DNA from: Ruminococcus sp.
GTDB taxonomy: Bacteria > Bacillota > Clostridia > Oscillospirales > Acutalibacteraceae
Length of the DNA: 64,000 nucleotides
Direction of reading: 5' to 3'
Assembly (NCBI GenBank): GCA_017404145.1
Contig: JAFRCW010000009.1
Span: 1 to 64,000 of the forward strand
The notes under the pieces: generated by a model
Told to the model about the DNA's origin: nothing
The model's input: the letters and a program-made list of their open reading frames with translations, nothing else
Databases searched by the model: none
Shown here: piece by piece, positions 1-64,000 of the stretch
How positions within the stretch are numbered: the stretch's first letter is position 1
Layout of the letters: each line of letters begins with the position of its first letter
Position numbers and translations under genes: made by a program

Positions 1-147
1 GCTCGCTAGAGCGGTACAAACAACCACCCGCTATGCGGGTGCGCGTCGAAAGTTATACAAAAACTCCCCGATCTGCTACAATGAGGATGTTCAGGCCTTA
101 TTGCAGAAGAAAGGAGAGTTTTATGGCAAATCAATACAATACTCTGC
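1..147 (+). mobile_element. Left-end fragment of an IS200/IS605-like element
   Basis: A short hairpin (ACCCGC-TAT-GCGGGT, 26-40) is followed by a leader, a strong Shine-Dalgarno site (AAAGGAG, about 110-116) and an ATG at 123 that opens with codons for MANQYNT. That layout resembles the left end of IS200/IS605 elements, whose small Y1 transposase (TnpA) begins similarly. The frame stops matching after about eight codons, where an unrelated oxidoreductase gene on the other strand begins, so only the end of the element is present. The assignment is inference from layout; the element may start left of the window. Confidence 0.45.
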
Positions 148-913
148 CCGTAGCATCCAGAACATAATCACATTCAACGGCTAACCCTGACTTTGCTTTT
201 ACAGTATAACCCTTGTCTGTTTTCTCAATCTGACAAACGCTTTCGTTAAAGCGGAAGCACACGCCTTCTGCGGTCATCTTTTCAACGAGCTTTGATACAT
301 ACTCCGCAGGATACTGGCGAAGCGCGCTGTCTGAATACTCAATGACGGTGACGGATTTGCCGAGCTTGATCACCATTGAGGCAAACTCCATCGAGATAAT
401 ACCTGCTCCGATAAAGACAATGTGTTCGGGCGTTTCCTCAATGTTGAGGAAATCTCTGCTGTCGTGCAGGTACTCTTTGCCGGGAACATCAAGACGTGCA
501 TTGCGCTGACCTGTCGCAAGAACAATGTACTCAGCGCTGAGATGCTGGTTTCCTACACGAACGGTATTCTTGTCAACAATACTGCCGTGTCCTTTGATCA
601 ATTCAATTCCGAAGCTCTCAATAAGGCTGTCAAGCTGCTTGTATAAATCATTGGTCTCGCGTTTCTTGTATTCCATCAGCTTTTTCCAGTCAATACCCGG
701 AATATCATCAACGCATAAATCGCCGTAATTCTGGATTCCCTCTAAAAACTCAAAGGGACCGTCCAGCGTTATTTTGGCGTCACAGCCATAGTTAGTACAA
801 GTACCGCCTGTTAAATCCTCTTCAACAATAACAACCTTTTTCCCTGCAAGGGCTAATGTTGCCGCACCGTGCCACGCGGCGTGACCGCTGCCTATGAATA
901 TTACATCATACAT
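131..913 (-). CDS. Truncated FAD/NAD(P)-dependent disulfide oxidoreductase
   Basis: This is a flavoprotein of the glutathione reductase/mercuric reductase class. The N-terminal dinucleotide fold (GSGHAA, residues 8-13) and a redox-active Cys pair (C39 and C44 in GGTCTNYGC) are intact, and a second nucleotide fold (GAGIIS, about 168) should bind NAD(P)H. At 260 residues it is far shorter than the usual 440-460. The protein ends at DATGRV plus two foreign residues, exactly where the IS200-like fragment begins, so the C-terminal dimerisation domain with the catalytic His-Glu pair is missing. It is probably inactive. It lies 25 bases after the OhrR-type regulator with a good AAAGGAG site, so the intact ancestor probably served thiol or peroxide defence. 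Confidence 0.85.
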   Translation of the reverse strand: MYDVIFIGSGHAAWHGAATLALAGKKVVIVEEDLTGGTCTNYGCDAKITLDGPFEFLEGIQNYGDLCVDDIPGIDWKKLMEYKKRETNDLYKQLDSLIESFGIELIKGHGSIVDKNTVRVGNQHLSAEYIVLATGQRNARLDVPGKEYLHDSRDFLNIEETPEHIVFIGAGIISMEFASMVIKLGKSVTVIEYSDSALRQYPAEYVSKLVEKMTAEGVCFRFNESVCQIEKTDKGYTVKAKSGLAVECDYVLDATGRVLY

Positions 914-938
914 AATACGTTCTCCTTTCTATCAAGTG

Positions 939-1409
939 TTACAATTCCTCTTGTGCTTTATGATCCATTCTGACGAGAGCTTTATCGAGCAGGTTTTTCA
1001 GTACAATCAGTTCATCGTCTGACAACGGAATACACCCGTCCATTTCTTTAGGAACATCGGTCGCTTTGTATCTGAGCGCGTCGCCCTGCTCGGTAAGCGA
1101 CAAAAACAGCTTGTTCTCTTGATTCTCAGGGCGGATACGGTTGATATATCCCTGCTTTTCAAGACGTTTTAACAAGGGCGCGAGCGTTCCCGAGTTAAGA
1201 TGTATCCTTTTGCCGAGCTCGCCCTCCGTCATACCGCCGTGCTCCCACAGCACCATCATAACAAGATACTGCGTATAGGTCAAGCTGAGTTTTTCAAGCG
1301 GCTTTCTGTACTGCCGGACTACCTCTTTTGCACAGGCATACAGGGGAAAGCAGAACTGATCATCAAGACGGATAGAGCAGTATTTATCAGTTATCGTTTC
1401 GATTGTCAT
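939..1409 (-). CDS. MarR/OhrR-family redox-sensing regulator
   Basis: The 156-residue protein has a MarR winged helix (core about residues 45-115: TYTQYLVMMVLWEHGGMTEGEL onward). Its N-terminus, QFCFPLYACAKEVVRQY, aligns with OhrR, and Cys20 sits where OhrR proteins carry the peroxide-reactive cysteine; Cys26 is an extra nearby thiol. OhrR-type proteins leave DNA when this Cys is oxidised by organic peroxide or hypochlorite. The start codon overlaps the stop of the upstream small membrane protein (ATGA), which implies translational coupling. The truncated disulfide oxidoreductase follows. Family assignment is firm; the inducer is inferred from the family. Confidence 0.88.
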   Translation of the reverse strand: MTIETITDKYCSIRLDDQFCFPLYACAKEVVRQYRKPLEKLSLTYTQYLVMMVLWEHGGMTEGELGKRIHLNSGTLAPLLKRLEKQGYINRIRPENQENKLFLSLTEQGDALRYKATDVPKEMDGCIPLSDDELIVLKNLLDKALVRMDHKAQEEL

Positions 1410-1570
1410 TTGGCATCATCTTCCGGTATGAAAGCGGGGCAGCCTTCCGGTGCCTTCGGCATTTCTCCTCCGGTTATTGCTGCTTTAATCATTCCACGGT
1501 GAAGATAAAGCATAATAAGAAATACCCCTGTGCATATTCCTCCGATAAAAGATAAAAATGATTTATTCAT
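1406..1570 (-). CDS. Small single-pass membrane protein (54 aa)
   Basis: Starting at 1570, after an AAAGGACTG site, a 54-residue frame encodes an N-terminal hydrophobic helix (about residues 5-22) followed by YLHRGMIKAAITGGEMPKAP and a short acidic tail with one Cys. It matches the protein at 33441-33629: both read YLH-(K/R)-x-x-IKA-x-x-TG-x-EMP-x-AP-E-x-CP. Conservation in two different contexts shows it is a real gene despite its size. Its stop overlaps the OhrR start by ATGA. Function unknown; the conserved GEMP-AP-CP motif on the predicted hydrophilic side and the redox neighbours suggest a role linked to thiol or metal chemistry, which is inference. Confidence 0.75.
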   Translation of the reverse strand: MNKSFLSFIGGICTGVFLIMLYLHRGMIKAAITGGEMPKAPEGCPAFIPEDDAK

Positions 1571-1620
1571 AATTATTTCAGTCCTTTATGTTTTTACAAA
1601 ATGACCGACATATCCCATTA

Positions 1621-1827
1621 TTAAGAGGTATGCCGGTCAGTATTGTACTTGTCAGCAGGCTCCCACTTGCATCTCACGGGAGACACAATGGCGCCGTCCT
1701 TCTTCATAGCGGCGAACGCTTTGTCTACGACCTTGCGGTCAAGACCTGTCAGCTCTGCGACCCTACCGGCGTTCAGCGGCTCACCAGCCTTTTTCATTGC
1801 TTCTAAGATTACTTCTCTTTCGTTCAT
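1621..1827 (-). CDS. Small winged-helix DNA-binding protein
   Basis: The 68-residue product starts at 1827 behind an AGAGG site, 13 bases after the ferritin stop. It reads as a compact winged-helix domain: REVILEAMKKAGEPLNAGRVAELTGLDRKVVDKAFAAMKK gives helix, helix and recognition helix, then a short wing (DGAIVSPVRCKWEP). Proteins of this type often sit beside ferritin-like genes in Clostridia. It probably binds DNA, perhaps the promoter of its own operon; the target is not visible. A weak hairpin (about 1603-1640) overlaps its 3' end. Confidence 0.72.
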   Translation of the reverse strand: MNEREVILEAMKKAGEPLNAGRVAELTGLDRKVVDKAFAAMKKDGAIVSPVRCKWEPADKYNTDRHTS

Positions 1828-1840
1828 AGCGAGCCTCTGG

Positions 1841-2296
1841 TTAAAGCTGCTGCAAGAGCCAGTTCTGTTTGCCGATGCATTCGATAATATCAAGCTGTGC
1901 CTCAGCCCAGTAAACATCTCCTTCTTCATCCTGATAATATTCTTTGAGAATGTCGAAGGTGGTATAATCCTCGCGTGCTTCCTCAGTGATCTCGTGCAGC
2001 CATGCGAGTCCTGCTTTGGAAACCTCGAGATCATACTTGATCCACTCTACGGGGTCCTTATAGACGGGAGCTTCTTTCTTGGCTTCGAGCTTGACGTCGA
2101 CGCCGAGGTCGAGCAGTCTGTCGGTGCATTTTTCAACCCAACCGCGCTCCTCGACAGCGTGCTCCGCGTACTTTGCGGCGAGCTTGGAGAAGCCCTCTGC
2201 GGCAAATATTCTGGACTGGAGCGCATGACCGTCCGCCTGCTGCGAAAGGTCGGTTACGATGATCTGTAAGCCTTTGATTACTTTTTCGTTTAACAT
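1841..2296 (-). CDS. Ferritin-like (bacterioferritin/Dps-type) protein
   Basis: The 151-residue protein is largely helical and starts at 2296 behind a strong GGAGG site (upstream in-frame codons lack one). Its opening, VIKGLQIIVTDLSQQADGHALQSRIFAAEGFSKLAAKYAEHA, carries the Glu and His-type residues of a ferritin-like four-helix bundle (E-x-x-x-x-x-A and EHAVEE), and later YYQDEEGDVYW. Ferritin-like proteins oxidise and store iron or remove peroxide. It heads a minus-strand series with a DNA-binding protein, the small membrane protein, OhrR and the disulfide oxidoreductase, consistent with oxidative stress or iron handling. Exact substrate is unproven. Confidence 0.78.
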   Translation of the reverse strand: MLNEKVIKGLQIIVTDLSQQADGHALQSRIFAAEGFSKLAAKYAEHAVEERGWVEKCTDRLLDLGVDVKLEAKKEAPVYKDPVEWIKYDLEVSKAGLAWLHEITEEAREDYTTFDILKEYYQDEEGDVYWAEAQLDIIECIGKQNWLLQQL

Positions 2297-2408
2297 AATA
2301 AAACCTCCGTGAAAAATGATTGTTGTTTGCTGTGCTGTTGTGCACAACTATTGTCAATATTATGATAACATACATAGAAAATAATACAATAAAGAATCAA
2401 AGCAAAAA

Positions 2409-2423
2409 TTCTCAATATGAGAA
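2409..2423. promoter_or_regulatory. Fur/PerR-sized palindrome upstream of the ferritin-like gene
   Basis: TTCTCAATATGAGAA is a 7-1-7 near-palindrome with A/T-rich flanks that extend the symmetry. Its size is that of Fur-family boxes, and it lies about 115 bases before the ferritin-like start. Identity of the binder is a guess. Confidence 0.3.
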
Positions 2424-2444
2424 AATTTACCTTGATTCTATCAT

Positions 2445-2993
2445 TTAGAATAGATATTTTTTCAAAGGCTCGGGCAAGGAGTTTATATATACCTGCGTAA
2501 GCTCGTCAAAACTCACCTTATATTTGCCGAGTATCCATTCGCAGGTCAGATGTACCGTGCCGCAACAATATGCCCATATATACATCTCTGTCACGACATC
2601 AAGCTTGTTTTGAGGGGCAACTTTTATGATGAGAAACCGAAGCCGTTCATAATGTATCTGCGTCATATTATTGACAAAAGAATCATATCCGTTCGTATGC
2701 AGCAACAGGTTGGAGATGTAATCCCTCTGCTCTTCAAAATGTTTCGCTACTTCTGTGAGCACTTTTTTCCAAGAGCCTTCGGTGTATTCCAGTTTATCCA
2801 CAATACTCCTGAGGTCTTGCGTATAAGACCACGCGATCAGATCATATTTGTCCTTGAATTGACGGTAGAAGGTCGCGGACGAATAGCCGCAGTTCTCCGT
2901 GATGTCTTTGACCGTTATTTTGTCGATCTTCTTTGTCTGCGCCAACTCCATGAATGATTCGGCGAGGATATCTTTTGCTGTTTTCCGTTTCAT
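2445..2993 (-). CDS. TetR/AcrR-family regulator
   Basis: The 182-residue protein has a clear TetR helix-turn-helix (residues about 8-55: AKDILAESFMELAQTKKIDKITVKDITENCGYSSATFYRQFKDKYDLI) and a C-terminal ligand domain of the type seen in DhaS-like members (long helix pair, then CCGTVHLTCEWILGKYKVS). It overlaps the preceding membrane-protein gene by four bases (ATGA), so the two are co-transcribed and probably functionally tied. Ligand and target genes are not visible. Confidence 0.88.
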   Translation of the reverse strand: MKRKTAKDILAESFMELAQTKKIDKITVKDITENCGYSSATFYRQFKDKYDLIAWSYTQDLRSIVDKLEYTEGSWKKVLTEVAKHFEEQRDYISNLLLHTNGYDSFVNNMTQIHYERLRFLIIKVAPQNKLDVVTEMYIWAYCCGTVHLTCEWILGKYKVSFDELTQVYINSLPEPLKKYLF

Positions 2994-3661
2994 ATATTAT
3001 CACCACTGATCTTTGTTGACTTCTCTGTTTTGATAAACATCACGATCAGCCAGATATACATACAGGTCTTGGGGAGCATAAGCATACCGATGATCGGTAT
3101 TGTCTGCGACCACAGCACGACCGGCAGATAGAACAAAAAGCTCAGCGTGACGGCGAGAGGGCTCCGTTTGAGCGTCTTATCGTGTGACGCCGATTGAAAC
3201 CATAGTACAACGGTCATCACGCCGATTACGGCGAACGGGATGTTGCGGAGGATTCCCCACAGCAGCGAGGGCTCGGCGCTCGTCCAGCCGTTCTGCGGAA
3301 AGCAGCACAGCGCGATCCTGACAGCCGCCAACATCCACATGGTGATCAGGACGGGATTTTGACCGGTTATCCCATATCTTTTTCTCCGTGCGTACTCAAA
3401 CAGCAGATAGAACACGGTCATCGTGATCGACGTGACCAGCTTGCCGACGCCGAGAGCCGCGGTATAATCTGCGTCTGTCCAGTAGTTCAGCACACGCGGG
3501 ATCAAATGGAAGGAATCTCCCGCACCGAGCAGCAGCGTCATCCAGCCGAACAGCATGATAACCGGCCTGCCCTTCGCTTTGACCAGCAGAGTGATCCCGC
3601 TGCCGATCGCAAAAATCAGGTATAGAACATCAAATATACTTTCGCCTATCGCGGGCATCAT
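2990..3661 (-). CDS. Polytopic membrane protein, unknown function
   Basis: This 223-residue protein has about six or seven hydrophobic segments separated by short charged loops (for example around residues 8-27, 33-50, 68-88, 105-120, 135-155, 170-190, 195-212). No catalytic motif stands out. The start at 3661 follows an AAGGAGG site; a TGGACA-17-TATCAT promoter lies upstream on the minus strand. It is translationally coupled to the downstream TetR regulator, which suggests a regulated sensor, channel or small exporter. No family name can be given from sequence alone. Confidence 0.7.
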   Translation of the reverse strand: MMPAIGESIFDVLYLIFAIGSGITLLVKAKGRPVIMLFGWMTLLLGAGDSFHLIPRVLNYWTDADYTAALGVGKLVTSITMTVFYLLFEYARRKRYGITGQNPVLITMWMLAAVRIALCCFPQNGWTSAEPSLLWGILRNIPFAVIGVMTVVLWFQSASHDKTLKRSPLAVTLSFLFYLPVVLWSQTIPIIGMLMLPKTCMYIWLIVMFIKTEKSTKISGDNI

Positions 3662-3747
3662 AAGACGACCTCCTTATGATCGATTTCTGCTTTTTCCTTT
3701 TGAAAAGCTCTGTCAATATGATAGCAGAAATGATTTCGCTTGTCCAC

Positions 3748-3787
3748 AAAAACCTCCGCTTGGAATCGGATTTTCTTCCAAAGGGGG
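3748..3787 (-). terminator. Intrinsic terminator, repeat copy A
   Basis: Downstream of the UvrA-like gene. The stem pairs CCTCCGCTTGGAA with TTCCAAAGGGGG and in the minus-strand RNA ends in GGAGGUUUUU. It shares its TTCCAAGCGGAGG arm with copies at 6592, 9048, 11302 and 20674. Confidence 0.75.
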
Positions 3788-3795
3788 ACTTGTTT

Positions 3796-6072
3796 TTAAA
3801 TGTGCCTGTTTTGCTTTTCGTTCCTGAGATACCGACCGGTTATGCTTTCGGGATTGTCGGCAATTTCTGCGGGCGTTCCCTGCGCGATGACTCTGCCGCC
3901 GTTTGCGCCGCCTTCGGGACCCATATCGATGATCCAATCGCATTGCGCGATCAGCTCGGGGCGATGCTCGACGATGATGACGGTGTTGTTTTGGCTGACG
4001 AGTCTTCGGAACAGCTTCAAAAGCAAGCCGACGTCTTTATGATGCAGACCTGTGCTCGGCTCATCGAGGACGTAGGTTTTTCCTTCCTTGTGCAGCTCGC
4101 TTGCCAGCTTGATGCGCTGTATCTCGCCGCCCGATAGCGTGCTTGTCGGCTGTCCGAGCGTAAGATAACCCAACCCAACGTCATAGAGCGTTTTCAGCGG
4201 CTTGCGGATCTTATCGTCATCAAAGAAGTCAAGAGCCTGCGCGATCGTCAGCGCCATAACTTCCTCGATGTTTTTTCCTTTATATGTGCAGGACAGTGCC
4301 TTTTCGTTGTACCTCCTGCCGCCGCACTCCTCGCACTTAACTGTCACAGGCTCGGCAAATGCCATATCATAGGTGATCTTTCCGGTGCCCTTGCATACGG
4401 GACAGCCGCCCTTTGAATTAAAGCTGAACCAACTCGCGCTGAGTTTGTTTTCTTTTGCGAACAGCTTACGGATCTCATCCATCACACCCGTATAGGTCGC
4501 GGGCGTGGAACGGATCGAGGTGCCGATCGGCTTCTGGTCGATCACGATCGCGCCGGGATAGACTCGGACGAATTCGTGACACGCAAGCGAGCTTTTGCCT
4601 GAGCCCGCAACGCCGGTCACGGCAGTAAGCACGCCTTTCGGAATATCGACTTCGATGTGCTTGAGGTTGTGACAATGCGCGTCGCGGATAGCGAAGCTCT
4701 CCGTCCACTCTTTGGGATTCTGATTGATGATAACAGCTTCTTTCAGAAATTCGGCGGTCGGCGTATTTGCCTCTTTCAATGCATCGACCGTACCCTCAAA
4801 GGTGATCCTGCCGCCGTTCGTCCCGGCTCCTTCGCCCATTTCAATGATATGGTCGGCGAGCTCGATCATCTGTCGGCTGTGCTCGACCACGAGGACATTG
4901 TTGCCTTTGTCCCGCAAATCGACAAGGAGCTTTCCGATCTTTTCCGCGTCGGCAGGGTGCAGACCGGCTGTCGGCTCGTCAAAAATGTAGGTGATATTAT
5001 TCAGGCTGCTTCCCAAGTTACGCACCATCTTGATACGCTGTGCTTCACCGCCTGAGAGCGTTTCTGTTCTTCTTGAAAAGGCGAGGTAGCCGATACCGAC
5101 AGCTATCATACGCTCCAAGTAGGCGCTGAGCTGTCTTGCAATAGATTTGCCGACAGGATCGGTGATACCACTGAGAATCGGCAGCAGTTCGGCGGCGGTC
5201 ATCGTGTTGAAGTCTACGATGTTATAGCCGTTGATCTTCGATTTCAGCGCGGCGGGATTCAGTCCCGTGCCGCCGCAACTTTTGCACGCGCATTGATCGA
5301 CAAGAGAGTATATCTCGTCCTGCAGGCTCTTTTTCAGCTTTCCGATGTCCCGCCTGAGATAAAGCCGCTCAAAGCGCGGTATCACGCCCTCGTATTCCAC
5401 CATATCCACACGACCCGTGTTGTTGGAACGGATGCCGATTTTGACAGGCTCCTTTGAGCCGTATTTGAGGATATCCCATTCTTCGTCGGTGAAATCTCTC
5501 AGCTTCTTATTCGGATCGAGCAGAGGATTGTTCTGGTACAAATGCGTTTGCCATCCCGCCGAGAATTGACTGAACTGTAACGCCCCTTCACTGAGCGAGA
5601 TGTCGGTATTGAACATCCTGTCCTCGATCAGTTCCAGCCGTTCTCCCAAGCCGGTGCAGTCGGGACACATCCCGAGAGGGTGGTTAAACGAGTACGCCAT
5701 TGAGCCGCCGGCAGAGGGTTTTCCAACACGTGAGAACAGCAGACGGATCAGCGGAGCCGCGTCCATCGCCGTACCGACGGTAGAGCGGGTGCTGTTGCCG
5801 AGCGGCTTTTGATCCACCACGATCGACGGCGTGAGATTCTGTATCTCGCCGACTTTCGGTCTGTCATAGTGAGGCATTTTGTTGCGCAGGAACAGCGGAT
5901 AGGAGCTCTGCCATTCACGACTGCTCTCGGCGGCGATCGTTCCAAAAGCGAGCGAGCTTTTGCCTGAGCCGGACACGCCCGCGAACACTACAAGCTTGCC
6001 TTTCGGGATAGTGACGTTAATATGCTTCAAATTGTTTTCGTAAGCGTCTATGATTTTGATATCGTCTTTCAT
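3796..6072 (-). CDS. UvrA-like ABC ATPase (UvrA2/drug-resistance type)
   Basis: The 758-residue protein has two ABC cassettes of the UvrA class. The first Walker A is GVSGSGKSS (residues 32-40), with signature LSGGEAQRIKMV and Walker B IFDEPTAGLHP; the second has GVAGSGKSS, LSGGEIQRIKL and VLDEPSTGLH. Zinc motifs CPDC, CKSCGG and CPVCKG...CEECGG are inserted as in UvrA. Canonical UvrA is about 940 residues; the shorter length fits UvrA2-like proteins, which are linked to tolerance of DNA-binding drugs rather than routine excision repair. It is translationally coupled (ATGA) to the upstream MarR regulator, so it is probably induced by that regulator's ligand. Confidence 0.88.
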   Translation of the reverse strand: MKDDIKIIDAYENNLKHINVTIPKGKLVVFAGVSGSGKSSLAFGTIAAESSREWQSSYPLFLRNKMPHYDRPKVGEIQNLTPSIVVDQKPLGNSTRSTVGTAMDAAPLIRLLFSRVGKPSAGGSMAYSFNHPLGMCPDCTGLGERLELIEDRMFNTDISLSEGALQFSQFSAGWQTHLYQNNPLLDPNKKLRDFTDEEWDILKYGSKEPVKIGIRSNNTGRVDMVEYEGVIPRFERLYLRRDIGKLKKSLQDEIYSLVDQCACKSCGGTGLNPAALKSKINGYNIVDFNTMTAAELLPILSGITDPVGKSIARQLSAYLERMIAVGIGYLAFSRRTETLSGGEAQRIKMVRNLGSSLNNITYIFDEPTAGLHPADAEKIGKLLVDLRDKGNNVLVVEHSRQMIELADHIIEMGEGAGTNGGRITFEGTVDALKEANTPTAEFLKEAVIINQNPKEWTESFAIRDAHCHNLKHIEVDIPKGVLTAVTGVAGSGKSSLACHEFVRVYPGAIVIDQKPIGTSIRSTPATYTGVMDEIRKLFAKENKLSASWFSFNSKGGCPVCKGTGKITYDMAFAEPVTVKCEECGGRRYNEKALSCTYKGKNIEEVMALTIAQALDFFDDDKIRKPLKTLYDVGLGYLTLGQPTSTLSGGEIQRIKLASELHKEGKTYVLDEPSTGLHHKDVGLLLKLFRRLVSQNNTVIIVEHRPELIAQCDWIIDMGPEGGANGGRVIAQGTPAEIADNPESITGRYLRNEKQNRHI

Positions 6073-6515
6073 TTCAGCACCCCGCCAATGCTGTCGCTCA
6101 ATGCGTCATAGAATTCCTTATATAGCGCGATGAACTGCTCCGTTTTCTCATAGCCGAGAGTCTTCAGCGCCTTTGCCTCGGCGTTCATCATTTTGACAAC
6201 GGTTTGATCGGCAATAGCTTTTCCCTCATCTGTCAGGCTCACACGCTTTCTTCCGCAGCTTTCCTTTACGGCTGTAAGAGAAACATAGCCTTTCTTTTGC
6301 AGAGCGCCAATAGCGGAATTGATCGTCTGCTTCGGGAACATCATCAACCCGGTCATCTCCTGTTGGGTCAGATCGCCGTAAAGCGACAGAAAGTACAGCA
6401 CCCACATAGAACAGTCGGATAAGCCGTAGGCAAGCGCTGCTTTCCTGTACAGCGCGTCGAACTGCTTTTCCTGCGTTCCCAGCGCGATCAAAAAGTCTTT
6501 TTCCTTTTTAGTCAT
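6069..6515 (-). CDS. MarR-family regulator of the UvrA-like gene
   Basis: A MarR winged-helix protein of 148 residues, using the ATG at 6515 that has AGGA eight bases before it; an ATG at 6524 and a TTG further up lack a site. The domain runs from LSDCSMWVLYFLSLYGDLTQQEMTGLMMFPKQTINSAIGALQKKGYV to the wing GRKRVSLTDEG. It overlaps the UvrA-like start by four bases. A 16-base inverted repeat spans its promoter, so it probably represses this operon until a toxic ligand releases it, as MarR proteins often do. Ligand unknown. Confidence 0.87.
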   Translation of the reverse strand: MTKKEKDFLIALGTQEKQFDALYRKAALAYGLSDCSMWVLYFLSLYGDLTQQEMTGLMMFPKQTINSAIGALQKKGYVSLTAVKESCGRKRVSLTDEGKAIADQTVVKMMNAEAKALKTLGYEKTEQFIALYKEFYDALSDSIGGVLK

Positions 6516-6537
6516 AACACTCATCCTAAACAAAAAC

Positions 6538-6581
6538 TAATCCGAAACCGGACAATATAATTATAGTCCGATTTCGGATTA
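6538..6581. promoter_or_regulatory. MarR operator: 16-bp inverted repeat over the promoter
   Basis: TAATCCGAAACCGGAC (6538-6553) and GTCCGATTTCGGATTA (6566-6581) are inverted copies, 15 of 16 positions matching, separated by 12 A/T bases that hold a TATAAT-like -10 on the minus strand. It sits just upstream of the MarR start, the usual place for autorepression. Confidence 0.75.
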
Positions 6582-6591
6582 CTGTCAAGAT

Positions 6592-6616
6592 AACCTCCGC
6601 TTGAACTTTGGAGGAT
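6592..6616 (-). terminator. Intrinsic terminator, repeat copy B (short form)
   Basis: CCTCCGCTTGAACTTTGGAGG forms a shorter hairpin of the same family as the copy at 3748, immediately after the flavodoxin gene. Confidence 0.55.
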
Positions 6617-6629
6617 GATTCATATAATA

Positions 6630-7103
6630 TCAAAACTTCTCGGCAAACGCCTTCAGTTTCTTTTCGTTCGGATTGCCGTTCAGGATCTCGCCCGCGATGA
6701 TTTTTGCACCGGGTGCGCTCGGCTGTAAGCTATCGACCGCTTTGCCGAAGCCCGAACCGCCGGAGGTGGCGAACAGCACGATTTTCTTGCCGCTGAAATC
6801 ATACGCCTCTAAGAAGGTGTTGATGATCGTCGGCGCGATGTACCACCAGATCGGGAAGCCGATGAAGATCGTATCGTAAGCCGCGATGTTCGCGTCGGTA
6901 TCGGCAAGCGCCGGACGGGAACTTTTGTCGCGCATCTCGACCGAGCTTCTCGACTGCTTATCCATCCAGTTGAGGTCGGCTTTGGTATACGGCACAGCCG
7001 GTTTGATCTCGTATAAATCCGCGCTTGCGGCAGACGCCAGATTCTTTGCAACTCCCGCTGTGGTACCGCTCGCGGAAAAGTATGCCACTAATTGTTTACT
7101 CAT
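6630..7103 (-). CDS. Flavodoxin-like protein
   Basis: The 157-residue protein starts at 7103 with AAGGAG upstream. The N-terminal FMN phosphate loop is FSASGTTAGVAKNLA (about 9-23), followed by GFPIWWYIAPTIINTFLE and FATSGGSGFG, typical of the flavodoxin_4 group. Flavodoxins carry electrons using FMN. It lies 15 bases after an iron alcohol dehydrogenase gene, under one TetR regulator, so the pair probably acts in detoxifying reduction of aldehydes or quinones; that link is inferred from context. Confidence 0.88.
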   Translation of the reverse strand: MSKQLVAYFSASGTTAGVAKNLASAASADLYEIKPAVPYTKADLNWMDKQSRSSVEMRDKSSRPALADTDANIAAYDTIFIGFPIWWYIAPTIINTFLEAYDFSGKKIVLFATSGGSGFGKAVDSLQPSAPGAKIIAGEILNGNPNEKKLKAFAEKF

Positions 7104-7118
7104 TATGAACACTCCTTC

Positions 7119-8285
7119 TTATAAACTTTTCTTCAACACTTCTACAACCTCGTCGCGGGTGAACGTCTTATATCCCCCGTCGAGGATGATCGTCGCGTCG
7201 GCGATCGCCTCGATCATATCCTCTCTCACGCCTAATTCGCTCAGATTCATGGCGACGCCGAGCTGCTTCATCCAGTTCTCCATAGCGAGAAGTCCTTCGT
7301 TTGCAACTTCTTCATCGGTCTTGCCGTCGGGATCAACTCCCCATACCTCGCTCGCGAAGCGGACGAACTTCTTCAAGCCGAACGGCATAACGGTTCTGTA
7401 ATAGGGGAGAGATACCGCCGCCAGCGTCATTCCGTGGGTCGCGTCGGTGATCGCGCCGACCGCCTGACCCAGCATATGCACCATCCAGTCGGTGGTTTTG
7501 CCGCGCGAGATCAGGGTGTTCAGCGCCCATGTTGCCGACCACATGATGTTAGAGCGCGCCTCATAGTTCTGCGGATCATCAACAGCGATCAGCGAGCTGT
7601 GGATCACAGACTTCATCAGCGCTTCGGCGAGATAATCGGAGGTATTATCGTCCTCACCGGAGAAATACTGCTCACAGATATGGTTGAAGATGTCATAGAT
7701 ACCCGCTACCATCTGGCGCTTTGGCAGAGACATGGTAAACTTCGGATTGAGGATGGAGAATTTGGGCATCACTTCTTCGCCGAAGACATGTCCGATCTTT
7801 AACTTCTGCTCATGGTTCGTGATGACCGCGCCTGCGTTCATCTCGGAACCGGTGCCTGCCATCGTCAGGATGCAGCCGACGGGAACGATCTCACAGTCGG
7901 GTTCTTCAAAGCGGATATAGTACTTCTCCCACGGATCGTCGTCACAGTTGACGGACACGGATACCGCTTTCGCATAGTCACAGCAGGAACCGCCGCCGAT
8001 CGCGAGCAGCAGATCGACCTTGTTCTCACGTGCGATTTTGACGCCCTCGCGCAGCTTATCCGCGGTGGGATTGGGCATAACGCCCGCGTCCTCTATGATC
8101 GTTTTTCCGTTTGCGTTCAGGATCTCGACGACAGCGTCATAGATACCGTTCTTCTTCACAGAACCGCCGCCGTAAATGATCTGGACGGTCTTGCCGTACT
8201 TCGGCAGCTCGTCATTGAGATATTGAAGTGATTCGTCTCCGAAATAGAGCTTGGTTGCATTTTTGTAGCTGAAATTACCTAACAT
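7119..8285 (-). CDS. Iron-containing alcohol dehydrogenase (BDH/YqhD type)
   Basis: A full-length 388-residue group III alcohol dehydrogenase. The N-terminus FSYKNATKLYFGDESL and the NAD(P) motif IGGGSCCDYAK are typical of butanol dehydrogenase/YqhD proteins, and the metal-binding histidines lie in YDIFNHICEQYF, MVHMLGQ and DATHGMTLA. These enzymes reduce aldehydes to alcohols with NAD(P)H in the cytoplasm. The gene follows a TetR regulator by 30 bases and precedes a flavodoxin. Together they look like a regulated aldehyde-reduction operon. Confidence 0.92.
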   Translation of the reverse strand: MLGNFSYKNATKLYFGDESLQYLNDELPKYGKTVQIIYGGGSVKKNGIYDAVVEILNANGKTIIEDAGVMPNPTADKLREGVKIARENKVDLLLAIGGGSCCDYAKAVSVSVNCDDDPWEKYYIRFEEPDCEIVPVGCILTMAGTGSEMNAGAVITNHEQKLKIGHVFGEEVMPKFSILNPKFTMSLPKRQMVAGIYDIFNHICEQYFSGEDDNTSDYLAEALMKSVIHSSLIAVDDPQNYEARSNIMWSATWALNTLISRGKTTDWMVHMLGQAVGAITDATHGMTLAAVSLPYYRTVMPFGLKKFVRFASEVWGVDPDGKTDEEVANEGLLAMENWMKQLGVAMNLSELGVREDMIEAIADATIILDGGYKTFTRDEVVEVLKKSL

Positions 8286-8315
8286 GATTCATTCTCCTTT
8301 TTCGTTGTAGATTAT

Positions 8316-8936
8316 TTATGGCAAGAGCTTTAACAGACATCCGTATGCCATATCAAATACGGTGGTATCAAAATGCGGCACATCGGCAAGCTCCATCGCT
8401 TTGAGCTGCTTTTCTGTGTGATAGACAAAGGGATAGACGCCGAACAGGAATGAATTGAAGTTTATGCAGAAACGGGTGATCTCATCCTTTGTGCTATGCG
8501 GACTGTACGCCCGGGCGATCCTTGTCAGTGTTTCGACCGCTGTACGGTACAGCGCCTTGAACTCGGCGAGCCTTTCTACCCGGCAGTTGATCTCCATTTC
8601 AAAGAGATTCATATTCTGGAGACGCAGGAGAATCTCTCTGCCGTCAAGCGTATGCGCGATCCGTGATGCGGTATCCTCTCTGTCGCCCTGCTTGATCCGG
8701 TGTTCGGCTTCATCAAGGGAGGATATCCATTTTGCGTACTCCCGATTCAAGAGCGCAAGCAAAATCTCATCCTTCGTCTCAAAATAGGAATAGATCGCCG
8801 GACGGGTAAAGCTGGTTGCGGTGCTGATCTCCTTGATGTTGACGGCGGTAAAGCCTCTTTCCCGATAAATTTTTTCACAGGCGTCGATGATTTCCTGCTT
8901 GCGATTTTCCTTATGTTCCTCTGTAACCTTCGGCAT
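8316..8936 (-). CDS. TetR-family regulator of the adh-flavodoxin operon
   Basis: The start at 8936 is set by GGAGGTGATA immediately before ATG; the product is 206 residues. The helix-turn-helix is KQEIIDACEKIYRERGFTAVNIKEISTATSFTRPAIYSYFETKDEILLALL. The rest is a helical ligand domain. It is the first gene of a three-gene operon and its promoter is spanned by a perfect 15-base inverted repeat, so autorepression is likely. Confidence 0.9.
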   Translation of the reverse strand: MPKVTEEHKENRKQEIIDACEKIYRERGFTAVNIKEISTATSFTRPAIYSYFETKDEILLALLNREYAKWISSLDEAEHRIKQGDREDTASRIAHTLDGREILLRLQNMNLFEMEINCRVERLAEFKALYRTAVETLTRIARAYSPHSTKDEITRFCINFNSFLFGVYPFVYHTEKQLKAMELADVPHFDTTVFDMAYGCLLKLLP

Positions 8937-8960
8937 ATTATCACCTCCACCCATAGCATA

Positions 8961-9009
8961 ATTGACACGGTGTAACTATAATGTAACATATATTTTACAC
9001 CGTGTCAAT
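8961..9009. promoter_or_regulatory. TetR operator: perfect 15-bp inverted repeat over the promoter
   Basis: ATTGACACGGTGTAA (8961-8975) and TTACACCGTGTCAAT (8995-9009) are exact inverted copies with a 19-base spacer. On the minus strand the distal arm contains the -35 TTGACA, and a TACATT box follows after 17 bases. Confidence 0.8.
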
Positions 9010-9047
9010 ATAGATTTAAAAAATTTTAGATATTTGTTCCTAAAGCA

Positions 9048-9085
9048 AAATCTCCGCTTGGATTTGTCAGTCCAAACGGAGTTTT
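9048..9085 (-). terminator. Intrinsic terminator, repeat copy C
   Basis: CTCCGCTTGGA and TCCAAACGGAG pair around an eight-base loop; in the minus RNA the stem ends in GCGGAGAUUUUGCUUU. It ends the lipoprotein gene. Confidence 0.75.
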
Positions 9086-9118
9086 GGTTATCCCGATAAT
9101 AACAGCTGAACTTACTTG

Positions 9119-10573
9119 TTAATCCGGCTTTGCCGGAGGGGTACCGCCGTCGTTGTGACCGCCGTCACCGGGCTTATCTCCGCCGCCGTGACCGCCGGAG
9201 CTGACGGTGAATTCGATAGAAGAGCCTGCGGAAGACGTTCCTGCTGTGTAGGCGACGCCGTTCACATACAGGGTGTGCCCGTTGAGGTCGATGCTGTCAG
9301 CGTCACAGGTCAGGGAGGTGATATAGCTGTCGGCTGTCAGCGTCCACTTGGAGCCGCCGGAAAGCTCAACATAAACATCGCCTGCCTGCCCGTCAGAGTT
9401 GATCGCGCCGGTAAAGATCGAGCCATCTTTCAGATACAGATTCAGCACGCTGATATCGTCGACGAGCATATCGCCGTTGATGGTCTGTTTGGATGCGTTG
9501 AGATTGACCTGACCGCCGTTGGAGCCTTCGCTGCCCCAGCCTGCCGCCGCTGCTCTGAGGAAGTATCCTTCACTGTCATTATTGATGATCGTCGCGCCGC
9601 TGAGGGTGATATCGGTCGTCGTGTTGTTGACGAAGAAGATATCGCCGTTTGCGTTGGTGAGCGTGCCGCCGTTCATCGTAAAGGAAGATGTGCCCTGCGC
9701 CGCGTCGCCGGACATACTCTGATAGATCATGACCGCCTGATACCAATCCGACTTGTCACTGTTCTTGGTATTGTTATCGGCGCTGAGAGTGACATTGTTC
9801 AGCGTGACGCTGTTCTTGCCCTCGACAACGACGCCCTGAGAAGCGGTGGAGGTCAACTCGGCATTGCTGACGGTGATGTCAGCGGTAGAGTAGATAACAG
9901 GCGAGCCTGTACCGGAAGTGGAATAATAACCGCCGTCGACGGTGACGGTACCGCCTCCTCTGTCGGAGCGGATCGCCGCGGATGATCTGCCGGATGTTTC
10001 GATCGTCAGGTTGGACGCGTTCATCGTGCCGCCGCCTGTTGTCATCAGACCGCCCGAGCAGTTGCCGGACGTTTTAATATAGCTGTCAGAGATGTTGACG
10101 GTCGTACCCTCGCCGTAGCTGAACACGGCGTTCGCGTGGGTGCCGTCGGTGATAACGACCACATCGCTGAGATCGAGCGTGCCGCCATTTGTTGCAAATA
10201 TCGCGGCGTTATCGCCGTAGAAGTCGGCTTCGTCGTTCTGCTCGCTGTCGCCTGTCTTGACGACCTTTGTATTGCTGTAGCTGAGGCTCTCGCCGTCTGC
10301 GGTGATCGCGTGTTCGCCGCCGACGCTGTTCTCGATGGTTTCGTTGATCGTGATGTCTGCTTCTGTCAGTTTTTTGACGGTCGCTTCTGTCGCGTCGGAT
10401 GTTGTCGCTGCGGCGGGATGTGTCGCTTCATCAGCGGCAGCAGCTGCCGCCTGTGTCTCTTCGACTGTTTCTGATGTATCGGTATTACCGGAACATGCCG
10501 CCATCGACAGAACCAGTATACCGGCGATCAGTAATGAGATCAGTTTTGTGATTACAAGCGCTTTATTCATCAT
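9119..10573 (-). CDS. Beta-helix-like surface lipoprotein
   Basis: The 484-residue protein begins with a signal peptide and lipobox (LVLSMAACSG, Cys about 27), so it should be anchored to the outer face of the membrane. After an Ala/Thr-rich linker comes a long series of short imperfect repeats rich in Gly, Asn, Ser and Thr (for example TVTVDGGYYSTSGTGSPVI, SVTLNNVTLSADN), the pattern of a right-handed parallel beta-helix. It is clearly paralogous to the gene at 11398-13059 (shared MIYQSMSGDA, GGTL, RSDRGGGTV, GHTLYVNG segments), but has a Gly/His/Asp-rich tail in place of a dockerin. Such folds often bind or cut polysaccharide; no catalytic residues are evident. Confidence 0.82.
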   Translation of the reverse strand: MMNKALVITKLISLLIAGILVLSMAACSGNTDTSETVEETQAAAAAADEATHPAAATTSDATEATVKKLTEADITINETIENSVGGEHAITADGESLSYSNTKVVKTGDSEQNDEADFYGDNAAIFATNGGTLDLSDVVVITDGTHANAVFSYGEGTTVNISDSYIKTSGNCSGGLMTTGGGTMNASNLTIETSGRSSAAIRSDRGGGTVTVDGGYYSTSGTGSPVIYSTADITVSNAELTSTASQGVVVEGKNSVTLNNVTLSADNNTKNSDKSDWYQAVMIYQSMSGDAAQGTSSFTMNGGTLTNANGDIFFVNNTTTDITLSGATIINNDSEGYFLRAAAAGWGSEGSNGGQVNLNASKQTINGDMLVDDISVLNLYLKDGSIFTGAINSDGQAGDVYVELSGGSKWTLTADSYITSLTCDADSIDLNGHTLYVNGVAYTAGTSSAGSSIEFTVSSGGHGGGDKPGDGGHNDGGTPPAKPD

Positions 10574-10621
10574 AATACCTCCTTGTTATTATGTATCGAT
10601 TCAGTCTTTATCTATGATTAT

Positions 10622-11203
10622 TTATGCGACGATTTGCCGTTCTCTTGATAAGCCTGAGGTTGTAAAAACCCGTTCGTCTTTTGTAACAACGATCGCTTCA
10701 TATCCGCTTCCGTTCAGTAACGCGAGCGCCTCGTTCAGCATATAGCCAATCACGATAAAACACATTTTGTATAGCAAAACAGCGTCGCTGCCGATCAAGG
10801 TCACGCTTTCCACATTACTTCTGCGTCCGGACACGGTGTCCTTCAACTCATTCCGATACAGTGTTACGATTGATTTCTCATTGACGTCGAGATAGGCGAA
10901 ATTCTGCTCTTTGTTTGAGAAAGGATCCCGAACTCCGATTCTTCTCGTTTTACCCATGTTGATAATCGTATCGCCCAGTTTGATCGTCGCCTGGGTCACG
11001 CCATCCTGCGCAAAGATCCTTTTGACTTCCTGTGCGGCGTATCCGATAGCGGCAGGCTCATCGAAGCTGTCATTCTTTTCGAGTTCTTGCACACGCGTTT
11101 TCGCTCTGTTCAAGGTGTTAACACTGTCGCCGTCATATACGGTCAGTTTACACAAGACGCCGAAGGCGAAGAAAATATTTTGTAACTGATAAGCTTTAGA
11201 CAT
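10622..11203 (-). CDS. ApbE-like protein, internally shortened
   Basis: Starting at 11203 behind AAGGAG, this 193-residue product matches the two ends of FAD:protein FMN transferase (ApbE): FFAFGVLCKLTVYDGDS near the N-terminus, then GYAAQEVKRIFAQDGV, RRIGVRDPF and a C-terminal SVTLIGSDAVLL...ALALLNGSGYEAIVVTKDERVFTTSGL. ApbE proteins are about 300-350 residues. The segment of about 100 residues holding DGAFDPTVGPL is absent, LDLGGIAKG is reduced to PAAIG, and HHIDPRTG is missing. It is therefore probably inactive, though the frame is still open. Its own TTGACA promoter lies upstream. Confidence 0.65.
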   Translation of the reverse strand: MSKAYQLQNIFFAFGVLCKLTVYDGDSVNTLNRAKTRVQELEKNDSFDEPAAIGYAAQEVKRIFAQDGVTQATIKLGDTIINMGKTRRIGVRDPFSNKEQNFAYLDVNEKSIVTLYRNELKDTVSGRRSNVESVTLIGSDAVLLYKMCFIVIGYMLNEALALLNGSGYEAIVVTKDERVFTTSGLSRERQIVA

Positions 11204-11222
11204 AGTGTTCAACTCCTTTTTG

Positions 11223-11250
11223 ATTTTATGCTGTTATGATAACCTGTCAA
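11223..11250 (-). promoter_or_regulatory. Promoter of the ApbE-like gene
   Basis: On the minus strand TTGACA is followed after 16 bases by TAAAAT, about 20 bases before the start codon at 11203. Confidence 0.55.
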
Positions 11251-11301
11251 TATGATAACACCTTGATGATTCTGTGAATTGTTTGTGAAATTTTTTATGG
11301 A

Positions 11302-11333
11302 GATCCTCCGCTTGGATATGACAAACGGAGGAT
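11302..11333 (-). terminator. Intrinsic terminator, repeat copy D
   Basis: GATCCTCCG pairs with CGGAGGATC, keeping the CTTGGA and ACAAACGG core of the repeat family. It lies after the dockerin gene at 11398. Confidence 0.65.
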
Positions 11334-11397
11334 CACTTTTACGCTTTTTCGATTATCAGGTCAACTGTGATAAATATTTTCGGCGATGTTGAATCGG

Positions 11398-13059
11398 TCA
11401 TCCGGTCACCCACTTATTGATCGCGTACGGGACCTCAAGGGATGCCAGATATTTCTGGATATAGGTGGCGTCGATGACAGAGACTACACCGTCTCCGTCA
11501 ACATCCGCCGCTCTCTCATTGTAGTCTGCGGATACAGGAAGACTGGCGAGTTTTTTCTGAATCGTTGTTGCGTCGATAACAGAGACCGTTCCGTCACTGT
11601 CCGCGTCGCCCAGCAGATAGCCGTCTGTTTCTGACTGGGTAGAAGCTTCGGTAGACTCTTCGGTAGGAGTCTCTGTCGGTGTTTCGGTAGAGCCGCTGTC
11701 GGAGTCTGATGTACCGGAAAGAGCTGTGCCGTTCACATAGAGAGTGTATCCGTTGTTGATGACGTTCGCGGCGTTACCGGAGAAGGATGTGATATAGGTG
11801 TCGCCGGTGAGGTACCACTTTGAGGTAGAATCCAGCGTCACATTCACGGTGCCGACAGAGGTAGAAACCGTCGAGCCCTTCGCGTTTGTGATGTTGCCGC
11901 TGATAGTGCCGGTATAGACCGAGCCGTCGGAAAGGTTCAGCGTCAAGGTCGAGTCGGAGCCGACGAGAATAGTTCCCTCAAGCGTCTGACCCTCGGTATT
12001 CAGCGTCGCAATGTTGGAAGCGCCTGACCAGCCGTCGTTGCATACGGACAGGAGAACGCCGTCGGCATCATTGTTGACGATGGTCACGCCGGAGAGGGTG
12101 ATGACCGCATTGGTGTTGGTGACATGGAACACATGACCGGAGTTGGAGGTCAGTGTGCCGCCGGTCATCGTATAGGACGATGTGCCGCTGTCCGCGTCGC
12201 CGGACATAGACTGATAGATCATGATCGTATCGAGGAAGGTCGCGTTGCCGTTCATCTTGGTATTGGTCGCGGTGAGGTCACAGTTCGTCAGGGTAACGGA
12301 GTTCTTTCCCTCTATACATACGCCTTCGGAAAGGTTGGAGATAAAGACCGCATTTTCGGCAGTGATATTTGCTGTACAGTAAATGGCAGGTGAGCCGAGG
12401 CCCGAGGAGGTATAACTGCCGCCCGATACATAGACGGTGCCGCCTCCGCGATCGGTTCGAAGCGGTGCGGACGATTGACCTGAGGTCGTAACGGTACAAT
12501 CGTTAGCATAGGTGATACCGCCGCCTGTGGTCATGATGCCGCCGCCTTTAGAGCCTGAAGTGTTGACGGTAACGTTATTAATGATAACGGTCGTGCCGTC
12601 GCCCGACGCGCCGTTGGAGCCGCCGTTGCCGCCATAGGAAAAGATGCCGTTCGCGCCCTTTGCGGTCGCGGTAACGGTTCCGCCGTTGATGGTGGTGGTA
12701 CCGCCGCCCATACACATGACAGCGGAGTTGATGCCGTAAAAGTTGCAGTTATCGCCGCCGTCCGAGTCGCCGGACTTTTTAACGGTGGCGTCGTTAACGG
12801 TGACTGCCCCCGAGGTGTTGATCAGCAGGGCGTTTTCGTCGGCGCTTGTCGAGGTGTAGGTGCCGCTTGAGAGCGCCGAAGCCGAGGTAACGGTCGTCGC
12901 GCCGGAATAGCTCACGGAGCTCGATGAACCGCCTCCTCCGGGAGGTGTTCCGCCGCCTGAACTCGGAGGAGAACCGCCGGGTCCTGCTGCCGCGACGGAC
13001 AGTGTGAGGGTCAATACCAGTGTCAGTGCTAAAATCAGGGATAATAGTTTCTTGGTCAT
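11398..13059 (-). CDS. Secreted beta-helix-like protein with type I dockerin
   Basis: A 553-residue secreted protein: signal peptide (LLSLILALTLVLTLTLSVAAA), a Gly/Ser/Pro linker, a long Gly/Thr/Asn-rich beta-helix-like region paralogous to 9119-10573, a Thr/Glu/Ser linker (about 455-480) and a C-terminal type I dockerin. The dockerin has two calcium-loop repeats, GDADSDGTVSVIDATTIQK and ADVDGDGVVSVIDATYIQK. Dockerins bind cohesins, so this protein is probably mounted on a scaffold at the cell surface or in an amylosome/cellulosome-like complex. The beta-helix region is likely to bind polysaccharide. No scaffoldin is visible in this window. Confidence 0.88.
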   Translation of the reverse strand: MTKKLLSLILALTLVLTLTLSVAAAGPGGSPPSSGGGTPPGGGGSSSSVSYSGATTVTSASALSSGTYTSTSADENALLINTSGAVTVNDATVKKSGDSDGGDNCNFYGINSAVMCMGGGTTTINGGTVTATAKGANGIFSYGGNGGSNGASGDGTTVIINNVTVNTSGSKGGGIMTTGGGITYANDCTVTTSGQSSAPLRTDRGGGTVYVSGGSYTSSGLGSPAIYCTANITAENAVFISNLSEGVCIEGKNSVTLTNCDLTATNTKMNGNATFLDTIMIYQSMSGDADSGTSSYTMTGGTLTSNSGHVFHVTNTNAVITLSGVTIVNNDADGVLLSVCNDGWSGASNIATLNTEGQTLEGTILVGSDSTLTLNLSDGSVYTGTISGNITNAKGSTVSTSVGTVNVTLDSTSKWYLTGDTYITSFSGNAANVINNGYTLYVNGTALSGTSDSDSGSTETPTETPTEESTEASTQSETDGYLLGDADSDGTVSVIDATTIQKKLASLPVSADYNERAADVDGDGVVSVIDATYIQKYLASLEVPYAINKWVTG

Positions 13060-13191
13060 TGTGAAAACTCCTTTCGGCTATTTCGTTACTAAAAGTATAA
13101 ATTAATACCGTGATAATAATATGTTTGGGATGTGATAATTATATAAACATGCTGTGAAAAGAATCATAAAGCCTAAAAGAGCTAACTGCTA

Positions 13192-13995
13192 CTACTTCAA
13201 AGTTTGCTTTGGCTGCGTTTGAGGCTGATTACCATTGTATTGATTTTGACCGGAATTTTGTTCGGGAGCGTTGCCGCCGTTCTGATCCTGCGGAGAACCG
13301 TTCTGCCTTGCCCCATCCTGCTGTGAATCATCTTTTTGCTGATCCTGATTCGGAGCTTGTTCTTGATCTTGCTTTTGCTGCCGATCATCGGCAGAAGCGT
13401 TATTGTTTTCCGGATTATTCTTTTCTGAGGACTGATTCGGATTTTGCTGAGGAATACCCATGTCGTTGAATACTCTGTCCTCCAGATCCTCTTTCAGACG
13501 CTCGTTATGAGTGTCGTTTCCGGTGGACGCTGTGATAGAAACGCCCTTGGTTTCGTCCTCAAAGAACCCGTCGTCTTTCATCTGTTCGACAGTTGCTGTG
13601 ACAGCGTCGTTGATCTTGTGATGCTTGAGATTGCTGACGCCGATCTCTTCGATAACTGTTTCGCCGTCCTCGTTGAGCGCCCTGACGTTCAGCACATAGT
13701 CAAAGCAGTTGACGGTATATTCGATGGAGGGATCGGATTCTAAGCTGACTGTTCCGCACGGAATGGCGTATGCCGTACCGATACTGCCGACCGTGAGAAT
13801 GATGATCGCCGCCGCAACAGCCGCGACACGACGGATCACACGCGGTACGGTACGGGGCTGTCTGACCTCCTTGATATCGTAAAGCTCGATCTCCTGACCG
13901 ATCTCATAGCTGTTATTGAAGATCTTTTTGACTTCACCGTTTTCCGTCAGCGCTGCCGCATATTTTCCTTTTAAGTCCACGATAGCGGCTTTCAT
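13192..13995 (-). CDS. rsgI: RsgI-type anti-sigma-I factor with Gln/Asn-rich tail
   Basis: The start at 13995 has AAGGAGG upstream and overlaps the SigI stop (ATGA). Residues 1-45 (AAIVDLKGKYAAALTENGEV) match the RsgI N-terminal sigma-binding domain; a transmembrane helix follows (56-78), then the conserved juxtamembrane part with SDPSIEYTVNCFDYVLNVRALNEDGE. RsgI holds SigI inactive at the membrane. In cellulolytic clostridia the outer part often carries a carbohydrate-binding or hydrolase module; here residues about 175-267 are instead a low-complexity Gln/Asn/Asp/Pro tail. The sensing role is inferred from the family. Confidence 0.88.
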   Translation of the reverse strand: MKAAIVDLKGKYAAALTENGEVKKIFNNSYEIGQEIELYDIKEVRQPRTVPRVIRRVAAVAAAIIILTVGSIGTAYAIPCGTVSLESDPSIEYTVNCFDYVLNVRALNEDGETVIEEIGVSNLKHHKINDAVTATVEQMKDDGFFEDETKGVSITASTGNDTHNERLKEDLEDRVFNDMGIPQQNPNQSSEKNNPENNNASADDRQQKQDQEQAPNQDQQKDDSQQDGARQNGSPQDQNGGNAPEQNSGQNQYNGNQPQTQPKQTLK

Positions 13996-14720
13996 ACGGA
14001 TTCCTCCTTCCTGACAAATTTCATATATTCTGCGATATGAGGGAAATCTCCCTCTAAGATGATGACCGCCATGATCAGATACTTTCGGTAGCGGTCGATG
14101 GTTTTCTTTGATACGCCCGAGCCTTCGGCAAGTGATTTGACCGGCAGCTTGTGCTTTCGTTTCAGTTCTTCGAGCAGCTCCGGCGGGTATTGGTCTAGCA
14201 TATACCGGATCGCGACGGCACATTCGCTGCGCGTCCTGTCCTGCTGCGGCGAGCATTCCGTGAGATCGAAGAACCGAAAGCCGTATTGCATGAGCATATC
14301 GTTCGCCGAGAGGATCTCTTCCTTCAGACTGTTGTCGGACTTCTCTTTGCTGGCTTTGATGACCGAAAAGTATACGCCGTCGATATCCTCATCCGGCTCT
14401 CCGCCGCCCTCTAAGATATGCGGGGCTACCGGTACTTCGCTCAGAACATTCTTTTGCTTGCGGTACCAGTCGACCAGAGCGCGCTTGATCAGCATTTGAG
14501 CGAAGGGGAGAAAATTACCCTTATCCTCCGCGTATACGTCTATGGCTTTTGAGAAAGCGCACAGCGCGATCGACCATTCGTCGTCGCTTTTGGTGATATA
14601 TTTCCGACATGCTTTGGAAGCGGTACGCAGGATCGTTTGTTCCTGCTGTGTGATCAGCTCTTCGCGTATTCGGCTGTCCTTTGCCGCCGATAAGGCAAGC
14701 TCGTTGATTCGATCAGACAT
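13992..14720 (-). CDS. sigI: RNA polymerase sigma factor SigI
   Basis: The 242-residue protein matches sigma-I: a region 2-like core (DDEWSIALCAFSKAIDVYAEDKGNFLPFAQMLIKRALVDWYRKQ) and a C-terminal region 4-like helix-turn-helix (LPVKSLAEGSGVSKKTIDRYRKYLIMAVIILEGDFPHIAEYM). It lies directly before rsgI, as in Bacillus and Clostridium thermocellum, where SigI/RsgI pairs control heat or polysaccharide-degradation genes. Its flanks are secreted beta-helix and dockerin genes, and its promoter region has the same ACCCC/CGTA pair as the one at 16979-17013, consistent with autoregulation. Confidence 0.9.
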   Translation of the reverse strand: MSDRINELALSAAKDSRIREELITQQEQTILRTASKACRKYITKSDDEWSIALCAFSKAIDVYAEDKGNFLPFAQMLIKRALVDWYRKQKNVLSEVPVAPHILEGGGEPDEDIDGVYFSVIKASKEKSDNSLKEEILSANDMLMQYGFRFFDLTECSPQQDRTRSECAVAIRYMLDQYPPELLEELKRKHKLPVKSLAEGSGVSKKTIDRYRKYLIMAVIILEGDFPHIAEYMKFVRKEESV

Positions 14721-14738
14721 AGGCTTCTCCTTCTGTTA

Positions 14739-14773
14739 ATCAATACGAAAACTCTCCGAAAAAAAGCGGGGTC
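14739..14773 (-). promoter_or_regulatory. Candidate SigI-dependent promoter of sigI
   Basis: On the minus strand GACCCC is followed after exactly 20 bases by CGTATTGAT, 20-odd bases before the sigI start. The same two boxes with the same spacing precede the gene at 14921-16930. ACCCC and CGWA boxes are, as I recall, characteristic of SigI promoters; the spacing here is longer than I would expect. Confidence 0.5.
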
Positions 14774-14859
14774 GCACTTATTTTTCCGATTTATCATCCT
14801 TATGATAAGCAACCCATCTGACAGATATTTGATATGAGTGTGAATATTATCTGAAAAAA

Positions 14860-14899
14860 CAGGGAGCGGATAGACCTTGTAAGTCTGTCCGCTCCCTGT
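14860..14899 (-). terminator. Strong intrinsic terminator
   Basis: ACAGGGAGCGGATAGAC pairs with GTCTGTCCGCTCCCTGT around a seven-base loop; on the minus strand it runs into TTTTTT. It ends the gene at 14921-16930. Confidence 0.85.
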
Positions 14900-14920
14900 G
14901 TTTATGGGGACAATAATGGT

Positions 14921-16930
14921 TTATCTGCGGGTATTATTGTTCATCTGAGGCTGCTGTCCGTTTATCTGCTGACCGGGCATCTGGCCGTTCATACCGCCGG
15001 GCATCATATCCGCGCCGGATACGCCGCTGTTGTTGTTCAGATTGAAGTTGTTCGAGATATAGTACTGACCGTCATAGTCGATACCGGCTTCACCGCCGCC
15101 GGATGCGCTGTTGATGGTGGCGCTGCCGCCGATCAGGTTGACGTTGCCGTTAGAGTCGATGCCGTCGCCCTTACTGTTGATGACGACCTTGCCTCCCATC
15201 ATATTGAAGGAGTAGTCGAGCTCGCCTTCATATGTGCCGTCGCCGTTTGCCGCGTTGATCGCGTCATCGGAGGATACGATGGAGATATCGCCGCCGTAGA
15301 TGTTGACGACCGTTCCCTCAAGACCCTCGGTTGATTCCGTCACCTTGATGGTGGGGCCTGTGCCGTCCTCACTGCCGATAGACAGGATATGATCGGCGTG
15401 GATCGCGTCGTCGCCTGCCGCGATATTGAAGGTGCCGCTGAGGAGCGTCACATCATAGTTGCCGTTGATACCGTCGCCCTCCGCGGTGATGTTGACCGTC
15501 ACGCCGTCAAAGACGATACTCGAGTCGTCGCCCGCCTTGATACCGTTCTTCGCGTTGCCGTTGATGGTCAGGGTACCGTCGCCGGTGACGTAGACCGAGG
15601 AGTTTGCCTTTGCCTTGAGAGCCGCGCCGTCATATGCGTCGGCTACATCGGCGTCGGTGGAATTTTCATCGTCGGGATTCTCGTTATCGGTCAGAACGAC
15701 ATTGCCGGAGATGATGATCTTTACCTCGGCTTCCTTGTTGACGGAAACGGTCGCGCCGGTGGTGCTGGTCAGGTCGAGATCTTCGAGTACGAGTACAACG
15801 CCTGTGGTGCCTTTCTTGACGGTGATATTGCCGTCGGAGCAGGTGCCGGTGATGACATAGGTGCCTGAGGATGTGATCTTGATATCGTTCTCATCGTCGC
15901 TGACGGTGATATAAGTCGCGTTCTCGTAGTCTGCTTCGAGATCAGCCGCGCTGTTGGTCATCGTACCCTGAACGACTTCACCTGCGCTGTCGAATGAAGC
16001 AGAGTTATTCTGCATACCGTTCTGCGGCATATTGCCGTTTTGCTGCATACCGTTCGGCATCTCAGGCGGCTGCTGACCGTTCTGCTGGGTGCCGTTCGGC
16101 ATATCGGGCGGCTGCATACCGTTCTGCTGCTGACCGTTTTGCATTTCGGGCGGCTGCTGTCCGTTCATCTGAGGTGCCTGACCGTTTTGATTCATTTCAC
16201 CGTTCATCTGCGGCTGCTGACTGCCGCCGAACATCTGCATGATCCTGTCGAAGAAACCGGTGTTCTCTTCGTTTTGAGGCATAGCGTTCTGATTCTGTCC
16301 ATTGTTCATCATACCTTCGGGGAGGGGCTGATCAAAAGCGCCGCCGTTCATAAAGAAGTCAGCGTTGGGATCCACGGTGTTCTCGGCAAGAATGCTGAAG
16401 TATCCGTCGTTGACGGTGAGCTCGCCCTGCTCTCTGCCTTCAGCTGAGATAGCGTTTTCGGGAGCGGTGATCGCGTAGCTGCCTCCGTCAAAGGTGAGGT
16501 CGGCGTTGTCGGTCGAGATACCGTTTTCATAGCCGCTGATCACATACAGCGCGCCGTCGCCTTCAAAGGTCGTATCGACAGTGCTGTAGATGGTTGCGCT
16601 GTACAGGTTGCCTTCGTTACCGGAAATACGGTTGACAGACCCTTTCGGAAGCGTGACGGTGAGAGAATCGCCGCTGACGGCATAGATGCCGGGATTCTCT
16701 CCACCGTAGATGTCCGCGCCGTCGAGGATCAGTTCAACGTCGCCCTCACCGGGATCGACATAGACCGTGCCCTGCAGTGTGCCGGTGAGGATGTAGGAAC
16801 CTTCTTCGGTGATCTCCAGCCGTCCGTCCTGTTCGTTCAGGTCAACGCTTGCGTCGAGCGCAAAGGCTGTGACGGTACACATCGTAATAATAAGTAATGC
16901 GGATAAGATGACAGCAAATAGTTTTTTCAT
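14921..16930 (-). CDS. Secreted Cthe_2159-like carbohydrate-binding beta-helix protein
   Basis: The 669-residue protein has a signal peptide (LFAVILSALLIITMCTVTAFA), an N-terminal beta-helix-like part, a Gln/Asn/Met/Pro-rich repeat linker (about 205-315, repeating NGQQPPEM and MQQNG) and a C-terminal Cthe_2159-type domain (ITSSGTYVITGTCSDGNITV, GAALKAKANSSVYVTGDGTLTINGNAKNGIKAGDDS, GDDAIHADHIL, STEGLEG, SDDAINAANG, GDGIDSNG). Cthe_2159 is a calcium-binding, pectin-binding beta-helix of C. thermocellum. No dockerin is present. Its upstream region shares the SigI-like promoter pair with sigI, so it is probably part of the SigI regulon. Confidence 0.85.
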   Translation of the reverse strand: MKKLFAVILSALLIITMCTVTAFALDASVDLNEQDGRLEITEEGSYILTGTLQGTVYVDPGEGDVELILDGADIYGGENPGIYAVSGDSLTVTLPKGSVNRISGNEGNLYSATIYSTVDTTFEGDGALYVISGYENGISTDNADLTFDGGSYAITAPENAISAEGREQGELTVNDGYFSILAENTVDPNADFFMNGGAFDQPLPEGMMNNGQNQNAMPQNEENTGFFDRIMQMFGGSQQPQMNGEMNQNGQAPQMNGQQPPEMQNGQQQNGMQPPDMPNGTQQNGQQPPEMPNGMQQNGNMPQNGMQNNSASFDSAGEVVQGTMTNSAADLEADYENATYITVSDDENDIKITSSGTYVITGTCSDGNITVKKGTTGVVLVLEDLDLTSTTGATVSVNKEAEVKIIISGNVVLTDNENPDDENSTDADVADAYDGAALKAKANSSVYVTGDGTLTINGNAKNGIKAGDDSSIVFDGVTVNITAEGDGINGNYDVTLLSGTFNIAAGDDAIHADHILSIGSEDGTGPTIKVTESTEGLEGTVVNIYGGDISIVSSDDAINAANGDGTYEGELDYSFNMMGGKVVINSKGDGIDSNGNVNLIGGSATINSASGGGEAGIDYDGQYYISNNFNLNNNSGVSGADMMPGGMNGQMPGQQINGQQPQMNNNTRR

Positions 16931-16978
16931 TTCGGTTACCTCCGTTCTGTATTTTTGTTGAAACTTTTTGCTTCACCC

Positions 16979-17013
16979 ATCAATACGGCAAAACGAGGGT
17001 CAAAACAGGGGTC
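16979..17013 (-). promoter_or_regulatory. Candidate SigI-dependent promoter of the Cthe_2159-like gene
   Basis: GACCCC, 20 bases, then CGTATTGAT on the minus strand, about 50 bases before the start at 16930: identical boxes and spacing to those upstream of sigI. The surrounding 265-base intergenic region also serves the divergent gene at 17196. Confidence 0.5.
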
Positions 17014-17195
17014 GGATGAAAAATTCTTTCTAATGTGACGGTAATGTGAAAGTTATCTGAAAGTTTTGTGAGATGTATTGATTATCATAGAGATATCGTG
17101 TATTCTTCGATTGTAAGCAAGATCCGCAGCATAGTTCCATTATCGGATTCCTGAGACAAAAGTGCATGATATTTAAATCGAAAGGAGTATTTATT

Positions 17196-20100
17196 ATGAC
17201 TAAAAAACTATTCGCTATACTCATCGCGCTGTTGATGGTATGTGTCAGCGTGACGAGTGTCACAGCGGCTTCGGTCGACACGGCATCATCCGGCGACACA
17301 GTCGCGCAAAGCGCGGAGCTGACCTTTACGAACAGTTCCGTAACCGAAACCTCCGCGGGCAGCGGGTATACCATCGACGGTACGACCCTGACGATCACGG
17401 CGGCAGGCACCTACCGGATCGGCGGCAGCTGCAGTGAGGGGTCGATCATCGTCAGCAAAGGACTGAGCGGTGTGACCCTTATCTTAGATGATCTGACGCT
17501 CGCATCCTCGTCGACAGCTCCTATCGTTGTCAAGAAAACTGCGACGGTCAATATCCATCTGGAGGGCACCTCCACCTTGACCGATAACGAGGATCCCGCG
17601 AACGAGACGTCCTCCGACGCGACCGTTGCGGACGCCTTTGAAGGCGCGGCGATCAAGGTCAAGAGCGGATCATCCGTGACCTTCTGCGGAGACGGAAACC
17701 TGAATATCGTTGCCAATGCAAAGAACGGCATCAAAGGCGGCTCGACCGCGTCACTGGTCTTTAACCAGAGCGGTACCGTCAACATCAGCGGTAATGCAAA
17801 ATACTACGGCGCGACCTCTTCCGGCGCGGCGGTCAACAACGGTATCGGCTGTGACGGCAGTATTGTCATCAATCAGGGAACCTTTGTGATCAAAGCCGCG
17901 AACGACGGCATCAAGAGCGCTCCCGACGCGACGGACACGACCGAGGGAACGACCATCGATACCGACTCCGCAGGTACTATTACCATCAACGGCGGTACTT
18001 TCGATCTTGATGTTGACGGCGACGGCATCCAGGCAGATACCGAGCTGAACATCAACGGCGGTACCTTTGACATCCAGACATGGAAGGGCTACAATGTGTG
18101 GAACGACACGCTGGCGGACGCCTACAGCTGTAAGGGCCTGAAAGCCTCCGGCGACCGCGCCGAAGAGGCAGGGATCGAACCCGCTTTGAATATTACCGGC
18201 GGCACCTTCAATCTGAACACGGGCGACGACGCTGTTCACTCCGACGCGTATGTGACCGTGACCGGCGGCACCTTTACCATCCGCACGGGCGACGACGGTA
18301 TGCACGGCGATACTTCTCTGATCTTAGGAACCGAAAACGGATATGAGCGCGACCCCGACGTTACCATCAACAACTCGTATGAAGGCTTAGAAGGCGGCAC
18401 GGTCTACATCTATTCCGGACGCTTCTATGTAGTCGCGAGCGACGACGGCGTCAACGCGGCAGGCGGCAGCTCCAGCGGCTCCGATCCCGGCGCGGGCGGC
18501 GGAAACAACTTCAATCCCGGCGGCGGACGTCCCGGCGGTCAGGGCGGAAATCAACCCGGCGGCGGAAATCAGCCCGGCGGCGGAAATCAGCCCGGCGGCG
18601 GCTCTACCTTATCAGGCGACTATAATATTTATATCTACGGCGGCGATCTGTATGTCAACTGCGACGGAGACGGACTGGATTCCAACGGCGGTCTGTATCT
18701 TTACGGCGGTACTCAGGCGGTGTTCAGCATGAGATCCGGCGGCGATAATTCGCCTATCGATGCCGACGGTACCGTTTCGATACAAGGCGCGACAGTTTTT
18801 GCTGCCGGCTCGGCAGGTATGGATTCTGCTCAGTCGAGTTGGTTCGGCAGCAGCCAGAAATACGCGACAAGCACCACCAGCTATTCCTCCGGTAAGATCA
18901 TCAACACCAAGGCAGGCAGTAACGGAAGCGTTATGTTGAGCTATACGCTGCCGAAGAACGTCAACTATCTTATGGCGTCGTGGCCGTCCTCTGTTTCGAG
19001 CAGTACTCCGTCGTTTACCACAGCGACAAGTGTAACAGCGTGCAAAGGCGGCTCATGGAGCCACAGCTGGGATTCCGGCACGGAATCATCCGGTCTGATG
19101 ACCTACACCTGCACCAAATGCAGCGCTGTGGAAAGACAGACCATCCCCGCGGCGATTTCTGTAGACGTCTGTGATCATTCCGTCGATCAGGCTGCGGTCG
19201 TCGACGAAGGCTTTACCGTCACCTTTGCGGGCGACAGCGGCGTCAGTTCCGTCACTGTCTATGAGACGCAGGATTATACCGGCGCGAGCGCATCCGTTTC
19301 CGCGACAGGGACGACCGTATCGCGCAGCAGCTCTACCGGTGATCCCGATTCCACAGGCGACGGTCAGGTCAATTTCACGATTGTTCTCAATGACGGTTAT
19401 GCGCTGGACAGCATCACGGCAACTTCGGGAACTTATAAAAACATCAAGGGTCCCTCTGACACAGGTCTTGCGAACACCTACCGCATCACCAAGATCAGCG
19501 CGGACACCACCGTCACGATCACGACAGTCGCATGTGAGCACGGGGTGATCGCCGACGGTACAACCCCCGCATGGACATGGAGCGATGACTATGGCACCGC
19601 AACACTTTCCTATACCTGCGCCGACTGCGGCAACACTGTCAACGTTGACGGTACGTTAACGAGCGCGCTGACCAATGCGTCCACGATCACCTTCACCGCA
19701 AAAGCGTCGATCGGTTCAACCGAGTATTCCGATACCAAGACAGCGGCTCCCTTCACGACAGCCTTCTCCTGCGACGAAGGTGTGGAATCCGTCAACATCT
19801 ATTATACGCAGGACTATACCTCCGCCGATGAAACAGGCGTAACCACAGCCGTGGCGCGCGACAGCGATTCCGGATATCCGGTCGTCACCGGCGACGGTCA
19901 GGTCAATTTCAAAGTGGTCCTCAAAGACGGCTATACCATCGACTCCGTGACCGCGTCCGGCTCCTATAAGAATCTCAAAAATACCGGTTCCGAAAACATC
20001 TACCGCCTCACAAAGGTCACCGGCGCGGTAACGGTGACAGTTACCACGACGAATAGCGAAACCTCCTCCTATCTTTTAGGCGATGCGGACGGCGACGGCA

Positions 20101-20285
20101 CCGTCACGATCCTTGACGCGACAACGATCCAGAAAACGCTCGCGAGTATCACGGTAGCCTCTTACGTCGAGAAAGCTTCCGACGTCGACGGCGACGGAAA
20201 AGTAACCGTTCTCGACGCGACCTATATCCAGAAATGGCTGGCTTCTCTCCCCGTTCCTTACGCGATCGGTGAAACCGTAAGCTGA
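17196..20285 (+). CDS. Secreted Cthe_2159-like protein with repeats and type I dockerin
   Basis: The start at 17196 has AAAGGAG upstream; the product is 1029 residues. Order: signal peptide (LFAILIALLMVCVSVTSVTAA), Cthe_2159-like beta-helix (about 45-400, GTYRIGGSCSEGSIIV to SYEGLEGG), a Gly/Pro/Asn linker with tandem GGGNQPGGG, the rest of the helix (YIYGGDLYVNCDGDGLDSNGG), two related beta-modules of about 95 residues (each with VxxTQDYT...GDGQVNF...GYxxDS), Cys pairs CTKCS and CADCG, and a C-terminal type I dockerin (GDADGDGTVTILDATTIQK, SDVDGDGKVTVLDATYIQK). It is probably a pectin- or glucan-binding component displayed through cohesin. No catalytic residues recognised. Confidence 0.88.
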   Translation: MTKKLFAILIALLMVCVSVTSVTAASVDTASSGDTVAQSAELTFTNSSVTETSAGSGYTIDGTTLTITAAGTYRIGGSCSEGSIIVSKGLSGVTLILDDLTLASSSTAPIVVKKTATVNIHLEGTSTLTDNEDPANETSSDATVADAFEGAAIKVKSGSSVTFCGDGNLNIVANAKNGIKGGSTASLVFNQSGTVNISGNAKYYGATSSGAAVNNGIGCDGSIVINQGTFVIKAANDGIKSAPDATDTTEGTTIDTDSAGTITINGGTFDLDVDGDGIQADTELNINGGTFDIQTWKGYNVWNDTLADAYSCKGLKASGDRAEEAGIEPALNITGGTFNLNTGDDAVHSDAYVTVTGGTFTIRTGDDGMHGDTSLILGTENGYERDPDVTINNSYEGLEGGTVYIYSGRFYVVASDDGVNAAGGSSSGSDPGAGGGNNFNPGGGRPGGQGGNQPGGGNQPGGGNQPGGGSTLSGDYNIYIYGGDLYVNCDGDGLDSNGGLYLYGGTQAVFSMRSGGDNSPIDADGTVSIQGATVFAAGSAGMDSAQSSWFGSSQKYATSTTSYSSGKIINTKAGSNGSVMLSYTLPKNVNYLMASWPSSVSSSTPSFTTATSVTACKGGSWSHSWDSGTESSGLMTYTCTKCSAVERQTIPAAISVDVCDHSVDQAAVVDEGFTVTFAGDSGVSSVTVYETQDYTGASASVSATGTTVSRSSSTGDPDSTGDGQVNFTIVLNDGYALDSITATSGTYKNIKGPSDTGLANTYRITKISADTTVTITTVACEHGVIADGTTPAWTWSDDYGTATLSYTCADCGNTVNVDGTLTSALTNASTITFTAKASIGSTEYSDTKTAAPFTTAFSCDEGVESVNIYYTQDYTSADETGVTTAVARDSDSGYPVVTGDGQVNFKVVLKDGYTIDSVTASGSYKNLKNTGSENIYRLTKVTGAVTVTVTTTNSETSSYLLGDADGDGTVTILDATTIQKTLASITVASYVEKASDVDGDGKVTVLDATYIQKWLASLPVPYAIGETVS

Positions 20286-20319
20286 TTATACCGATATATA
20301 TTAATGGACTCCTTTTGAT

Positions 20320-20366
20320 CAAAGGCTTCGGATGCCGTACAGCGTCCGGAGCCTTTGGTTTTGTTT
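20320..20366 (+). terminator. Intrinsic terminator after the dockerin gene
   Basis: CAAAGGCTTCGGATGC pairs with GCGTCCGGAGCCTTTG around six bases and is followed by GTTTTGTTT. Confidence 0.85.
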
Positions 20367-20441
20367 ATTGTCTCTTAGACCCCAATTTTTAACAGCATTT
20401 TTTCGTATTAACTAATGAAATAAAAAATAAGGGTGATCGAT

Positions 20442-20639
20442 ATGACAGTATACAAGAACACAAATCATATGATTGAAAAAAGCTGTTATTCCGCAGAAGA
20501 TCTCATGCGGCTTCGACGGGAACGAATCCGCGATCGCAGGCTGAGAGAAGGCTCTCTCCTCTGTGGTCAAATCCTCCGTGCATTTCCCTCCGATAATCTG
20601 ATCGAATTAGTATCTGTAAAACTAGATAAAGCGATGTGA
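20442..20639 (+). CDS. Small basic protein, unknown
   Basis: A 65-residue frame begins at 20442 with AAGGGTGA upstream; an in-frame GTG at 20433 is less likely. It is rich in Arg and Leu in the middle (SAEDLMRLRRERIRDRRLREGSLL) and ends with LIELVSVKLDKAM, suggesting two helices. No family is recognised, and it could be non-coding. It stands alone between two terminators. Confidence 0.4.
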   Translation: MTVYKNTNHMIEKSCYSAEDLMRLRRERIRDRRLREGSLLCGQILRAFPSDNLIELVSVKLDKAM

Positions 20640-20673
20640 TATTAGTACGGACGGATGCAGTCAGGGCAAAGCA

Positions 20674-20712
20674 AAACCTCCGCTTGGAATCAAGAGTCCA
20701 AACGGAGGTTGA
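20674..20712 (-). terminator. Intrinsic terminator, repeat copy E
   Basis: AACCTCCGCTTGGA and TCCAAACGGAGGTT form a perfect 14-base stem apart from one position; the minus RNA then reads UUUUGCUUUGCC. It ends the YjbR gene at 20718. Confidence 0.8.
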
Positions 20713-20717
20713 TTTGT

Positions 20718-21374
20718 TTATTTTCCCTCTACGATCGCATAGCTTTCATCAAGCAGTTTTTTGATTTGTTCGATATCCGCGTTGCGGTCGAGCAGAATTG
20801 AGATCCAGTATTTCTTGTTCATGTGATAAGACGGAAAGTAGTGGATATAGTCGATGATATCGGGGATATTCTCCGGCGGTACTTTCAGATTGAGTACGTT
20901 GATCTTTCCCTCTTTTTCAATCCCGAGATACTGGTACGGGATCAGCATAAACAGGCCGTACCACTTGTGCCGCTTTGCCGTGTTCAGCGTGTGGTATTCT
21001 TCGAGATAACCCCACGGCGCTTCGGGGATCGTGCCGTATTTTTCTTTCACATACGCGAGCAGGATCGCCTTGACGTCGGCGAGCGCAAAGCAGTTTTTGA
21101 CGACGTCGTCTACAACATTATCCACATAGGAGCGGATCGTACTGGCAAAACCGCCGCTTAGAACGCTGACCTCAAACGGCAGATACTCATCGCCGTCCGG
21201 TTCTTCATATACCTTGGCTTCAAAGCTGTCACCGCGGATTCGGAACACCGCGTAAAAGCCGCTTTCCGGCAAAGGTTTCCTGATACTATAACTGCCTTTG
21301 TCAAACGCAAAGCCGTAATCTGTCGCTTTATCCGGAACAAAGACATATTGACTGAAGATATGGTCGTATTTCAT
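20718..21374 (-). CDS. MmcQ/YjbR-family protein
   Basis: The 218-residue protein has the MmcQ/YjbR fold in its C-terminal half (KYGTIPEAPWGYLEEYHTLNTAKRHKWYGLFM, then HMNKKYWISILLDRNADIEQIKKLLDESYAIV), the MNKKxWI...LD segment being diagnostic. The N-terminal half (about 1-115) is a further domain often fused in Clostridia. The family resembles CyaY and is thought to bind DNA, but its cellular role is not established. Confidence 0.86.
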   Translation of the reverse strand: MKYDHIFSQYVFVPDKATDYGFAFDKGSYSIRKPLPESGFYAVFRIRGDSFEAKVYEEPDGDEYLPFEVSVLSGGFASTIRSYVDNVVDDVVKNCFALADVKAILLAYVKEKYGTIPEAPWGYLEEYHTLNTAKRHKWYGLFMLIPYQYLGIEKEGKINVLNLKVPPENIPDIIDYIHYFPSYHMNKKYWISILLDRNADIEQIKKLLDESYAIVEGK

Positions 21375-21432
21375 AGTGCGTTTCCTGTTTGAGAATTCGT
21401 TAATGAACCCAACTCATAGGGTTCTCACCGTA

Positions 21433-21972
21433 TCATCTTCGGTTTTGCCACTCAAATGCCTCTGACAATAACACAGAAATCAACGCTGCTTTTCCATCCG
21501 TATATGCGTTTCTGTCTTTTGGGTACTTTTCAGCCAATTCCCGTTTTAATGCGGTGTATCTGCGGGCGGCGTCCTCATGCGTGTTGAGATAATCCCTGAA
21601 CCGGATGTAATCGTTCCATTCCTTTGAGTCGTACAGCACCACATGGATATGGTGGGTTCTTGTATCCTGTTCAAAATCCCCTTTGACAAACAACAGCTGC
21701 TGAGGTCTTTCATCAAATCGGAAAATGATCTGCTCCTGCTCCAGCAGTTCTTTTTTTCGCAAAACAGCATCATAATCATTGACGGCGACAGCGATATCGA
21801 TGATCGGCTTTGCGGGAATTGTTTTGATCGATGTACTGCCGATATGCTGAATATCAACAGCGGTATCGCCCAACAGTCTTTTGATCGTTCTGATCGTATT
21901 CTCGGCGTCAAGCTCCCATTCGATTTGATGTTCTTCGAGATATACGGCGCCTCTTTTCATTCCGATGCTCAT
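21433..21972 (-). CDS. GrpB/UPF0157-family nucleotidyltransferase-like protein
   Basis: Using the ATG at 21972, which overlaps the esterase stop (ATGA) and has AAGGATGG before it, the product is 179 residues. The GrpB signature HIGSTSIKTIPAKPIIDIAVAV (about 43-64) and later THHIHVVLYDSKEWNDYIRFRDYLNTHEDAARRYTALKRELA are clear. The family has a nucleotidyltransferase-like fold; function is not well known. It is translationally coupled to the membrane esterase. Confidence 0.88.
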   Translation of the reverse strand: MSIGMKRGAVYLEEHQIEWELDAENTIRTIKRLLGDTAVDIQHIGSTSIKTIPAKPIIDIAVAVNDYDAVLRKKELLEQEQIIFRFDERPQQLLFVKGDFEQDTRTHHIHVVLYDSKEWNDYIRFRDYLNTHEDAARRYTALKRELAEKYPKDRNAYTDGKAALISVLLSEAFEWQNRR

Positions 21973-23750
21973 TTCCATCCTTCTTTTTGATCCAGCACGG
22001 CGAACAGCTCGTGTTCTTTTTCGCTGATCATACCGGTCGTATCACCGAATAGCATAAGGCTGCTTGAAGTATCGTTCTGTTCCCATACCGGGAGATCGCT
22101 GCCGTTGGGATCACCGGTCATAATAAAGATCTTCCAGTAGCCGAGCATCTGCGCGCTCAGCTCTCTGTCGCGGTCATCGTACAGGTTGGAAACAGTCGGG
22201 ATATTGCCGTAGCAGTAGACCTCTTCACCGCTGTGCCAGTCGCCGAGCCTTCCGTTCTTTTTCGCAAAGAGGTATTCATAGACAGGGATATCGTTTTCGA
22301 CAGCGAGGCGGTTCAGACAATAGTGAGGATAATCGAAGAACACCGCGCCGTAGATCTCCGCCCAGTATGCGTCGGCTTCTTCATCGGTCGAAGCCGGATA
22401 GATTGCGAGAATATCGTCGGTAAGGTCGCCGAAGTATTCGCGGATCTTACGCTCATAGTTCTTCATATTCGCGTGATCGAAGATGATGAACGCCGCGCTC
22501 TCTTCATCATTGTAGCCGTGGAGGATCGCTTCTTCGTTATGGACGCCCTTTTGGTAGGATTCATAGGGCGTTTCAGTCAGAAAATAACCGTCAACGGTCA
22601 TATGGTGGTGCGTGTACGCCTCATTGACCAGCTTGTCGGCGGGTAATTTACGAAGTTCTTCGACGGACGAACAGCCGTTTGCTTCCATGGTTTCCTGCCC
22701 CGCGTCGAGCGCTTCGTTCAATGTGCGGAACGAGTGAGGGGGATTGACCGATGCGACCGTAGAGCTCTCCAGAATAACACGCTTAAACAAGCCCTTTGCC
22801 AAAGGCGAGGTACACATCGCGCTGACGCTCGCCGCGCCTGCCGATTCTCCTGATAGCGTAACGTTATCGGGATCGCCGCCGAAAGCGGCTATATTATCGC
22901 GCACCCATTCGAGCGCTTTGATTTGGTCGAGCATGCCGTAGTTGCCGGTCGTGCCGTTTTCGGATTCTGCCGTCAGCTGTTCATTCGCGTAGTAGCCGAA
23001 CACGCCGAGGCGGTAACCCATATTGACGACGATAACGCCCTCTTTCGAAAGACCCTCACCGCTGTAATCCCCGTACCACGGCTGACCGGTCTGTAAGGAG
23101 CCGCCGTGGATGTAGACCATCACGGGCATATCCTTTGTGTCGCCCGCAGGCTTCCAGATATTCAGATAGAGCGAGTCCTCGCTGACAGGAGGCGTATAGT
23201 TATCATCGAGCGAGATTTGATAATCGTGATAGCCGATGATCTGCGCAAGCGAGTTATAGATCGGAAGATTCTGCGGCTGCATACTCATCGGCGCGAAGTG
23301 ATCGGCAACAAGCACCCCGTCCCACTTGTCGGGATCCTGTGGCTCCTTCCATCTCAGCTCGCCGACAGGAGGCTTGGCATACGGTATACCGGTATACACT
23401 TCAACGCTCTTGTCCTCGTTGTATACACCCTGCAAATCGCCCTGCGCTACGGTGATGATCCCGGTCGCTTCGGGATCCTTTACGCTGACGGCGGGCACAG
23501 CCTGTACAGTGGGCCATGTGAGAAACAACACGCCGACGAACAGCAGTATCCATCCCAGCCACGAAGCGAGCTTCAAGTACCATTTATTCTTTTTCTTGAT
23601 GATGAGCCTGTGAACCGTATAGAATCCTGCAGTTATAACGGCGGCAAGGACGAAGCCCCACACCGTGTTTTTGTTCAGTTCCAATCCCGCGATCATCAGC
23701 AGAAAAAACAGCGCCGAAAAAATGACGAAAATAACCTTTTTCACTTTCAT
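21969..23750 (-). CDS. Membrane-anchored type B carboxylesterase
   Basis: The start at 23750 has AAAGG before it; the product is 593 residues. The first about 95 residues hold three hydrophobic helices, then comes an extracytoplasmic type B carboxylesterase/lipase domain: GIPYAKPPVGELRWKEPQ, EDSLYLNIWKP, YIHGGSLQTG (oxyanion hole), nucleophile in LSGESAGA, and the catalytic His region GDWHSGEE. It would hydrolyse esters, perhaps acylated polysaccharides or xenobiotics, outside the membrane. Coupled to the GrpB gene; promoter at 23856-23884. Confidence 0.9.
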   Translation of the reverse strand: MKVKKVIFVIFSALFFLLMIAGLELNKNTVWGFVLAAVITAGFYTVHRLIIKKKNKWYLKLASWLGWILLFVGVLFLTWPTVQAVPAVSVKDPEATGIITVAQGDLQGVYNEDKSVEVYTGIPYAKPPVGELRWKEPQDPDKWDGVLVADHFAPMSMQPQNLPIYNSLAQIIGYHDYQISLDDNYTPPVSEDSLYLNIWKPAGDTKDMPVMVYIHGGSLQTGQPWYGDYSGEGLSKEGVIVVNMGYRLGVFGYYANEQLTAESENGTTGNYGMLDQIKALEWVRDNIAAFGGDPDNVTLSGESAGAASVSAMCTSPLAKGLFKRVILESSTVASVNPPHSFRTLNEALDAGQETMEANGCSSVEELRKLPADKLVNEAYTHHHMTVDGYFLTETPYESYQKGVHNEEAILHGYNDEESAAFIIFDHANMKNYERKIREYFGDLTDDILAIYPASTDEEADAYWAEIYGAVFFDYPHYCLNRLAVENDIPVYEYLFAKKNGRLGDWHSGEEVYCYGNIPTVSNLYDDRDRELSAQMLGYWKIFIMTGDPNGSDLPVWEQNDTSSSLMLFGDTTGMISEKEHELFAVLDQKEGWK

Positions 23751-23855
23751 ATAGTACCTTTTTGTTTGACCGAGCATTTGTCTTGACGGATGTTTGCCTC
23801 CATTGTCCAACCCGGTTTTTTGATCTCATGATGATTCACGATTTGTGATATGATG

Positions 23856-23884
23856 ATTATATCACTTCGGCTTTGATTTGTCTA
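23856..23884 (-). promoter_or_regulatory. Promoter of the esterase-grpB operon
   Basis: On the minus strand TAGACA is followed after 17 bases by TATAAT, about 105 bases before the start codon at 23750. Confidence 0.6.
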
Positions 23885-23916
23885 TCGGTTAATCCATATG
23901 AGTACAAAATAATCAT

Positions 23917-23945
23917 TTGTGTTTTTGATTTTTATATGATATAAT
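23917..23945 (+). promoter_or_regulatory. Promoter of the RpiB-like gene
   Basis: TTGTGT, 17 bases, TATAAT, 29 bases before the ATG at 23975. Confidence 0.65.
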
Positions 23946-23974
23946 TAGTTCACTATATTTTAGGGGGATTCTTT

Positions 23975-24436
23975 ATGAAAATCGCTATGGCAAATGATCA
24001 TGCAGGCACATCTATGAAATATGAAATCAAAGCGTATCTGGAGGCTCAGGGACATACCGTCGTGGATTTCGGCGCCTATGACGAGATGTCCTGCGATCTG
24101 TCGGACTTCGTCCTTCCGGCGGCGTTGGCGGTCGCGAAAGGGGAGTGCGACAGAGGCATCTTTGTTGACGGCGTCGGTTACGGCAGCGCGATGATCTCCA
24201 ACAAGGTGAGCGGTATCTATGCTTGCGTCTGTCAGGATCCTTTCTGCGCGCAGCTCGCCCGTGAGCATAACGACGCCAACGTGCTTTGTCTCGGCGCAAA
24301 GATCATCGGCGGGATGATTGCGATGGAAATCGTCAAGACCTTTATGAAGACCGATCCGCTGACTGCCGACAAATACGTGCGCCGTGTGAAAAAGGTACAG
24401 AAAATCAATGATGAACACTGTGTGCCCGTGAAGTAA
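23975..24436 (+). CDS. RpiB/LacAB-family sugar-phosphate isomerase
   Basis: The 153-residue protein starts MKIAMANDHAGTSMKYEIKAYLEAQGHTVVDFGAY, the RpiB/LacA/LacB signature with the DHAG phosphate/substrate loop. The family interconverts ribulose 5-phosphate and ribose 5-phosphate, or related hexose phosphates. The catalytic Cys of classic RpiB (GTGIG/C region) is here represented by FVDGVGYGSAMISNK, without a Cys, a variant seen in some LacB-like members, so the substrate may differ. It is a single-gene unit with its own promoter and terminator. Confidence 0.87.
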   Translation: MKIAMANDHAGTSMKYEIKAYLEAQGHTVVDFGAYDEMSCDLSDFVLPAALAVAKGECDRGIFVDGVGYGSAMISNKVSGIYACVCQDPFCAQLAREHNDANVLCLGAKIIGGMIAMEIVKTFMKTDPLTADKYVRRVKKVQKINDEHCVPVK

Positions 24437-24463
24437 ACTGTTCCGTATGCTTTTATTGATTTA

Positions 24464-24503
24464 ACTCCGATGATCCGTGCGGTTTGGATGATCGGAGTTT
24501 TTA
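24464..24503 (+). terminator. Intrinsic terminator after the RpiB-like gene
   Basis: ACTCCGATGATCC pairs with GGATGATCGGAGT with one mismatch and is followed by TTTTTATTT. Confidence 0.8.
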
Positions 24504-24530
24504 TTTCGCAGAGATTATCGCTTTAAAGCG

Positions 24531-24559
24531 TTGCATTTTGAAACGGAATAGTATATAAT
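24531..24559 (+). promoter_or_regulatory. Promoter of glmS
   Basis: TTGCAT, 17 bases, TATAAT. The untranslated leader is only about 65 bases, which is too short for a glmS ribozyme. Confidence 0.7.
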
Positions 24560-24632
24560 ATAAAATGGAAAGGAATTTGATCGTGATACGAACTGTCCGC
24601 AGCACGGCAGAGATTTGGAAGGAGAAATCATT

Positions 24633-26459
24633 ATGTGTGGCATCGTAGGATATGTCGGTCCGCGCGACTGTACGGATGTACTGATCTCAGCGCTGACAAA
24701 ATTAGAGTACCGCGGCTATGACTCCGCGGGTATCGCCGTTTTTGAGGACGGTAAAATTGAAGTGGCGAAGTCCAAAGGCAGACTGACAGATTTAGTCGCC
24801 AAGATGGAAAAAGAGGGCAAGCCGCACGGTCACGCCGGTATCGGTCACACCCGCTGGGCGACCCACGGCGAGCCGTCGGATATCAACTCTCATCCTCATT
24901 CCGGCAGACGCGTCACCATCGTTCATAACGGTATCATTGAAAATTATAAGCAGATCAAGCAGTTTCTGATCGAGAACGAACGCACCGAGTTTCTCTCTGA
25001 TACCGATACCGAGGTTGTCGCGCAGCTGCTTGACTTCTACTATGACGGCAACCCGATCAAGGCGATCCGCCGCACGCTCCACGAGATCCGCGGTTCCTTT
25101 GCTCTGGGCATCGTTTTCGCCGACAAGCCGGAGACCGTATATGCGGTCCGTCGGGAAAGTCCGCTGATTGTCGGTCAGGGCAAGGGCGAAGTGTTCATCG
25201 CCTCCGACGTTCCCGCAATCATCAAATATACCAAGGACTATTATCTTCTCGAACATAACGAGATAGCAGTTTTAAAGAACGGTTCGGTCAGCTTCTGCAC
25301 CCTGCACGGCAGGATGGTTGACAAAGAGCTGAAAACCGCTGACTGGGATGAGGACAGCGCCGAAAAGGGCGGCTACCCGCACTTTATGATCAAGGAGATC
25401 CATGAACAGCCCACAGCTGTCAAGACCACTATCACACCGCGTATCGAGAACGGTATGCCGGATCTTTCCGAGTGCGGCATCACCCCCGAAACGCTCAGTA
25501 AGGTGAACAACATCTTCATCGTCGCCTGCGGTACCGCGATGCACGCGGGTATGGTCGGCAAGTATATCATCGAGAAATACGCGCGCGTGTCTGTCACGGT
25601 CGATATTGCGTCCGAGTTTCGCTACCGCGACCCTCTGATCGGCGAGGGTGACCTCGTCATCATCATCAGCCAGTCGGGCGAGACCGCCGACAGCAAGGCG
25701 GTGCTGAATCTCGTCAAAGAGACCGCGGCGAAGTCGCTCGCGATCGTCAACGTCAAGGGCAGCTCCATCGCCCGCGAGGCGGATATGGTCATCTATACCC
25801 ACGCGGGCCCCGAGATCGCCGTTGCCTCCACCAAGGCGTATATGGTACAGCTTGCGGTCATCTATCTCTTAGCATTCGAAATGGCATATGCCAAGGGCAA
25901 GATCGACGAGGGCAAGTGTCAGCGGCTGACCGCAGAGCTTACGCGGATGCCCGAGGTCATCGAGGAAACCATCAACAAGGTCGTCGATCAGTGCCAGTTC
26001 ATTTCTACCAAGCTGATCACCGCCGACAGCCTTCTTTACATCGGCAGAGGGCTCGATTACGCGCTTTCGATGGAGGGTTCCCTGAAACTCAAGGAGATCT
26101 CTTATATCCACAGCGAATCTTACGCTGCGGGCGAATTAAAACACGGCACGATCTCATTAGTCGAGGACGGGATGCCGGTCATCGCCGTCGCGACCCAAAA
26201 CCGGCTGATCGAAAAGACCGTATCTAACATCAAGGAGGTCAAGGCACGCGGCGCGATGACGATCGTCATCTGCGACGAAGAGGCGGATATCGACAAGGAC
26301 GCAGCGGACTATTTGATCCGCATCCCGAAGCGGTACGAGGTGATTATGCCGATGGTTGCGACAGTTCCCATGCAGCTTCTGGCTTACTATACATCTGTTA
26401 ACAAGGGCAACGACGTCGACAAGCCGCGCAATCTGGCGAAGTCTGTTACCGTTGAATAA
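24633..26459 (+). CDS. glmS: Glutamine-fructose-6-phosphate aminotransferase
   Basis: The true start is 24633 (AAGGAG upstream), because the catalytic Cys must follow Met: MCGIVGYVG. The 608-residue enzyme has the N-terminal class II glutamine amidotransferase domain (KLEYRGYDSAG, GHTRWATHGEPS) and two SIS domains (IFIVACGTAMHAG, ISQSGETADS, SYAAGELKHGTISLVE) ending in the conserved PRNLAKSVTVE. It makes glucosamine 6-phosphate for peptidoglycan. It is monocistronic, between a TTGCAT/TATAAT promoter and a shared terminator. Confidence 0.97.
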   Translation: MCGIVGYVGPRDCTDVLISALTKLEYRGYDSAGIAVFEDGKIEVAKSKGRLTDLVAKMEKEGKPHGHAGIGHTRWATHGEPSDINSHPHSGRRVTIVHNGIIENYKQIKQFLIENERTEFLSDTDTEVVAQLLDFYYDGNPIKAIRRTLHEIRGSFALGIVFADKPETVYAVRRESPLIVGQGKGEVFIASDVPAIIKYTKDYYLLEHNEIAVLKNGSVSFCTLHGRMVDKELKTADWDEDSAEKGGYPHFMIKEIHEQPTAVKTTITPRIENGMPDLSECGITPETLSKVNNIFIVACGTAMHAGMVGKYIIEKYARVSVTVDIASEFRYRDPLIGEGDLVIIISQSGETADSKAVLNLVKETAAKSLAIVNVKGSSIAREADMVIYTHAGPEIAVASTKAYMVQLAVIYLLAFEMAYAKGKIDEGKCQRLTAELTRMPEVIEETINKVVDQCQFISTKLITADSLLYIGRGLDYALSMEGSLKLKEISYIHSESYAAGELKHGTISLVEDGMPVIAVATQNRLIEKTVSNIKEVKARGAMTIVICDEEADIDKDAADYLIRIPKRYEVIMPMVATVPMQLLAYYTSVNKGNDVDKPRNLAKSVTVE

Positions 26460-26472
26460 AAAAGGACATAGA

Positions 26473-26507
26473 AAAAACGGCTGCCGTATCGTTACGACAG
26501 CCGTTTT
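26473..26507. terminator. Bidirectional terminator between glmS and metY
   Basis: AAAACGGCTG and CAGCCGTTTT form a perfect stem between convergent genes, with A/T runs on both sides. Confidence 0.85.
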
Positions 26508-26521
26508 ATGTAAGCTGAATT

Positions 26522-27805
26522 TTACTTTACCGCCGCGAAGCCAGCTTCCAGATCGGCGATGATATCATCGATATGCTCGGTACCGATGGACAGACGAATG
26601 GTATTCTCGTAGATACCGGTTTCGTTCAGCTCCTCGGTCGAGAGCTGAGAGTGGGTGGTGGAGGCGGGATGGATCACGAGGCTCTTAACGTCTGCGACAT
26701 TCGCGAGCAGTGAGAAGATCTTCAGATTGTCGATAAACTTCCACGCTTCCTCTCTGCCGCCCTTGATCTCGAAGGTGAAGATGGAGGCACCGCCGTTCTT
26801 GAAATATCTCTCATACAGCTGATGGTCGGGGTGATCGGGGAGAGAGGGGTGGTTGACCTTTTCGACCAGCGGATGATTTTTCAGATATTCGACAACCTTC
26901 TTGGTGTTCTCGGCGTGTCTTTGGAGTCTGAGAGAGAGGGTCTCTATGCCCTGTAAGAGCAAAAACGCGTTGAAGGGGGAGATCGCCGCGCCGGTGTCTC
27001 TGAGCAAAATCGCGCGGATGTAGGTGACGAAAGCGGCGGGACCGACGACGTCATAGAACGATACGCCGTGATAACTCGGATTCGCCTCGGCGATGTTCGG
27101 ATACTTGCCGCTTTCTTTCCAGTTGAACTTGCCGGATTCGACGATAATGCCGCCCAGTGTTGTGCCGTGTCCGCCGAGGAACTTGGTGGCGGAATGTACG
27201 ACAATGTCCGCGCCGTGCTCGATGGGTCTGATCAGATAAGGGGTGCCGAAGGTGTTGTCTACGACGACCGGCAGACCGTAGCGGTGCGCAAGCTCTGCGA
27301 TCGCGTCGATGTCCGGGATATCGCTGTTGGGATTGCCCAGCGTTTCAAGATAGATCGCTCTGGTGTTGTCCTGAATGGCGTTTTCGATTTCCGTCAGGTT
27401 ATGCGCGTCGACAAAGGTGGTGGTGATGCCGTACTGCGGCAGGGTGTGGGAGAGCAGATTGTAGCTGCCGCCGTAGATGGTTTTCTGCGCTACGATATGG
27501 CCGCCGTTTGCCGCTAATGCTTCGATGGTGTAGGTGATTGCTGCAGCGCCGGACGCCAGCGCTAAAGCCGCCGAGCCGCCTTCTAACGCGGCAACTCTCT
27601 TTTCGAGAACGTCCTGGGTGGAGTTGGTGAGTCTGCCGTAGATGTTGCCCGCGTCCGCGAGACCGAAGCGGTCCGCCGCGTGCTGTGAGTTATGGAATAC
27701 ATAAGAAGTGGTCTGATAGATCGGTACCGCTCTGGAGTCGGTAGCGGGGTCAGCCTGTTCCTGACCTACGTGTAACTGTAATGTTTCAAAACGATAATCG
27801 CTCAT
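26522..27805 (-). CDS. metY: O-acetylhomoserine sulfhydrylase (MetY)
   Basis: The start at 27805 has AAAGGAAC upstream; the product is 427 residues, full length for O-acetylhomoserine aminocarboxypropyltransferase. It is a PLP enzyme of the Cys/Met metabolism family: [32 protein letters not shown] at the start, PLP lysine in [12 protein letters not shown], and [15 protein letters not shown] near the end. It makes homocysteine from O-acetylhomoserine and sulfide. A leader of over 500 bases with candidate leader peptides and a terminator precedes it, and its promoter carries the same operator as nifS. Confidence 0.95.
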
Positions 27806-27853
27806 GGTAATGTTCCTTTCCAAAATAAAGTTTTTACAAGTGTTTTTTCATAC

Positions 27854-27885
27854 AAAAAGCCCGAGGGCTATGGGCGCTCCCGGGC
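27854..27885 (-). terminator. Leader terminator (attenuator) before metY
   Basis: GCCCGGGAG and CTCGGGC pair in the minus RNA, followed by UUUUU, 50 bases before metY. The arm GCCCGGGAG is perfectly complementary to CTCCCGGGC about 90 bases upstream, giving a possible antiterminator. Confidence 0.6.
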
Positions 27886-27923
27886 AAAGAGGAAAAGGTT
27901 CCTGTCAGTCATTCTGCAAGTAT

Positions 27924-28034
27924 TCAGAGCAGAGTGGAACAGCCGAACGCTTCTACCGCGCAACAAGCCCGGGAGTCAGCCAACCGAGAACAAATCCGAA
28001 TCCGGTTTTGACGGGCATATTTCCGTCCACTCAT
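27924..28034 (-). CDS. Candidate Cys-rich leader peptide of metY (36 aa)
   Basis: An ATG at 28034 with GAGG nine bases before it opens a 36-codon frame with four Cys codons, two of them adjacent (TGT TGC in DSRACCAVEAF). The tandem Cys codons directly follow the putative antiterminator CTCCCGGGC, so ribosome pausing there would affect the downstream terminator. Coding is unproven. Confidence 0.3.
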   Translation of the reverse strand: MSGRKYARQNRIRICSRLADSRACCAVEAFGCSTLL

Positions 28035-28246
28035 TGTTAAAATCCTCGCGAACCCGTCAGGGTTCGCTGCGGTTTTGCCGCGATCGGACGAAAATCTGCT
28101 CCGGCAAAACTCCGAAGGACTGAAAATGAGCAAGATTTCGGTAAGTCTCGGTGCAGAAAGTGAAGGCAGGCTGGCGCCTGTCAAGGTTGATAAGCCGAGA
28201 ATTACCGAAATCTTGCCATTTACAGCGGGTTCGAATTTATTCTCGG

Positions 28247-28306
28247 TTAGCTAAACATTCGACACCACATCGCGGTATACTGAGTGCGTGTTGTGACAGT
28301 AAACAT
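28247..28306 (-). CDS. Candidate leader peptide of metY (19 aa)
   Basis: An ATG at 28306 stands nine bases after a strong GGAAGGAG site, about 35 bases into the transcript. The 19-codon peptide ends AMWCRMFS and its stop codon is followed at once by CCGAGAAT, the first arm of a hairpin that competes with a longer one. Three Met and one Cys codons suit control of a sulfur amino acid gene. The strong ribosome site makes translation likely; the regulatory role is inferred. Confidence 0.45.
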   Translation of the reverse strand: MFTVTTRTQYTAMWCRMFS

Positions 28307-28347
28307 TCTTGTTTTCTCCTTCCGTTAGTTGTCTTAATGACAACGCC

Positions 28348-28381
28348 ATTATAACACCACCAACCTACTATGTCAATAGGT
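28348..28381 (-). promoter_or_regulatory. metY promoter with sulfur-type operator
   Basis: TTGACA, 17 bases, TATAAT on the minus strand. The -35 lies inside AACCTACTATGTCAATAGGT (28362-28381), identical over 20 bases to the operator at 30106-30125 before nifS. An Rrf2-family repressor (CymR/IscR-like) is the likely binder. Confidence 0.75.
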
Positions 28382-28394
28382 AAGTGGTATTTTT

Positions 28395-28443
28395 TTGAAA
28401 AAAATTTACCTCATAGGGAACAGTCCGTCTCCTATAAGGTAAA
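28395..28443 (-). terminator. Intrinsic terminator after iscU
   Basis: TTTACCTTATAGG and CCTATGAGGTAAA pair in the minus RNA, followed by UUUUUUU. It separates iscU from the metY promoter. Confidence 0.8.
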
Positions 28444-28475
28444 AAAAGTCAATTATATCTGCTTAGCTAAGCGCT

Positions 28476-28859
28476 TTATTTTTGATTTGATTTTTTGTTC
28501 TGATAGTCCTCTAAAGCCGCCTGGATCGCCTCTTCCGCGAGAACGGAACAGTGCATTTTGTAGTCCGGCAGACCGTCAAGCGCTTCAGCGACAGCCTTGT
28601 TCGTGAGCTCCATCGCATCCTCGACACGCTGACCCTTGATCAGCTCCGTCGCCATCGAACTGGATGCGATCGCGCTGGCGCAGCCGAAGGTCTCGAACTT
28701 GACGTCTGTGATGATATCGTTATCGATCTTAAGATACATTTTCATAATATCGCCGCACTTGGCGTTACCGACCTCGCCGACACCGTCCGCGTCTTCGATG
28801 ACGCCGACGTTTCTCGGGTGCATAAAGTGTTCCATTACCTTTTCACTGTACAGTGCCAT
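28476..28859 (-). CDS. iscU: NifU/IscU-type iron-sulfur scaffold
   Basis: The 127-residue protein has the three scaffold cysteines of IscU: GNAKCGDIMKMYL, ETFGCASAIASSS and KMHCSVLAEEAI. It assembles Fe-S clusters from sulfur delivered by cysteine desulfurase. It lies 11 bases after nifS in the same operon. The lack of HscA/B and IscA here is typical of Clostridia, which use a minimal NifS-NifU system. Confidence 0.94.
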   Translation of the reverse strand: MALYSEKVMEHFMHPRNVGVIEDADGVGEVGNAKCGDIMKMYLKIDNDIITDVKFETFGCASAIASSSMATELIKGQRVEDAMELTNKAVAEALDGLPDYKMHCSVLAEEAIQAALEDYQNKKSNQK

Positions 28860-28870
28860 GATATTTCCTC

Positions 28871-30061
28871 CTATTTCAGTATGAATTCTTTCTTACCTTC
28901 CGTCAAATCACGCCATACGGGAGAGAAGCTCCTCAGATGCGCGACGACCTCTTTGACGTTTTCGATGATATAGTCCGCTTCTTCGATCGTGATATCCTCG
29001 CCGATAGAGAGCCTTAAGGAGCCGTGAGCGACGTCGTGGATGCGTCCGATCGAAAGCAGTACATGGCTCGGATCCAATGATCCGGAGGTGCAGGCGCTGC
29101 CCGATGAAGCTGAAATCCCCTTCATATCCAGCAGAATCAGGATCGATTCGCCTTCGATACCCTCGAAGCTGAAGTTGACGTTGCCCGGCAGACGGTGTTC
29201 TTTCTCACCGTTTAACGCGCTGTGAGGGATTTCGGACAAGCCCTCGATCAGATAGTCCCTGACCTTCTTCATATGTGCATTGTTCTTGTCCATATCGGCG
29301 ACCGCTTCTTGGAGCGCGGCTGTCATCGAGAGGATCCCGGGGAGGTTCTCGGTACCCGCGCGCTTGCCTCTTTCCTGTGCGCCGCCCTCGATCAGATTCG
29401 ACAGCAGGATACCCTTCCTTGCGTAGAGGAAACCGACGCCCTTGGGACCGTGGAACTTGTGCGCCGAGGCGGAGAGCATATCGATGTTCTGCTGTTTGAC
29501 GTCGATCGGCAGATGACCGACTGCCTGTACCGCGTCGGTGTGAAACAGCACGCCGCGGCTTTTACAGATTTCTCCGATCTCTGCGATCGGCTGAATAGTG
29601 CCGATCTCGTTGTTCGCGGTCATGATGGTGACCAGACAGGTATCCTCGCGGATCGCGGCTTCCAGTTCGTCTACTCTGACGATACCGTTTTCGTGAACCG
29701 GCAGGAGCGTGACCTCAAAGCCGTTTTTCTCCAGCTTTCTCAGCGTGTGCAGGATCGCATGATGCTCGAACGCGGAGGAGATGATGTGTTTCTTGCCCTT
29801 CTTCTTGCCGATCATCGCTCCGGTGAGCAGGGCTTGGTTGTCCGCTTCACTTCCGCCCGAGGTAAAGAGGATTTCTCTTGGCTCAGCGTTGATGATCTTG
29901 GCGACCTCAGCGCGCGCTTCTTCGAGCTTTTCTTTCGCTTTCTGTCCGATGGTATACAGACTCGACGGGTTGCCGAAGTCAATTTTTAACGCCTCTGTCA
30001 TTACCGCGAGGGCTGTCTCGCTCATGCGGGTGGTGGCAGCGTTGTCTGCGTATATCTGCAT
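28871..30061 (-). CDS. nifS: Cysteine desulfurase (NifS/IscS type)
   Basis: The start at 30061 (AAGGAG upstream) gives MQIYADNAATTRMSETALAVM, the usual N-terminus; upstream in-frame codons are leader. The 396-residue PLP enzyme has the Schiff-base lysine in SASAHKFHGPKGVGFLYAR and the persulfide Cys in SSGSACTSGSLDPSHVL. It converts Cys to Ala and hands sulfur to IscU, the next gene. The promoter carries the shared operator. Confidence 0.95.
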   Translation of the reverse strand: MQIYADNAATTRMSETALAVMTEALKIDFGNPSSLYTIGQKAKEKLEEARAEVAKIINAEPREILFTSGGSEADNQALLTGAMIGKKKGKKHIISSAFEHHAILHTLRKLEKNGFEVTLLPVHENGIVRVDELEAAIREDTCLVTIMTANNEIGTIQPIAEIGEICKSRGVLFHTDAVQAVGHLPIDVKQQNIDMLSASAHKFHGPKGVGFLYARKGILLSNLIEGGAQERGKRAGTENLPGILSMTAALQEAVADMDKNNAHMKKVRDYLIEGLSEIPHSALNGEKEHRLPGNVNFSFEGIEGESILILLDMKGISASSGSACTSGSLDPSHVLLSIGRIHDVAHGSLRLSIGEDITIEEADYIIENVKEVVAHLRSFSPVWRDLTEGKKEFILK

Positions 30062-30091
30062 AATAGGTTCTCCTTTTTTGTAGTCGGGAAT

Positions 30092-30125
30092 ATTATACAT
30101 CTATCAACCTACTATGTCAATAGGT
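30092..30125 (-). promoter_or_regulatory. nifS-iscU promoter with the same operator as metY
   Basis: TTGACA, 17 bases, TATAAT on the minus strand, with AACCTACTATGTCAATAGGT across the -35 (30106-30125). Confidence 0.78.
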
Positions 30126-30133
30126 GAGTTATG

Positions 30134-30158
30134 CAAAAAGACTCCCTGTGTTGGGAGC
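30134..30158 (-). terminator. Intrinsic terminator after the 2-hydroxyacid dehydrogenase
   Basis: CTCCC and GGGAG pair around six bases; the minus RNA continues UCUUUUUGC. Confidence 0.65.
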
Positions 30159-30168
30159 CGGTTTCCTA

Positions 30169-31116
30169 TCAGCTTACGACGTTTTTGGGGTTGCCGTCTA
30201 AAAAGGCTTTGATGTTGTCATAGACCACGCCCATCAGCCTTTGGCGGGTTTCTAGGGGTGCCCACGCGATGTGAGGCGTGATGATGCAGTTCGATACCCC
30301 CATCAGCACACAGTCCTCTTCCATCGGCTCTACCGAGAGTACATCGATACACGCGCCGCCGAGGTGACCGCTCTCGATCGCTTCTCTGAGATCCTCCTCG
30401 ACTATCACGCCGCCGCGGGCGGTGTTGACAAAAAGCGCGCCCGGTTTCATCTTGGCAAAGGTCTCTTTGTTGAACATTTCTTTGGAATCCTCGTTGAGCG
30501 GGCAGTGTACCGTGATGATATCGCTCTTTTGGAGCAATTCTTCAAAGCTCACCTGCTTGACGTTTTCGATATTTCTCTCACTGCGGTTATAAGCGATGAT
30601 ATTCATATGAAACGCGTCGGCGATCTTCGCGACCTGTTGACCGATGGTACCAAGCCCGACGATACCGAGCGTCTTGCCGTACAGCTCGTTGAGCGGATAG
30701 ACGAAGGGGGAGAAGGTGGGGCTTCTCTTCCACTTGCCGTCCTGCACATACTGATTATAGCGCGCGGTATTGCTGAAGAACTCCAGTATCAGCGCAAAGG
30801 TATGCTGGGCGACGGCGTTCGTGGAGTAAGAGCCTGCGTTGCATACGGTGATGTTATGCTCACGGCAGTAGTCAATATCGATATTGTTGTAGCCGGTGGC
30901 GAACAGTCCGATATATCGGAGATGTTTCGCCTTTCTCAGACTGTAGGGATTTAACAGCGTCTTGTTGACGATGACCATATCCGCGTCTGTCAGTGCGTCG
31001 GCGACTTCTTCATAGGTGAGCAGTCCGTGTTCTTCCACTTCACCGAAGTCTTTGAGGCAGTCGGCGGTGACCAGATTGTCGACAACGGTCTGCGCGTCGG
31101 TCAAAACGATTTTCAT
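30169..31116 (-). CDS. D-2-hydroxyacid dehydrogenase (hydroxypyruvate reductase-like)
   Basis: The 315-residue enzyme has the NAD-binding motif GLGTIGQQVAKIADAF (about 150-165), the Arg in VNTARGGVIVEE, the Glu in SVEPMEE and the His in ITPHIAWAPLETRQRLM, the catalytic set of this family. It most resembles glycerate dehydrogenase/hydroxypyruvate reductase. It reduces a 2-oxoacid to the D-hydroxyacid with NAD(P)H. Monocistronic by appearance. Confidence 0.92.
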   Translation of the reverse strand: MKIVLTDAQTVVDNLVTADCLKDFGEVEEHGLLTYEEVADALTDADMVIVNKTLLNPYSLRKAKHLRYIGLFATGYNNIDIDYCREHNITVCNAGSYSTNAVAQHTFALILEFFSNTARYNQYVQDGKWKRSPTFSPFVYPLNELYGKTLGIVGLGTIGQQVAKIADAFHMNIIAYNRSERNIENVKQVSFEELLQKSDIITVHCPLNEDSKEMFNKETFAKMKPGALFVNTARGGVIVEEDLREAIESGHLGGACIDVLSVEPMEEDCVLMGVSNCIITPHIAWAPLETRQRLMGVVYDNIKAFLDGNPKNVVS

Positions 31117-31195
31117 AGAATCATTCCTTTATATTCTTATGATAGCATCCTACCACAGAATCCGACGAATAGCAACAAAAACCGAAAAGTTTTGG

Positions 31196-31224
31196 TAGAC
31201 AAATCCGTTCTCATTTGGTATCAT
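31196..31224 (+). promoter_or_regulatory. Promoter of the HEAT-repeat gene
   Basis: TAGACA, 17 bases, TATCAT, just before an AAAAGGAG ribosome site. Confidence 0.55.
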
Positions 31225-31242
31225 ATATAAAAGGAGACATCC

Positions 31243-31293
31243 TTGGAATCACTACTTTCAAAATGGTTTCAAAGATATGTGAATCAACCATGA
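31243..31293 (+). CDS. Short upstream frame coupled to the HEAT-repeat gene (16 aa)
   Basis: A TTG at 31243 lies six bases after AAAAGGAG and opens a 16-codon frame (LESLLSKWFQRYVNQP) whose TGA overlaps the ATG at 31290 as ATGA. The HEAT gene itself has no ribosome site, so this short frame could couple its translation, or it could mark a frameshift in the gene's true start. Confidence 0.4.
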   Translation: MESLLSKWFQRYVNQP

Positions 31294-32606
31294 AAAAGAC
31301 GCCGGATATGGAAAAACTCATCGATACAGCGCTGCACGACAGAGACTGCGAACGCCGGAGAGCTGCTTTGGATCAGTTGGAGGATGAGGAAACACTGCTT
31401 TATATCGCTGAGCATGACGCGGTTGCTTATGTTCGGTTTGCTGCTGTGGAGAAGATCGGAAAAGAAGAAACACTGATTTGGTTTCTCCTGCACGAGAAAT
31501 TCAACGGCATCCGCGAACAGGCTGTGAAAAAGTTAGAGGATCAAAAAACGTTGTGTTATCTCGCGCTGCATGACACATATTATGCTGTTCGGCGGATCGC
31601 TGTGGAGAAGATCGATGATGAGAAAATTCTGATCCAAGTCGCGCTTTCCGATGAAGACAAAGACTGCCGGGCGGCTGCCGCAAAAAAGATCAAGGATCAA
31701 AAAACACTGCTTTACCTCATGCAGCACGATACCAGTTCTCTGATTCGGTTTATTGCCGCAAAGAAGGTTGATGATGAGGAAACCTTGAAAAAAGCAGCGC
31801 TGCATGACGAGGACGAAGATATCCGGTATGCTGCTGTGAGAGGCCTCAAAGATGAGAAAACGCTGATTCACCTCGCGCTGCATGATGCATCTGATTTTGT
31901 CCGTCAAGCCGCCGTGGAAAAGATCGATAACAGGGATGCGCTTTTTGAAGCGGTACTGTACGATAAGGATATCAACGTCCGTATGGCTGCTGTGGAAAAG
32001 CTGGACGACGAGGAACTGCTTATCTATATTACGCTGAATGATATGAGCATAGACGTCCGTCGCGCCGCGGCGCAAAAGCTGAGGGAAGAAAGCCTTGTCA
32101 AAACTGTGCTGTCCAAGGGAGACGCTCAGGCTCGACGGATCGCGATCGAGGAAATCACAGATGAAAAAACGGTACGGGAAATCGGAATAAAGGACAGCGA
32201 TCCGAGTGTTCGGATCGCCGCGATACACAGAATCAGCGACGCTGACTGCTTGGAGAAAGTTTTGCGTTTTGACTGTCACAACGATTGCCGCAAAGCGGCT
32301 CTTCGCCGGTTGGTGGAACTCTCTGACCGGCTGACCGAAAAGCAAAAGGAAAGTATCATCCGTATCGCAGAGCAGGACGCAGAGGCGCTGTTCAAAGAGG
32401 CGGAGCTTTGTCCCGAGTGCGGCGGTGAAGTTTCTGAATATGAAGATACGCATTACCGTATGATTCCCGTTGGGTATGATGAATACGAGTACGAGCCTTT
32501 TATTGCGGATTGCGGAAAGTATTGCGAAGAATGCGGAGAGCGCTACAGCAGCCGCTCCGACTTAGATGAAAGAATAGAAGAATTCAAACGTATGATGATG
32601 GAGTAG
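31290..32606 (+). CDS. HEAT-like repeat protein with C-terminal zinc ribbon
   Basis: From the ATG at 31290 the 438-residue protein is almost wholly built of about 13 tandem helical repeats of 26 residues, with consensus (K/E)TLLYLALHD-(5)-VRRAAVEKIDDE. This is a HEAT/PBS-lyase-like solenoid. Residues about 385-425 form a zinc ribbon: CPECGG, then CEECGE. Such solenoids act as protein-binding scaffolds. An in-frame ATG at 31263 also lacks a ribosome site. No partner is evident; the next gene is a GNAT acetyltransferase 50 bases on. Confidence 0.8.
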   Translation: MKKTPDMEKLIDTALHDRDCERRRAALDQLEDEETLLYIAEHDAVAYVRFAAVEKIGKEETLIWFLLHEKFNGIREQAVKKLEDQKTLCYLALHDTYYAVRRIAVEKIDDEKILIQVALSDEDKDCRAAAAKKIKDQKTLLYLMQHDTSSLIRFIAAKKVDDEETLKKAALHDEDEDIRYAAVRGLKDEKTLIHLALHDASDFVRQAAVEKIDNRDALFEAVLYDKDINVRMAAVEKLDDEELLIYITLNDMSIDVRRAAAQKLREESLVKTVLSKGDAQARRIAIEEITDEKTVREIGIKDSDPSVRIAAIHRISDADCLEKVLRFDCHNDCRKAALRRLVELSDRLTEKQKESIIRIAEQDAEALFKEAELCPECGGEVSEYEDTHYRMIPVGYDEYEYEPFIADCGKYCEECGERYSSRSDLDERIEEFKRMMME

Positions 32607-32657
32607 CCGTCTGAATGATGATGTTTTATAATCCGGAAGAAGGAGAGTCGATCAAAA

Positions 32658-33131
32658 ATGCTTACGGTCAGACGGGCAGTGGAAAAGGATATCCCGAGGA
32701 TACTCGAACTGCTCTTACAAGTGGATATGGTACACCATCTCGGGCGGCCCGATCTCTTCAAGGGTCCCGCGACGAAATATAACGCAGACGAGCTTAGTAA
32801 GATCATCAAAGACGATACGACGCCGGTGTTCGTCTGTGTGGACGAAGAGGATATTCCGCTGGGACACGCCTTTTGTATCCATAAGCAGATCGTCGGCGAT
32901 TCTGTGCTGACCGATATCCGCACGCTGTATATCGACGATATCTGTGTAGACGAAAAGGCGAGAGGCAGTCATATCGGCAAGACGCTCTATGACTATGTCG
33001 TCGTTTACGCCAAAGAACAGGGCTTTTATAACATCACGCTGAATGTCTGGTCATGTAACGAAGGCGCGATGAAGTTTTATGAGGCGATGGGACTTGTCCC
33101 GCAAAAAATCGGAATGGAAAAGGTCTTATAA
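32658..33131 (+). CDS. GNAT-family N-acetyltransferase
   Basis: The 157-residue protein opens LTVRRAVEKDIPRILELLLQVDMVH and has the acetyl-CoA site VDEKARGSHIGKTLYDYVVVYAKEQGF (about 104-130), then NVWSCNEGAMKFYEAMGL. These fix it as a GNAT acetyltransferase. The substrate is unknown. It is followed 12 bases later by a DUF1858 gene. Confidence 0.92.
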   Translation: MLTVRRAVEKDIPRILELLLQVDMVHHLGRPDLFKGPATKYNADELSKIIKDDTTPVFVCVDEEDIPLGHAFCIHKQIVGDSVLTDIRTLYIDDICVDEKARGSHIGKTLYDYVVVYAKEQGFYNITLNVWSCNEGAMKFYEAMGLVPQKIGMEKVL

Positions 33132-33143
33132 CAGGAGAGTAAT

Positions 33144-33368
33144 ATGGACTTTAACGCTAACACCAAGCTGACCGATATTATGGCAGCCTATCCGTGGCTT
33201 TCCGACGAGCTGATCAAGCTCAACAGCGCGTTCGGAGTCATCAAGACGCCGATCGGAAAAATGATGATCAAGGACGCGACGCTTTCGGATCTGAGCCGGA
33301 AGATCGGTATGTCCGATGATGAAGTGATCAAAAAGCTCCGTGAGATGATTAACGCTCACGAAGGATAA
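33144..33368 (+). CDS. DUF1858-domain protein
   Basis: The 74-residue protein is one DUF1858 domain: FNANTKLTDIMAAYPWLSDELIKLNSAFGVIKTPIGKMMIKDATLSDLSRKIGMSDDEVIKKLREMI. The domain often occurs beside redox or hybrid-cluster proteins, but its function is unknown. Here it sits between a GNAT enzyme and the small membrane protein that elsewhere in this window precedes OhrR, which supports a redox link. Confidence 0.85.
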   Translation: MDFNANTKLTDIMAAYPWLSDELIKLNSAFGVIKTPIGKMMIKDATLSDLSRKIGMSDDEVIKKLREMINAHEG

Positions 33369-33440
33369 GCATATGATTGTCAACGCGAAGTCCGATGGAC
33401 TGTGACAGTCTCAATCCTGCCACAAGAAAGAGAGGTGAAA

Positions 33441-33629
33441 ATGATGAAAGGATTATTTGGTTTTGCCTGCGGTTTAGCGGCAGGCGCAGCTCTGACGATG
33501 CTGTATCTGCATAAGGATGCGATCAAGGCGTTATGCACAGGCGAAGAAATGCCCGAGGCTCCCGAGAACTGCCCCTTCTCCAAGGCGGAAAAGGAGTGCT
33601 GTGAGGAAAAAGACGGCGAAGCAGAATAA
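33441..33629 (+). CDS. Small single-pass membrane protein, paralogue of 1406-1570
   Basis: The start at 33441 follows AGAGGTG; the 62-residue product has an N-terminal hydrophobic helix (about 3-22, glycine/alanine-rich), then YLHKDAIKALCTGEEMPEAPENCPFSKAEKECCEE. The pattern YLH-x-x-x-IKA-x-x-TG-x-EMP-x-AP-E-x-CP matches the 54-residue protein before OhrR. Four Cys near the C-terminus could bind metal or form disulfides. Function unknown. Confidence 0.75.
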   Translation: MMKGLFGFACGLAAGAALTMLYLHKDAIKALCTGEEMPEAPENCPFSKAEKECCEEKDGEAE

Positions 33630-33659
33630 TACTATTGACTTTTTACAAAAATCTGTGTA

Positions 33660-33865
33660 AAATAAAAATAGAGAAACGGCATGAGCTGTTTCGCAACACA
33701 ATAAGTTATCTATTTATGATAACCGCCTTGTACCGTTACTACAGGGCGGTTATTTCTTGTTTATGGAAAGCGTAATAAAGAACGCGAATATCATGATCAA
33801 AACAATATATTCCATCAACACACCTCCTTTCAGAGGTGCTGAAACAGCCGCCGCCGTCTCTCTAA
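33660..33865 (-). other. Type I toxin-like transcript, copy 1
   Basis: A TTGGTT-17-TATAAT promoter on the minus strand (TATAAT at 33871-33876) starts a roughly 205-base RNA. Its 5' end (GAGAGACGGCGGCGGCTGTTTC) is complementary to its 3' end (GAAACAGCTCATGCCGTTTC), which leads into a U-rich terminator. Inside, CACCTC pairs with GAGGTG and hides the ribosome site of a 21-codon hydrophobic peptide, and a hairpin CCGCC...GGCGG follows its stop. These are the hallmarks of type I toxin mRNAs. A homologue is at 43240-43436. Confidence 0.6.
33750..33815 (-). CDS. Hydrophobic toxin-like peptide, copy 1 (21 aa)
   Basis: The 21-residue peptide starts MEYIVLIMIFAF, is one hydrophobic helix and ends in INKK. 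It differs from the copy at 43288-43353 at only two residues. A small membrane helix with a basic end, a sequestered AAGGAGG site and folded transcript ends are typical of type I toxins of the TxpA/Fst/Ibs kind. No exact family is recognised, and the antisense antitoxin RNA has not been located. Confidence 0.6.
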   Translation of the reverse strand: MEYIVLIMIFAFFITLSINKK

Positions 33866-33945
33866 GGAACATTATATCATACAAACGTTCTAAAACCAAC
33901 TGTTTTACTAAAAAAGACTGCCGTAAAATTGCGGCAGCCTTGCTG

Positions 33946-34422
33946 TTAACGTATTCTGTTTTTCTTTTTGATGGGTTGAATTCCGATGTACTGCGCTCTG
34001 CCGAACGCAAGGATACAGATGAAAACAATATGGATGAATATCAGACCCAAGCCGAATTTGTTGTTATGGTTAAAAGCGGAAGAAAGATGCAGCTGATATA
34101 AAATATAAAAGACATAGTAAATAATAAACGTCAGCGCGCAGAGAATTCCCCATATCAGAAGATCATCTTGGTTTTCGGGTTTTATCATCATAAAAAAGGT
34201 GACAAAAAACAGGATATTAAAGACTAAGAAAAACCAATAAACGTTTTTATCCCATACCCGCTTGAACAGGATATACGGACCGTAGAATGGGATCAGCGCT
34301 TTCCAGCCCTGCTCTCCCATTTTCTGAAAGATCTTCCAGCCGGCGATATACTGAACGATCAGAACCGGCGCAAGCATAATGCCGTAGATGATCAGGATGG
34401 CGTATGAGTTGGATGCGAACAT
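33946..34422 (-). CDS. DUF5684-like small membrane protein
   Basis: The 158-residue protein has four hydrophobic segments and the motif AGWKIFQKMGEQGWKALIPFYGPYILFKRVW (about 27-58), which marks the DUF5684 family of membrane proteins. It follows the glycosyltransferase by 12 bases and is probably the third gene of that operon. Function unknown. Confidence 0.8.
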   Translation of the reverse strand: MFASNSYAILIIYGIMLAPVLIVQYIAGWKIFQKMGEQGWKALIPFYGPYILFKRVWDKNVYWFFLVFNILFFVTFFMMIKPENQDDLLIWGILCALTFIIYYVFYILYQLHLSSAFNHNNKFGLGLIFIHIVFICILAFGRAQYIGIQPIKKKNRIR

Positions 34423-34434
34423 AGCTTTTTCCCT

Positions 34435-35625
34435 TTATGTCAGTTGATGCTCAAAGCGATACTTCTCGATGATCTCGGCGTATTTTTCCTGCACCTGAGA
34501 GACGATCTGTTCCCAAGTCTTTGGGATCGTCTGTCTCGCGTTTTCGCCGATCTCTTTGAGACGCTGTCTGTCAGAGAAGGCTTTCACGATCTCAGAGTAC
34601 ATCGCGACCTTGTTTTCCGCGGCGGTAAAGCCGGAGAAATCTTTCTTTACCGCTTCGGCGGCGTTAGAGCCCTCAGTCAGCAGGGAGGGCACGCCTAAGG
34701 ACGCCGCTTCTCTGACAACCAGCGGAGAGTTGTCGTATACCGAGGGGAAGAAGAATAAGCCGGCGCTCAGATACAGTCCCTGAATCAAATCCTTGTCGAC
34801 GATCTTTCCGACAAAGCGTACCGCGCCATCGGGGAACGAGAGAGAATCGGCGTATTTTCGGATTTTATCCGCGTCATAGCCGTCCCCGACGATCACCAGT
34901 ATGTAGTCGTCAGACTGATCGCACAGCAGCTTGAAGGTGTCTAAGATCAGCCCCAGATTCTTGTGCCAGATCTGATGTCCGATAAAGAGCAAAAGGTTTT
35001 TGTCTGCGGGAAGATCAAACTGTTTTCTCGCGTTCTCTCTGAGCTCGTCGGGGTTGTCCGGATAGGACATCGAGGAGCCGTTGTCCATCACGAAGATGTC
35101 GCCCTTGTAGCCGTAGGAACGCAGGGTTTCGGCGGTTCCCTCGGAGCAGGACCACACGCTGTCTACCGAGTTGTAGAAACGCACGATATTGTTCGCGACA
35201 ATACGTGCGATCGCCTTGGAATGGGTGATGTGCAGCGCGTCGTCATAGTATTTGGAGTGAAAGGTAGCAACACAGGGGATGGAGAGCTTTTTCGCGCAGG
35301 AGGCGGCGAAGGAGCCTTCCGTGAAAGGACTGTGCGCGTGAAATATATCGATTTTCTTGACATTTAAAAAGGTTCTCAGTCCGCGGTCGGCTTTCGGGGT
35401 TGGAATCACATATTCCGCGATCGGAACTTTGATCGAAGCGGTGCGAAAGACGTCATAAGGGAGTACCTTGTCATTAAAGCTGTGGTGTCCCTTGGGAGCG
35501 ACCACACAGGAGTACGCGCTTTTGTTCATCAGGTTCGCGTAGTTGTGGACGGTATTGACAACGCCGTCGACCAGAGGATAGTACGCGTCAAGGAACTGAG
35601 CGGATTTGATATCAGACGGATTCAT
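34435..35625 (-). CDS. GT4-family glycosyltransferase (diacylglycerol glucosyltransferase-like)
   Basis: A 396-residue GT-B glycosyltransferase. The N-terminal domain has the acceptor loop DGVVNTVHNYA and FHAHSPFTEGSFAASCAKKL; the C-terminal domain has FIGHQIWHKNLGLILD, VGDGYDADKIR and the donor-binding EX7E region PSVYDNSPLVVREAASLGVPSLLTEGSNAAE. This pattern matches glucosyl-diacylglycerol synthases that build membrane glycolipids. It overlaps the upstream flippase-like gene by 14 bases, suggesting synthesis and flipping of one lipid. Confidence 0.87.
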   Translation of the reverse strand: MNPSDIKSAQFLDAYYPLVDGVVNTVHNYANLMNKSAYSCVVAPKGHHSFNDKVLPYDVFRTASIKVPIAEYVIPTPKADRGLRTFLNVKKIDIFHAHSPFTEGSFAASCAKKLSIPCVATFHSKYYDDALHITHSKAIARIVANNIVRFYNSVDSVWSCSEGTAETLRSYGYKGDIFVMDNGSSMSYPDNPDELRENARKQFDLPADKNLLLFIGHQIWHKNLGLILDTFKLLCDQSDDYILVIVGDGYDADKIRKYADSLSFPDGAVRFVGKIVDKDLIQGLYLSAGLFFFPSVYDNSPLVVREAASLGVPSLLTEGSNAAEAVKKDFSGFTAAENKVAMYSEIVKAFSDRQRLKEIGENARQTIPKTWEQIVSQVQEKYAEIIEKYRFEHQLT

Positions 35626-36745
35626 TTTTCATATCCTTTTTCTTTTGCAGTATTTTTTCGAGCGCTTTGCAGCCGTAGATGAGCAGCCCGATCACGATGA
35701 AGGAGTAGTAGCTGAGGAATCGCCACACCAGCATCGCCCAGAACACGCCGGAGGTGTTGAGCGTGGAGAAGATGATATAGAAGGAGCCTTCCGCCGCGCC
35801 CGAGTTGCCCGGGGTGGGGACGATGGTGATAGCGGCATAGATATAAACGCACATCGAAGCCGACTGAAAGAAGTCGATGTTGCCGCCGAAGGTATGCACC
35901 GCGAAGAACGGCATACAGGCGATCGCGATCTGGAATATCGTGGACAGGATCAGAAGCTGCGCCAGAAGACCTTTGCTGTTGGTGATCGCCTTAAGGCTGA
36001 CAGAGTAGTTGTTCAGCCCCTTGACCGCTTTCATGATCGTGTGGTTGGGCTTTTTGACCAGATGCATTTTCGCGCCCAGCTTGACGAAGAACGCGACGAT
36101 CTTCATCGCGATTTTCGGCGCGATCGCCGAGATGATGATCATAATAGGCACAATGGTATAGGCTACCGCGCCGATATATGCGGTGATTTTGATGCCGATC
36201 GCGCTGCCGATGGCATTGTTGTTGAAGATAAATACGACGATCGCCAAAATGACAAAGCCGAACTGCATCGTGAAAAAGCCCGAGAGCGGCATCGCCGACG
36301 CTGCGCCGTCCGAATAGCCGTTTGCGTGCAGATGATAGATCTGAAACGGCTGTCCGCCCGCGCCCGAGGGAGTAATACAGTCATAGTATTTTCCCAGAGC
36401 AGCGGTCTCAAACGCGACTCTGAACGATACTTTTTCCTTCAGATGCTTCATCATCAGCATATATTTGAACGTTTCCGAAAGAAGAACGACCGCCAGACAG
36501 AGGACACCGCCTAAGATGAAGAGGATGTTCGCGATACCGAACGGTTCGGTGTACGCAGTATGCTCCTTGGTGAACTCGTCTTTTGCGGTGAAGTACAGCA
36601 CCACGGCGTTAAACGCAATAAACAGAGCGATGCCGAGACGCTTTTTGAGCTTCGAGTGCTTTTTCGGTTCTTCCTCACTCGATACCTCAACAGCGTTTCT
36701 TTCTTCTGCCATTTCTTCTTTGATTTCTTGTGAAAGTCTGCTCAT
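35612..36745 (-). CDS. Lysylphosphatidylglycerol synthetase-like transmembrane (flippase) protein
   Basis: The 377-residue protein has about eight transmembrane segments and the family hallmark TPSGAGGQPFQIYHLHANG (about 127-145), then PTPGNSGAAEGSFYIIF near residue 310. It belongs to the UPF0104/AglD-like group, the lipid-handling half of MprF without its synthase domain. In operon with the glycolipid glycosyltransferase it probably helps translocate or anchor the glycolipid. Promoter at 36792-36820. Confidence 0.87.
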   Translation of the reverse strand: MSRLSQEIKEEMAEERNAVEVSSEEEPKKHSKLKKRLGIALFIAFNAVVLYFTAKDEFTKEHTAYTEPFGIANILFILGGVLCLAVVLLSETFKYMLMMKHLKEKVSFRVAFETAALGKYYDCITPSGAGGQPFQIYHLHANGYSDGAASAMPLSGFFTMQFGFVILAIVVFIFNNNAIGSAIGIKITAYIGAVAYTIVPIMIIISAIAPKIAMKIVAFFVKLGAKMHLVKKPNHTIMKAVKGLNNYSVSLKAITNSKGLLAQLLILSTIFQIAIACMPFFAVHTFGGNIDFFQSASMCVYIYAAITIVPTPGNSGAAEGSFYIIFSTLNTSGVFWAMLVWRFLSYYSFIVIGLLIYGCKALEKILQKKKDMKNESV

Positions 36746-36791
36746 TGGAATACCTCAAAACGGGAATATTTCTTTAACCACAGATACTACT

Positions 36792-36820
36792 ATTATACTA
36801 TGCATTTCTCATTTTTTCAA
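36792..36820 (-). promoter_or_regulatory. Promoter of the flippase-glycosyltransferase operon
   Basis: TTGAAA, 17 bases, TATAAT on the minus strand, 45 bases before the start codon. Confidence 0.65.
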
Positions 36821-36959
36821 GCATTGTGAAAAGGGAAATATGAACGATGTATGAATTTTGTGCCGTTTCTTTTCACATTCATTTTACAAAATCATCATTT
36901 TCCCGTCATAAAATAACGCTATACTGTTATCACAGAGATAAAGACAGGAGGAATAAACG

Positions 36960-37046
36960 ATGAAAGAGAATAAGATTTTGAAAGTTATATCAACTATGAT
37001 GGCGGCGTTTATGCTCGGAGCGTTTTCCTCCGTAAATCTGCCTTGA
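36960..37046 (+). CDS. Orphan signal-peptide-like frame (28 aa)
   Basis: An ATG at 36960 with AGGAGG upstream encodes MKENKILKVISTMMAAFMLG and eight more residues, a typical signal peptide, then stops. The stop falls just before a dispersed repeat (37054-37088). It looks like the start of a secreted-protein gene cut off by insertion or deletion, though a functional peptide is possible. The 200-base stretch upstream has only weak promoter-like boxes. Confidence 0.4.
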   Translation: MKENKILKVISTMMAAFMLGAFSSVNLP

Positions 37047-37053
37047 ATATAAC

Positions 37054-37088
37054 GTCATTGCGAGGTCTTTCACCCGTGGCAATCTCAA
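37054..37088. repeat. Dispersed GCGAGG...GTGGCAATC repeat, copy 1
   Basis: GTCATTGCGAGG, a short variable core and CGTGGCAATCTC. Related copies lie at 41664-41701 and 53187-53224 in the opposite orientation. Confidence 0.55.
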
Positions 37089-37153
37089 CCGAAATACCAT
37101 TTTGCCCCCAAACAACCCCGGCGTTTTGCCGGGCAGAAGGTATATCATAGATA

Positions 37154-37182
37154 AGAAACGCTCCCGAGACGGGAGCGTTTCT
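37154..37182. terminator. Intrinsic terminator after the large dockerin gene
   Basis: AGAAACGCTCCCG and CGGGAGCGTTTCT are perfect 13-base inverted copies around a three-base loop. Confidence 0.85.
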
Positions 37183-37203
37183 GCGTATGGATTCAGTTGT
37201 GGA

Positions 37204-40200
37204 TCAGACGATCTGAGCGCCGATATCATAGGGGATATCAATATGCGCGAGCCATTTTTGGATATAGGTGGCGTCAATGACAGATACTACGCTATCGTTG
37301 TCAACATCCGCAGCAGTTTCGTTAAAACAATTCACCGGGATAGACGCGCGAACCTTTTGAATAGCGGTTGCGTCGATAACCGAAACGACACCGTCACCGT
37401 CGACGTCGCCGAGGATGTATTCTTCGTCCGGCTGAGTAGGCAGATCCGGAAAACCTTGTGTAGGATATTCATCTAGACTGATGAAAGAAAAACCGTGGTT
37501 TTCTGCGTAATTCTGTGCCGCGGAATAATTATAACCATAAATGGTAAAGTTTTCTATGGTTTCGTAATAACTGATATGTTCATCGTCTTCTGACGGAACA
37601 AAAACATATCCTAATGTACATTCTCCGATCGTTTCAACACTGCTTGGTATGGTGATACTTTTTAGTGAAGGACAATCAGAAAAAGCGTTAGTGTTTATGG
37701 TTTTCAAGGTTTGTGGTAAATTCACTTCATTTAGATTCGGACATCTGCTGAATGCACCGCTTCCGATTGATTCAGCACCCTCTATAATAACCTTTTCCAG
37801 ATTTGGACAGCTATCAAAGGCGTATGACCAAATGGTTTTAACAGAGGCGGGTATAATAACGGTTTCGATGGTTTCTTTGCTATACAAACCGCTTATTTCG
37901 GTTACCGCTATGTCGTTGATTTCAGAGGGAATAACGATATTGCTATCATTGCCTTCGTAGTCGAAAATGCAAATTGTTCCATCTTCATTTATAAAACCGG
38001 TGAATCCATTCAGCTCAACATATTCAGGTTCGACATACGGAGGATAAACGTAAACCGGTTTGGAAAGAACTACGGCTCCATCCGCTGATTGAATGGAAAT
38101 GAATGTTTCTCCTTCACTCACAGCAGTCAGTAAACCGGTTTCGTCAATTGTAACGATGTCTTCGTCATCGCTGCTCCAAATAACTGTTTGATCCGCTTCT
38201 TCGGGATATACGGTCGCTGAGAGTTGTCTTGTCTCTCCGACTTCAAAATAAAGCCAATCATCCTCAAGTACGATATCAAGCGCTTCAACAGCAGGCTCCG
38301 ATACGGTGACTTCACATCTGGTCATCAGACCGTTGGAGGTCATTGCGGAAATATAGGCTGTACCCAGACCGACTGTTGAAATGATACCATTTTCATCCAC
38401 TGTAGCTACAGCATTGTTATCACTACTCCAAGTAACTGTTTGTTCAGCGTTAAGAGGCAGAATAGTTGCGCAGAGTTGTTTTGTTGCATCGACTTCCAGA
38501 TTCAGTTCATAATTATCAAGTTCAATCAGTTCAGGTGTTACGCTTTCGTATTCGCAAATGTATATCATTTTTTGCTGGTCGTAAATCGAACCGGATCCGC
38601 TTGTACCATTCAGATCATTCCATTCTCCTGCTTTTACACTCAGCCCATAATCAAACGAATACATCGAAGCAAACATTTCTTCATTTCCGGGCTCATTCAT
38701 ACTCCAGTTTGTATAAGTCAGAGGTTCATCGGTTATCCATTCAAATTCTTTTGTATCGGCGTTTCGTTTCAAGCCTAACCAACAATTCGCGTTCTGTGAA
38801 GATATCATTGAAAGCACAAAATCGTTTTCCGCTTTATCTGAAACGGTCACAAGATGTCCGCCTTTGCTTTCGCACAGTTCTTTAGCCGTTTCCCAGCTTA
38901 CAGCATTATTATAAAGTTCATATGTTTTTCCGTTATATTCAGAAGTCGAAACAGGATCATAAGAAACATCCTTTTCCCAATGAGCATATACTCTTGTTGA
39001 GTATTCAAAAACAGGTGTTTCCGATGTGATTTCGGTACCTCCGACCTTTGCTGTGTACCAACCGTCAAAAAGATAACCTTCTCTCTCGGGAATCGGTAAG
39101 TTATCATAACAGCTGCCGATATCATAAGAGAGGCTTTGCCATACCGATTGTGTCTCAGGGGTTACATTGGTTGAAGCGCTGGTATCTGAATCATACAGAT
39201 AAAGATTGTTAATATAGAATGTACCCGCTTTATCAAAGTATGAATATATCATATGATCGGAATACTGGTTTTTGTCCATATCAATGATATACGATTTCCA
39301 TGAAGTGGAAAGTGTGATTGTCTTGTTTGTACTTAACCATCCCCATCTTAGATACATCTTAGCGCCATCAACAGATGATTTTGCCCAGAAGCGTAATCTC
39401 ATTTTTTTAGTATCACCTGATAAAGAATTGATACCGTTGCTATCTGTGGCAAGTCTTCCCTTATTGGTATCGGTTTCAAAGCGGAGATGCTTTTTGTTTG
39501 CGCCCGCACTTGATCCGACAATTTTTAAGCTGCTTTGACCGTTAAGCTTTTGTGTATTATCTACGGATACGTTGTATACACTGGTATCCATACTTTTGAT
39601 ATAGGTTGAGTAGTTTTCATCCAATGCTCCGCCTAATATGTAATTACAGCCGCTGTAATTCAAATAGAAATTAAGTGAAGTACTGTTTGGCTTCCAAATC
39701 GGGTAAAAAGTAAAAGTATCATTGTCGACGCTTGTCCACGCTTTACCGAATGTATATGTTTTGCCGGGTGAATAGATGCCCTTTGTATAACCGTTGTTTT
39801 GAATATTTCCCGCCGTCTGCCATTCCAAGGTACTGTTTACATACCATTTGTTGTCAGACTTTCTTTGAACATTATATCCCGCAAATCGATAGCCATCGCA
39901 TTTGAATGCGCATTCGGGAATCGAATAGCTTTTTCCTACGGTTACTGTTTCCGATGGCATACTGCCGGTTCCGCCGTTGGCGTTAAAAGATACTGTATGA
40001 GTTACTATTTTGTTTATTGAAAACCGTTGGGCGGTGCTGTTATTCTTTTTGTATAACTGTATATTTGTGCCGGCTGACATAGTACCGCCGGTAATATCTA
40101 CTGCATAATCGGGATTTTTCTTCGATAATAAATAGTATCCCGATCCGTTTTTGACGATATACCATCGTTGAGCGTCGGTACCGTTGCTATTATACAGTTG

Positions 40201-41541
40201 TATGTCTGTCCCGTTTGCGATCGTTCCGCTCTTTATATCCAAGCATTTATTTCGTTTTACATTTGTGATTTTGTAAGCGCTTCCGTCCTTTTCGAACAGC
40301 CACTTTTGATAGTCGCTGTATTCCATAGCATAGAGCTTAACATTATCATTACCGGTACCGGTTACCGCCAGACTGGTTGCGCCGCTCGGAACGATATTGG
40401 CGTAGAATTTGTTTCCGAGGTCTTGTGGACTTATCATAGAGTAAATATATGTTTCATTTTCAGGATTTACAAAATCAGAATTTGGCCAAAAGTTTTTGCA
40501 AATTTCAAAATGAAGATGTGGTCCACTTGATTTTCCTGTTGTGCCAACCTTTCCCAAAACTTGGCCCATATTTACTCTTGCACCTTCATATACATTGCTA
40601 GGTATGCTTCCGCCTTGGAAGTGACCATAACAATAAAATCTACCATCATCACCTTCGATTGCTACACCGGTTCCGTATCCATAACAAATTGGTTTATGAT
40701 CAGAATTTGGGTGTTGTTGAGTACAAGTGAATTTTTTTCTAACAGTTCCTCCAATGGCAGCTCTAATTGTAGCACCATCAATGTCTGCGTCTCCTATATC
40801 GATTGCTTTATTATTATGATCATGAAAATGAAGACGTATGGTAGTATGTCCTTCAACAGGCCATAATAGTGTTACTCCTCCACTCTCAGCCAAATCATCT
40901 TCAGCACCGGATGATGCCATATCTTTTGTATTAGTAGCTGTCGGTACAATATTCGCATAGAACTTAGCACCGAGGTCGACAGGAGAAACAGAAGGACTTA
41001 AGTCTTTGATATGGATATAGCCGGTTGGGCTGGATGCGTTGATAGTTTTTGTGTGGTAACTATAATCACCATTTGGATATGCATTTGTAGCCCAATTATA
41101 TTCTTCGATGAAGACAGTTCCGTCGTTGTTTACTTTTGCTACCCAAGCAACGTGATGACCGTCGTTTGGTGACCACCAAGCAATCGAGCCGACAGCAGGT
41201 ACTTTATCTACTTTTATTCCTACCTCTTGCGCGGCGTATCCCCAGTTCCTGCCATTTCCCCAATGGACATCTTTATAGTAGTTGTGAAATGCAACGCCAT
41301 TAGTTTTGTTCAATCTCCATGCACAAAAAGATGTGCAGGTTCCCTTTACAAATCCCCATTCATCGTAGTACTCTGTACCGGGATCAACATGATAAGGATA
41401 GTCATCAACAGCGGAATCTGAAATATCTATTTCTGCTCTGCTCTCAGCTTCATCTGCTGTTTCAGCATGAACCAAAATAGGTAAAGTGCAGAAAAGCAGT
41501 ACAACAACCAATAAAACAGATAAACACTTTTTCATTTTCAT
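37204..41541 (-). CDS. Large secreted CHAP-M23-lectin-LRR protein with type I dockerin
   Basis: A 1445-residue secreted protein. Approximate order: signal peptide (1-26); CHAP amidase (55-145, Cys in GTCTSFCAWRLN, His in GHHVAWVAK); M23 metallopeptidase (225-355, HNNKAIDIGD and GPHLHFEI zinc ligands); ricin-type lectin with QxW-like repeats (395-510); InlB-type beta-grasp repeats (515-630 and 815-855); a CBM-like jelly roll (645-795); C-type lectin (865-985); two Big_2 domains (990-1145); BspA-type leucine-rich repeats (1180-1365); dockerin (1378-1445, GDVDGDGVVSVIDATAIQK and ADVDNDSVVSVIDATYIQK). It should cut peptidoglycan while bound to glycans and cohesin. One of the ncRNAs lies upstream. 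Confidence 0.9.
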   Translation of the reverse strand: MKMKKCLSVLLVVVLLFCTLPILVHAETADEAESRAEIDISDSAVDDYPYHVDPGTEYYDEWGFVKGTCTSFCAWRLNKTNGVAFHNYYKDVHWGNGRNWGYAAQEVGIKVDKVPAVGSIAWWSPNDGHHVAWVAKVNNDGTVFIEEYNWATNAYPNGDYSYHTKTINASSPTGYIHIKDLSPSVSPVDLGAKFYANIVPTATNTKDMASSGAEDDLAESGGVTLLWPVEGHTTIRLHFHDHNNKAIDIGDADIDGATIRAAIGGTVRKKFTCTQQHPNSDHKPICYGYGTGVAIEGDDGRFYCYGHFQGGSIPSNVYEGARVNMGQVLGKVGTTGKSSGPHLHFEICKNFWPNSDFVNPENETYIYSMISPQDLGNKFYANIVPSGATSLAVTGTGNDNVKLYAMEYSDYQKWLFEKDGSAYKITNVKRNKCLDIKSGTIANGTDIQLYNSNGTDAQRWYIVKNGSGYYLLSKKNPDYAVDITGGTMSAGTNIQLYKKNNSTAQRFSINKIVTHTVSFNANGGTGSMPSETVTVGKSYSIPECAFKCDGYRFAGYNVQRKSDNKWYVNSTLEWQTAGNIQNNGYTKGIYSPGKTYTFGKAWTSVDNDTFTFYPIWKPNSTSLNFYLNYSGCNYILGGALDENYSTYIKSMDTSVYNVSVDNTQKLNGQSSLKIVGSSAGANKKHLRFETDTNKGRLATDSNGINSLSGDTKKMRLRFWAKSSVDGAKMYLRWGWLSTNKTITLSTSWKSYIIDMDKNQYSDHMIYSYFDKAGTFYINNLYLYDSDTSASTNVTPETQSVWQSLSYDIGSCYDNLPIPEREGYLFDGWYTAKVGGTEITSETPVFEYSTRVYAHWEKDVSYDPVSTSEYNGKTYELYNNAVSWETAKELCESKGGHLVTVSDKAENDFVLSMISSQNANCWLGLKRNADTKEFEWITDEPLTYTNWSMNEPGNEEMFASMYSFDYGLSVKAGEWNDLNGTSGSGSIYDQQKMIYICEYESVTPELIELDNYELNLEVDATKQLCATILPLNAEQTVTWSSDNNAVATVDENGIISTVGLGTAYISAMTSNGLMTRCEVTVSEPAVEALDIVLEDDWLYFEVGETRQLSATVYPEEADQTVIWSSDDEDIVTIDETGLLTAVSEGETFISIQSADGAVVLSKPVYVYPPYVEPEYVELNGFTGFINEDGTICIFDYEGNDSNIVIPSEINDIAVTEISGLYSKETIETVIIPASVKTIWSYAFDSCPNLEKVIIEGAESIGSGAFSRCPNLNEVNLPQTLKTINTNAFSDCPSLKSITIPSSVETIGECTLGYVFVPSEDDEHISYYETIENFTIYGYNYSAAQNYAENHGFSFISLDEYPTQGFPDLPTQPDEEYILGDVDGDGVVSVIDATAIQKVRASIPVNCFNETAADVDNDSVVSVIDATYIQKWLAHIDIPYDIGAQIV

Positions 41542-41604
41542 TCCTCCTAAAGATTCTTTCGTTGACGCTCCGAAAAGGAGCGGTGGATATGACGGTTATA
41601 TATA

Positions 41605-41645
41605 TTTCGGAACGATGTGGGCATCGTTCCCTACATCCCTCTGCA
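41605..41645. repeat. Dispersed palindromic repeat (GTAGGG-hairpin type), copy 1
   Basis: TTTCGGAACGATGTGGGCAT and so on to TCTGCA; AACGAT pairs with ATCGTT. It matches the element at 47890-47931 outside the stem-paired changes. Confidence 0.6.
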
Positions 41646-41663
41646 AACGGTAGTTTTACGAGG

Positions 41664-41701
41664 GGGATTGCCACGGCTCCTATGGGAGCCTCGTAATGAC
41701 A
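41664..41701. repeat. Dispersed GCGAGG...GTGGCAATC repeat, copy 2
   Basis: GGGGATTGCCACGG, GCTCC/GGAGC hairpin, CTCGTAATGAC: the inverted form of the repeat at 37054. Confidence 0.55.
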
Positions 41702-41726
41702 ATTTCAGTTGCCCTCATTCTGTAAA

Positions 41727-41944
41727 ACAAAAAGGCGTACAATCCGAAGACTGTACGCCAAAAAACACGTAAGCTCCGAATCGTCGCCAAACAATTGTCA
41801 ACATAATAGCCTATAGGAATAATCATCCGTCAGGGATAGTTGAAATAGAGCATAGTGTTTTTATCCTATAGAATAAAAACACTATCCCCGCAACAGAATA
41901 GATTATTCCAAAATCAAACAAATATTCAGTTGACAATTGTTGGC
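41727..41944 (-). ncRNA. Unassigned structured RNA, copy 1
   Basis: A promoter (TTGCAA-17-TACGAT) starts a transcript of about 218 bases that ends in a GGCGTAC/GTACGCC terminator with a U-run. Nested stems: P1 GCCAACAATTGTCAAC with GTTGACAATTGTTTGGC; P2 GGAATAATC with GATTATTCC; P3 GGGATAGT with ACTATCCC; P4 a 13-base hairpin ATAGTGTTTTTAT/ATAAAAACACTAT. A bulge with GCTC can pair with GAGC in the 3' tail. A second copy at 61733-61925 keeps the core and changes P1, P2 and the terminator in compensating fashion. It lies upstream of the large CHAP-M23 gene and divergent from an XRE gene. Confidence 0.75.
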
Positions 41945-41950
41945 TCTTTT

Positions 41951-41979
41951 ATCGTAACATATACAAAGGACAATTGCAA
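41951..41979 (-). promoter_or_regulatory. Promoter of structured RNA copy 1
   Basis: TTGCAA, 17 bases, TACGAT on the minus strand, then AAAAGAGCC at the start of the RNA. Copy 2 has the same two hexamers and spacing. Confidence 0.75.
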
Positions 41980-42013
41980 TATGTTTTGATTGCCCTTTTG
42001 ATAAAATTTGTTT

Positions 42014-42084
42014 TGACATTCACTGAATGTCATATTTTTGTAATTATAGCATACAATTCTATATATGACAAGCACTAAATGTCA
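42014..42084. promoter_or_regulatory. Paired palindromic operators of the XRE gene
   Basis: TGACATTCA-C-TGAATGTCA (42014-42032) is a perfect palindrome; TGACAAGCACTAAATGTCA (42066-42084) is a degenerate copy with the same outer halves, centres 52 bases apart. They flank the presumed promoter of the XRE gene and lie beside the RNA promoter. Confidence 0.65.
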
Positions 42085-42100
42085 AATATAGGAGCAAAAT

Positions 42101-42343
42101 ATGTTTATCAATAAAACCAATTCTGGTGAGAATAATCTTTGCGGAAGGAATATCGCAAGACTGCGGAAAGATCTCGGGATCTCTCAGCGTGAGCTTGCCG
42201 ACAGGCTGCAGCTTTTGGGCTTAGATATCGACAAAAACGCGATCCAGAGAGTTGAGGCGGGCAAGCGGTTTGTGACCGATATCGAATTGGTAGTTTTCAA
42301 GAGGCTGTTTGAAGTAGGTTATGAAGATCTTTTAGAAGAATAA
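42101..42343 (+). CDS. XRE-family helix-turn-helix regulator
   Basis: The 80-residue protein is one Cro/CI-type domain: CGRNIARLRKDLGISQRELADRLQLLGLDIDKNAIQRVEAGKRFVTDIELVVFKRLFEV. It starts behind TAGGAGCAAAAT. Two palindromes in its promoter suggest autoregulation, and it might also control the divergent structured RNA. Confidence 0.88.
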   Translation: MFINKTNSGENNLCGRNIARLRKDLGISQRELADRLQLLGLDIDKNAIQRVEAGKRFVTDIELVVFKRLFEVGYEDLLEE

Positions 42344-42380
42344 AATGAGCGGTAGGATGGGATTTCCTAACGCTCATTTT
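42342..42380. terminator. Shared terminator of the XRE and ZIP genes
   Basis: AAAATGAGCGGTAGGA pairs with TTCCTAACGCTCATTTT between convergent genes and is followed by T-runs both ways. Confidence 0.8.
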
Positions 42381-43154
42381 TTATCCAAACTGTACATCCA
42401 ATATCATCATCAAGAGGAACCCCGCGGTGAGTCCTACGGTGGCGACGCCGCCTTCTTCTCCGGCGTTTGCCTCGGGGATCAGCTCCTCGGTCACGACGTA
42501 GAACATCGCGCCCGCCGCGAACGAGAGCAGATAGGGAAGAGCCGCGGAGACGACGCCCGTGAGCAGGAGCGTCAAGGCTCCCGCGATCGGCTCGCATACG
42601 CCCGAGAGCGCGCCGAGGAGAAAGGCTTTTCCTCTTTTCATCCCGATTGCTCTAAGCGGGATCGAAACGATCGCCCCTTCGGGAAAGTTCTGGATCGCGA
42701 TTCCTGTCGCGAGGATCAGCGCGGACGCCATCGTCACGCCCGACTCGCCCTTGATCGCCGCCGCGGCGATAACGCCTACCGCCAGCCCTTCGGGGATGTT
42801 GTGCAGGGTGATCGCCAGTACCATTTTAGCGGTCTTTTGCAGTTTTTCCCCATCGGTATCGGCGGAGGCTTTTTCCTTTTGAAACAGCGGCGTTACCCGG
42901 TCGAGCAGCATCAACAGTCCGATGCCCAGCGAGAACCCGACCGCCGCAGGCAGGAAGCTCAGCGTATAGCCATCCGACATCTCGATCGACGGCAGGATCA
43001 GCGACCAGATCGATGCCGCGATCATCACGCCCGAGGCAAAGCCGGTCATCAGCTTGTCGACCTTAGGGCGAAGTGTTCTTTTCATAAAAAACACCGCTCC
43101 CGCGCCCAGTGTGGTGCCGAGTAGCGGTATCATCAATATCAGCAAAGTATCCAT
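42381..43154 (-). CDS. ZIP-family metal transporter
   Basis: The 257-residue membrane protein has about eight transmembrane segments and the ZIP metal motifs TLHNIPEGLAVGV (about 136-148) and PEGAIVSIPLR with CEPIAGALTL. It is closest to the ZupT/GufA group, which imports zinc, iron or manganese. It is a single gene convergent with the XRE regulator. Confidence 0.92.
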   Translation of the reverse strand: MDTLLILMIPLLGTTLGAGAVFFMKRTLRPKVDKLMTGFASGVMIAASIWSLILPSIEMSDGYTLSFLPAAVGFSLGIGLLMLLDRVTPLFQKEKASADTDGEKLQKTAKMVLAITLHNIPEGLAVGVIAAAAIKGESGVTMASALILATGIAIQNFPEGAIVSIPLRAIGMKRGKAFLLGALSGVCEPIAGALTLLLTGVVSAALPYLLSFAAGAMFYVVTEELIPEANAGEEGGVATVGLTAGFLLMMILDVQFG

Positions 43155-43204
43155 ACCTTATCATATGAATCTGAGGGATAATCGTTCGGACAAAACAAAA
43201 AATG

Positions 43205-43233
43205 TTGATTTTCGAACAAAAGTATGATATTAT
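43205..43233 (+). promoter_or_regulatory. Promoter of the type I toxin-like transcript, copy 2
   Basis: TTGATT, 17 bases, TATTAT, placing the transcription start about 43240, the first base of the 5' inverted repeat. Confidence 0.6.
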
Positions 43234-43239
43234 TTCAAA

Positions 43240-43436
43240 AGAGAAACGGCGGCGGCTGTTTCAGCACCTCTGAAAGGGGGTGTGTTCATGGAATATATTG
43301 TTTTGATAATGATATTCGTGTTTTTGATAACACTTTCCATAAACAAGAAATAACCGCCCTGTAGTACCAGTACAGGACGGTTAACCTTCTTAACCAAATG
43401 TATTGCGAAACAGCTCAAGCCGTTTCTCTGTTTTTA
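43240..43436 (+). other. Type I toxin-like transcript, copy 2
   Basis: The RNA would begin GAGAAACGGCGGCGGCTG and end with the complementary GAAACAGCTCAAGCCGTTTC plus a U-rich tail, so its ends can pair. CACCTC pairs with GGGGTG over the ribosome site; compared with copy 1 this G for A change keeps the pairing as a wobble. A hairpin CCGCCCTGTAGTAC/GTACAGGACGG follows the peptide. Confidence 0.6.
43288..43353 (+). CDS. Hydrophobic toxin-like peptide, copy 2 (21 aa)
   Basis: Starts MEYIVLIMIFVFLI and ends SINKK; one predicted membrane helix. It differs at two positions from the copy at 33750-33815, although synonymous changes are frequent between the copies, which suggests selection on the peptide. 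Confidence 0.6.
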   Translation: MEYIVLIMIFVFLITLSINKK

Positions 43437-43460
43437 TTTTACACAGTTTTTTCCCGAATG

Positions 43461-44318
43461 TCAAGAGGGTTTCTTATCGTTCTCATATTCTTCTAAAAAG
43501 CTGTGATACTCGCCCTTTGTCTTATACGCGGGGAAGGTGTCGAGGTGTACCGCGTGCAGGGCGTTGAAGATGCTTTTTTCGATATTGGGATTGGTTTTTT
43601 TCAACTCTCTGATCAGCGCTTTTGTCTCGGCGCGCTTGCTCTCTCCGATACCGTCTTCGCTGTGCTTGACGCTTTCCGTAAAACGGCAGGCGCAGTCGAG
43701 AAAGGAGAGATGATTGTAGTTCCTCCAGCGGATGATATCTTCTTCCCGTACGCAGTAGAGGGGGCGTATCAGCTCCATTCCCTCGTAGTTTTCGCTGTGG
43801 AGCTTGGGCATCATCCCCTGCAGCTGAGAGGAGTAGAACAGCGCCATCACGGTGGTTTCGATCACATCGGAAAAGTGGTGTCCCAGCGCGATCTTGTTGC
43901 AGCCCAGTTCTTTTGCCTGTTTATACAGATGTCCTCTGCGCATTTTCGCGCACAGATAGCAGGGATATTTCTCGGCGGAGAAAGCTACGTTGAAGATATT
44001 GGTCTCGAAGAATTCAATAGGGATCTCCAGCATTTCGGCGTTTTCTTCGAGCTTCTTCCGATTCTCCTCGTTATACCCCGGATCCATCGAGAGATAACAG
44101 ACCTCAAAGGGAAAGTCCGAGTGTTCTCTGAGCAGCTTCATACATACCGCAAGCAGCATGGAGTCCTTGCCGCCGGAGATACAGACCGCGATACGGTCGC
44201 CCTCTTGAATAAGCTCATAGTCCTTGATCGCTTTAATGAAAGGATTCCATATCTCTCTGCGGTAGGTCTTGGTAATACTTCGCTGTGCCTGTTCTGCCGC
44301 TGAGAGGATCTTATCCAT
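43461..44318 (-). CDS. TtcA/TilS-like PP-loop ATPase
   Basis: The 285-residue protein has the PP-loop SGGKDSML (about 49-56), CYLCAKMRRGHLYKQAKELG and a second Cys pair in DCACRF, followed by HFSDVIETTVM. This is the TtcA-type layout, where Cys residues bind a 4Fe-4S cluster and the enzyme thiolates tRNA cytidine-32; paralogues act on other substrates. It is the last gene of the proBAC operon, overlapping proC by eight bases. Exact substrate uncertain. Confidence 0.88.
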   Translation of the reverse strand: MDKILSAAEQAQRSITKTYRREIWNPFIKAIKDYELIQEGDRIAVCISGGKDSMLLAVCMKLLREHSDFPFEVCYLSMDPGYNEENRKKLEENAEMLEIPIEFFETNIFNVAFSAEKYPCYLCAKMRRGHLYKQAKELGCNKIALGHHFSDVIETTVMALFYSSQLQGMMPKLHSENYEGMELIRPLYCVREEDIIRWRNYNHLSFLDCACRFTESVKHSEDGIGESKRAETKALIRELKKTNPNIEKSIFNALHAVHLDTFPAYKTKGEYHSFLEEYENDKKPS

Positions 44319-45120
44319 TGGATTTTCCCAGCTCGATATTGCGCTTGTACGCTGCGGCGAGCGCTTTTCTGACGCTCTCTTCCATTTTGTCTTCTTCTAA
44401 GGATTTGACGCCCTCGATGGTGGAGCCGCCGGGGGAGCATACGTTTTTGATCAGAACGTCGGGGGTAAGAGGACTCTCGCTGAGCAGCTTAGCGCCTCCC
44501 TTGACAGTCTGTGCGGCGAGCTTGAGCGCGGTTTCTTCGTTGAGACCGCAGTCGATACCGCCCTGTGCCAGTGCGCGGATGAACATATAGACAAAAGCGG
44601 GACCGCAGCCCGAAAGTGAGCAGCCCGCGTTCATCAGGTCCTCGTTGATGGGTGTGAGCTCTCCCGCGTATTTCATATTGTCGAGGAATCTGCCGAGTTC
44701 CTCATAGGTCGTATTTCCTGATTTGACGTAGAGGATCTCGCCTTCTCCCACTTCAACGGGGATATTGGGCATGATGCGGATGACCTTGTAGTCTCCGCCC
44801 GCGTAGCTGCGGATGGTATCAATCGAGAGACCCGCCGCCATGGTGACAAGAACGAACGAATCTTTTCTTTTCTTGAGAACGTCCTTGATCCCGCCGAGTA
44901 CTTCCGCCATCATCTGGGGTTTAACGCCGAGGATGATGTACTTGGCGTTCTGCGCGATCTCCGCGTTATAGGAGATCTCTACATCGACAAGATCTCTGAT
45001 TCTTTCCGCTTTTTCGACGCAGTAGTCGGTCACCCAGATATCCTTGGTTGACTTTGCGGCGGCTTTTGCGAGGGCGCCGCCCATGTTGCCCACTCCGATA
45101 AATCCGAATAAAACGCTCAT
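44311..45120 (-). CDS. proC: Pyrroline-5-carboxylate reductase
   Basis: The 269-residue enzyme has the NAD(P) motif [16 protein letters not shown] and the C-terminal signature [14 protein letters not shown]...[22 protein letters not shown]. It performs the last step of proline synthesis. It overlaps proA by four bases and is transcribed proB-proA-proC. Confidence 0.96.
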
Positions 45121-46367
45121 ATTCTGATTTGCCCCTCTCCTTTGATGATATATTTGTAGGTATTGAGTTCAAACAATCCCATCGGACCTCTGGCGTGAAG
45201 CTTCTGGGTGGAGATACCCATCTCGCATCCGAGTCCGAATTCGCCGCCGTCGGTGAAGCGGGTAGAGCAGTTGAGGTATACCGAGGAAGAGTCGATCATC
45301 CTCGCGAACTTGTCTTTGCTCTCCTGCGTATTGGTCACGATCGCTTCACTGTGACCTGTCGAATGACGGTTGATGTGCGCGATCGCTTCGTCAACGCTGT
45401 CGACGATACCGACCGCTAAGATATAGTCAAGAAATTCGGTGTCAAAGTCATCCTCGCCCGCGGGTGTGCCGTCGATGATCTTTTGCGCTCTTTCGTCAAG
45501 TCTCAGTTCAACGGGATTGACCGTTCTGCTGTCCACCAAGCGTTCTTTCAGCTTCGGCAGGAATTTGTCGGCGATCTTGGCATTGACTAAAAGAACTTCC
45601 TCGGCGTTGCAGACGGAAGGACGGGATGTCTTGGCGTTCTCCACGATCGACAGCGCCATATCGAGGTCGGCGGTGTCGTCTATATAGATGTGGCAGATGC
45701 CCGTACCGGTCTGGATACAGGGAACGGTGGCGTTCTTGACACAGGCGGAGATCAGTCCCTTGCCGCCTCTGGGGATCAGCAGATCGACATAGCCGTTCGC
45801 GGTCATCAGATCGATCGAGCTCTGTCTGGTGGTATCCTCTACCAGCAGGACAAAGTCCTTGCACAACCCTGCTTTTTCAAGACCCTTTGCGAGAGCGTCA
45901 ACGATCGCCTGTGCGCTTTGATGGGCTTCTTTGCCGCAGCGCAGCACGCAGACGTTGCCGCTTTTTAAGGCGAGCGCTGCCGCGTCGGAGGTGACGTTCG
46001 GGCGGGATTCATAGATGATCGCGACCACGCCCAGCGGGACGGAGGTTTTTTCGATCACCATACCGTTGGGAGCGGTGTGAGAGGACAGCACCTTGCCTAC
46101 GGGAGAGGGCAGCGCGGCGACTTCTCTGATGCCCTGCGCCATTCCTTTGATCCTCTCCTCGGATAGCGAAAGACGGTCGATCATCACATCAGAGACCGTT
46201 CCTCTTGCTTTTTCGATATCCTCACGGTTCTTTGCCAAGATGTCATCGGTGTTTTCGATCAGAGCGTCCGCCATCGAGAGCAGCGCCTCGTTGATTTTTT
46301 CGGTAGATACCGGTCCTAACGCGGCTTTTGCCGCCTTTGCTTTGATCAGAAGTTCCTGAGTCGTCAT
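45117..46367 (-). CDS. proA: Gamma-glutamyl phosphate reductase
   Basis: The 416-residue enzyme has the ALDH-like fold with [23 protein letters not shown], the catalytic Cys in [13 protein letters not shown], and [39 protein letters not shown] near the end. It reduces gamma-glutamyl phosphate to the semialdehyde with NADPH. It follows proB by 16 bases. Confidence 0.97.
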
Positions 46368-46383
46368 AGTAGTTATCCTCCCG

Positions 46384-47154
46384 TTATGAAATAGTCGGTT
46401 TGAATCTCGTGCATACGCCGCCGCCCTCTAAGATGTCATAGAGGATAGCAGGGTTCTTTCCGTTGGCGACGATCATCTCGATACCGTGTTTTGTCACCAT
46501 CTCGGCGGCGTGGATCTTGGTGATCATTCCGCCGGTGCCGAGTACCGACGAACGGTCCTGCGCAAGGTTTCTGATCTCATCGGTGATCTCTTTTACGATT
46601 TCGATCCTCTTAGCGGTCTCATCTTTATTCGGATCGCCGGTGTAAAGACCGTCAATATCGGAGAGCAGGATCAGCAAATCGGCGTTTACCTTGTTGGCGA
46701 TGATCGCGCCGAGGGTATCGTTGTCGCCGATGACGATCTCGTCAGTGGCGACGGTGTCGTTCTCGTTAACGATCGGGATCGCTCCTAAGTCGAGCAGACG
46801 GGTAAGCGTATTGTCCAGATTCTCGGAATACCCTTCCAGATTCGCAAATGCGCCGGTAATCAGGATCTGGGCGACGGTGTGATTATAGGCTGCAAAGCCT
46901 TTTTCGTAAATGCTCATCAGCTCGCACTGTCCGACCGCTGCCGCCGCCTGTTTGGTGGGGATATCGTCGGGCCGTTTTTCGATCCTGAGCTTTCCCAGTC
47001 CCAGACCGATCGCGCCGGAGCTGACGAGTACGATCTCGTGTCCCGCGTTCTTGAGGTCGGAGATGACCTTGCACATCTCTTCCACCCTCTTGATGTTTAA
47101 GAGTCCCGTACGGTAGGCGAGGGTGGAGGTGCCGATTTTGATGACAATTCTCAT
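46384..47154 (-). CDS. proB: Glutamate 5-kinase without PUA domain
   Basis: The start at 47154 gives [17 protein letters not shown]; the product is 256 residues. The amino acid kinase domain is complete ([52 protein letters not shown]). The C-terminal PUA domain of the 367-residue E. coli type is absent, a common form in other bacteria. It makes gamma-glutamyl phosphate and is normally the proline-feedback step. Confidence 0.96.
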
Positions 47155-47196
47155 AAATACCATTCCTTGTGTGAAATATAGGCTTTCTAACAACTT

Positions 47197-47225
47197 ATAG
47201 TATCACAACCGCTATTTTAAGTCAA
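47197..47225 (-). promoter_or_regulatory. Promoter of the proBAC operon
   Basis: TTGACT, 17 bases, TACTAT on the minus strand, about 40 bases before proB. Confidence 0.65.
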
Positions 47226-47319
47226 TGAATTATTGCGTCAAAGAATGATTCTTTCTATGTTCTGTAAAAAATCACTAATAATATCTCATAAAAGAAAAAA
47301 GCCTTAGTAATCGCGTGAA

Positions 47320-47349
47320 TTGACACTATTTGCGGCGTTATGGTATCAT
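47320..47349 (+). promoter_or_regulatory. Promoter of the purine operon
   Basis: TTGACA, 18 bases, TATCAT, about 30 bases before purE. No purine riboswitch fits in the short leader. Confidence 0.65.
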
Positions 47350-47387
47350 ACTATCGTAATTTGGAATACCGTATGGGAGGTATGAAA

Positions 47388-47870
47388 ATGAGAAAAATTG
47401 CAGTCATCATGGGCTCGGATTCCGATTTGCCCGTAGTCACAAAAGCGGTGGATACGCTGAAATCCTTAGAGATCCCCTATGAGGTCCACATCTATTCCGC
47501 GCACCGCACACCGGTTGAGGCGAGAGACTTTGCGCTTTCTGCGCGCGAGAACGGCTTCGGCGCGATCATCTGCGCGGCAGGTATGGCGGCGCACCTTGCG
47601 GGCGCTATCGCCGCAAACACCACCCTTCCCGTGGTGGGTATTCCTATGAAATCATCCGTGTTAGACGGTGTTGACGCACTCCTTTCGACAGTCCAGATGC
47701 CCTCGGGTATCCCTGTAGCGACTGTCGCGATCAACGGAGCTGTCAACGCCGCCTTGCTTTGCGCACAGATCCTTGCCGTAGAGGATAAGGATCTCGCAAA
47801 AAAGCTGGATGAAAAGAGAAAGAATGACGCCGCTAAAGTGCTGGAGAAGGACGCGGCGTTGGATCTTTAA
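47388..47870 (+). CDS. purE: N5-CAIR mutase
   Basis: The start at 47388 has GGGAGG at the right distance and gives the usual 160 residues. The signature [29 protein letters not shown] and [30 protein letters not shown] is class I PurE. No purK is next to it. It opens the purine operon. Confidence 0.96.
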
Positions 47871-47889
47871 AGAGCAGACAGGGAGAAGG

Positions 47890-47931
47890 TTTCGGTACGA
47901 TGTGGGTATCGTACCATACAAACACTCTGCA
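47890..47931. repeat. Dispersed palindromic repeat (GTAGGG-hairpin type), copy 2
   Basis: TTTCGGTACGATGTGGGTAT to CTCTGCA; GGTACGAT pairs with ATCGTACC. Same flanks as 41605-41645 with a compensated base change in the stem. It sits between purE and purF. Confidence 0.6.
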
Positions 47932-47950
47932 CTGAAACTGGGAGGTAATT

Positions 47951-49375
47951 ATGGGAGGATTTTTCGGAATCGCTTCAAAAAACGACTGCCTCGCCGATGT
48001 GTTCTTCGGCGTGGACTATCATTCACATTTGGGAACCCGCAGGGGAGGCCTTGCGGCATATGATAAAGAAATCGGACTGCAAAGAAGGATCCATAATATC
48101 GAGAACGCACCGTTTCGTACCAAGTTCGATCACATTTTTGAAGAGATGAGCGGTACTTCGGTGATCGGCTGTATCTCCGACACCTTTCCTCAACCGCTTT
48201 TGATTCGTTCGCACCTTGGCGCGTACGCGGTTTGTATGACCGGTATCATCAATAATGCGGACGAACTGATCGAAGACTATCTTATGAACAGAGGCTGCCA
48301 CTTTGACGCGATGACCGGCGGCAAGGTCAACGGTACCGAGCTGCTCGCGGCGCTTCTGGATGAGAACGAGAACTTTGTCGACGGTATCCGCTTTGCGCAG
48401 GATAAGATCGACGGCACCGCTTCGATTTTGATTTTAAAAGACGACGGTTCTATTATCGCCGCCCGTGATAAGGTCGGCAGACTGCCGATGCAGATCGGCA
48501 AAGGTCCCGACGGTTACGCGGTGTCCTTTGAGTCCTTTGCGTATCAGAAACTCGGCTTTGAGGATGAGAGAGAGCTCGGTCCCGGAGAAATCGTTGAGAT
48601 CACCGCGGACGGGATCACGGTGCTTTCTCCCGCGTTGAAGAAAAAGAAGATTTGCTCCTTCTTGTGGAGCTACTACGGCTATCCGACCTCTACCTATGAG
48701 GGCGTCAACGTCGAAGCAATGCGTTACCGCAACGGCGTGATTATGGCGCAGAACGATCGGAAAAATCAGTATGACGATCTGATTGACTATGTCGGCGGCG
48801 TGCCGGATTCGGGAACGCCTCACGCGATCGGTTACGCGAACGAGAGCGGACTGCCCTTTGCCAGAGCGTTTATTAAATATACGCCTACCTGGTCGCGTTC
48901 CTTTATGCCTTCACGTCAGACCGACAGAAACCGGATCGCGAAGATGAAGCAGATCCCGGTGTTCGATCTGATCAAGGACAAGAACCTGCTGTTCGTCGAC
49001 GACTCTATCGTAAGAGGCACCCAGCTTCGCGAAACGGTCGAGTTCCTCTATGAGAACGGCGCTAAGAAGGTCGCGATGCGCTCTGCGTGTCCGCCGATCA
49101 TGTTCAGCTGTAAGTTCCTCAACTTCTCCCGCGCGACCTCCCAGATGGAGCTGATCGCCAGAAGAGTGATCAAAGATCTCGAGGGCGAAGAAGGATATGA
49201 GCATATCGACGAGTACTGCGACTCCAAGACCGAACGCGGTCAGAATCTCAGAAAGGCGATTGCAGAGCAGTTGAATTTTGACTCATTGGAGTTTCAGACG
49301 ATAGAAGGCATCATCGAGGCGATAGGTCTGCCCGAGGATGAGCTGTGTACCTATTGCTGGAACGGAAAGGACTAA
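47951..49375 (+). CDS. purF: Amidophosphoribosyltransferase-like protein lacking the N-terminal Cys
   Basis: The 474-residue protein starts at an ATG with GGGAGG upstream. The phosphoribosyltransferase half is intact (LLFVDDSIVRGTQLRETVEFL, PRPP loop, about 340-360) and it ends CTYCWNGKD like PurF. The N-terminal half is a class II amidotransferase fold (YHSHLGTRRGGLAAYDKE, LIRSHLGAYAVCMTG) but begins MGGFFGIASKNDC, with Gly where the catalytic Cys should be. Glutaminase activity is therefore doubtful; it may use ammonia or a partner subunit. Operon position supports its role in the first step of purine synthesis. Confidence 0.88.
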   Translation: MGGFFGIASKNDCLADVFFGVDYHSHLGTRRGGLAAYDKEIGLQRRIHNIENAPFRTKFDHIFEEMSGTSVIGCISDTFPQPLLIRSHLGAYAVCMTGIINNADELIEDYLMNRGCHFDAMTGGKVNGTELLAALLDENENFVDGIRFAQDKIDGTASILILKDDGSIIAARDKVGRLPMQIGKGPDGYAVSFESFAYQKLGFEDERELGPGEIVEITADGITVLSPALKKKKICSFLWSYYGYPTSTYEGVNVEAMRYRNGVIMAQNDRKNQYDDLIDYVGGVPDSGTPHAIGYANESGLPFARAFIKYTPTWSRSFMPSRQTDRNRIAKMKQIPVFDLIKDKNLLFVDDSIVRGTQLRETVEFLYENGAKKVAMRSACPPIMFSCKFLNFSRATSQMELIARRVIKDLEGEEGYEHIDEYCDSKTERGQNLRKAIAEQLNFDSLEFQTIEGIIEAIGLPEDELCTYCWNGKD

Positions 49376-49378
49376 GCT

Positions 49379-50422
49379 ATGATAGAGAATTCCAGATCGG
49401 ACGCCTACGCGCAGGCGGGCGTGGATATCACCGCCGGCTATCGCGCGGTGGAACTGATGAAGAGCCATATCGCGCGCACCCGGACAAAGGGCGTGTGCTC
49501 CGGTATCGGCGGTTTCGGCGGCTTGTTTGAGCTTAATTTGAAGGGTATCCAAAGACCTGTGCTGGTTTCCGGTACCGACGGTGTGGGTACCAAGCTGAAA
49601 TTGGCGTTTTTGATGGATAAGCACGACACCGTCGGTATCGACTGCGTTGCGATGTGCGTTAACGATGTCATCTGCTGCGGCGCGAAGCCTCTGTATTTTC
49701 TCGACTATATCGCCTGCGGGAAGAACGTTCCCGAGCGGATCGAGCAGATCGTCAAGGGCGTATGTGAGGGCTGTGTGCAGTCAGGCGCGGCGCTGATCGG
49801 CGGCGAGACCGCAGAGATGCCGGGCTTCTACCCCGAGGACGAGTATGACCTTGCGGGCTACACCACCGGCGTGGTCGATAAAGAGAAGATCATCGACAAC
49901 ACGAAAATGGCAGAGGGCGACGTGGTGATCGCGCTGCCGTCCTCCGGCGTTCATTCCAACGGCTTTTCGCTGGTCAGAAAGGTCTTTGACGTCGAGAACG
50001 CAGACATCACCTCTCCCGTTGAGGAGCTTGCCGGCAAGTCGATCGGTGAGACGCTTCTCACCCCGACCAAGATCTATGTCAAGCCTGTGCTGGCGCTGCT
50101 CAGTGAAGTACAGGTCAAGGGCATTTCCCATATCACCGGCGGCGGTTTCTATGAGAACATCCCGCGTGCGATCCCCGACGGACTGTGCGCCGAGATCGAG
50201 AAGAGCGCGGTAAGGATCCTGCCCATCTTCAAGCTGATCCAAAAGACCGGCGGTATTTCCGAGCGCGATATGTTCAACACCTTTAACATGGGCGTCGGTA
50301 TGAGCATCGTAGTAACTGAGAGGGATGTTGATAAAGCCCTTTCGATCCTCAAAGAAAACGGCGAGGACGCATATGTGATCGGTAAGATCATCAAAGCCGA
50401 CCGAAAGATTATTCTGAAATAA
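49379..50422 (+). CDS. purM: Phosphoribosylformylglycinamidine cyclo-ligase
   Basis: The 347-residue AIR synthetase carries [67 protein letters not shown] and [13 protein letters not shown]. It starts three bases after the purF stop. Confidence 0.97.
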
Positions 50423-50431
50423 GAGGAAGCT

Positions 50432-51037
50432 ATGAAAAAGATCCGTATCGCCGTTCTGGTATCGGGCGGCGGCACCAACCTACAGGCGATCATCGACGCG
50501 CAGGGCTCGGTGATTCGATCCGGCGAGGTCGTACTGGTGATCTCCAACAACGAAAACGCCTACGCGCTCGAGAGAGCGAAACAAGCAAATATTAAAACTG
50601 CCGTGATCACAAAGAAAGCATACGGCGCGGCATTTGAAACAGAAATCAGCAAAGCACTGGAAGAAAACAAGATCGAACTGATCGTCTTAGCGGGCTTTAT
50701 GTCGATCCTCTCAAAGGATTTCACATCCCGCTATGACCACAGGATCCTCAACATCCATCCCTCGCTGATCCCCTCCTTTTGCGGAGAGGGCTTTTACGGG
50801 CTGAAGGTTCACGAGGCGGCGCTCTCTAAAGGGGTAAAGGTCACGGGCGCGACCGTGCATTATGTCAACGAGATCCCCGACGGCGGCGAGATTATCGCCC
50901 AGAAGGCGGTAACTGTCCAAGACGGCGATACTCCCGAAGTCTTGCAGCGGCGCGTGATGGAAGAAGCCGAGTGGGTCATCTTCCCGCAGGCAGTAGAGCA
51001 AGTTGCGAAGGAATTAGGAATGAGGAATGAGGAATGA
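50432..51037 (+). CDS. purN: Phosphoribosylglycinamide formyltransferase
   Basis: The 201-residue enzyme has the opening IAVLVSGGGTNLQAIIDA, SNNENAYALERA, the catalytic NIHPSLIPSFCGEGFYG and HYVNEIPDGGEIIAQKAV. It transfers formyl from 10-formyl-THF to GAR. The gene ends in a short GAATGAGGAATGAGG direct repeat that runs past the stop. Confidence 0.96.
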   Translation: MKKIRIAVLVSGGGTNLQAIIDAQGSVIRSGEVVLVISNNENAYALERAKQANIKTAVITKKAYGAAFETEISKALEENKIELIVLAGFMSILSKDFTSRYDHRILNIHPSLIPSFCGEGFYGLKVHEAALSKGVKVTGATVHYVNEIPDGGEIIAQKAVTVQDGDTPEVLQRRVMEEAEWVIFPQAVEQVAKELGMRNEE

Positions 51038-51094
51038 GGAATTACGGTTTCTCATTTTGATTGAATATTATATAATTCATTTAGGAAGGTTTCT

Positions 51095-51814
51095 ATGAAT
51101 ATTTACAAAGTCAATGACATCAAAGAGCTGATCGAGGGCAACGCCTATGTCGGCAGGGGCATTGTGATCGGCAAGTCCCAAGACGGAAAGTCTGCTGTGT
51201 CGGCATATTTCATTATGGGACGTTCTCAGAACTCGCGCAACCGCGTGTTCACGATGCGTGACGGCACATTGTATACCGAGCCGTTTGACGCGTCCAAGGT
51301 AGAGGATCCCTCGCTGATCATCTACGCGGCATTAAGAGAATTTGAGAACAAGCTGATCGTCACCAACGGCGACCAGACCGATACCATCTATGAAAGTCTC
51401 AAAAACGGCGAGTGCTTTTCCAAAGCATTATCGAAAAGAGAGTTCGAGCCCGACGCGCCGAACCTCACTCCCCGTATCAGCGGTATGCTGACCTTTGCGG
51501 ACGGCGACTTTTCTTATCAGATGAGTATTCTCAAGTCGATTGACGCGGAAGGTACTGACTGCGCGCGTTATACCTTCTCTTATCCGTCCAAGGAGGGTCT
51601 GGGACATTTTATCCACACCTATGTCTGTGACGGCAACCCGATCCCCACCTTCCAGGGAGAGCCTGAGAGAGTCGTGATCGACAGCGATATCGACGCTTTC
51701 ACAGAGAAGCTGTGGAATGCGCTCGACGAAGATAATAAAATCTCACTCTATGTTCGCTATACCGATCTTGCGACAGGGAATTTTGAAGATAAGATCATCA
51801 ACAAAAATCAGTAG
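51095..51814 (+). CDS. purO: IMP cyclohydrolase, archaeal PurO type
   Basis: The 239-residue protein matches the PurO family: AYVGRGIVIGKSQDGKSAVSAYFIMGRSQNSRNRVF near the start and EFEPDAPNLTPRISGMLTFADGDFSYQMSILKS in the middle. PurO closes FAICAR to IMP and is typical of archaea, replacing the N-terminal half of bacterial PurH. It lies next to a stand-alone AICAR transformylase, so the two steps that PurH usually carries in one chain are split here. Confidence 0.9.
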   Translation: MNIYKVNDIKELIEGNAYVGRGIVIGKSQDGKSAVSAYFIMGRSQNSRNRVFTMRDGTLYTEPFDASKVEDPSLIIYAALREFENKLIVTNGDQTDTIYESLKNGECFSKALSKREFEPDAPNLTPRISGMLTFADGDFSYQMSILKSIDAEGTDCARYTFSYPSKEGLGHFIHTYVCDGNPIPTFQGEPERVVIDSDIDAFTEKLWNALDEDNKISLYVRYTDLATGNFEDKIINKNQ

Positions 51815-51825
51815 GAGAAACCAAA

Positions 51826-53010
51826 ATGAAAGAATTTGAACTCAAATACGGCTGTAACCCCAACCAGAAGCCTTCCAGAATCTTTATGCACGACGGATCC
51901 GATCTGCCGATCGAGATCTTAAACGGCAGACCCGGCTACATCAACTTTCTTGACGCTTTCAACTCGTGGCAGCTCGTCAAAGAGATCAAGGAACAGCTCG
52001 ACCTTCCCTGCGTCGCATCGTTCAAGCATGTCAGCCCCACCTCGGCGGCGGTAGGTATCCCGCTCTCCGAAAAGCTGAAGAAAGCCTGCTTTGTCGATGA
52101 TATCGAGGGTCTGGACGATTCTCCCTTGGCGTGCGCTTACGCGAGAGCGAGAGGCACCGACCGTATGTGCTCCTTCGGCGACTGGGTCGCGCTCTCCGAC
52201 GTCTGCGACAAGACTACCGCGCTGCTGATCCAGAGAGAGGTCAGTGACGGCGTGATCGCGCCCGGCTACGACGACGCCGCGCTCGAGATTTTAAAGAGCA
52301 AGAGAAAGGGCAGCTATAACATCGTCAAGATCGACCCCTCTTATGTCCCCGATCCCGTGGAGCGTAAGCAGGTGTTCGGCATCACATTCGAGCAGGGCAG
52401 AAATAATTTTGAGATCAACCGTGAATTGCTTTCCGAGATCGTGACCGAGAATAAGGACCTTCCTGAGGGAGCGGTCAGAGATCTGATCATCGCTTTAATC
52501 ACCCTGAAATATACCCAGTCGAATTCCGTCTGCTTTGCCTATGACGGTCAGGCGATCGGCGTCGGCGCGGGACAGCAGTCGAGAATCCACTGCACCCGTC
52601 TCGCCGGCTCCAAGGCGGATACATGGTTTCTCAGGCAGTCCGACAAGGTGCTGAACCTGCCGTTCAGAGACGACATCCGCCGTCCCGACCGCGACAACGT
52701 GATCGACGGCTACATCAACCAGAACGAAGAGGACGTCTGCGCGGACGGTATCTGGCAGAAGTATTTCAAGACTCAGCCCGAGCCTTTCACCAAGGAAGAG
52801 CAGAGAGCGTATCTCGATACCATCGACGGCGTATCACTCGGCTCCGATGCGTTCTTCCCGTTCTTTGACAACATCGAGCGCGCCTTTAGATCAGGCGTGA
52901 AGTACATCGCCGAGCCCGGCGGTTCTATCCGCGACGACGCGGTCATCGAGTGCTGCAACAAGCACGGTATCGTTATGGCATTCACAAAAATGAGATTATT
53001 CCATCATTGA
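51826..53010 (+). CDS. Stand-alone AICAR formyltransferase
   Basis: The 394-residue protein is only the transformylase part of PurH: LKYGCNPNQKPSRIFM, VASFKHVSPTSAAVG (Lys-His catalytic pair), LKYTQSNSVCFAYDGQAIGVGAGQQSRIHCTRLAGSKAD and AEPGGSIRDDAVIECCNKHGIVMAFTKMRLFHH. No cyclohydrolase domain precedes it. It starts 11 bases after purO. Confidence 0.94.
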   Translation: MKEFELKYGCNPNQKPSRIFMHDGSDLPIEILNGRPGYINFLDAFNSWQLVKEIKEQLDLPCVASFKHVSPTSAAVGIPLSEKLKKACFVDDIEGLDDSPLACAYARARGTDRMCSFGDWVALSDVCDKTTALLIQREVSDGVIAPGYDDAALEILKSKRKGSYNIVKIDPSYVPDPVERKQVFGITFEQGRNNFEINRELLSEIVTENKDLPEGAVRDLIIALITLKYTQSNSVCFAYDGQAIGVGAGQQSRIHCTRLAGSKADTWFLRQSDKVLNLPFRDDIRRPDRDNVIDGYINQNEEDVCADGIWQKYFKTQPEPFTKEEQRAYLDTIDGVSLGSDAFFPFFDNIERAFRSGVKYIAEPGGSIRDDAVIECCNKHGIVMAFTKMRLFHH

Positions 53011-53087
53011 TATTTTTACACGAACGTATTTTGATGTCATTCAGAGGTACTTTAGCCCCGAAGAATCCCCTTTGGCATTATTATAGT

Positions 53088-53224
53088 GATTAGTGATTGG
53101 TGATTAGTGATTAGTGTTGTAGGGTCCTGCGGACGGCTATCGATAGGCACTAACCACTATCCACTAAACACTAACCACTCATATCAGGGGATTGCCGCGC
53201 CCCCCGACAGGGGCTCGCAATGAC
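53088..53224. repeat. Repeat-rich spacer between the AICAR transformylase gene and purD
   Basis: The 243-base spacer holds tandem GTGATTAGTGATTGGTGATT-type units (about 53085-53117), their inverted counterpart with CACTAACCACTATCCACTAA, a GTAGGG-hairpin element (53119-53136) and a copy of the GGGGATTGCC...CTCGCAATGAC repeat (53187-53224). No gene is seen; purD follows with GAAAGAGG upstream. Confidence 0.6.
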
Positions 53225-53253
53225 AACAACACTACACCGAAAGAGGTTTCTAT

Positions 53254-54516
53254 ATGAAAGTAATGGTAGTCGGAGGCGGCGGCAGAGAGCACGCCATCAT
53301 CAAAAAACTCAGAGAAAATAGCGGGATCACAGAGATTTTTGCTTTGCCCGGCAACGGCGGTATCGCGAACGACGCGACCTGTGTTCCGATCGGCGCGACC
53401 GATCTGGACGGCATTGTGGATTTTGCTGTCAAAGAGGGAATCGACTATGCTGTCGTCGCTCCGGATGATCCGCTGGTCTTAGGCTGTGTCGACAGACTGG
53501 AAGAAAAAGGAATCCCCTGCTTCGGTCCGCGTTCCAACGCCGCGATCATCGAGGGCAGCAAGGTGTTCTCCAAGAATTTGATGAAAAAGTACGGGATTCC
53601 CACTGCGGCATACGAAGTGTTTGACAATATTGACGACGCGCTTTCTTATCTGGAGACCGCGCCGATCCCTACCGTCATCAAGGCGGACGGTCTGGCGCTC
53701 GGCAAGGGTGTGATCATCGCGAATACCCGCGACGAGGCAAAAGCCGCCGTGTGCTCGATGATGCTGGACAAAAAGTTCGGCAAGAGCGGCGACAGAGTTG
53801 TGATCGAGGAATTTCTCACCGGTCCCGAGGTATCGGTTCTTTCCTTTACCGACGGCGAGACGGTCGTGCCGATGATCTCCTCACAGGATCACAAGCGCGC
53901 TCTCGACGGCGACAAGGGGCTTAATACCGGCGGTATGGGTACCGTCGCGCCGAACCCATACTATACCGAAGAAGTCGCAGCTGAGTGTATGGAAAAGATC
54001 TTCCTGCCTACGATCCGCGCGATGAAGGCAGAGGGAAGACCCTTTAAGGGGTGTCTCTACTTCGGTCTGATGATCACCGAGAACGGTCCCAAGGTGATCG
54101 AATATAACTGCCGCTTCGGCGATCCCGAGGCGCAGGTGGTGCTGCCCCTTTTACAGACAGATCTCTTTACCGTGATGCAGGCGGTAACAGACGGCAGACT
54201 TTCTGAGCTCGATGTGAAGTTCAGGGATGCCTATGCCGCGTGCGTGATCTTAGCGTCCAAGGGCTATCCGCAGTCCTATGAAAAGGGCTATGAAATCACG
54301 ATTGACGAAGAGATTCAGGATCATGTCTATGTCGCGGGAGCCGCTTTAAAGGACGGCAAGCTCCTTACTTCCGGCGGCAGAGTGTTAGGCGTGACCGCGG
54401 TAGCAGATACACTGGAGAAAGCAATCGCAGATTCCTACAAAATGTGTGAGCAAATCTATTTTGATAACAAATACTGTCGTACCGATATCGGCAAAAGAGC
54501 ATTAGCAGCAAAGTAA
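53254..54516 (+). CDS. purD: Phosphoribosylamine-glycine ligase
   Basis: The 420-residue ATP-grasp enzyme has VMVVGGGGREHAIIKKL, PGNGGI, FGPRSNAAIIEGSKVFSKNLMKKYGIPTA, KADGLALGKGV, SSQDHKRALDGDKGLNTGGMGTVAP and EYNCRFGDPEAQVVLP. It makes GAR from phosphoribosylamine and glycine. Confidence 0.97.
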   Translation: MKVMVVGGGGREHAIIKKLRENSGITEIFALPGNGGIANDATCVPIGATDLDGIVDFAVKEGIDYAVVAPDDPLVLGCVDRLEEKGIPCFGPRSNAAIIEGSKVFSKNLMKKYGIPTAAYEVFDNIDDALSYLETAPIPTVIKADGLALGKGVIIANTRDEAKAAVCSMMLDKKFGKSGDRVVIEEFLTGPEVSVLSFTDGETVVPMISSQDHKRALDGDKGLNTGGMGTVAPNPYYTEEVAAECMEKIFLPTIRAMKAEGRPFKGCLYFGLMITENGPKVIEYNCRFGDPEAQVVLPLLQTDLFTVMQAVTDGRLSELDVKFRDAYAACVILASKGYPQSYEKGYEITIDEEIQDHVYVAGAALKDGKLLTSGGRVLGVTAVADTLEKAIADSYKMCEQIYFDNKYCRTDIGKRALAAK

Positions 54517-54521
54517 AATAA

Positions 54522-54543
54522 GCCTCTCTGAAAACAGGGAGGC
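54522..54543 (+). terminator. Hairpin between purD and purL
   Basis: GCCTCTCTG and CAGGGAGGC pair around AAAA; no long T-run follows, so it may attenuate rather than end transcription. Confidence 0.5.
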
Positions 54544-54571
54544 ATTATCTGCATATAACAGGGAGTAAAAA

Positions 54572-57500
54572 ATGGTATACAGAATCTATGTTGAGAAAAA
54601 ACAGGAACACGCGTTTGAGGCGAGAGCGCTCTTTGGTGAGCTGAAAAACCTGCTCGGGATCAAGGCGCTCAAAGACATACGCGTGATCAATCGCTATGAC
54701 GCGGAGGAGATCGACGAAGAACTGTTTGAAACGGCGGTGACAAACGTGTTCTCCGAGCCTGCGGTAGATATCGCGAAAGAAACGCTTGATACCGACGGCG
54801 CTTACGTTTTTGCGGTAGAGTACCTTCCCGGTCAGTTTGACCAGAGAGCGGACTCCGCCGCCCAGTGTATCGGTATCATCTCCCAGGGAGAGCGTCCGCT
54901 GATCAGATCGGCGAAGATTTACGCTCTTTACGGCAAGCTCACCGAGGAAGATATCGAGAAGATCAAGAAATATGTGATCAATCCCGTTGAGGCGAGAGAA
55001 GCGTCTTTAGACCTGCCCAAAACACTCAGGACCGACTACGATATCCCGACAACTGTTGCGACACTGGACGGCTTCTGTGAGCTGGACAGAGAGGGACTGT
55101 CCGCGATGATCGATGAGATGGGTCTGGCGATGGATATTGACGATATCGCGTTCTGTCAGGAGTATTTCCTTTCGGAACACAGAGATCCGACCGTTACCGA
55201 GATCCGTATGATCGACACCTACTGGTCCGATCACTGCCGCCATACCACCTTCCTGACAGAGATCGATTCCGTGCGTTTTGAGGATTCTCTCCTGCAGAGC
55301 GCATATGAGGACTATCTCAAAACCCGCGAAGCGGTAGGGGATAAAAAGCCCATCTGCCTGATGGATCTTGCTACCGTAGCGGTCAAATATCTGAAAAAGA
55401 ACGGAAAGCTCCCGAAGCTCGATGAGAGCGAGGAGATCAACGCCTGTACCGTAAAGATAGAAGTGGACGTCGACGGCGTCACAGAGCCGTGGCTCTTGCT
55501 GTTCAAGAACGAGACCCACAACCATCCGACAGAGATCGAGCCCTTCGGCGGCGCGGCGACCTGTATCGGCGGCGCGATCAGAGATCCGCTGTCCGGCCGT
55601 TCCTATGTCTACGGCGCGATGCGCGTGACCGGAGCCGCCGATCCGACCGTTCCCGTTTCCCAGACGATGGAGGGCAAGCTCCCTCAGAGAAAGATCGTCA
55701 CCACCGCGGCGCAGGGCTATTCTTCCTACGGCAACCAGATCGGTCTTGCCACCGGTATCGTCAGCGAGCTGTATCATCCGGGTTATGCCGCAAAGCGTAT
55801 GGAGATCGGCGCGGTGATCGCCGCCGCTCCTCAGCGCAACGTTCGCAGAGAACGCCCCGCGGCGGGCGACGTCGTGATCCTGCTCGGCGGCGCGACCGGC
55901 AGAGACGGTATCGGCGGCGCGACAGGCTCCTCCAAGGCGCATACGCTCAAGTCTGTTGAGACCTGCGGCGCAGAGGTGCAGAAGGGCAACGCTCCCGAAG
56001 AGCGCAAGCTCCAACGTCTTTTCAGAAACGAAGAAGCGTCAAAAATGATCAAGCGCTGCAACGACTTCGGCGCGGGCGGCGTGTCCGTCGCGATCGGCGA
56101 GCTTGCCGATGGACTGTTGATCGACCTTGACGCGGTACCGAAGAAGTATGAAGGCTTAGACGGTACCGAGCTGGCGATTTCTGAAAGTCAGGAGCGTATG
56201 GCGGTCGTTGTCGAAGAGAAGGATGCGGAACGTTTCGCGTCCCTCTGTGAGGAGGAAAACCTCAGAGCGACCAAGGTAGCGGTCGTGACCGACATTCCCC
56301 GCTTGAAAATGAATTGGAACGGCAATACGATCGTTGATATCAGCCGTGAATTCTTAAATTCCAACGGCGCTGCGAAGCATATCGCGATCGCGCCGCAAAA
56401 GCCCGATTATCATATCGGCGATCATATCGCTTCTGTATCGAAAGAAAAGAGCTTTTCCGATAATTTCAAAGCGCTGGTTTCCGATCTGAACATTTGCTCC
56501 GAAAGGGGCTTATCCGAACGCTTTGATTCCACCATCGGCGCGGGTACGGTGCTGATGCCGTTCGGCGGCAAATATCAGCTGACTCCGATCCAGGCGATGG
56601 CGCAGAAGATATCGGTAGAAAAACAGCACACCGACACCTGCTCTTTGATGTCGTGGGGCTTCAATCCCTATCTCAGCGAGAGCAGTCCCTATCACGGCGC
56701 GTATCTCGCGGTGGTAGAATCCGTCTCCAAGCTGATCGCGTCGGGCGCGTCCTTTGAGGACGTCTATCTGACGTTCCAGGAGTATTTCGAAAAGCCGAAG
56801 CAGGACCCCGCTCGCTGGGGAAAACCGCTCTCCGCTTTGCTGGGCGCGTTCAAGGCGCAGATGGATCTCGGTATCGGCTCTATCGGCGGCAAGGACTCGA
56901 TGTCCGGTTCATTTGAGGATATCGACGTTCCGCCTACGCTGGTGAGCTTTGCCGTGACTGTTGATCGGTGTGAAAATATTATCTCTCCCGAGTTCAAAAA
57001 GGCGGGCAGCAAGGTCTATCTGCTCTCTCCATCTTATGACGAGAACGGTCTGCCCGAGACAGAGTCTTTATTAAAGCTCTATCAGCAGATCACTTCCTTG
57101 ATGCGCGAGGGCAAGATTCTTTCCGCTTATACCGTGACCGCCGGCGGCGTCGCGGAGGCTGTCTATAAAATGAGCATCGGCAACGGATTCGGCTTTACAT
57201 TCAACGATATTGATTTTGATACCCTGTTCTCTTACCGTTACGGCGCATTCGTCGCAGAAGCGGCAGAGGAACTCGCTGATGCGGCTGAGCTCGGTTGTGT
57301 GACGGAGAAAGCGGAATATATTATCAACGGTGAAGCTATCGCCAAAAGAGAACTGAACGCTCTCTATGAGGGTAAGCTCGAGGGCGTCTACCCTTGCTTG
57401 GTCAAGGGAGCAAAGACAGAGGCGCAGACCTTCTCTTATCCCTCCCGCGCTGATCTCTCTCCTGCCATAAAAGTCGCGAAGCCGCAGGTACTGATCCCTG

Positions 57501-58279
57501 CGTTCCCCGGAACCAACTGCGAGTATGATTCCGCGAAGGCGGTTGAGGATGCGGGCGCCAAGGCGAAGATCATCGTCATCAATAACCTGACTCCCGACGG
57601 GATTAAGCGTTCCGTAGAGACATTCCGTCAGGCGCTTGACGAGTCACAGATGATCTTTATCCCCGGCGGCTTCTCCGGAGGCGACGAGCCCGACGGTTCG
57701 GGCAAATTCATCACTGCTTTCTTCCGCAACGCGGCGATCAAAGAAGGGGTAGAAACACTCCTGAACAGCCGAGACGGTCTGATCTGCGGTATCTGCAACG
57801 GTTTTCAGGCGCTGATCAAGCTGGGACTGGTTCCTTACGGCGAGATCAGAGAGCAGGATACGGATTCTCCCACCCTGACCTTCAATACGATCGCGCGCCA
57901 CCAGTCGAAGATCGTCCGTACCCGTATCGCGTCGGTCAAATCTCCTTGGCTGTCGCTGATGAATGTCGGCGACGTGGTGAATGTGCCGATCTCACACGGA
58001 GAAGGACGTTTTGTCGCCTGTGACGAGTTGATCAGACAGCTCAGCGAGAACGGTCAGATCGCAACCCAGTATGTGGATCTGTCCCATAAAGCGACCATGG
58101 ATATCCGGTATAACCCTAACGGCTCCGCTTTTGCTGTGGAGGGTATTACCTCTCCCGACGGAAGGGTGTTCGGTAAGATGGGACACTCTGAGCGTATCGG
58201 CAAGGACCTCTATAAAAACGTTCCCGGCAGCTACGATATCCGGATGTTCGAGGCAGCAGTGAAATACTTTCATAAATAA
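54572..58279 (+). CDS. purL: Phosphoribosylformylglycinamidine synthase, single chain
   Basis: A 1235-residue one-chain FGAM synthase: N-terminal PurS-like part, synthetase core ([70 protein letters not shown]) and C-terminal class I glutaminase ([13 protein letters not shown], nucleophile in [14 protein letters not shown], then HSERIG). It converts FGAR to FGAM using glutamine. It is the last gene of the operon. Confidence 0.97.
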   Translation: [1235 protein letters not shown]

Positions 58280-58350
58280 GAACGAAGAAAGAAGAAATAA
58301 GAACTGAGGGAGGGCTTTGATGTCCTCCCTTTTTCATTTCAAATTTGCTA

Positions 58351-58379
58351 TTGCATTTTAGAAACCGAAGTGTTATACT
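58351..58379 (+). promoter_or_regulatory. Promoter of the thiT-thiN operon
   Basis: TTGCAT, 17 bases, TATACT, just before the TPP riboswitch. Confidence 0.65.
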
Positions 58380-58393
58380 TTTAACAAGAAATC

Positions 58394-58490
58394 ACCCGCA
58401 GGGGCGCTGACGCGAAAGTCGGCTGAGATTTGGATAGCTGTTTCCATTACCCTTTACCTGATACGGATAATGCCGTCGTAGGGAGCTGTA
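58394..58490 (+). promoter_or_regulatory. TPP riboswitch
   Basis: The sequence carries the THI-box consensus: CAGGGGCGCTG, GGCTGAGAT, ACCCTTTACCTGAT, CGGATAATGCCGTCGTAGGGA. A GCCGTGAGAGTGCGCCGAC...GCTCGGTGC stretch after it probably hides or frees the ribosome site. It precedes thiT, so thiamine pyrophosphate should shut off thiamine uptake. Confidence 0.93.
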
Positions 58491-58558
58491 GTTGCCGTGA
58501 GAGTGCGCCGACTTAGCTCGGTGCATTTTATTATGAAAACTACATTTCGGAGGATTTT

Positions 58559-59371
58559 ATGAAAGACGTTAAATTATCCCAGAAGCTTACCGAGTCGGCG
58601 CTGATGCTGGCGCTGGCAACGATACTCAGCTTTGTCAAGATCATTGAACTGCCCTTTGGCGGGAGCATCACGCTGGCTTCTATGCTGCCGATGGTCATAC
58701 TCGCCTATCGTTACGGATTTTTGTGGGGACTGTTTTCCGGCGCGGTTTTCAGTCTGATCCAGCTTTTGTTCGGACTGAATAACCTGTCCTATGCGACCTC
58801 GGCGGTCGCCGCTGTCGCGATCATTCTGCTCGACTATGTGCTGGCGTTCTCCTGCACTGCTGTCGGCGGACTGTTCAGAAAGATGAAATCCCAGTCTGCC
58901 GCGATCACATTGGCGGCATTTGTGACCTGTCTGATCCGCTTTATTTGCCACACGTTATCGGGCTGTACCGTATGGGCGGGCGTATCCGTGCCAACCGCGG
59001 ACGCGTTCCTCTATTCGCTGATCTATAACGCGGCATATATGATCCCCGAGACGGTTATCACGACGGTATTCGCGGTCTATCTTTCTTCTGCGCTGGTATT
59101 CTCCAAAACGACCATCATCCCGCAGAGGAGAAAAGAAACTCCCGAGTATGTGAATGTTCTGACCTTTGTCAGCGGTATCGTTTCGTTGACCGGCGTGATC
59201 GTCGCGGCGGTATTCCTTTTTCCGGCGATGCAGAACGAAAACGGCTTTGATATCACCGGTATTGTGAATGTCAATCCCTTTGCAGTTGCGATCCCGCTGG
59301 TGATCGCGGCGCTCGGTGTTGTTGCGGTGATGATTCTCAGAACGATCAAAAAGACTTCCGGAAAAGGATAA
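58559..59371 (+). CDS. thiT: Energy-coupled thiamine transporter ThiT
   Basis: The 270-residue membrane protein is the S component of an ECF transporter for thiamine: TESALMLALATILSFVKIIELPFGGSITLASMLPMVILAYRYGFLWGLFSGAVFS and later HTLSGCTVWAGVS and LIYNAAYMIPET. ThiT is normally about 190 residues; here about 70 more residues with two extra hydrophobic helices follow (residues about 200-260). TPP riboswitch control and thiN next door confirm the substrate. Confidence 0.93.
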   Translation: MKDVKLSQKLTESALMLALATILSFVKIIELPFGGSITLASMLPMVILAYRYGFLWGLFSGAVFSLIQLLFGLNNLSYATSAVAAVAIILLDYVLAFSCTAVGGLFRKMKSQSAAITLAAFVTCLIRFICHTLSGCTVWAGVSVPTADAFLYSLIYNAAYMIPETVITTVFAVYLSSALVFSKTTIIPQRRKETPEYVNVLTFVSGIVSLTGVIVAAVFLFPAMQNENGFDITGIVNVNPFAVAIPLVIAALGVVAVMILRTIKKTSGKG

Positions 59372-59375
59372 AAAT

Positions 59376-59996
59376 ATGAAAACGTGCTTCATCTTCGGCG
59401 CCTTGCCCGCCTTATATACCCCCATTCTTCCCCAAAAAGACGACTTGGTGATCGCCGCAGACAGAGGATATCTGCGCCTTGAAGAAAAAGGGCTTACCCC
59501 CGATATCCTTGTCGCGGACTTTGACTCGATGAAGGACGACCCTCTTTTTGAAAACACTGTCAGGCTGAATGTCCGAAAGGACTTTACCGACGTTGCCTGC
59601 GCCGTGGATATCGGCTTTCGGGAGGGATACGACAATTTTGTTATCTACGGCGGAGCTGGAGGGAAGCTTGACCACAGCCTTGCTAACGTCCAGCTCTGCT
59701 CAGATATTTTGCGCCGCGGGGGAGAAGCGGTGTTCTGCGGTGATAACGAGAGCTTTACTGTGATTCAAGCCTCTTATCAATTTGAAAAGCGGGACAGCGG
59801 CAGGCTGTCGGTATTCTCTCTGACAGACAAGTGCGAGGGCGTCACGATCCATGGCGCGTCCTATGAGGCGGAAAATATTACTTTGTACCGCAACCAGATC
59901 CCCACCCTCGGCGTAAGCAATTCTTTCATCGGGAAAGAGGTTTGTATCTCTGTTGAAAGCGGTGAACTGCTCATCATCTGGGAGACGATCCGTTAA
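59376..59996 (+). CDS. thiN: Thiamine diphosphokinase
   Basis: The 206-residue enzyme has AADRGYLRLEEKGLTPDILVADFDSM (about 28-53), KDFTDVACAVDIGFREGYDNFVIYGGAGGKLDHSLANVQL and a C-terminal beta domain ending SVESGELLIIWE. It turns imported thiamine into TPP, the ligand of the riboswitch upstream. It starts four bases after thiT. Confidence 0.94.
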   Translation: MKTCFIFGALPALYTPILPQKDDLVIAADRGYLRLEEKGLTPDILVADFDSMKDDPLFENTVRLNVRKDFTDVACAVDIGFREGYDNFVIYGGAGGKLDHSLANVQLCSDILRRGGEAVFCGDNESFTVIQASYQFEKRDSGRLSVFSLTDKCEGVTIHGASYEAENITLYRNQIPTLGVSNSFIGKEVCISVESGELLIIWETIR

Positions 59997-60036
59997 TTAT
60001 GACCGATTTGTGAACAAATTTAATACTTTGTAAATA

Positions 60037-60065
60037 ATCGTCCTTTTCTATTGCAAAAGGACGAT
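60037..60065 (+). terminator. Intrinsic terminator after thiN
   Basis: ATCGTCCTTTT and AAAAGGACGAT are perfect 11-base inverted copies, followed by TTGTTAT. Confidence 0.75.
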
Positions 60066-60185
60066 TTGTTATGTATAGTAGAATCAGTAAAAGAAAAACT
60101 TCTTTTTTATTTTGATTGTTTCACCCTTTGTGGTTTCCTTTTCATTATTGATTCCTTTTCAATTTACGTCTTAAGTGTAAGTGCT

Positions 60186-60215
60186 AAAAGCCCGGTGTGT
60201 TGACATCGGGCTTTT
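60186..60215. terminator. Hairpin terminator upstream of the DUF3006 gene
   Basis: AAAAGCCCG and CGGGCTTTT pair around 12 bases. The 170 bases between thiN's terminator and this hairpin hold nothing recognisable. Confidence 0.6.
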
Positions 60216-60219
60216 CACA

Positions 60220-60248
60220 TTGACAAAGAAAGCTTTTTGCTGTACAGT
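60220..60248 (+). promoter_or_regulatory. Promoter of the DUF3006 gene
   Basis: TTGACA, 17 bases, TACAGT. The start codon lies only about 16-19 bases beyond, so the leader is very short. Confidence 0.65.
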
Positions 60249-60263
60249 GATACAGAGGTGAGA

Positions 60264-60515
60264 GTGTTGAGAGTCATCATTGACAGATTTGAAGAAGAAT
60301 TCGCAGTAGTGGAGCTGCCCGATCAAACGATGCTCCATGTTCCGAAAGCGCTTTTTGAAAACGCGCACGAGGGCGACGCTGCGGAGATCACGGTACTCGG
60401 CAGACCCTATGAGCAGGAAAGTGAAGAATCACAGAATCCCTCGGGGCTTTTTGAGAAGCTGAGAAAGAAGTCGAACAAGAAGAAAAAAGCGGATAATCCG
60501 CCGGAAGAGGTTTGA
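60264..60515 (+). CDS. DUF3006-domain protein
   Basis: Starting at GTG 60264 (or TTG 60267) after AGAGGTGA, the 83-residue product begins LRVIIDRFEEEFAVVELPDQTMLHVPKALF, the DUF3006 signature, and ends in a Lys-rich stretch (LRKKSNKKKKAD). DUF3006 proteins are small and of unknown function, often next to metallo-beta-lactamase-type nucleases; none is here. Confidence 0.85.
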   Translation: MLRVIIDRFEEEFAVVELPDQTMLHVPKALFENAHEGDAAEITVLGRPYEQESEESQNPSGLFEKLRKKSNKKKKADNPPEEV

Positions 60516-60578
60516 CTGACAACCCGTTTTTTTCAGTTGACAAACGTGATTATCAATGATATAATAACTGACGCTTAG

Positions 60579-60652
60579 GGGCCATTAGCTCAGTTGGTCA
60601 GAGCAACCGGCTCATAACCGGTTGGTCCGGGGTTCGAGTCCCTGATGGCCCA
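60579..60652 (+). tRNA. tRNA with CAU anticodon (Met elongator, or Ile2)
   Basis: The 74-base cloverleaf: acceptor GGGCCAT/ATGGCCC with discriminator A, D arm GCTCAGTTGGTCAGAGC, anticodon arm ACCGG-CTCATAA-CCGGT, T arm CGGGG-TTCGAGT-CCCTG. CCA is not encoded. A CAU anticodon fits elongator Met or lysidine-modified Ile; the sequence is not decisive, though no initiator features (C1-A72 mismatch) are present. Two displaced copies of its 3' end lie downstream. Confidence 0.92.
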
Positions 60653-60662
60653 TTCGATATGA

Positions 60663-60705
60663 TTTAAGGACAGGGATACCCTTTTGTGGTATCCCTGTCC
60701 TTAAA
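60663..60705. terminator. Long perfect hairpin after the tRNA
   Basis: TTTAAGGACAGGGATACC and GGTATCCCTGTCCTTAAA are exact 18-base inverted copies around CTTTTGT. It probably ends tRNA transcription, but it lacks a clear T-run. Confidence 0.65.
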
Positions 60706-60721
60706 CTTTGTCAAGGAGTGT

Positions 60722-60929
60722 GCCATCAGGGACTCGAAGCGACCGTGCCGAGGATGAAGCGCGAAGTCGCTGAAAACCGAAGGTAAAAACAGTCCGGGGA
60801 ACAGGGAGAGCGCAGATGTCACTTGTCGAATCTGACCTTGGCAACAAGCGAGGTAGAAGATGTCGTGTAGGTGAAACATACTGATGGTCCGCTTTCTCGA
60901 TTTAGCAAACGTCATCAGGGACTCGAACC
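60722..60929. repeat. Segment flanked by inverted copies of the tRNA 3' end
   Basis: GCCATCAGGGACTCGAA (60722-60738) and CATCAGGGACTCGAACC (60913-60929) are 17-base reverse complements of the tRNA T-arm/acceptor region, and are direct repeats of each other. They bound about 174 bases with no credible gene. This resembles attachment-site remnants of integration at the tRNA. The second copy forms the end of the DUF4230 gene. Confidence 0.65.
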
Positions 60930-61610
60930 GTTATTTGCGTTAGAATCCCTTTCAACTTCTTTTGCTTTTTTCTCTAATTCCTCCATTGAGTCGAAAAACT
61001 TCATCTCGTAGTCTTTTACAGAGCCTTCCAGAATTCCTTTAATCAAAGTTTGTGACTGTTCATTTGCCAAATCCAGAATTCCTGTTTCCGTTGCGTCCTC
61101 CGCTGCAATCTCTTCCGCGTATTGCAAAGCTTTTGCCATATCTGCTTTTTCATCCGCATTAAATAAAGTAAAGCTTTCATCAAAGAACTCGATGGAGTCA
61201 CTGTTGACTTTCACATCCAGTATTTCTGATTTTGGTATATAGAAATATACTGTTTTGTGAGTATTGTCAACACAGACACCAACGTTTTTGACGTCAATTC
61301 CTGCTTTCACAGTGGCGGTATACACCATTACGAAATCACCCTTGGTCAGGACAGGGATCCCTTCATCCGAATATCTTGCCAACCCTCTGAAATTCACTTT
61401 GGCGCTGATCAGCTCGTTTGCTGCTTGAAGCTTTCCTTCTATCATTGTGTTGGATAGCTCCGCTTCACTCTGACCTAATTGTAATGAGAAAAGATCCTGA
61501 CTCTTACCTGAGCAGCTGTTTATAACAAAAATCACAGTTCCGCAGATTAAAATAACACATATTAAAATAATGATGATTTTTATGATACTTATACCTTTTC
61601 CTTTTTCCAT
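60915..61610 (-). CDS. DUF4230-family membrane-anchored protein
   Basis: The start at 61610 has AAAGGAG upstream; the product is 231 residues. A basic N-terminus and one membrane helix (IIKIIIILICVILICGTVIFVI) are followed by an outside domain of the DUF4230 type (LISAKVNFRGLARYSDEGIPVLTKGDFVMVYTATVKAGIDVKNVGV, then KTVYFYIPKSEILDVKVNSDSIEFFDESFTLF). Function unknown. The last residues NGSSP and the stop are encoded by the tRNA-derived repeat, so the C-terminus has been remade. It lies downstream of structured RNA copy 2. Confidence 0.82.
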   Translation of the reverse strand: MEKGKGISIIKIIIILICVILICGTVIFVINSCSGKSQDLFSLQLGQSEAELSNTMIEGKLQAANELISAKVNFRGLARYSDEGIPVLTKGDFVMVYTATVKAGIDVKNVGVCVDNTHKTVYFYIPKSEILDVKVNSDSIEFFDESFTLFNADEKADMAKALQYAEEIAAEDATETGILDLANEQSQTLIKGILEGSVKDYEMKFFDSMEELEKKAKEVERDSNANNGSSP

Positions 61611-61621
61611 AGTAAACTCCT

Positions 61622-61720
61622 TTAGAATATCCAAATAATGAATCCTCGAATAACGACGAACAATAGAATGAGTGCGATTACGATCAGTATGATTTTTATG
61701 ATTAGTTTCTTGATATACAA
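61622..61720 (-). CDS. Possible hydrophobic micropeptide (about 32 aa)
   Basis: Right after the terminator of RNA copy 2, AAGGAGG is followed by a frame with no ATG (TTG at 61720, or non-standard ATC at 61714) encoding YIKKLIIKIILIVIALILLF and a short tail to FIIWIF. It is a strongly hydrophobic helix with a basic start, ending 11 bases before the DUF4230 gene's ATG. The strong ribosome site argues for translation; the absent ATG argues against. Confidence 0.35.
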   Translation of the reverse strand: MYIKKLIIKIILIVIALILLFVVIRGFIIWIF

Positions 61721-61732
61721 CACCTCCTTAAA

Positions 61733-61925
61733 AACAAAAAGACGCACAACCGGAGTCGTGCGTCAAAAAACACATGCTCGGTAGTCGCCAAACTAATTCA
61801 CATATCACGCTTCGCCAAATCTATCAGGGATAGCAGATAAGAGCATAGTGTTTTTATCAAATAAAAACACTATCCCCGCATAAAAATTGTCGAAGCAAAT
61901 CATATTCTTTTGTGAATTAGTTGGC
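61733..61925 (-). ncRNA. Unassigned structured RNA, copy 2
   Basis: About 193 bases from a TTGCAA-17-TACGAT promoter to a GACGCAC/GTGCGTC terminator with U-run. P1 GCCAACTAATTCAC with GTGAATTAGTTTGGC; P2 GCTTCG with CGAAGC; P3 GGGATAG with CTATCCC; P4 ATAGTGTTTTTAT with ATAAAAACACTAT. The bulge TATGCTC is complementary to GAGCAT in the tail, and AAAAACAC can pair with either GTGTTTTT of P4 or the GTGTTTTT just before the terminator. Core strings are shared with 41727-41944 while P1, P2 and the terminator covary. Downstream is the micropeptide frame and the DUF4230 gene. Confidence 0.75.
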
Positions 61926-61931
61926 ACCTTT

Positions 61932-61960
61932 ATCGTATCATATTCTTTCTGTCTTTGCAA
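61932..61960 (-). promoter_or_regulatory. Promoter of structured RNA copy 2
   Basis: TTGCAA, 17 bases, TACGAT on the minus strand, the same boxes as at 41951-41979. Confidence 0.75.
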
Positions 61961-62031
61961 CTGTTTTTATACTTGCAACCTGTTTTGTGATGATGTATAA
62001 TATGACAGTACTAATTTGAAGGAGAATTCCC

Positions 62032-62580
62032 TTGGCAGAATGGATCACAAACATTGACTTTCAGATTCTCGACTGGATACAGGCGAATATGCGCTCTCCC
62101 TTCTTCGACTGGCTGATGCCGAAGCTCTCGCTGTTAGGGGAGTGGGGGATCGTCTGGATCGTGATCGGCATGATTCTGCTGTTTTTCAGAAAGACCCGCC
62201 GCGCGGCGGTGATCATGCTGATCTCTACCGTGGCGGTGCTGCTGGTCGGTGAATTGCTTTTGAAGAATACAGTGTGCCGCATCAGACCGTGCAACGTCAG
62301 ACCGTATATCGATATTCCCGTCAAACGTCCGACCTCTTACAGTTTCCCGTCGGGACATTCCAGCACATCGTTCGCCTGCGCTTCGGCGATATTCATCCAT
62401 CGCAGGACGCTTGGGATATTTGCACTGATGCTGGCGTTTTTGATCGCGTTTTCACGGATGTATAACTATGTGCATTTCCCGTCCGATGTGCTGGCGGGCG
62501 CGCTGCTCGGGATCCTGTTCACAGCGATCACCGTTGCCGTCGCGAAAGCCGTCGCGCCGAGCACCGGAAGCAGAATATAA
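62032..62580 (+). CDS. PAP2-family lipid phosphatase
   Basis: The 182-residue protein starts with TTG at 62032 behind GAAGGAG. It has about five membrane segments and the three PAP2 motifs: K-x6-RP (KNTVCRIRPCNV), SFPSGHSSTSFA and SRMYNYVHFPSDVLAG. The family removes phosphate from phosphatidic acid or undecaprenyl pyrophosphate on the outer membrane face. Confidence 0.93.
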   Translation: MAEWITNIDFQILDWIQANMRSPFFDWLMPKLSLLGEWGIVWIVIGMILLFFRKTRRAAVIMLISTVAVLLVGELLLKNTVCRIRPCNVRPYIDIPVKRPTSYSFPSGHSSTSFACASAIFIHRRTLGIFALMLAFLIAFSRMYNYVHFPSDVLAGALLGILFTAITVAVAKAVAPSTGSRI

Positions 62581-62598
62581 ACGAAGCGGGGTGTTCCT

Positions 62599-62697
62599 AT
62601 GAAGAAAAAACGTACTTGGATCATTCGTATCGTGGCGCTGATCTGCGCTCTGCTGATGCTCGCGACCGTGCTTGCGGTCGTGCTGTCAGCCCGCTGA
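62599..62697 (+). CDS. Small basic membrane peptide (32 aa)
   Basis: An ATG at 62599 after GGGGTG opens a 32-codon frame: KKKRTWIIRIV, a hydrophobic helix ALICALLMLATVLAVVL and a short SAR end. It follows the PAP2 gene by 18 bases and a hairpin follows it. The pattern fits a small transmembrane protein; no family recognised. Confidence 0.6.
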   Translation: MKKKRTWIIRIVALICALLMLATVLAVVLSAR

Positions 62698-62726
62698 AAC
62701 CGCATAAAAACGCAATATTTAGCGAT

Positions 62727-62760
62727 AAAAGCCGTATGTCGTCACAAGATGTGCGGCTTT
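62727..62760 (+). terminator. Hairpin after the PAP2 operon
   Basis: AAAAGCCG and CGGCTTT pair across about 19 bases; weak T-run. Confidence 0.5.
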
Positions 62761-62838
62761 CCGTCTGTTTTGGTAAAACTATACAAAAAATCATATAAAA
62801 ATTCTCTATTTTCTACGAAAAAACTTTTTGCGTTTTTC

Positions 62839-62867
62839 TTGATTTTATTTGCCTATTATAGTATAAT
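62839..62867 (+). promoter_or_regulatory. Promoter of the ribosomal S10 operon
   Basis: TTGATT, 17 bases, TATAAT, followed by a leader of about 280 bases. Confidence 0.7.
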
Positions 62868-62873
62868 GACCCT

Positions 62874-63151
62874 TGCGTGACTGCACAATGATATGCGTTG
62901 AAGCGGGAGGTTGCGGCATTTTGCCGGTTTTTCCGTGGAGTATGTCCGATTTTAAACCGGGCGAAAGAATAGTTTTGGACTTTTTCTGACATTGGGGTTG
63001 CTATGTCAGGAAGCTTTTGGGCCATCTCCATCCGGTTGACATTCAGTGTTGATCGGTTTTTTAATGAAGGGGTCGGGAACACCCGGCTCAGTGGAATGAA
63101 GTTGAAACATCTATCGCGCCCCAGCTAAAAATTTATTTAGGAGGCGAAGAT
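62874..63151 (+). promoter_or_regulatory. Long untranslated leader of rpsJ
   Basis: About 280 bases with several short inverted repeats (for example GCGGCATTTTGCCG, CTGACATTGG...GCTATGTCAGG) but no start codon with a good ribosome site until rpsJ. It is in the place of an autogenous ribosomal-protein leader; no known motif could be named. Confidence 0.45.
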
Positions 63152-63463
63152 ATGGCAGTCAAGGAAAAAATCAGGATAAGATTAAAGGGCTATGATCACC
63201 AGCTGGTGGATCAGTCCGCAGAGAGAATCGTCGCTACAGCCAAGCGTACAGGCGCCCGCGTCTCGGGTCCCGTGCCGCTTCCCACCGAGAAGCAGGTTGT
63301 GACTATCCTCAGAGCTGTTCATAAGTACAAGGACAGCCGCGAGCAGTTCGAGATGAGAACTCACAAGCGTCTTATCGACATTTTAAGACCGTCCAACAAG
63401 ACAGTCGAGGCTCTTATGAGCTTAGAGCTCCCTGCCGGCGTTGAGATTGAGATCAAGCTGTAA
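63152..63463 (+). CDS. rpsJ: 30S ribosomal protein S10
   Basis: The 103-residue protein starts behind [54 protein letters not shown] and [34 protein letters not shown] are diagnostic of S10. It is the first gene of the S10-L3 ribosomal operon. Confidence 0.98.
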
Positions 63464-63628
63464 ATTTCCCTATACCGTAGGGCGGGGCTTGCTCCCGCCG
63501 AGAGCGCCAAGTTACTCGGGCGTTGAACGATATGGAGGAATGAGCGGTTTATCCATTCCCAACCTACCACGCAGACAGGGTCATGTCGGAGAGATCCGAC
63601 CAATAACCTATAAGGAGGATATAAAAGA
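63464..63628 (+). other. Unusually long spacer between rpsJ and rplC
   Basis: These 165 bases hold a GTAGGGCGGGGCTTGCTCCCGCCG hairpin of the dispersed GTAGGG type (63477-63500) split here as GTAGGG plus GCGGGGCTTGCTCCCGC, then TCGGAGAGATCCGA, and finally AAGGAGG before rplC. No gene is seen. In most Firmicutes the two genes are closer. Confidence 0.5.
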
Positions 63629-64000
63629 ATGCAGAAAGCATTAATCGGCAAGAAGATCGGTATGACACAGATCTTCGACGAGAAGGGAAAAGTAGTTCCC
63701 GTCACCGTTGTTGAAGCGGGTCCTTGTGTTGTTTCTCAGCTCAAGACCGTTGATACAGACGGTTATGAAGCCGTACAGGTAGGCTTCGGCGACATCAAGC
63801 AAAAGCACTTGACCAAGCCTCTGGCAGGCCACTTCAAGAAGGCTGACGTCGCACCCAAGAGAATTCTCAAGGAATTCAGATTTGACGACTGCTCCGCATA
63901 TGAGCTGGGCCAGATCATCAAAGCAGACGTATTCGAGAACGGCAACAAGGTTGACGTTACCGGCAAGAGCAAAGGTAAGGGTTACGCCGGCGTGATCAAG
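63629..64000 (+). CDS. rplC: 50S ribosomal protein L3, cut by the window end
   Basis: The start at 63629 has AAGGAGG upstream. The first 124 residues read [39 protein letters not shown] and continue to [18 protein letters not shown], as in L3 (about 210 residues in full). The rest lies beyond the right edge. Confidence 0.97.

Follow-up and report, generated by a model that had tools for sequence, protein, structure and literature searches.

Riboswitches and attenuators of the strand-displacement type, such as the pbuE-type switches, lie in a 5' leader, where a structured domain is followed by an antiterminator and a terminator that exclude each other. The RNA family described here shares this arrangement and the logic of strand competition, but it has no known aptamer, and the competition would involve three strands, with a tail that copies the 5' strand of a hairpin. 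It also differs in the fixed position of its promoter and in its regulon of surface proteins.

The c-di-GMP riboswitches (GEMM-I and GEMM-II) are present in many copies per genome before surface-protein genes, sometimes in tandem. The family resembles them in this multicopy, sometimes tandem placement before surface-protein genes, but it has no Rfam match. As a general ligand c-di-GMP was rejected, since no GGDEF domain was detected in G000, G015, G031 and G033, genomes with 5-14 RNA matches each.

The 6S RNA (SsrS) is similar in its length of ~190 nt, its long rod with a closing stem and its own promoter; unlike it, the family precedes genes and has 11 copies in the source genome. The copies do not match RF00013, and a separate true 6S RNA is found at G000:C12:18482-18671. 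The EAR, put and LoaP-type RNAs are likewise structured leaders adjoining a terminator, whereas the family does not match EAR in Rfam and is locally complementary to its own terminator. LoaP-dependent antitermination was rejected, as G000 and nearly all relatives that carry the RNA have one NusG and no paralogue. T-box leaders are widespread in Firmicutes. They too are terminator/antiterminator leaders, but the family has no T-box match in Rfam and acts on neither aminoacylation nor amino-acid genes, judged from its targets.

The minus strand of the window, the whole 64,000-nucleotide stretch of Ruminococcus sp. DNA that was analysed, contains two such structured RNAs, at 41729-41979 (copy 1) and 61736-61960 (copy 2). 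Both have a common layout of a sigma-70-type promoter, a long closing stem, a conserved hairpin and an intrinsic terminator; the RNA of copy 1 would start at ~41945 and end near 41729. The TTGCAA-17-TACGAT promoters, the stems P1 and P2, the conserved blocks, the GCTC and GAGC motifs and the terminators named in the original prediction were all found on this strand in both copies. The parts are listed below, with scores from a covariance model made from 17 copies (R1) and a second model for wider searches (R2).

41951..41979, minus strand: promoter of copy 1, with the -35 box TTGCAA at 41974-41979, a 17-nt spacer and the -10 box TACGAT at 41951-41956
41756..41946, minus strand: leader RNA core of copy 1 (P1, P2, hairpin and tail); R1 153.6 bits, E 4.7e-30; R2 126.5 bits
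41930..41944, minus strand: 5' strand of P1 in copy 1, GCCAACAATTGTCAA, from folding and P1 covariation
41786..41801, minus strand: 3' strand of P1 in copy 1, TTGACAATTGTTTGGC, from folding
41873..41882, minus strand: strand a of copy 1, the 5' strand of the hairpin, GTGTTTTTAT, from folding and covariation
41848..41864, minus strand: strands b and c of copy 1; b is the 3' strand of the hairpin, ATAAAAACAC, at 41855-41864, and c is the bulge GCTC at 41848-41851
41760..41776, minus strand: tail of copy 1, GAGC at 41773-41776 and GTGTTTTTT at 41760-41768, which can pair with b+c in rivalry with strand a
41741..41782, minus strand: possible antiterminator of copy 1, GATTCGGAG at 41774-41782 with CTTCGGATT at 41741-41749; -16.1 kcal/mol when extended
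41729..41759, minus strand: intrinsic terminator of copy 1, GGCGTACAGTC/GATTGTACGCC and U tract; hairpin -16.7 kcal/mol
37207..41541, minus strand: gene 3' of copy 1, for a 1445-residue exported protein with CHAP, M23, ricin-type and C-type lectin, Big_2 (Ig-like), BspA LRR and dockerin domains
61932..61960, minus strand: promoter of copy 2, TTGCAA at 61955-61960 and TACGAT at 61932-61937
61761..61927, minus strand: leader RNA core of copy 2; R1 145.9 bits, E 1.9e-28; R2 117.4 bits
61861..61870, minus strand: strand a of copy 2, GTGTTTTTAT
61841..61857, minus strand: strands b+c of copy 2, ATAAAAACAC and GCTC
61765..61779, minus strand: tail of copy 2, GAGC and GTGTTTTTT
61736..61764, minus strand: intrinsic terminator of copy 2, GACGCACGAC/GGTTGTGCGTC and U tract; hairpin -15.0 kcal/mol
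60918..61634, minus strand: gene 3' of copy 2, for a 239-residue DUF4230 protein, membrane-anchored or lipoprotein-like

The predicted fold of copy 1 has an energy of -85.1 kcal/mol (z -9.3) and that of copy 2 an energy of -75.2 kcal/mol (z -7.5), and none of 200 shuffles equalled either. The opposite strand of copy 1 also scores with the covariance model (39.6 bits against 153.6 bits for the sense strand), because the element is a long palindrome. At 41640-41700 of the window, the interval from the RNA terminator to the gene 3' of it contains REP-like palindromes (CATTGCGAGG...GTGGCAATC), which are also present 3' of the element in L031, L033 and L034.

The element had been described as one of two copies, a number that proved too low. 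In a blastn search of 59 genomes, four clear copies were seen in the source genome and many in its relatives, while R1 recovered 11 sense copies in the source genome and matched 31 of the 59 relatives, some of which have up to about a dozen. R2 matched 122 of the 394 genomes searched at order level and 84 of the 391 at class level. In a phylum-wide sample of 299 genomes the source genome was the sole match, which also argues against false positives. A pattern search returned named matches mostly from rumen Ruminococcus and other Clostridia MAGs, together with a few taxonomically scattered ones that look like chance. The comparative tests were performed on 193 collected copies, from mostly uncultured genomes.

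Rfam 15 scans of both window copies at E up to 10, and scans of the relatives' copies at relaxed E-values, gave nothing relevant. No description of the RNA family was found in the passages of open-access literature covered by the search; an earlier unnamed listing, for instance in supplementary data of the human-microbiome RNA survey (PMC8040213), is possible. The two copies are members of a large, apparently undescribed RNA leader family in gut Clostridia.

Copies also occur in tandem, in runs of as many as four, at L195:865-1811 and at L039, L096, L103, L117, L121, L197, L199, L264, L277 and L294; every copy of such a run has a promoter and a terminator of its own. In genome G180 (L200, L202, L203), several contigs stop ~55 nt past the element at an identical sequence, TGAAATTGTCAAGAGAAAGTATACAATAAAAAA. 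This point falls midway through the expected terminator and could be an assembly break or an insertion.

The closing stem P1 (GCCAAACAAA.../...UUUGUUUGGC in many copies) shows compensatory variation, with CG, GC, UA and AU all occurring at one pair. The sequence of P2 is wholly different between copies while its pairing is kept, and the apical hairpin GUGUUUUUAU/AUAAAAACAC carries the GCUC bulge on its 3' side. Within P1, P2 and P3, 23 of 30 pairs have changed on both sides, with double changes in 246 cells against 70.5 after shuffling; in the class-level set the same was seen for 22 pairs (194 against 55.9 shuffled cells). The pairs are formed in 96.1% of cells, compared with 42-55% for slid controls, and as the alignments were fitted to the model, such absolute percentages lean upward and the slides and shuffles provide the fair comparison. 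This comparative evidence establishes P1, P2 and P3 as real helices and bears out the earlier view of a structured RNA with covarying stems under selection. Outside the switching strands the conserved unpaired bases are few, unlike in many small-molecule aptamers. The lengths of P1 and P2, compared in a fold-back test, show a weak negative correlation, probably due to boundary assignment.

On the 3' side of P1 is a conserved tail, ...CGGAGC nnn GUGUUUUU..., followed by the terminator. Its GAGC complements the GCUC bulge and GUGUUUUU complements the adjoining A-rich strand, so that the tail and b+c could form a nearly continuous helix of ~12-15 bp in rivalry with strand a. The block GTGTTTTTTG, listed earlier as one of several conserved words, is indeed conserved but is more than that, being a near-copy of the 5' strand of the hairpin that is able to pair with the same A-rich strand. 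In copy 1 the duplex of the tail with b+c has a calculated energy of -15.9 kcal/mol, compared with -9.2 kcal/mol for a:b, and in copy 2 the values are -16.8 and -9.2 kcal/mol.

Across the family, the tail pairs better with the b+c of its own copy than with that of permuted copies (-16.66 against -14.12 kcal/mol, z -11), in a comparison where permutation removes relatedness only partly. The independent class-level set, which was not used to form the idea, gave -17.49 against -14.68 (z -8, 0 of 2000 permutations), again with relatedness partly remaining. The GCTC:GAGC pseudoknot that had been proposed from the window alone is supported as a predicted interaction. The tail is similarly matched to its own terminator, at the 5' half and the loop (-13.99 against -11.60, z -11; in the class-level set -15.71 against -12.66, z -8.4), while control regions gave z between -2.9 and +1.3 in the first set and between +0.5 and +2.1 in the class-level set. 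Pairs between the tail and b+c are formed in 93-95% of cells, as opposed to 30-65% in slid controls, and column counts show that b changes jointly with both a and the tail.

The U5:A5 block common to a:b and tail:b hardly varies and thus lacks covariation, and in the fixed alignment roughly one third to two fifths of the copies do not form one of the four column pairs of the GCUC:GAGC helix. In the sub-lineage L083 and L144-L146 the 5' strand of the hairpin is lost and a tail:b helix of ~14 bp persists, as in the pairing of GAGUUUGCGUUUUU with AAAAACGCAAAUUC. The comparison of copies demonstrates that the A-rich strand b, together with GCUC, can pair with either a or the tail, and that the tail can pair instead with the 5' half and loop of the terminator.

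A U tract follows in 184 of 193 copies. Over 177 copies the energies of the antiterminator and the terminator, -14.4 and -13.9 kcal/mol, are nearly equal, which fits what is expected of a switch. The corresponding values are -16.1 and -16.7 kcal/mol in copy 1 and -9.4 and -15.0 kcal/mol in copy 2, and copy 2 may therefore lean to termination. In a check for upstream ORFs or leader peptides, an AUG was found before the U-run in 97 of 193 copies.

Both promoter boxes are present in 83% of the 193 copies and in 8% of shuffled upstream regions. The nearest downstream ORF lies on the same strand in 137 and on the opposite strand in 32 of 169 cases, at a median of 80 nt past the element; for some copies, no same-strand gene lies close by. 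Signal-peptide-like N-termini, called by a simple hydrophobicity rule and not by a trained predictor, were found in 68 of 99 downstream proteins and in 101 of 537 other genes of the same loci (odds ratio 9.5, p=4e-22). The downstream Pfam domains comprise BspA LRR, dockerin, ricin lectin, CHAP, M23, NlpC/P60, SLH and copper amine oxidase N-terminal domains, with a few regulators (PadR, BlaI-type, LytTR) and zinc-ribbon proteins. Judged from position, orientation and domain content, most copies are cis leaders, and their same-strand genes mostly encode exported surface proteins. Small proteins of 65-80 residues with a common ..A..AYxAGW..-like motif are encoded 3' of the elements in L103, L111 and L196.

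In L116:5001, L118:1001, L121:1001, L138:1027 and L240 the tail and terminator are replaced by an alternative 3' module, nGCGATGnnnTTAGCGGAAAA(n)AATCGAATAGGATAyA, which is also found in L239 and L241 without the P1-P3 domain. It is followed by a terminator-like hairpin of diverse sequence, with no close same-strand gene, and copies with the nGCGATGnnnTTAGCGGAAAA module may be stand-alone RNAs that belong to this system. Another replacement for the 3' part, GTCGTTAAGGACAGT..CGAGAGTAGCATAA with a GAGCCGAG terminator, is nearly identical in three species (L107:1001, which is C56:99353 of the source genome, L052:3806 and L244).

Each copy probably makes up the 5'-terminal part of an mRNA leader and acts in cis as a transcription attenuator, by a riboswitch-like strand exchange that controls the terminator. 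The RNA is the 5' leader of a same-strand gene and has an intrinsic terminator with a competing antiterminator, the latter supported by comparative evidence; the family is provisionally classed as an attenuator, and the name riboswitch is not claimed for it. The stand-alone, two-copy non-coding RNA of 190-220 nt that the original prediction implied is not supported: position, orientation and the genes downstream indicate a cis-acting leader, present in many copies, with an attenuator. Any short RNA would then result from termination within the leader. A minority with a different 3' end do look stand-alone.

A trans-acting small RNA or a protein-sequestering RNA (6S-like or CsrB-like), with its own terminator and placed between genes by chance, is an unlikely alternative reading of the family. 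It would agree with the promoter at a fixed distance, the own terminator, the tandems of up to four copies (L195) and the minority with another conserved 3' module and no close same-strand gene, but not with the same-strand bias of 137 to 32, the short distances and the enrichment of exported proteins. A tail complementary to its own terminator would be purposeless in a pure small RNA, and the genome has its separate 6S RNA. Rather less credible still is a mobile or repetitive element (MITE-like or REP-like) that carries promoter and terminator by chance, a reading given very little weight. The copies are multiple, sometimes tandem and often near contig ends; however, their central arms are wholly different and yet paired, the flanks differ among the copies compared, and searches of 72,556 plasmid and 50,697 phage records gave no match, while a single viral contig was matched by pattern.

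A U-A-U triple helix between the hairpin and the U-run of the tail, as a stability or ligand-binding element in which strand a is not displaced, is also improbable. The near-invariance of U5 in a, A5 in b and U4-5 in the tail, in both the order-level and class-level sets, would be explained by such a triplex. Neighbouring positions, however, change by Watson-Crick logic in all three strands, the tail is antiparallel to b, which suits pairing and not an ordinary Hoogsteen triple, and L083 and L144-L146 keep the tail:b helix without the 5' strand of the hairpin. A processive antitermination element of the put or EAR type, with a modified RNA polymerase that passes this and later terminators, appears quite improbable: copy-by-copy complementarity of tail and terminator points to local antitermination, EAR is present in Rfam and does not match, and a LoaP-type NusG paralogue is lacking, with a single NusG encoded by nearly all of the relatives. 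Such an element would nevertheless account for a structured RNA at the start of transcription, directly 5' of a terminator, and for P1 bases conserved beyond base pairing.

In the preferred reading, that of a cis-acting attenuator, a:b excludes tail:b, tail:b excludes tail:terminator pairing, and the latter excludes the terminator, so that a:b with the antiterminator would correspond to continued transcription and the tail:b pseudoknot with the terminator to a stop. The hairpin a:b would form first while RNA polymerase moves on. As suggested by the order of the strands, GAGC of the emerging tail would then gain a toehold on the GCUC bulge, after which GUGUUUUU would displace strand a from b to give the pseudoknot. 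With the tail so occupied, the terminator would fold and transcription would stop (OFF). A signal that holds a:b together or masks the GCUC bulge would leave the tail to form the antiterminator with the 5' half of the terminator, and the surface-protein gene would be ON. The sensor domain would consist of P1, the AAUA internal loop and P2; the trigger might be a small molecule, a protein or an ion, and the direction given here for the response is conjectural. The geometry speaks against this mechanism in one respect, as the tail must pass P1 (~14 pairs) and P2 (~17 pairs) to reach the bulge, so that the RNA has to bend sharply at the AAUA internal loop.

More tentatively, with somewhat less than an even chance, the family could be an orphan riboswitch class widespread in gut Clostridia. 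Its toehold-mediated three-strand exchange would sense a cellular signal and co-ordinate the surface and secreted proteome (BspA-type LRR and dockerin proteins, lectins and wall hydrolases), also where c-di-GMP is absent, and some copies with the other conserved 3' module in place of the terminator would be stand-alone RNAs of the same signalling system.

The two window copies and their relatives would add a large, hitherto unclassified RNA regulatory family, with about a dozen copies in some genomes and a presence in many families across one bacterial class. The three-strand design would be a natural example of strand-displacement control, backed by comparative sequence and testable by simple mutations. 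In gut and rumen bacteria, some of which have dockerin proteins of the fibre-degrading type, the family appears to control both the surface and the secreted proteins, and its regulon is coherent enough for a ligand search.
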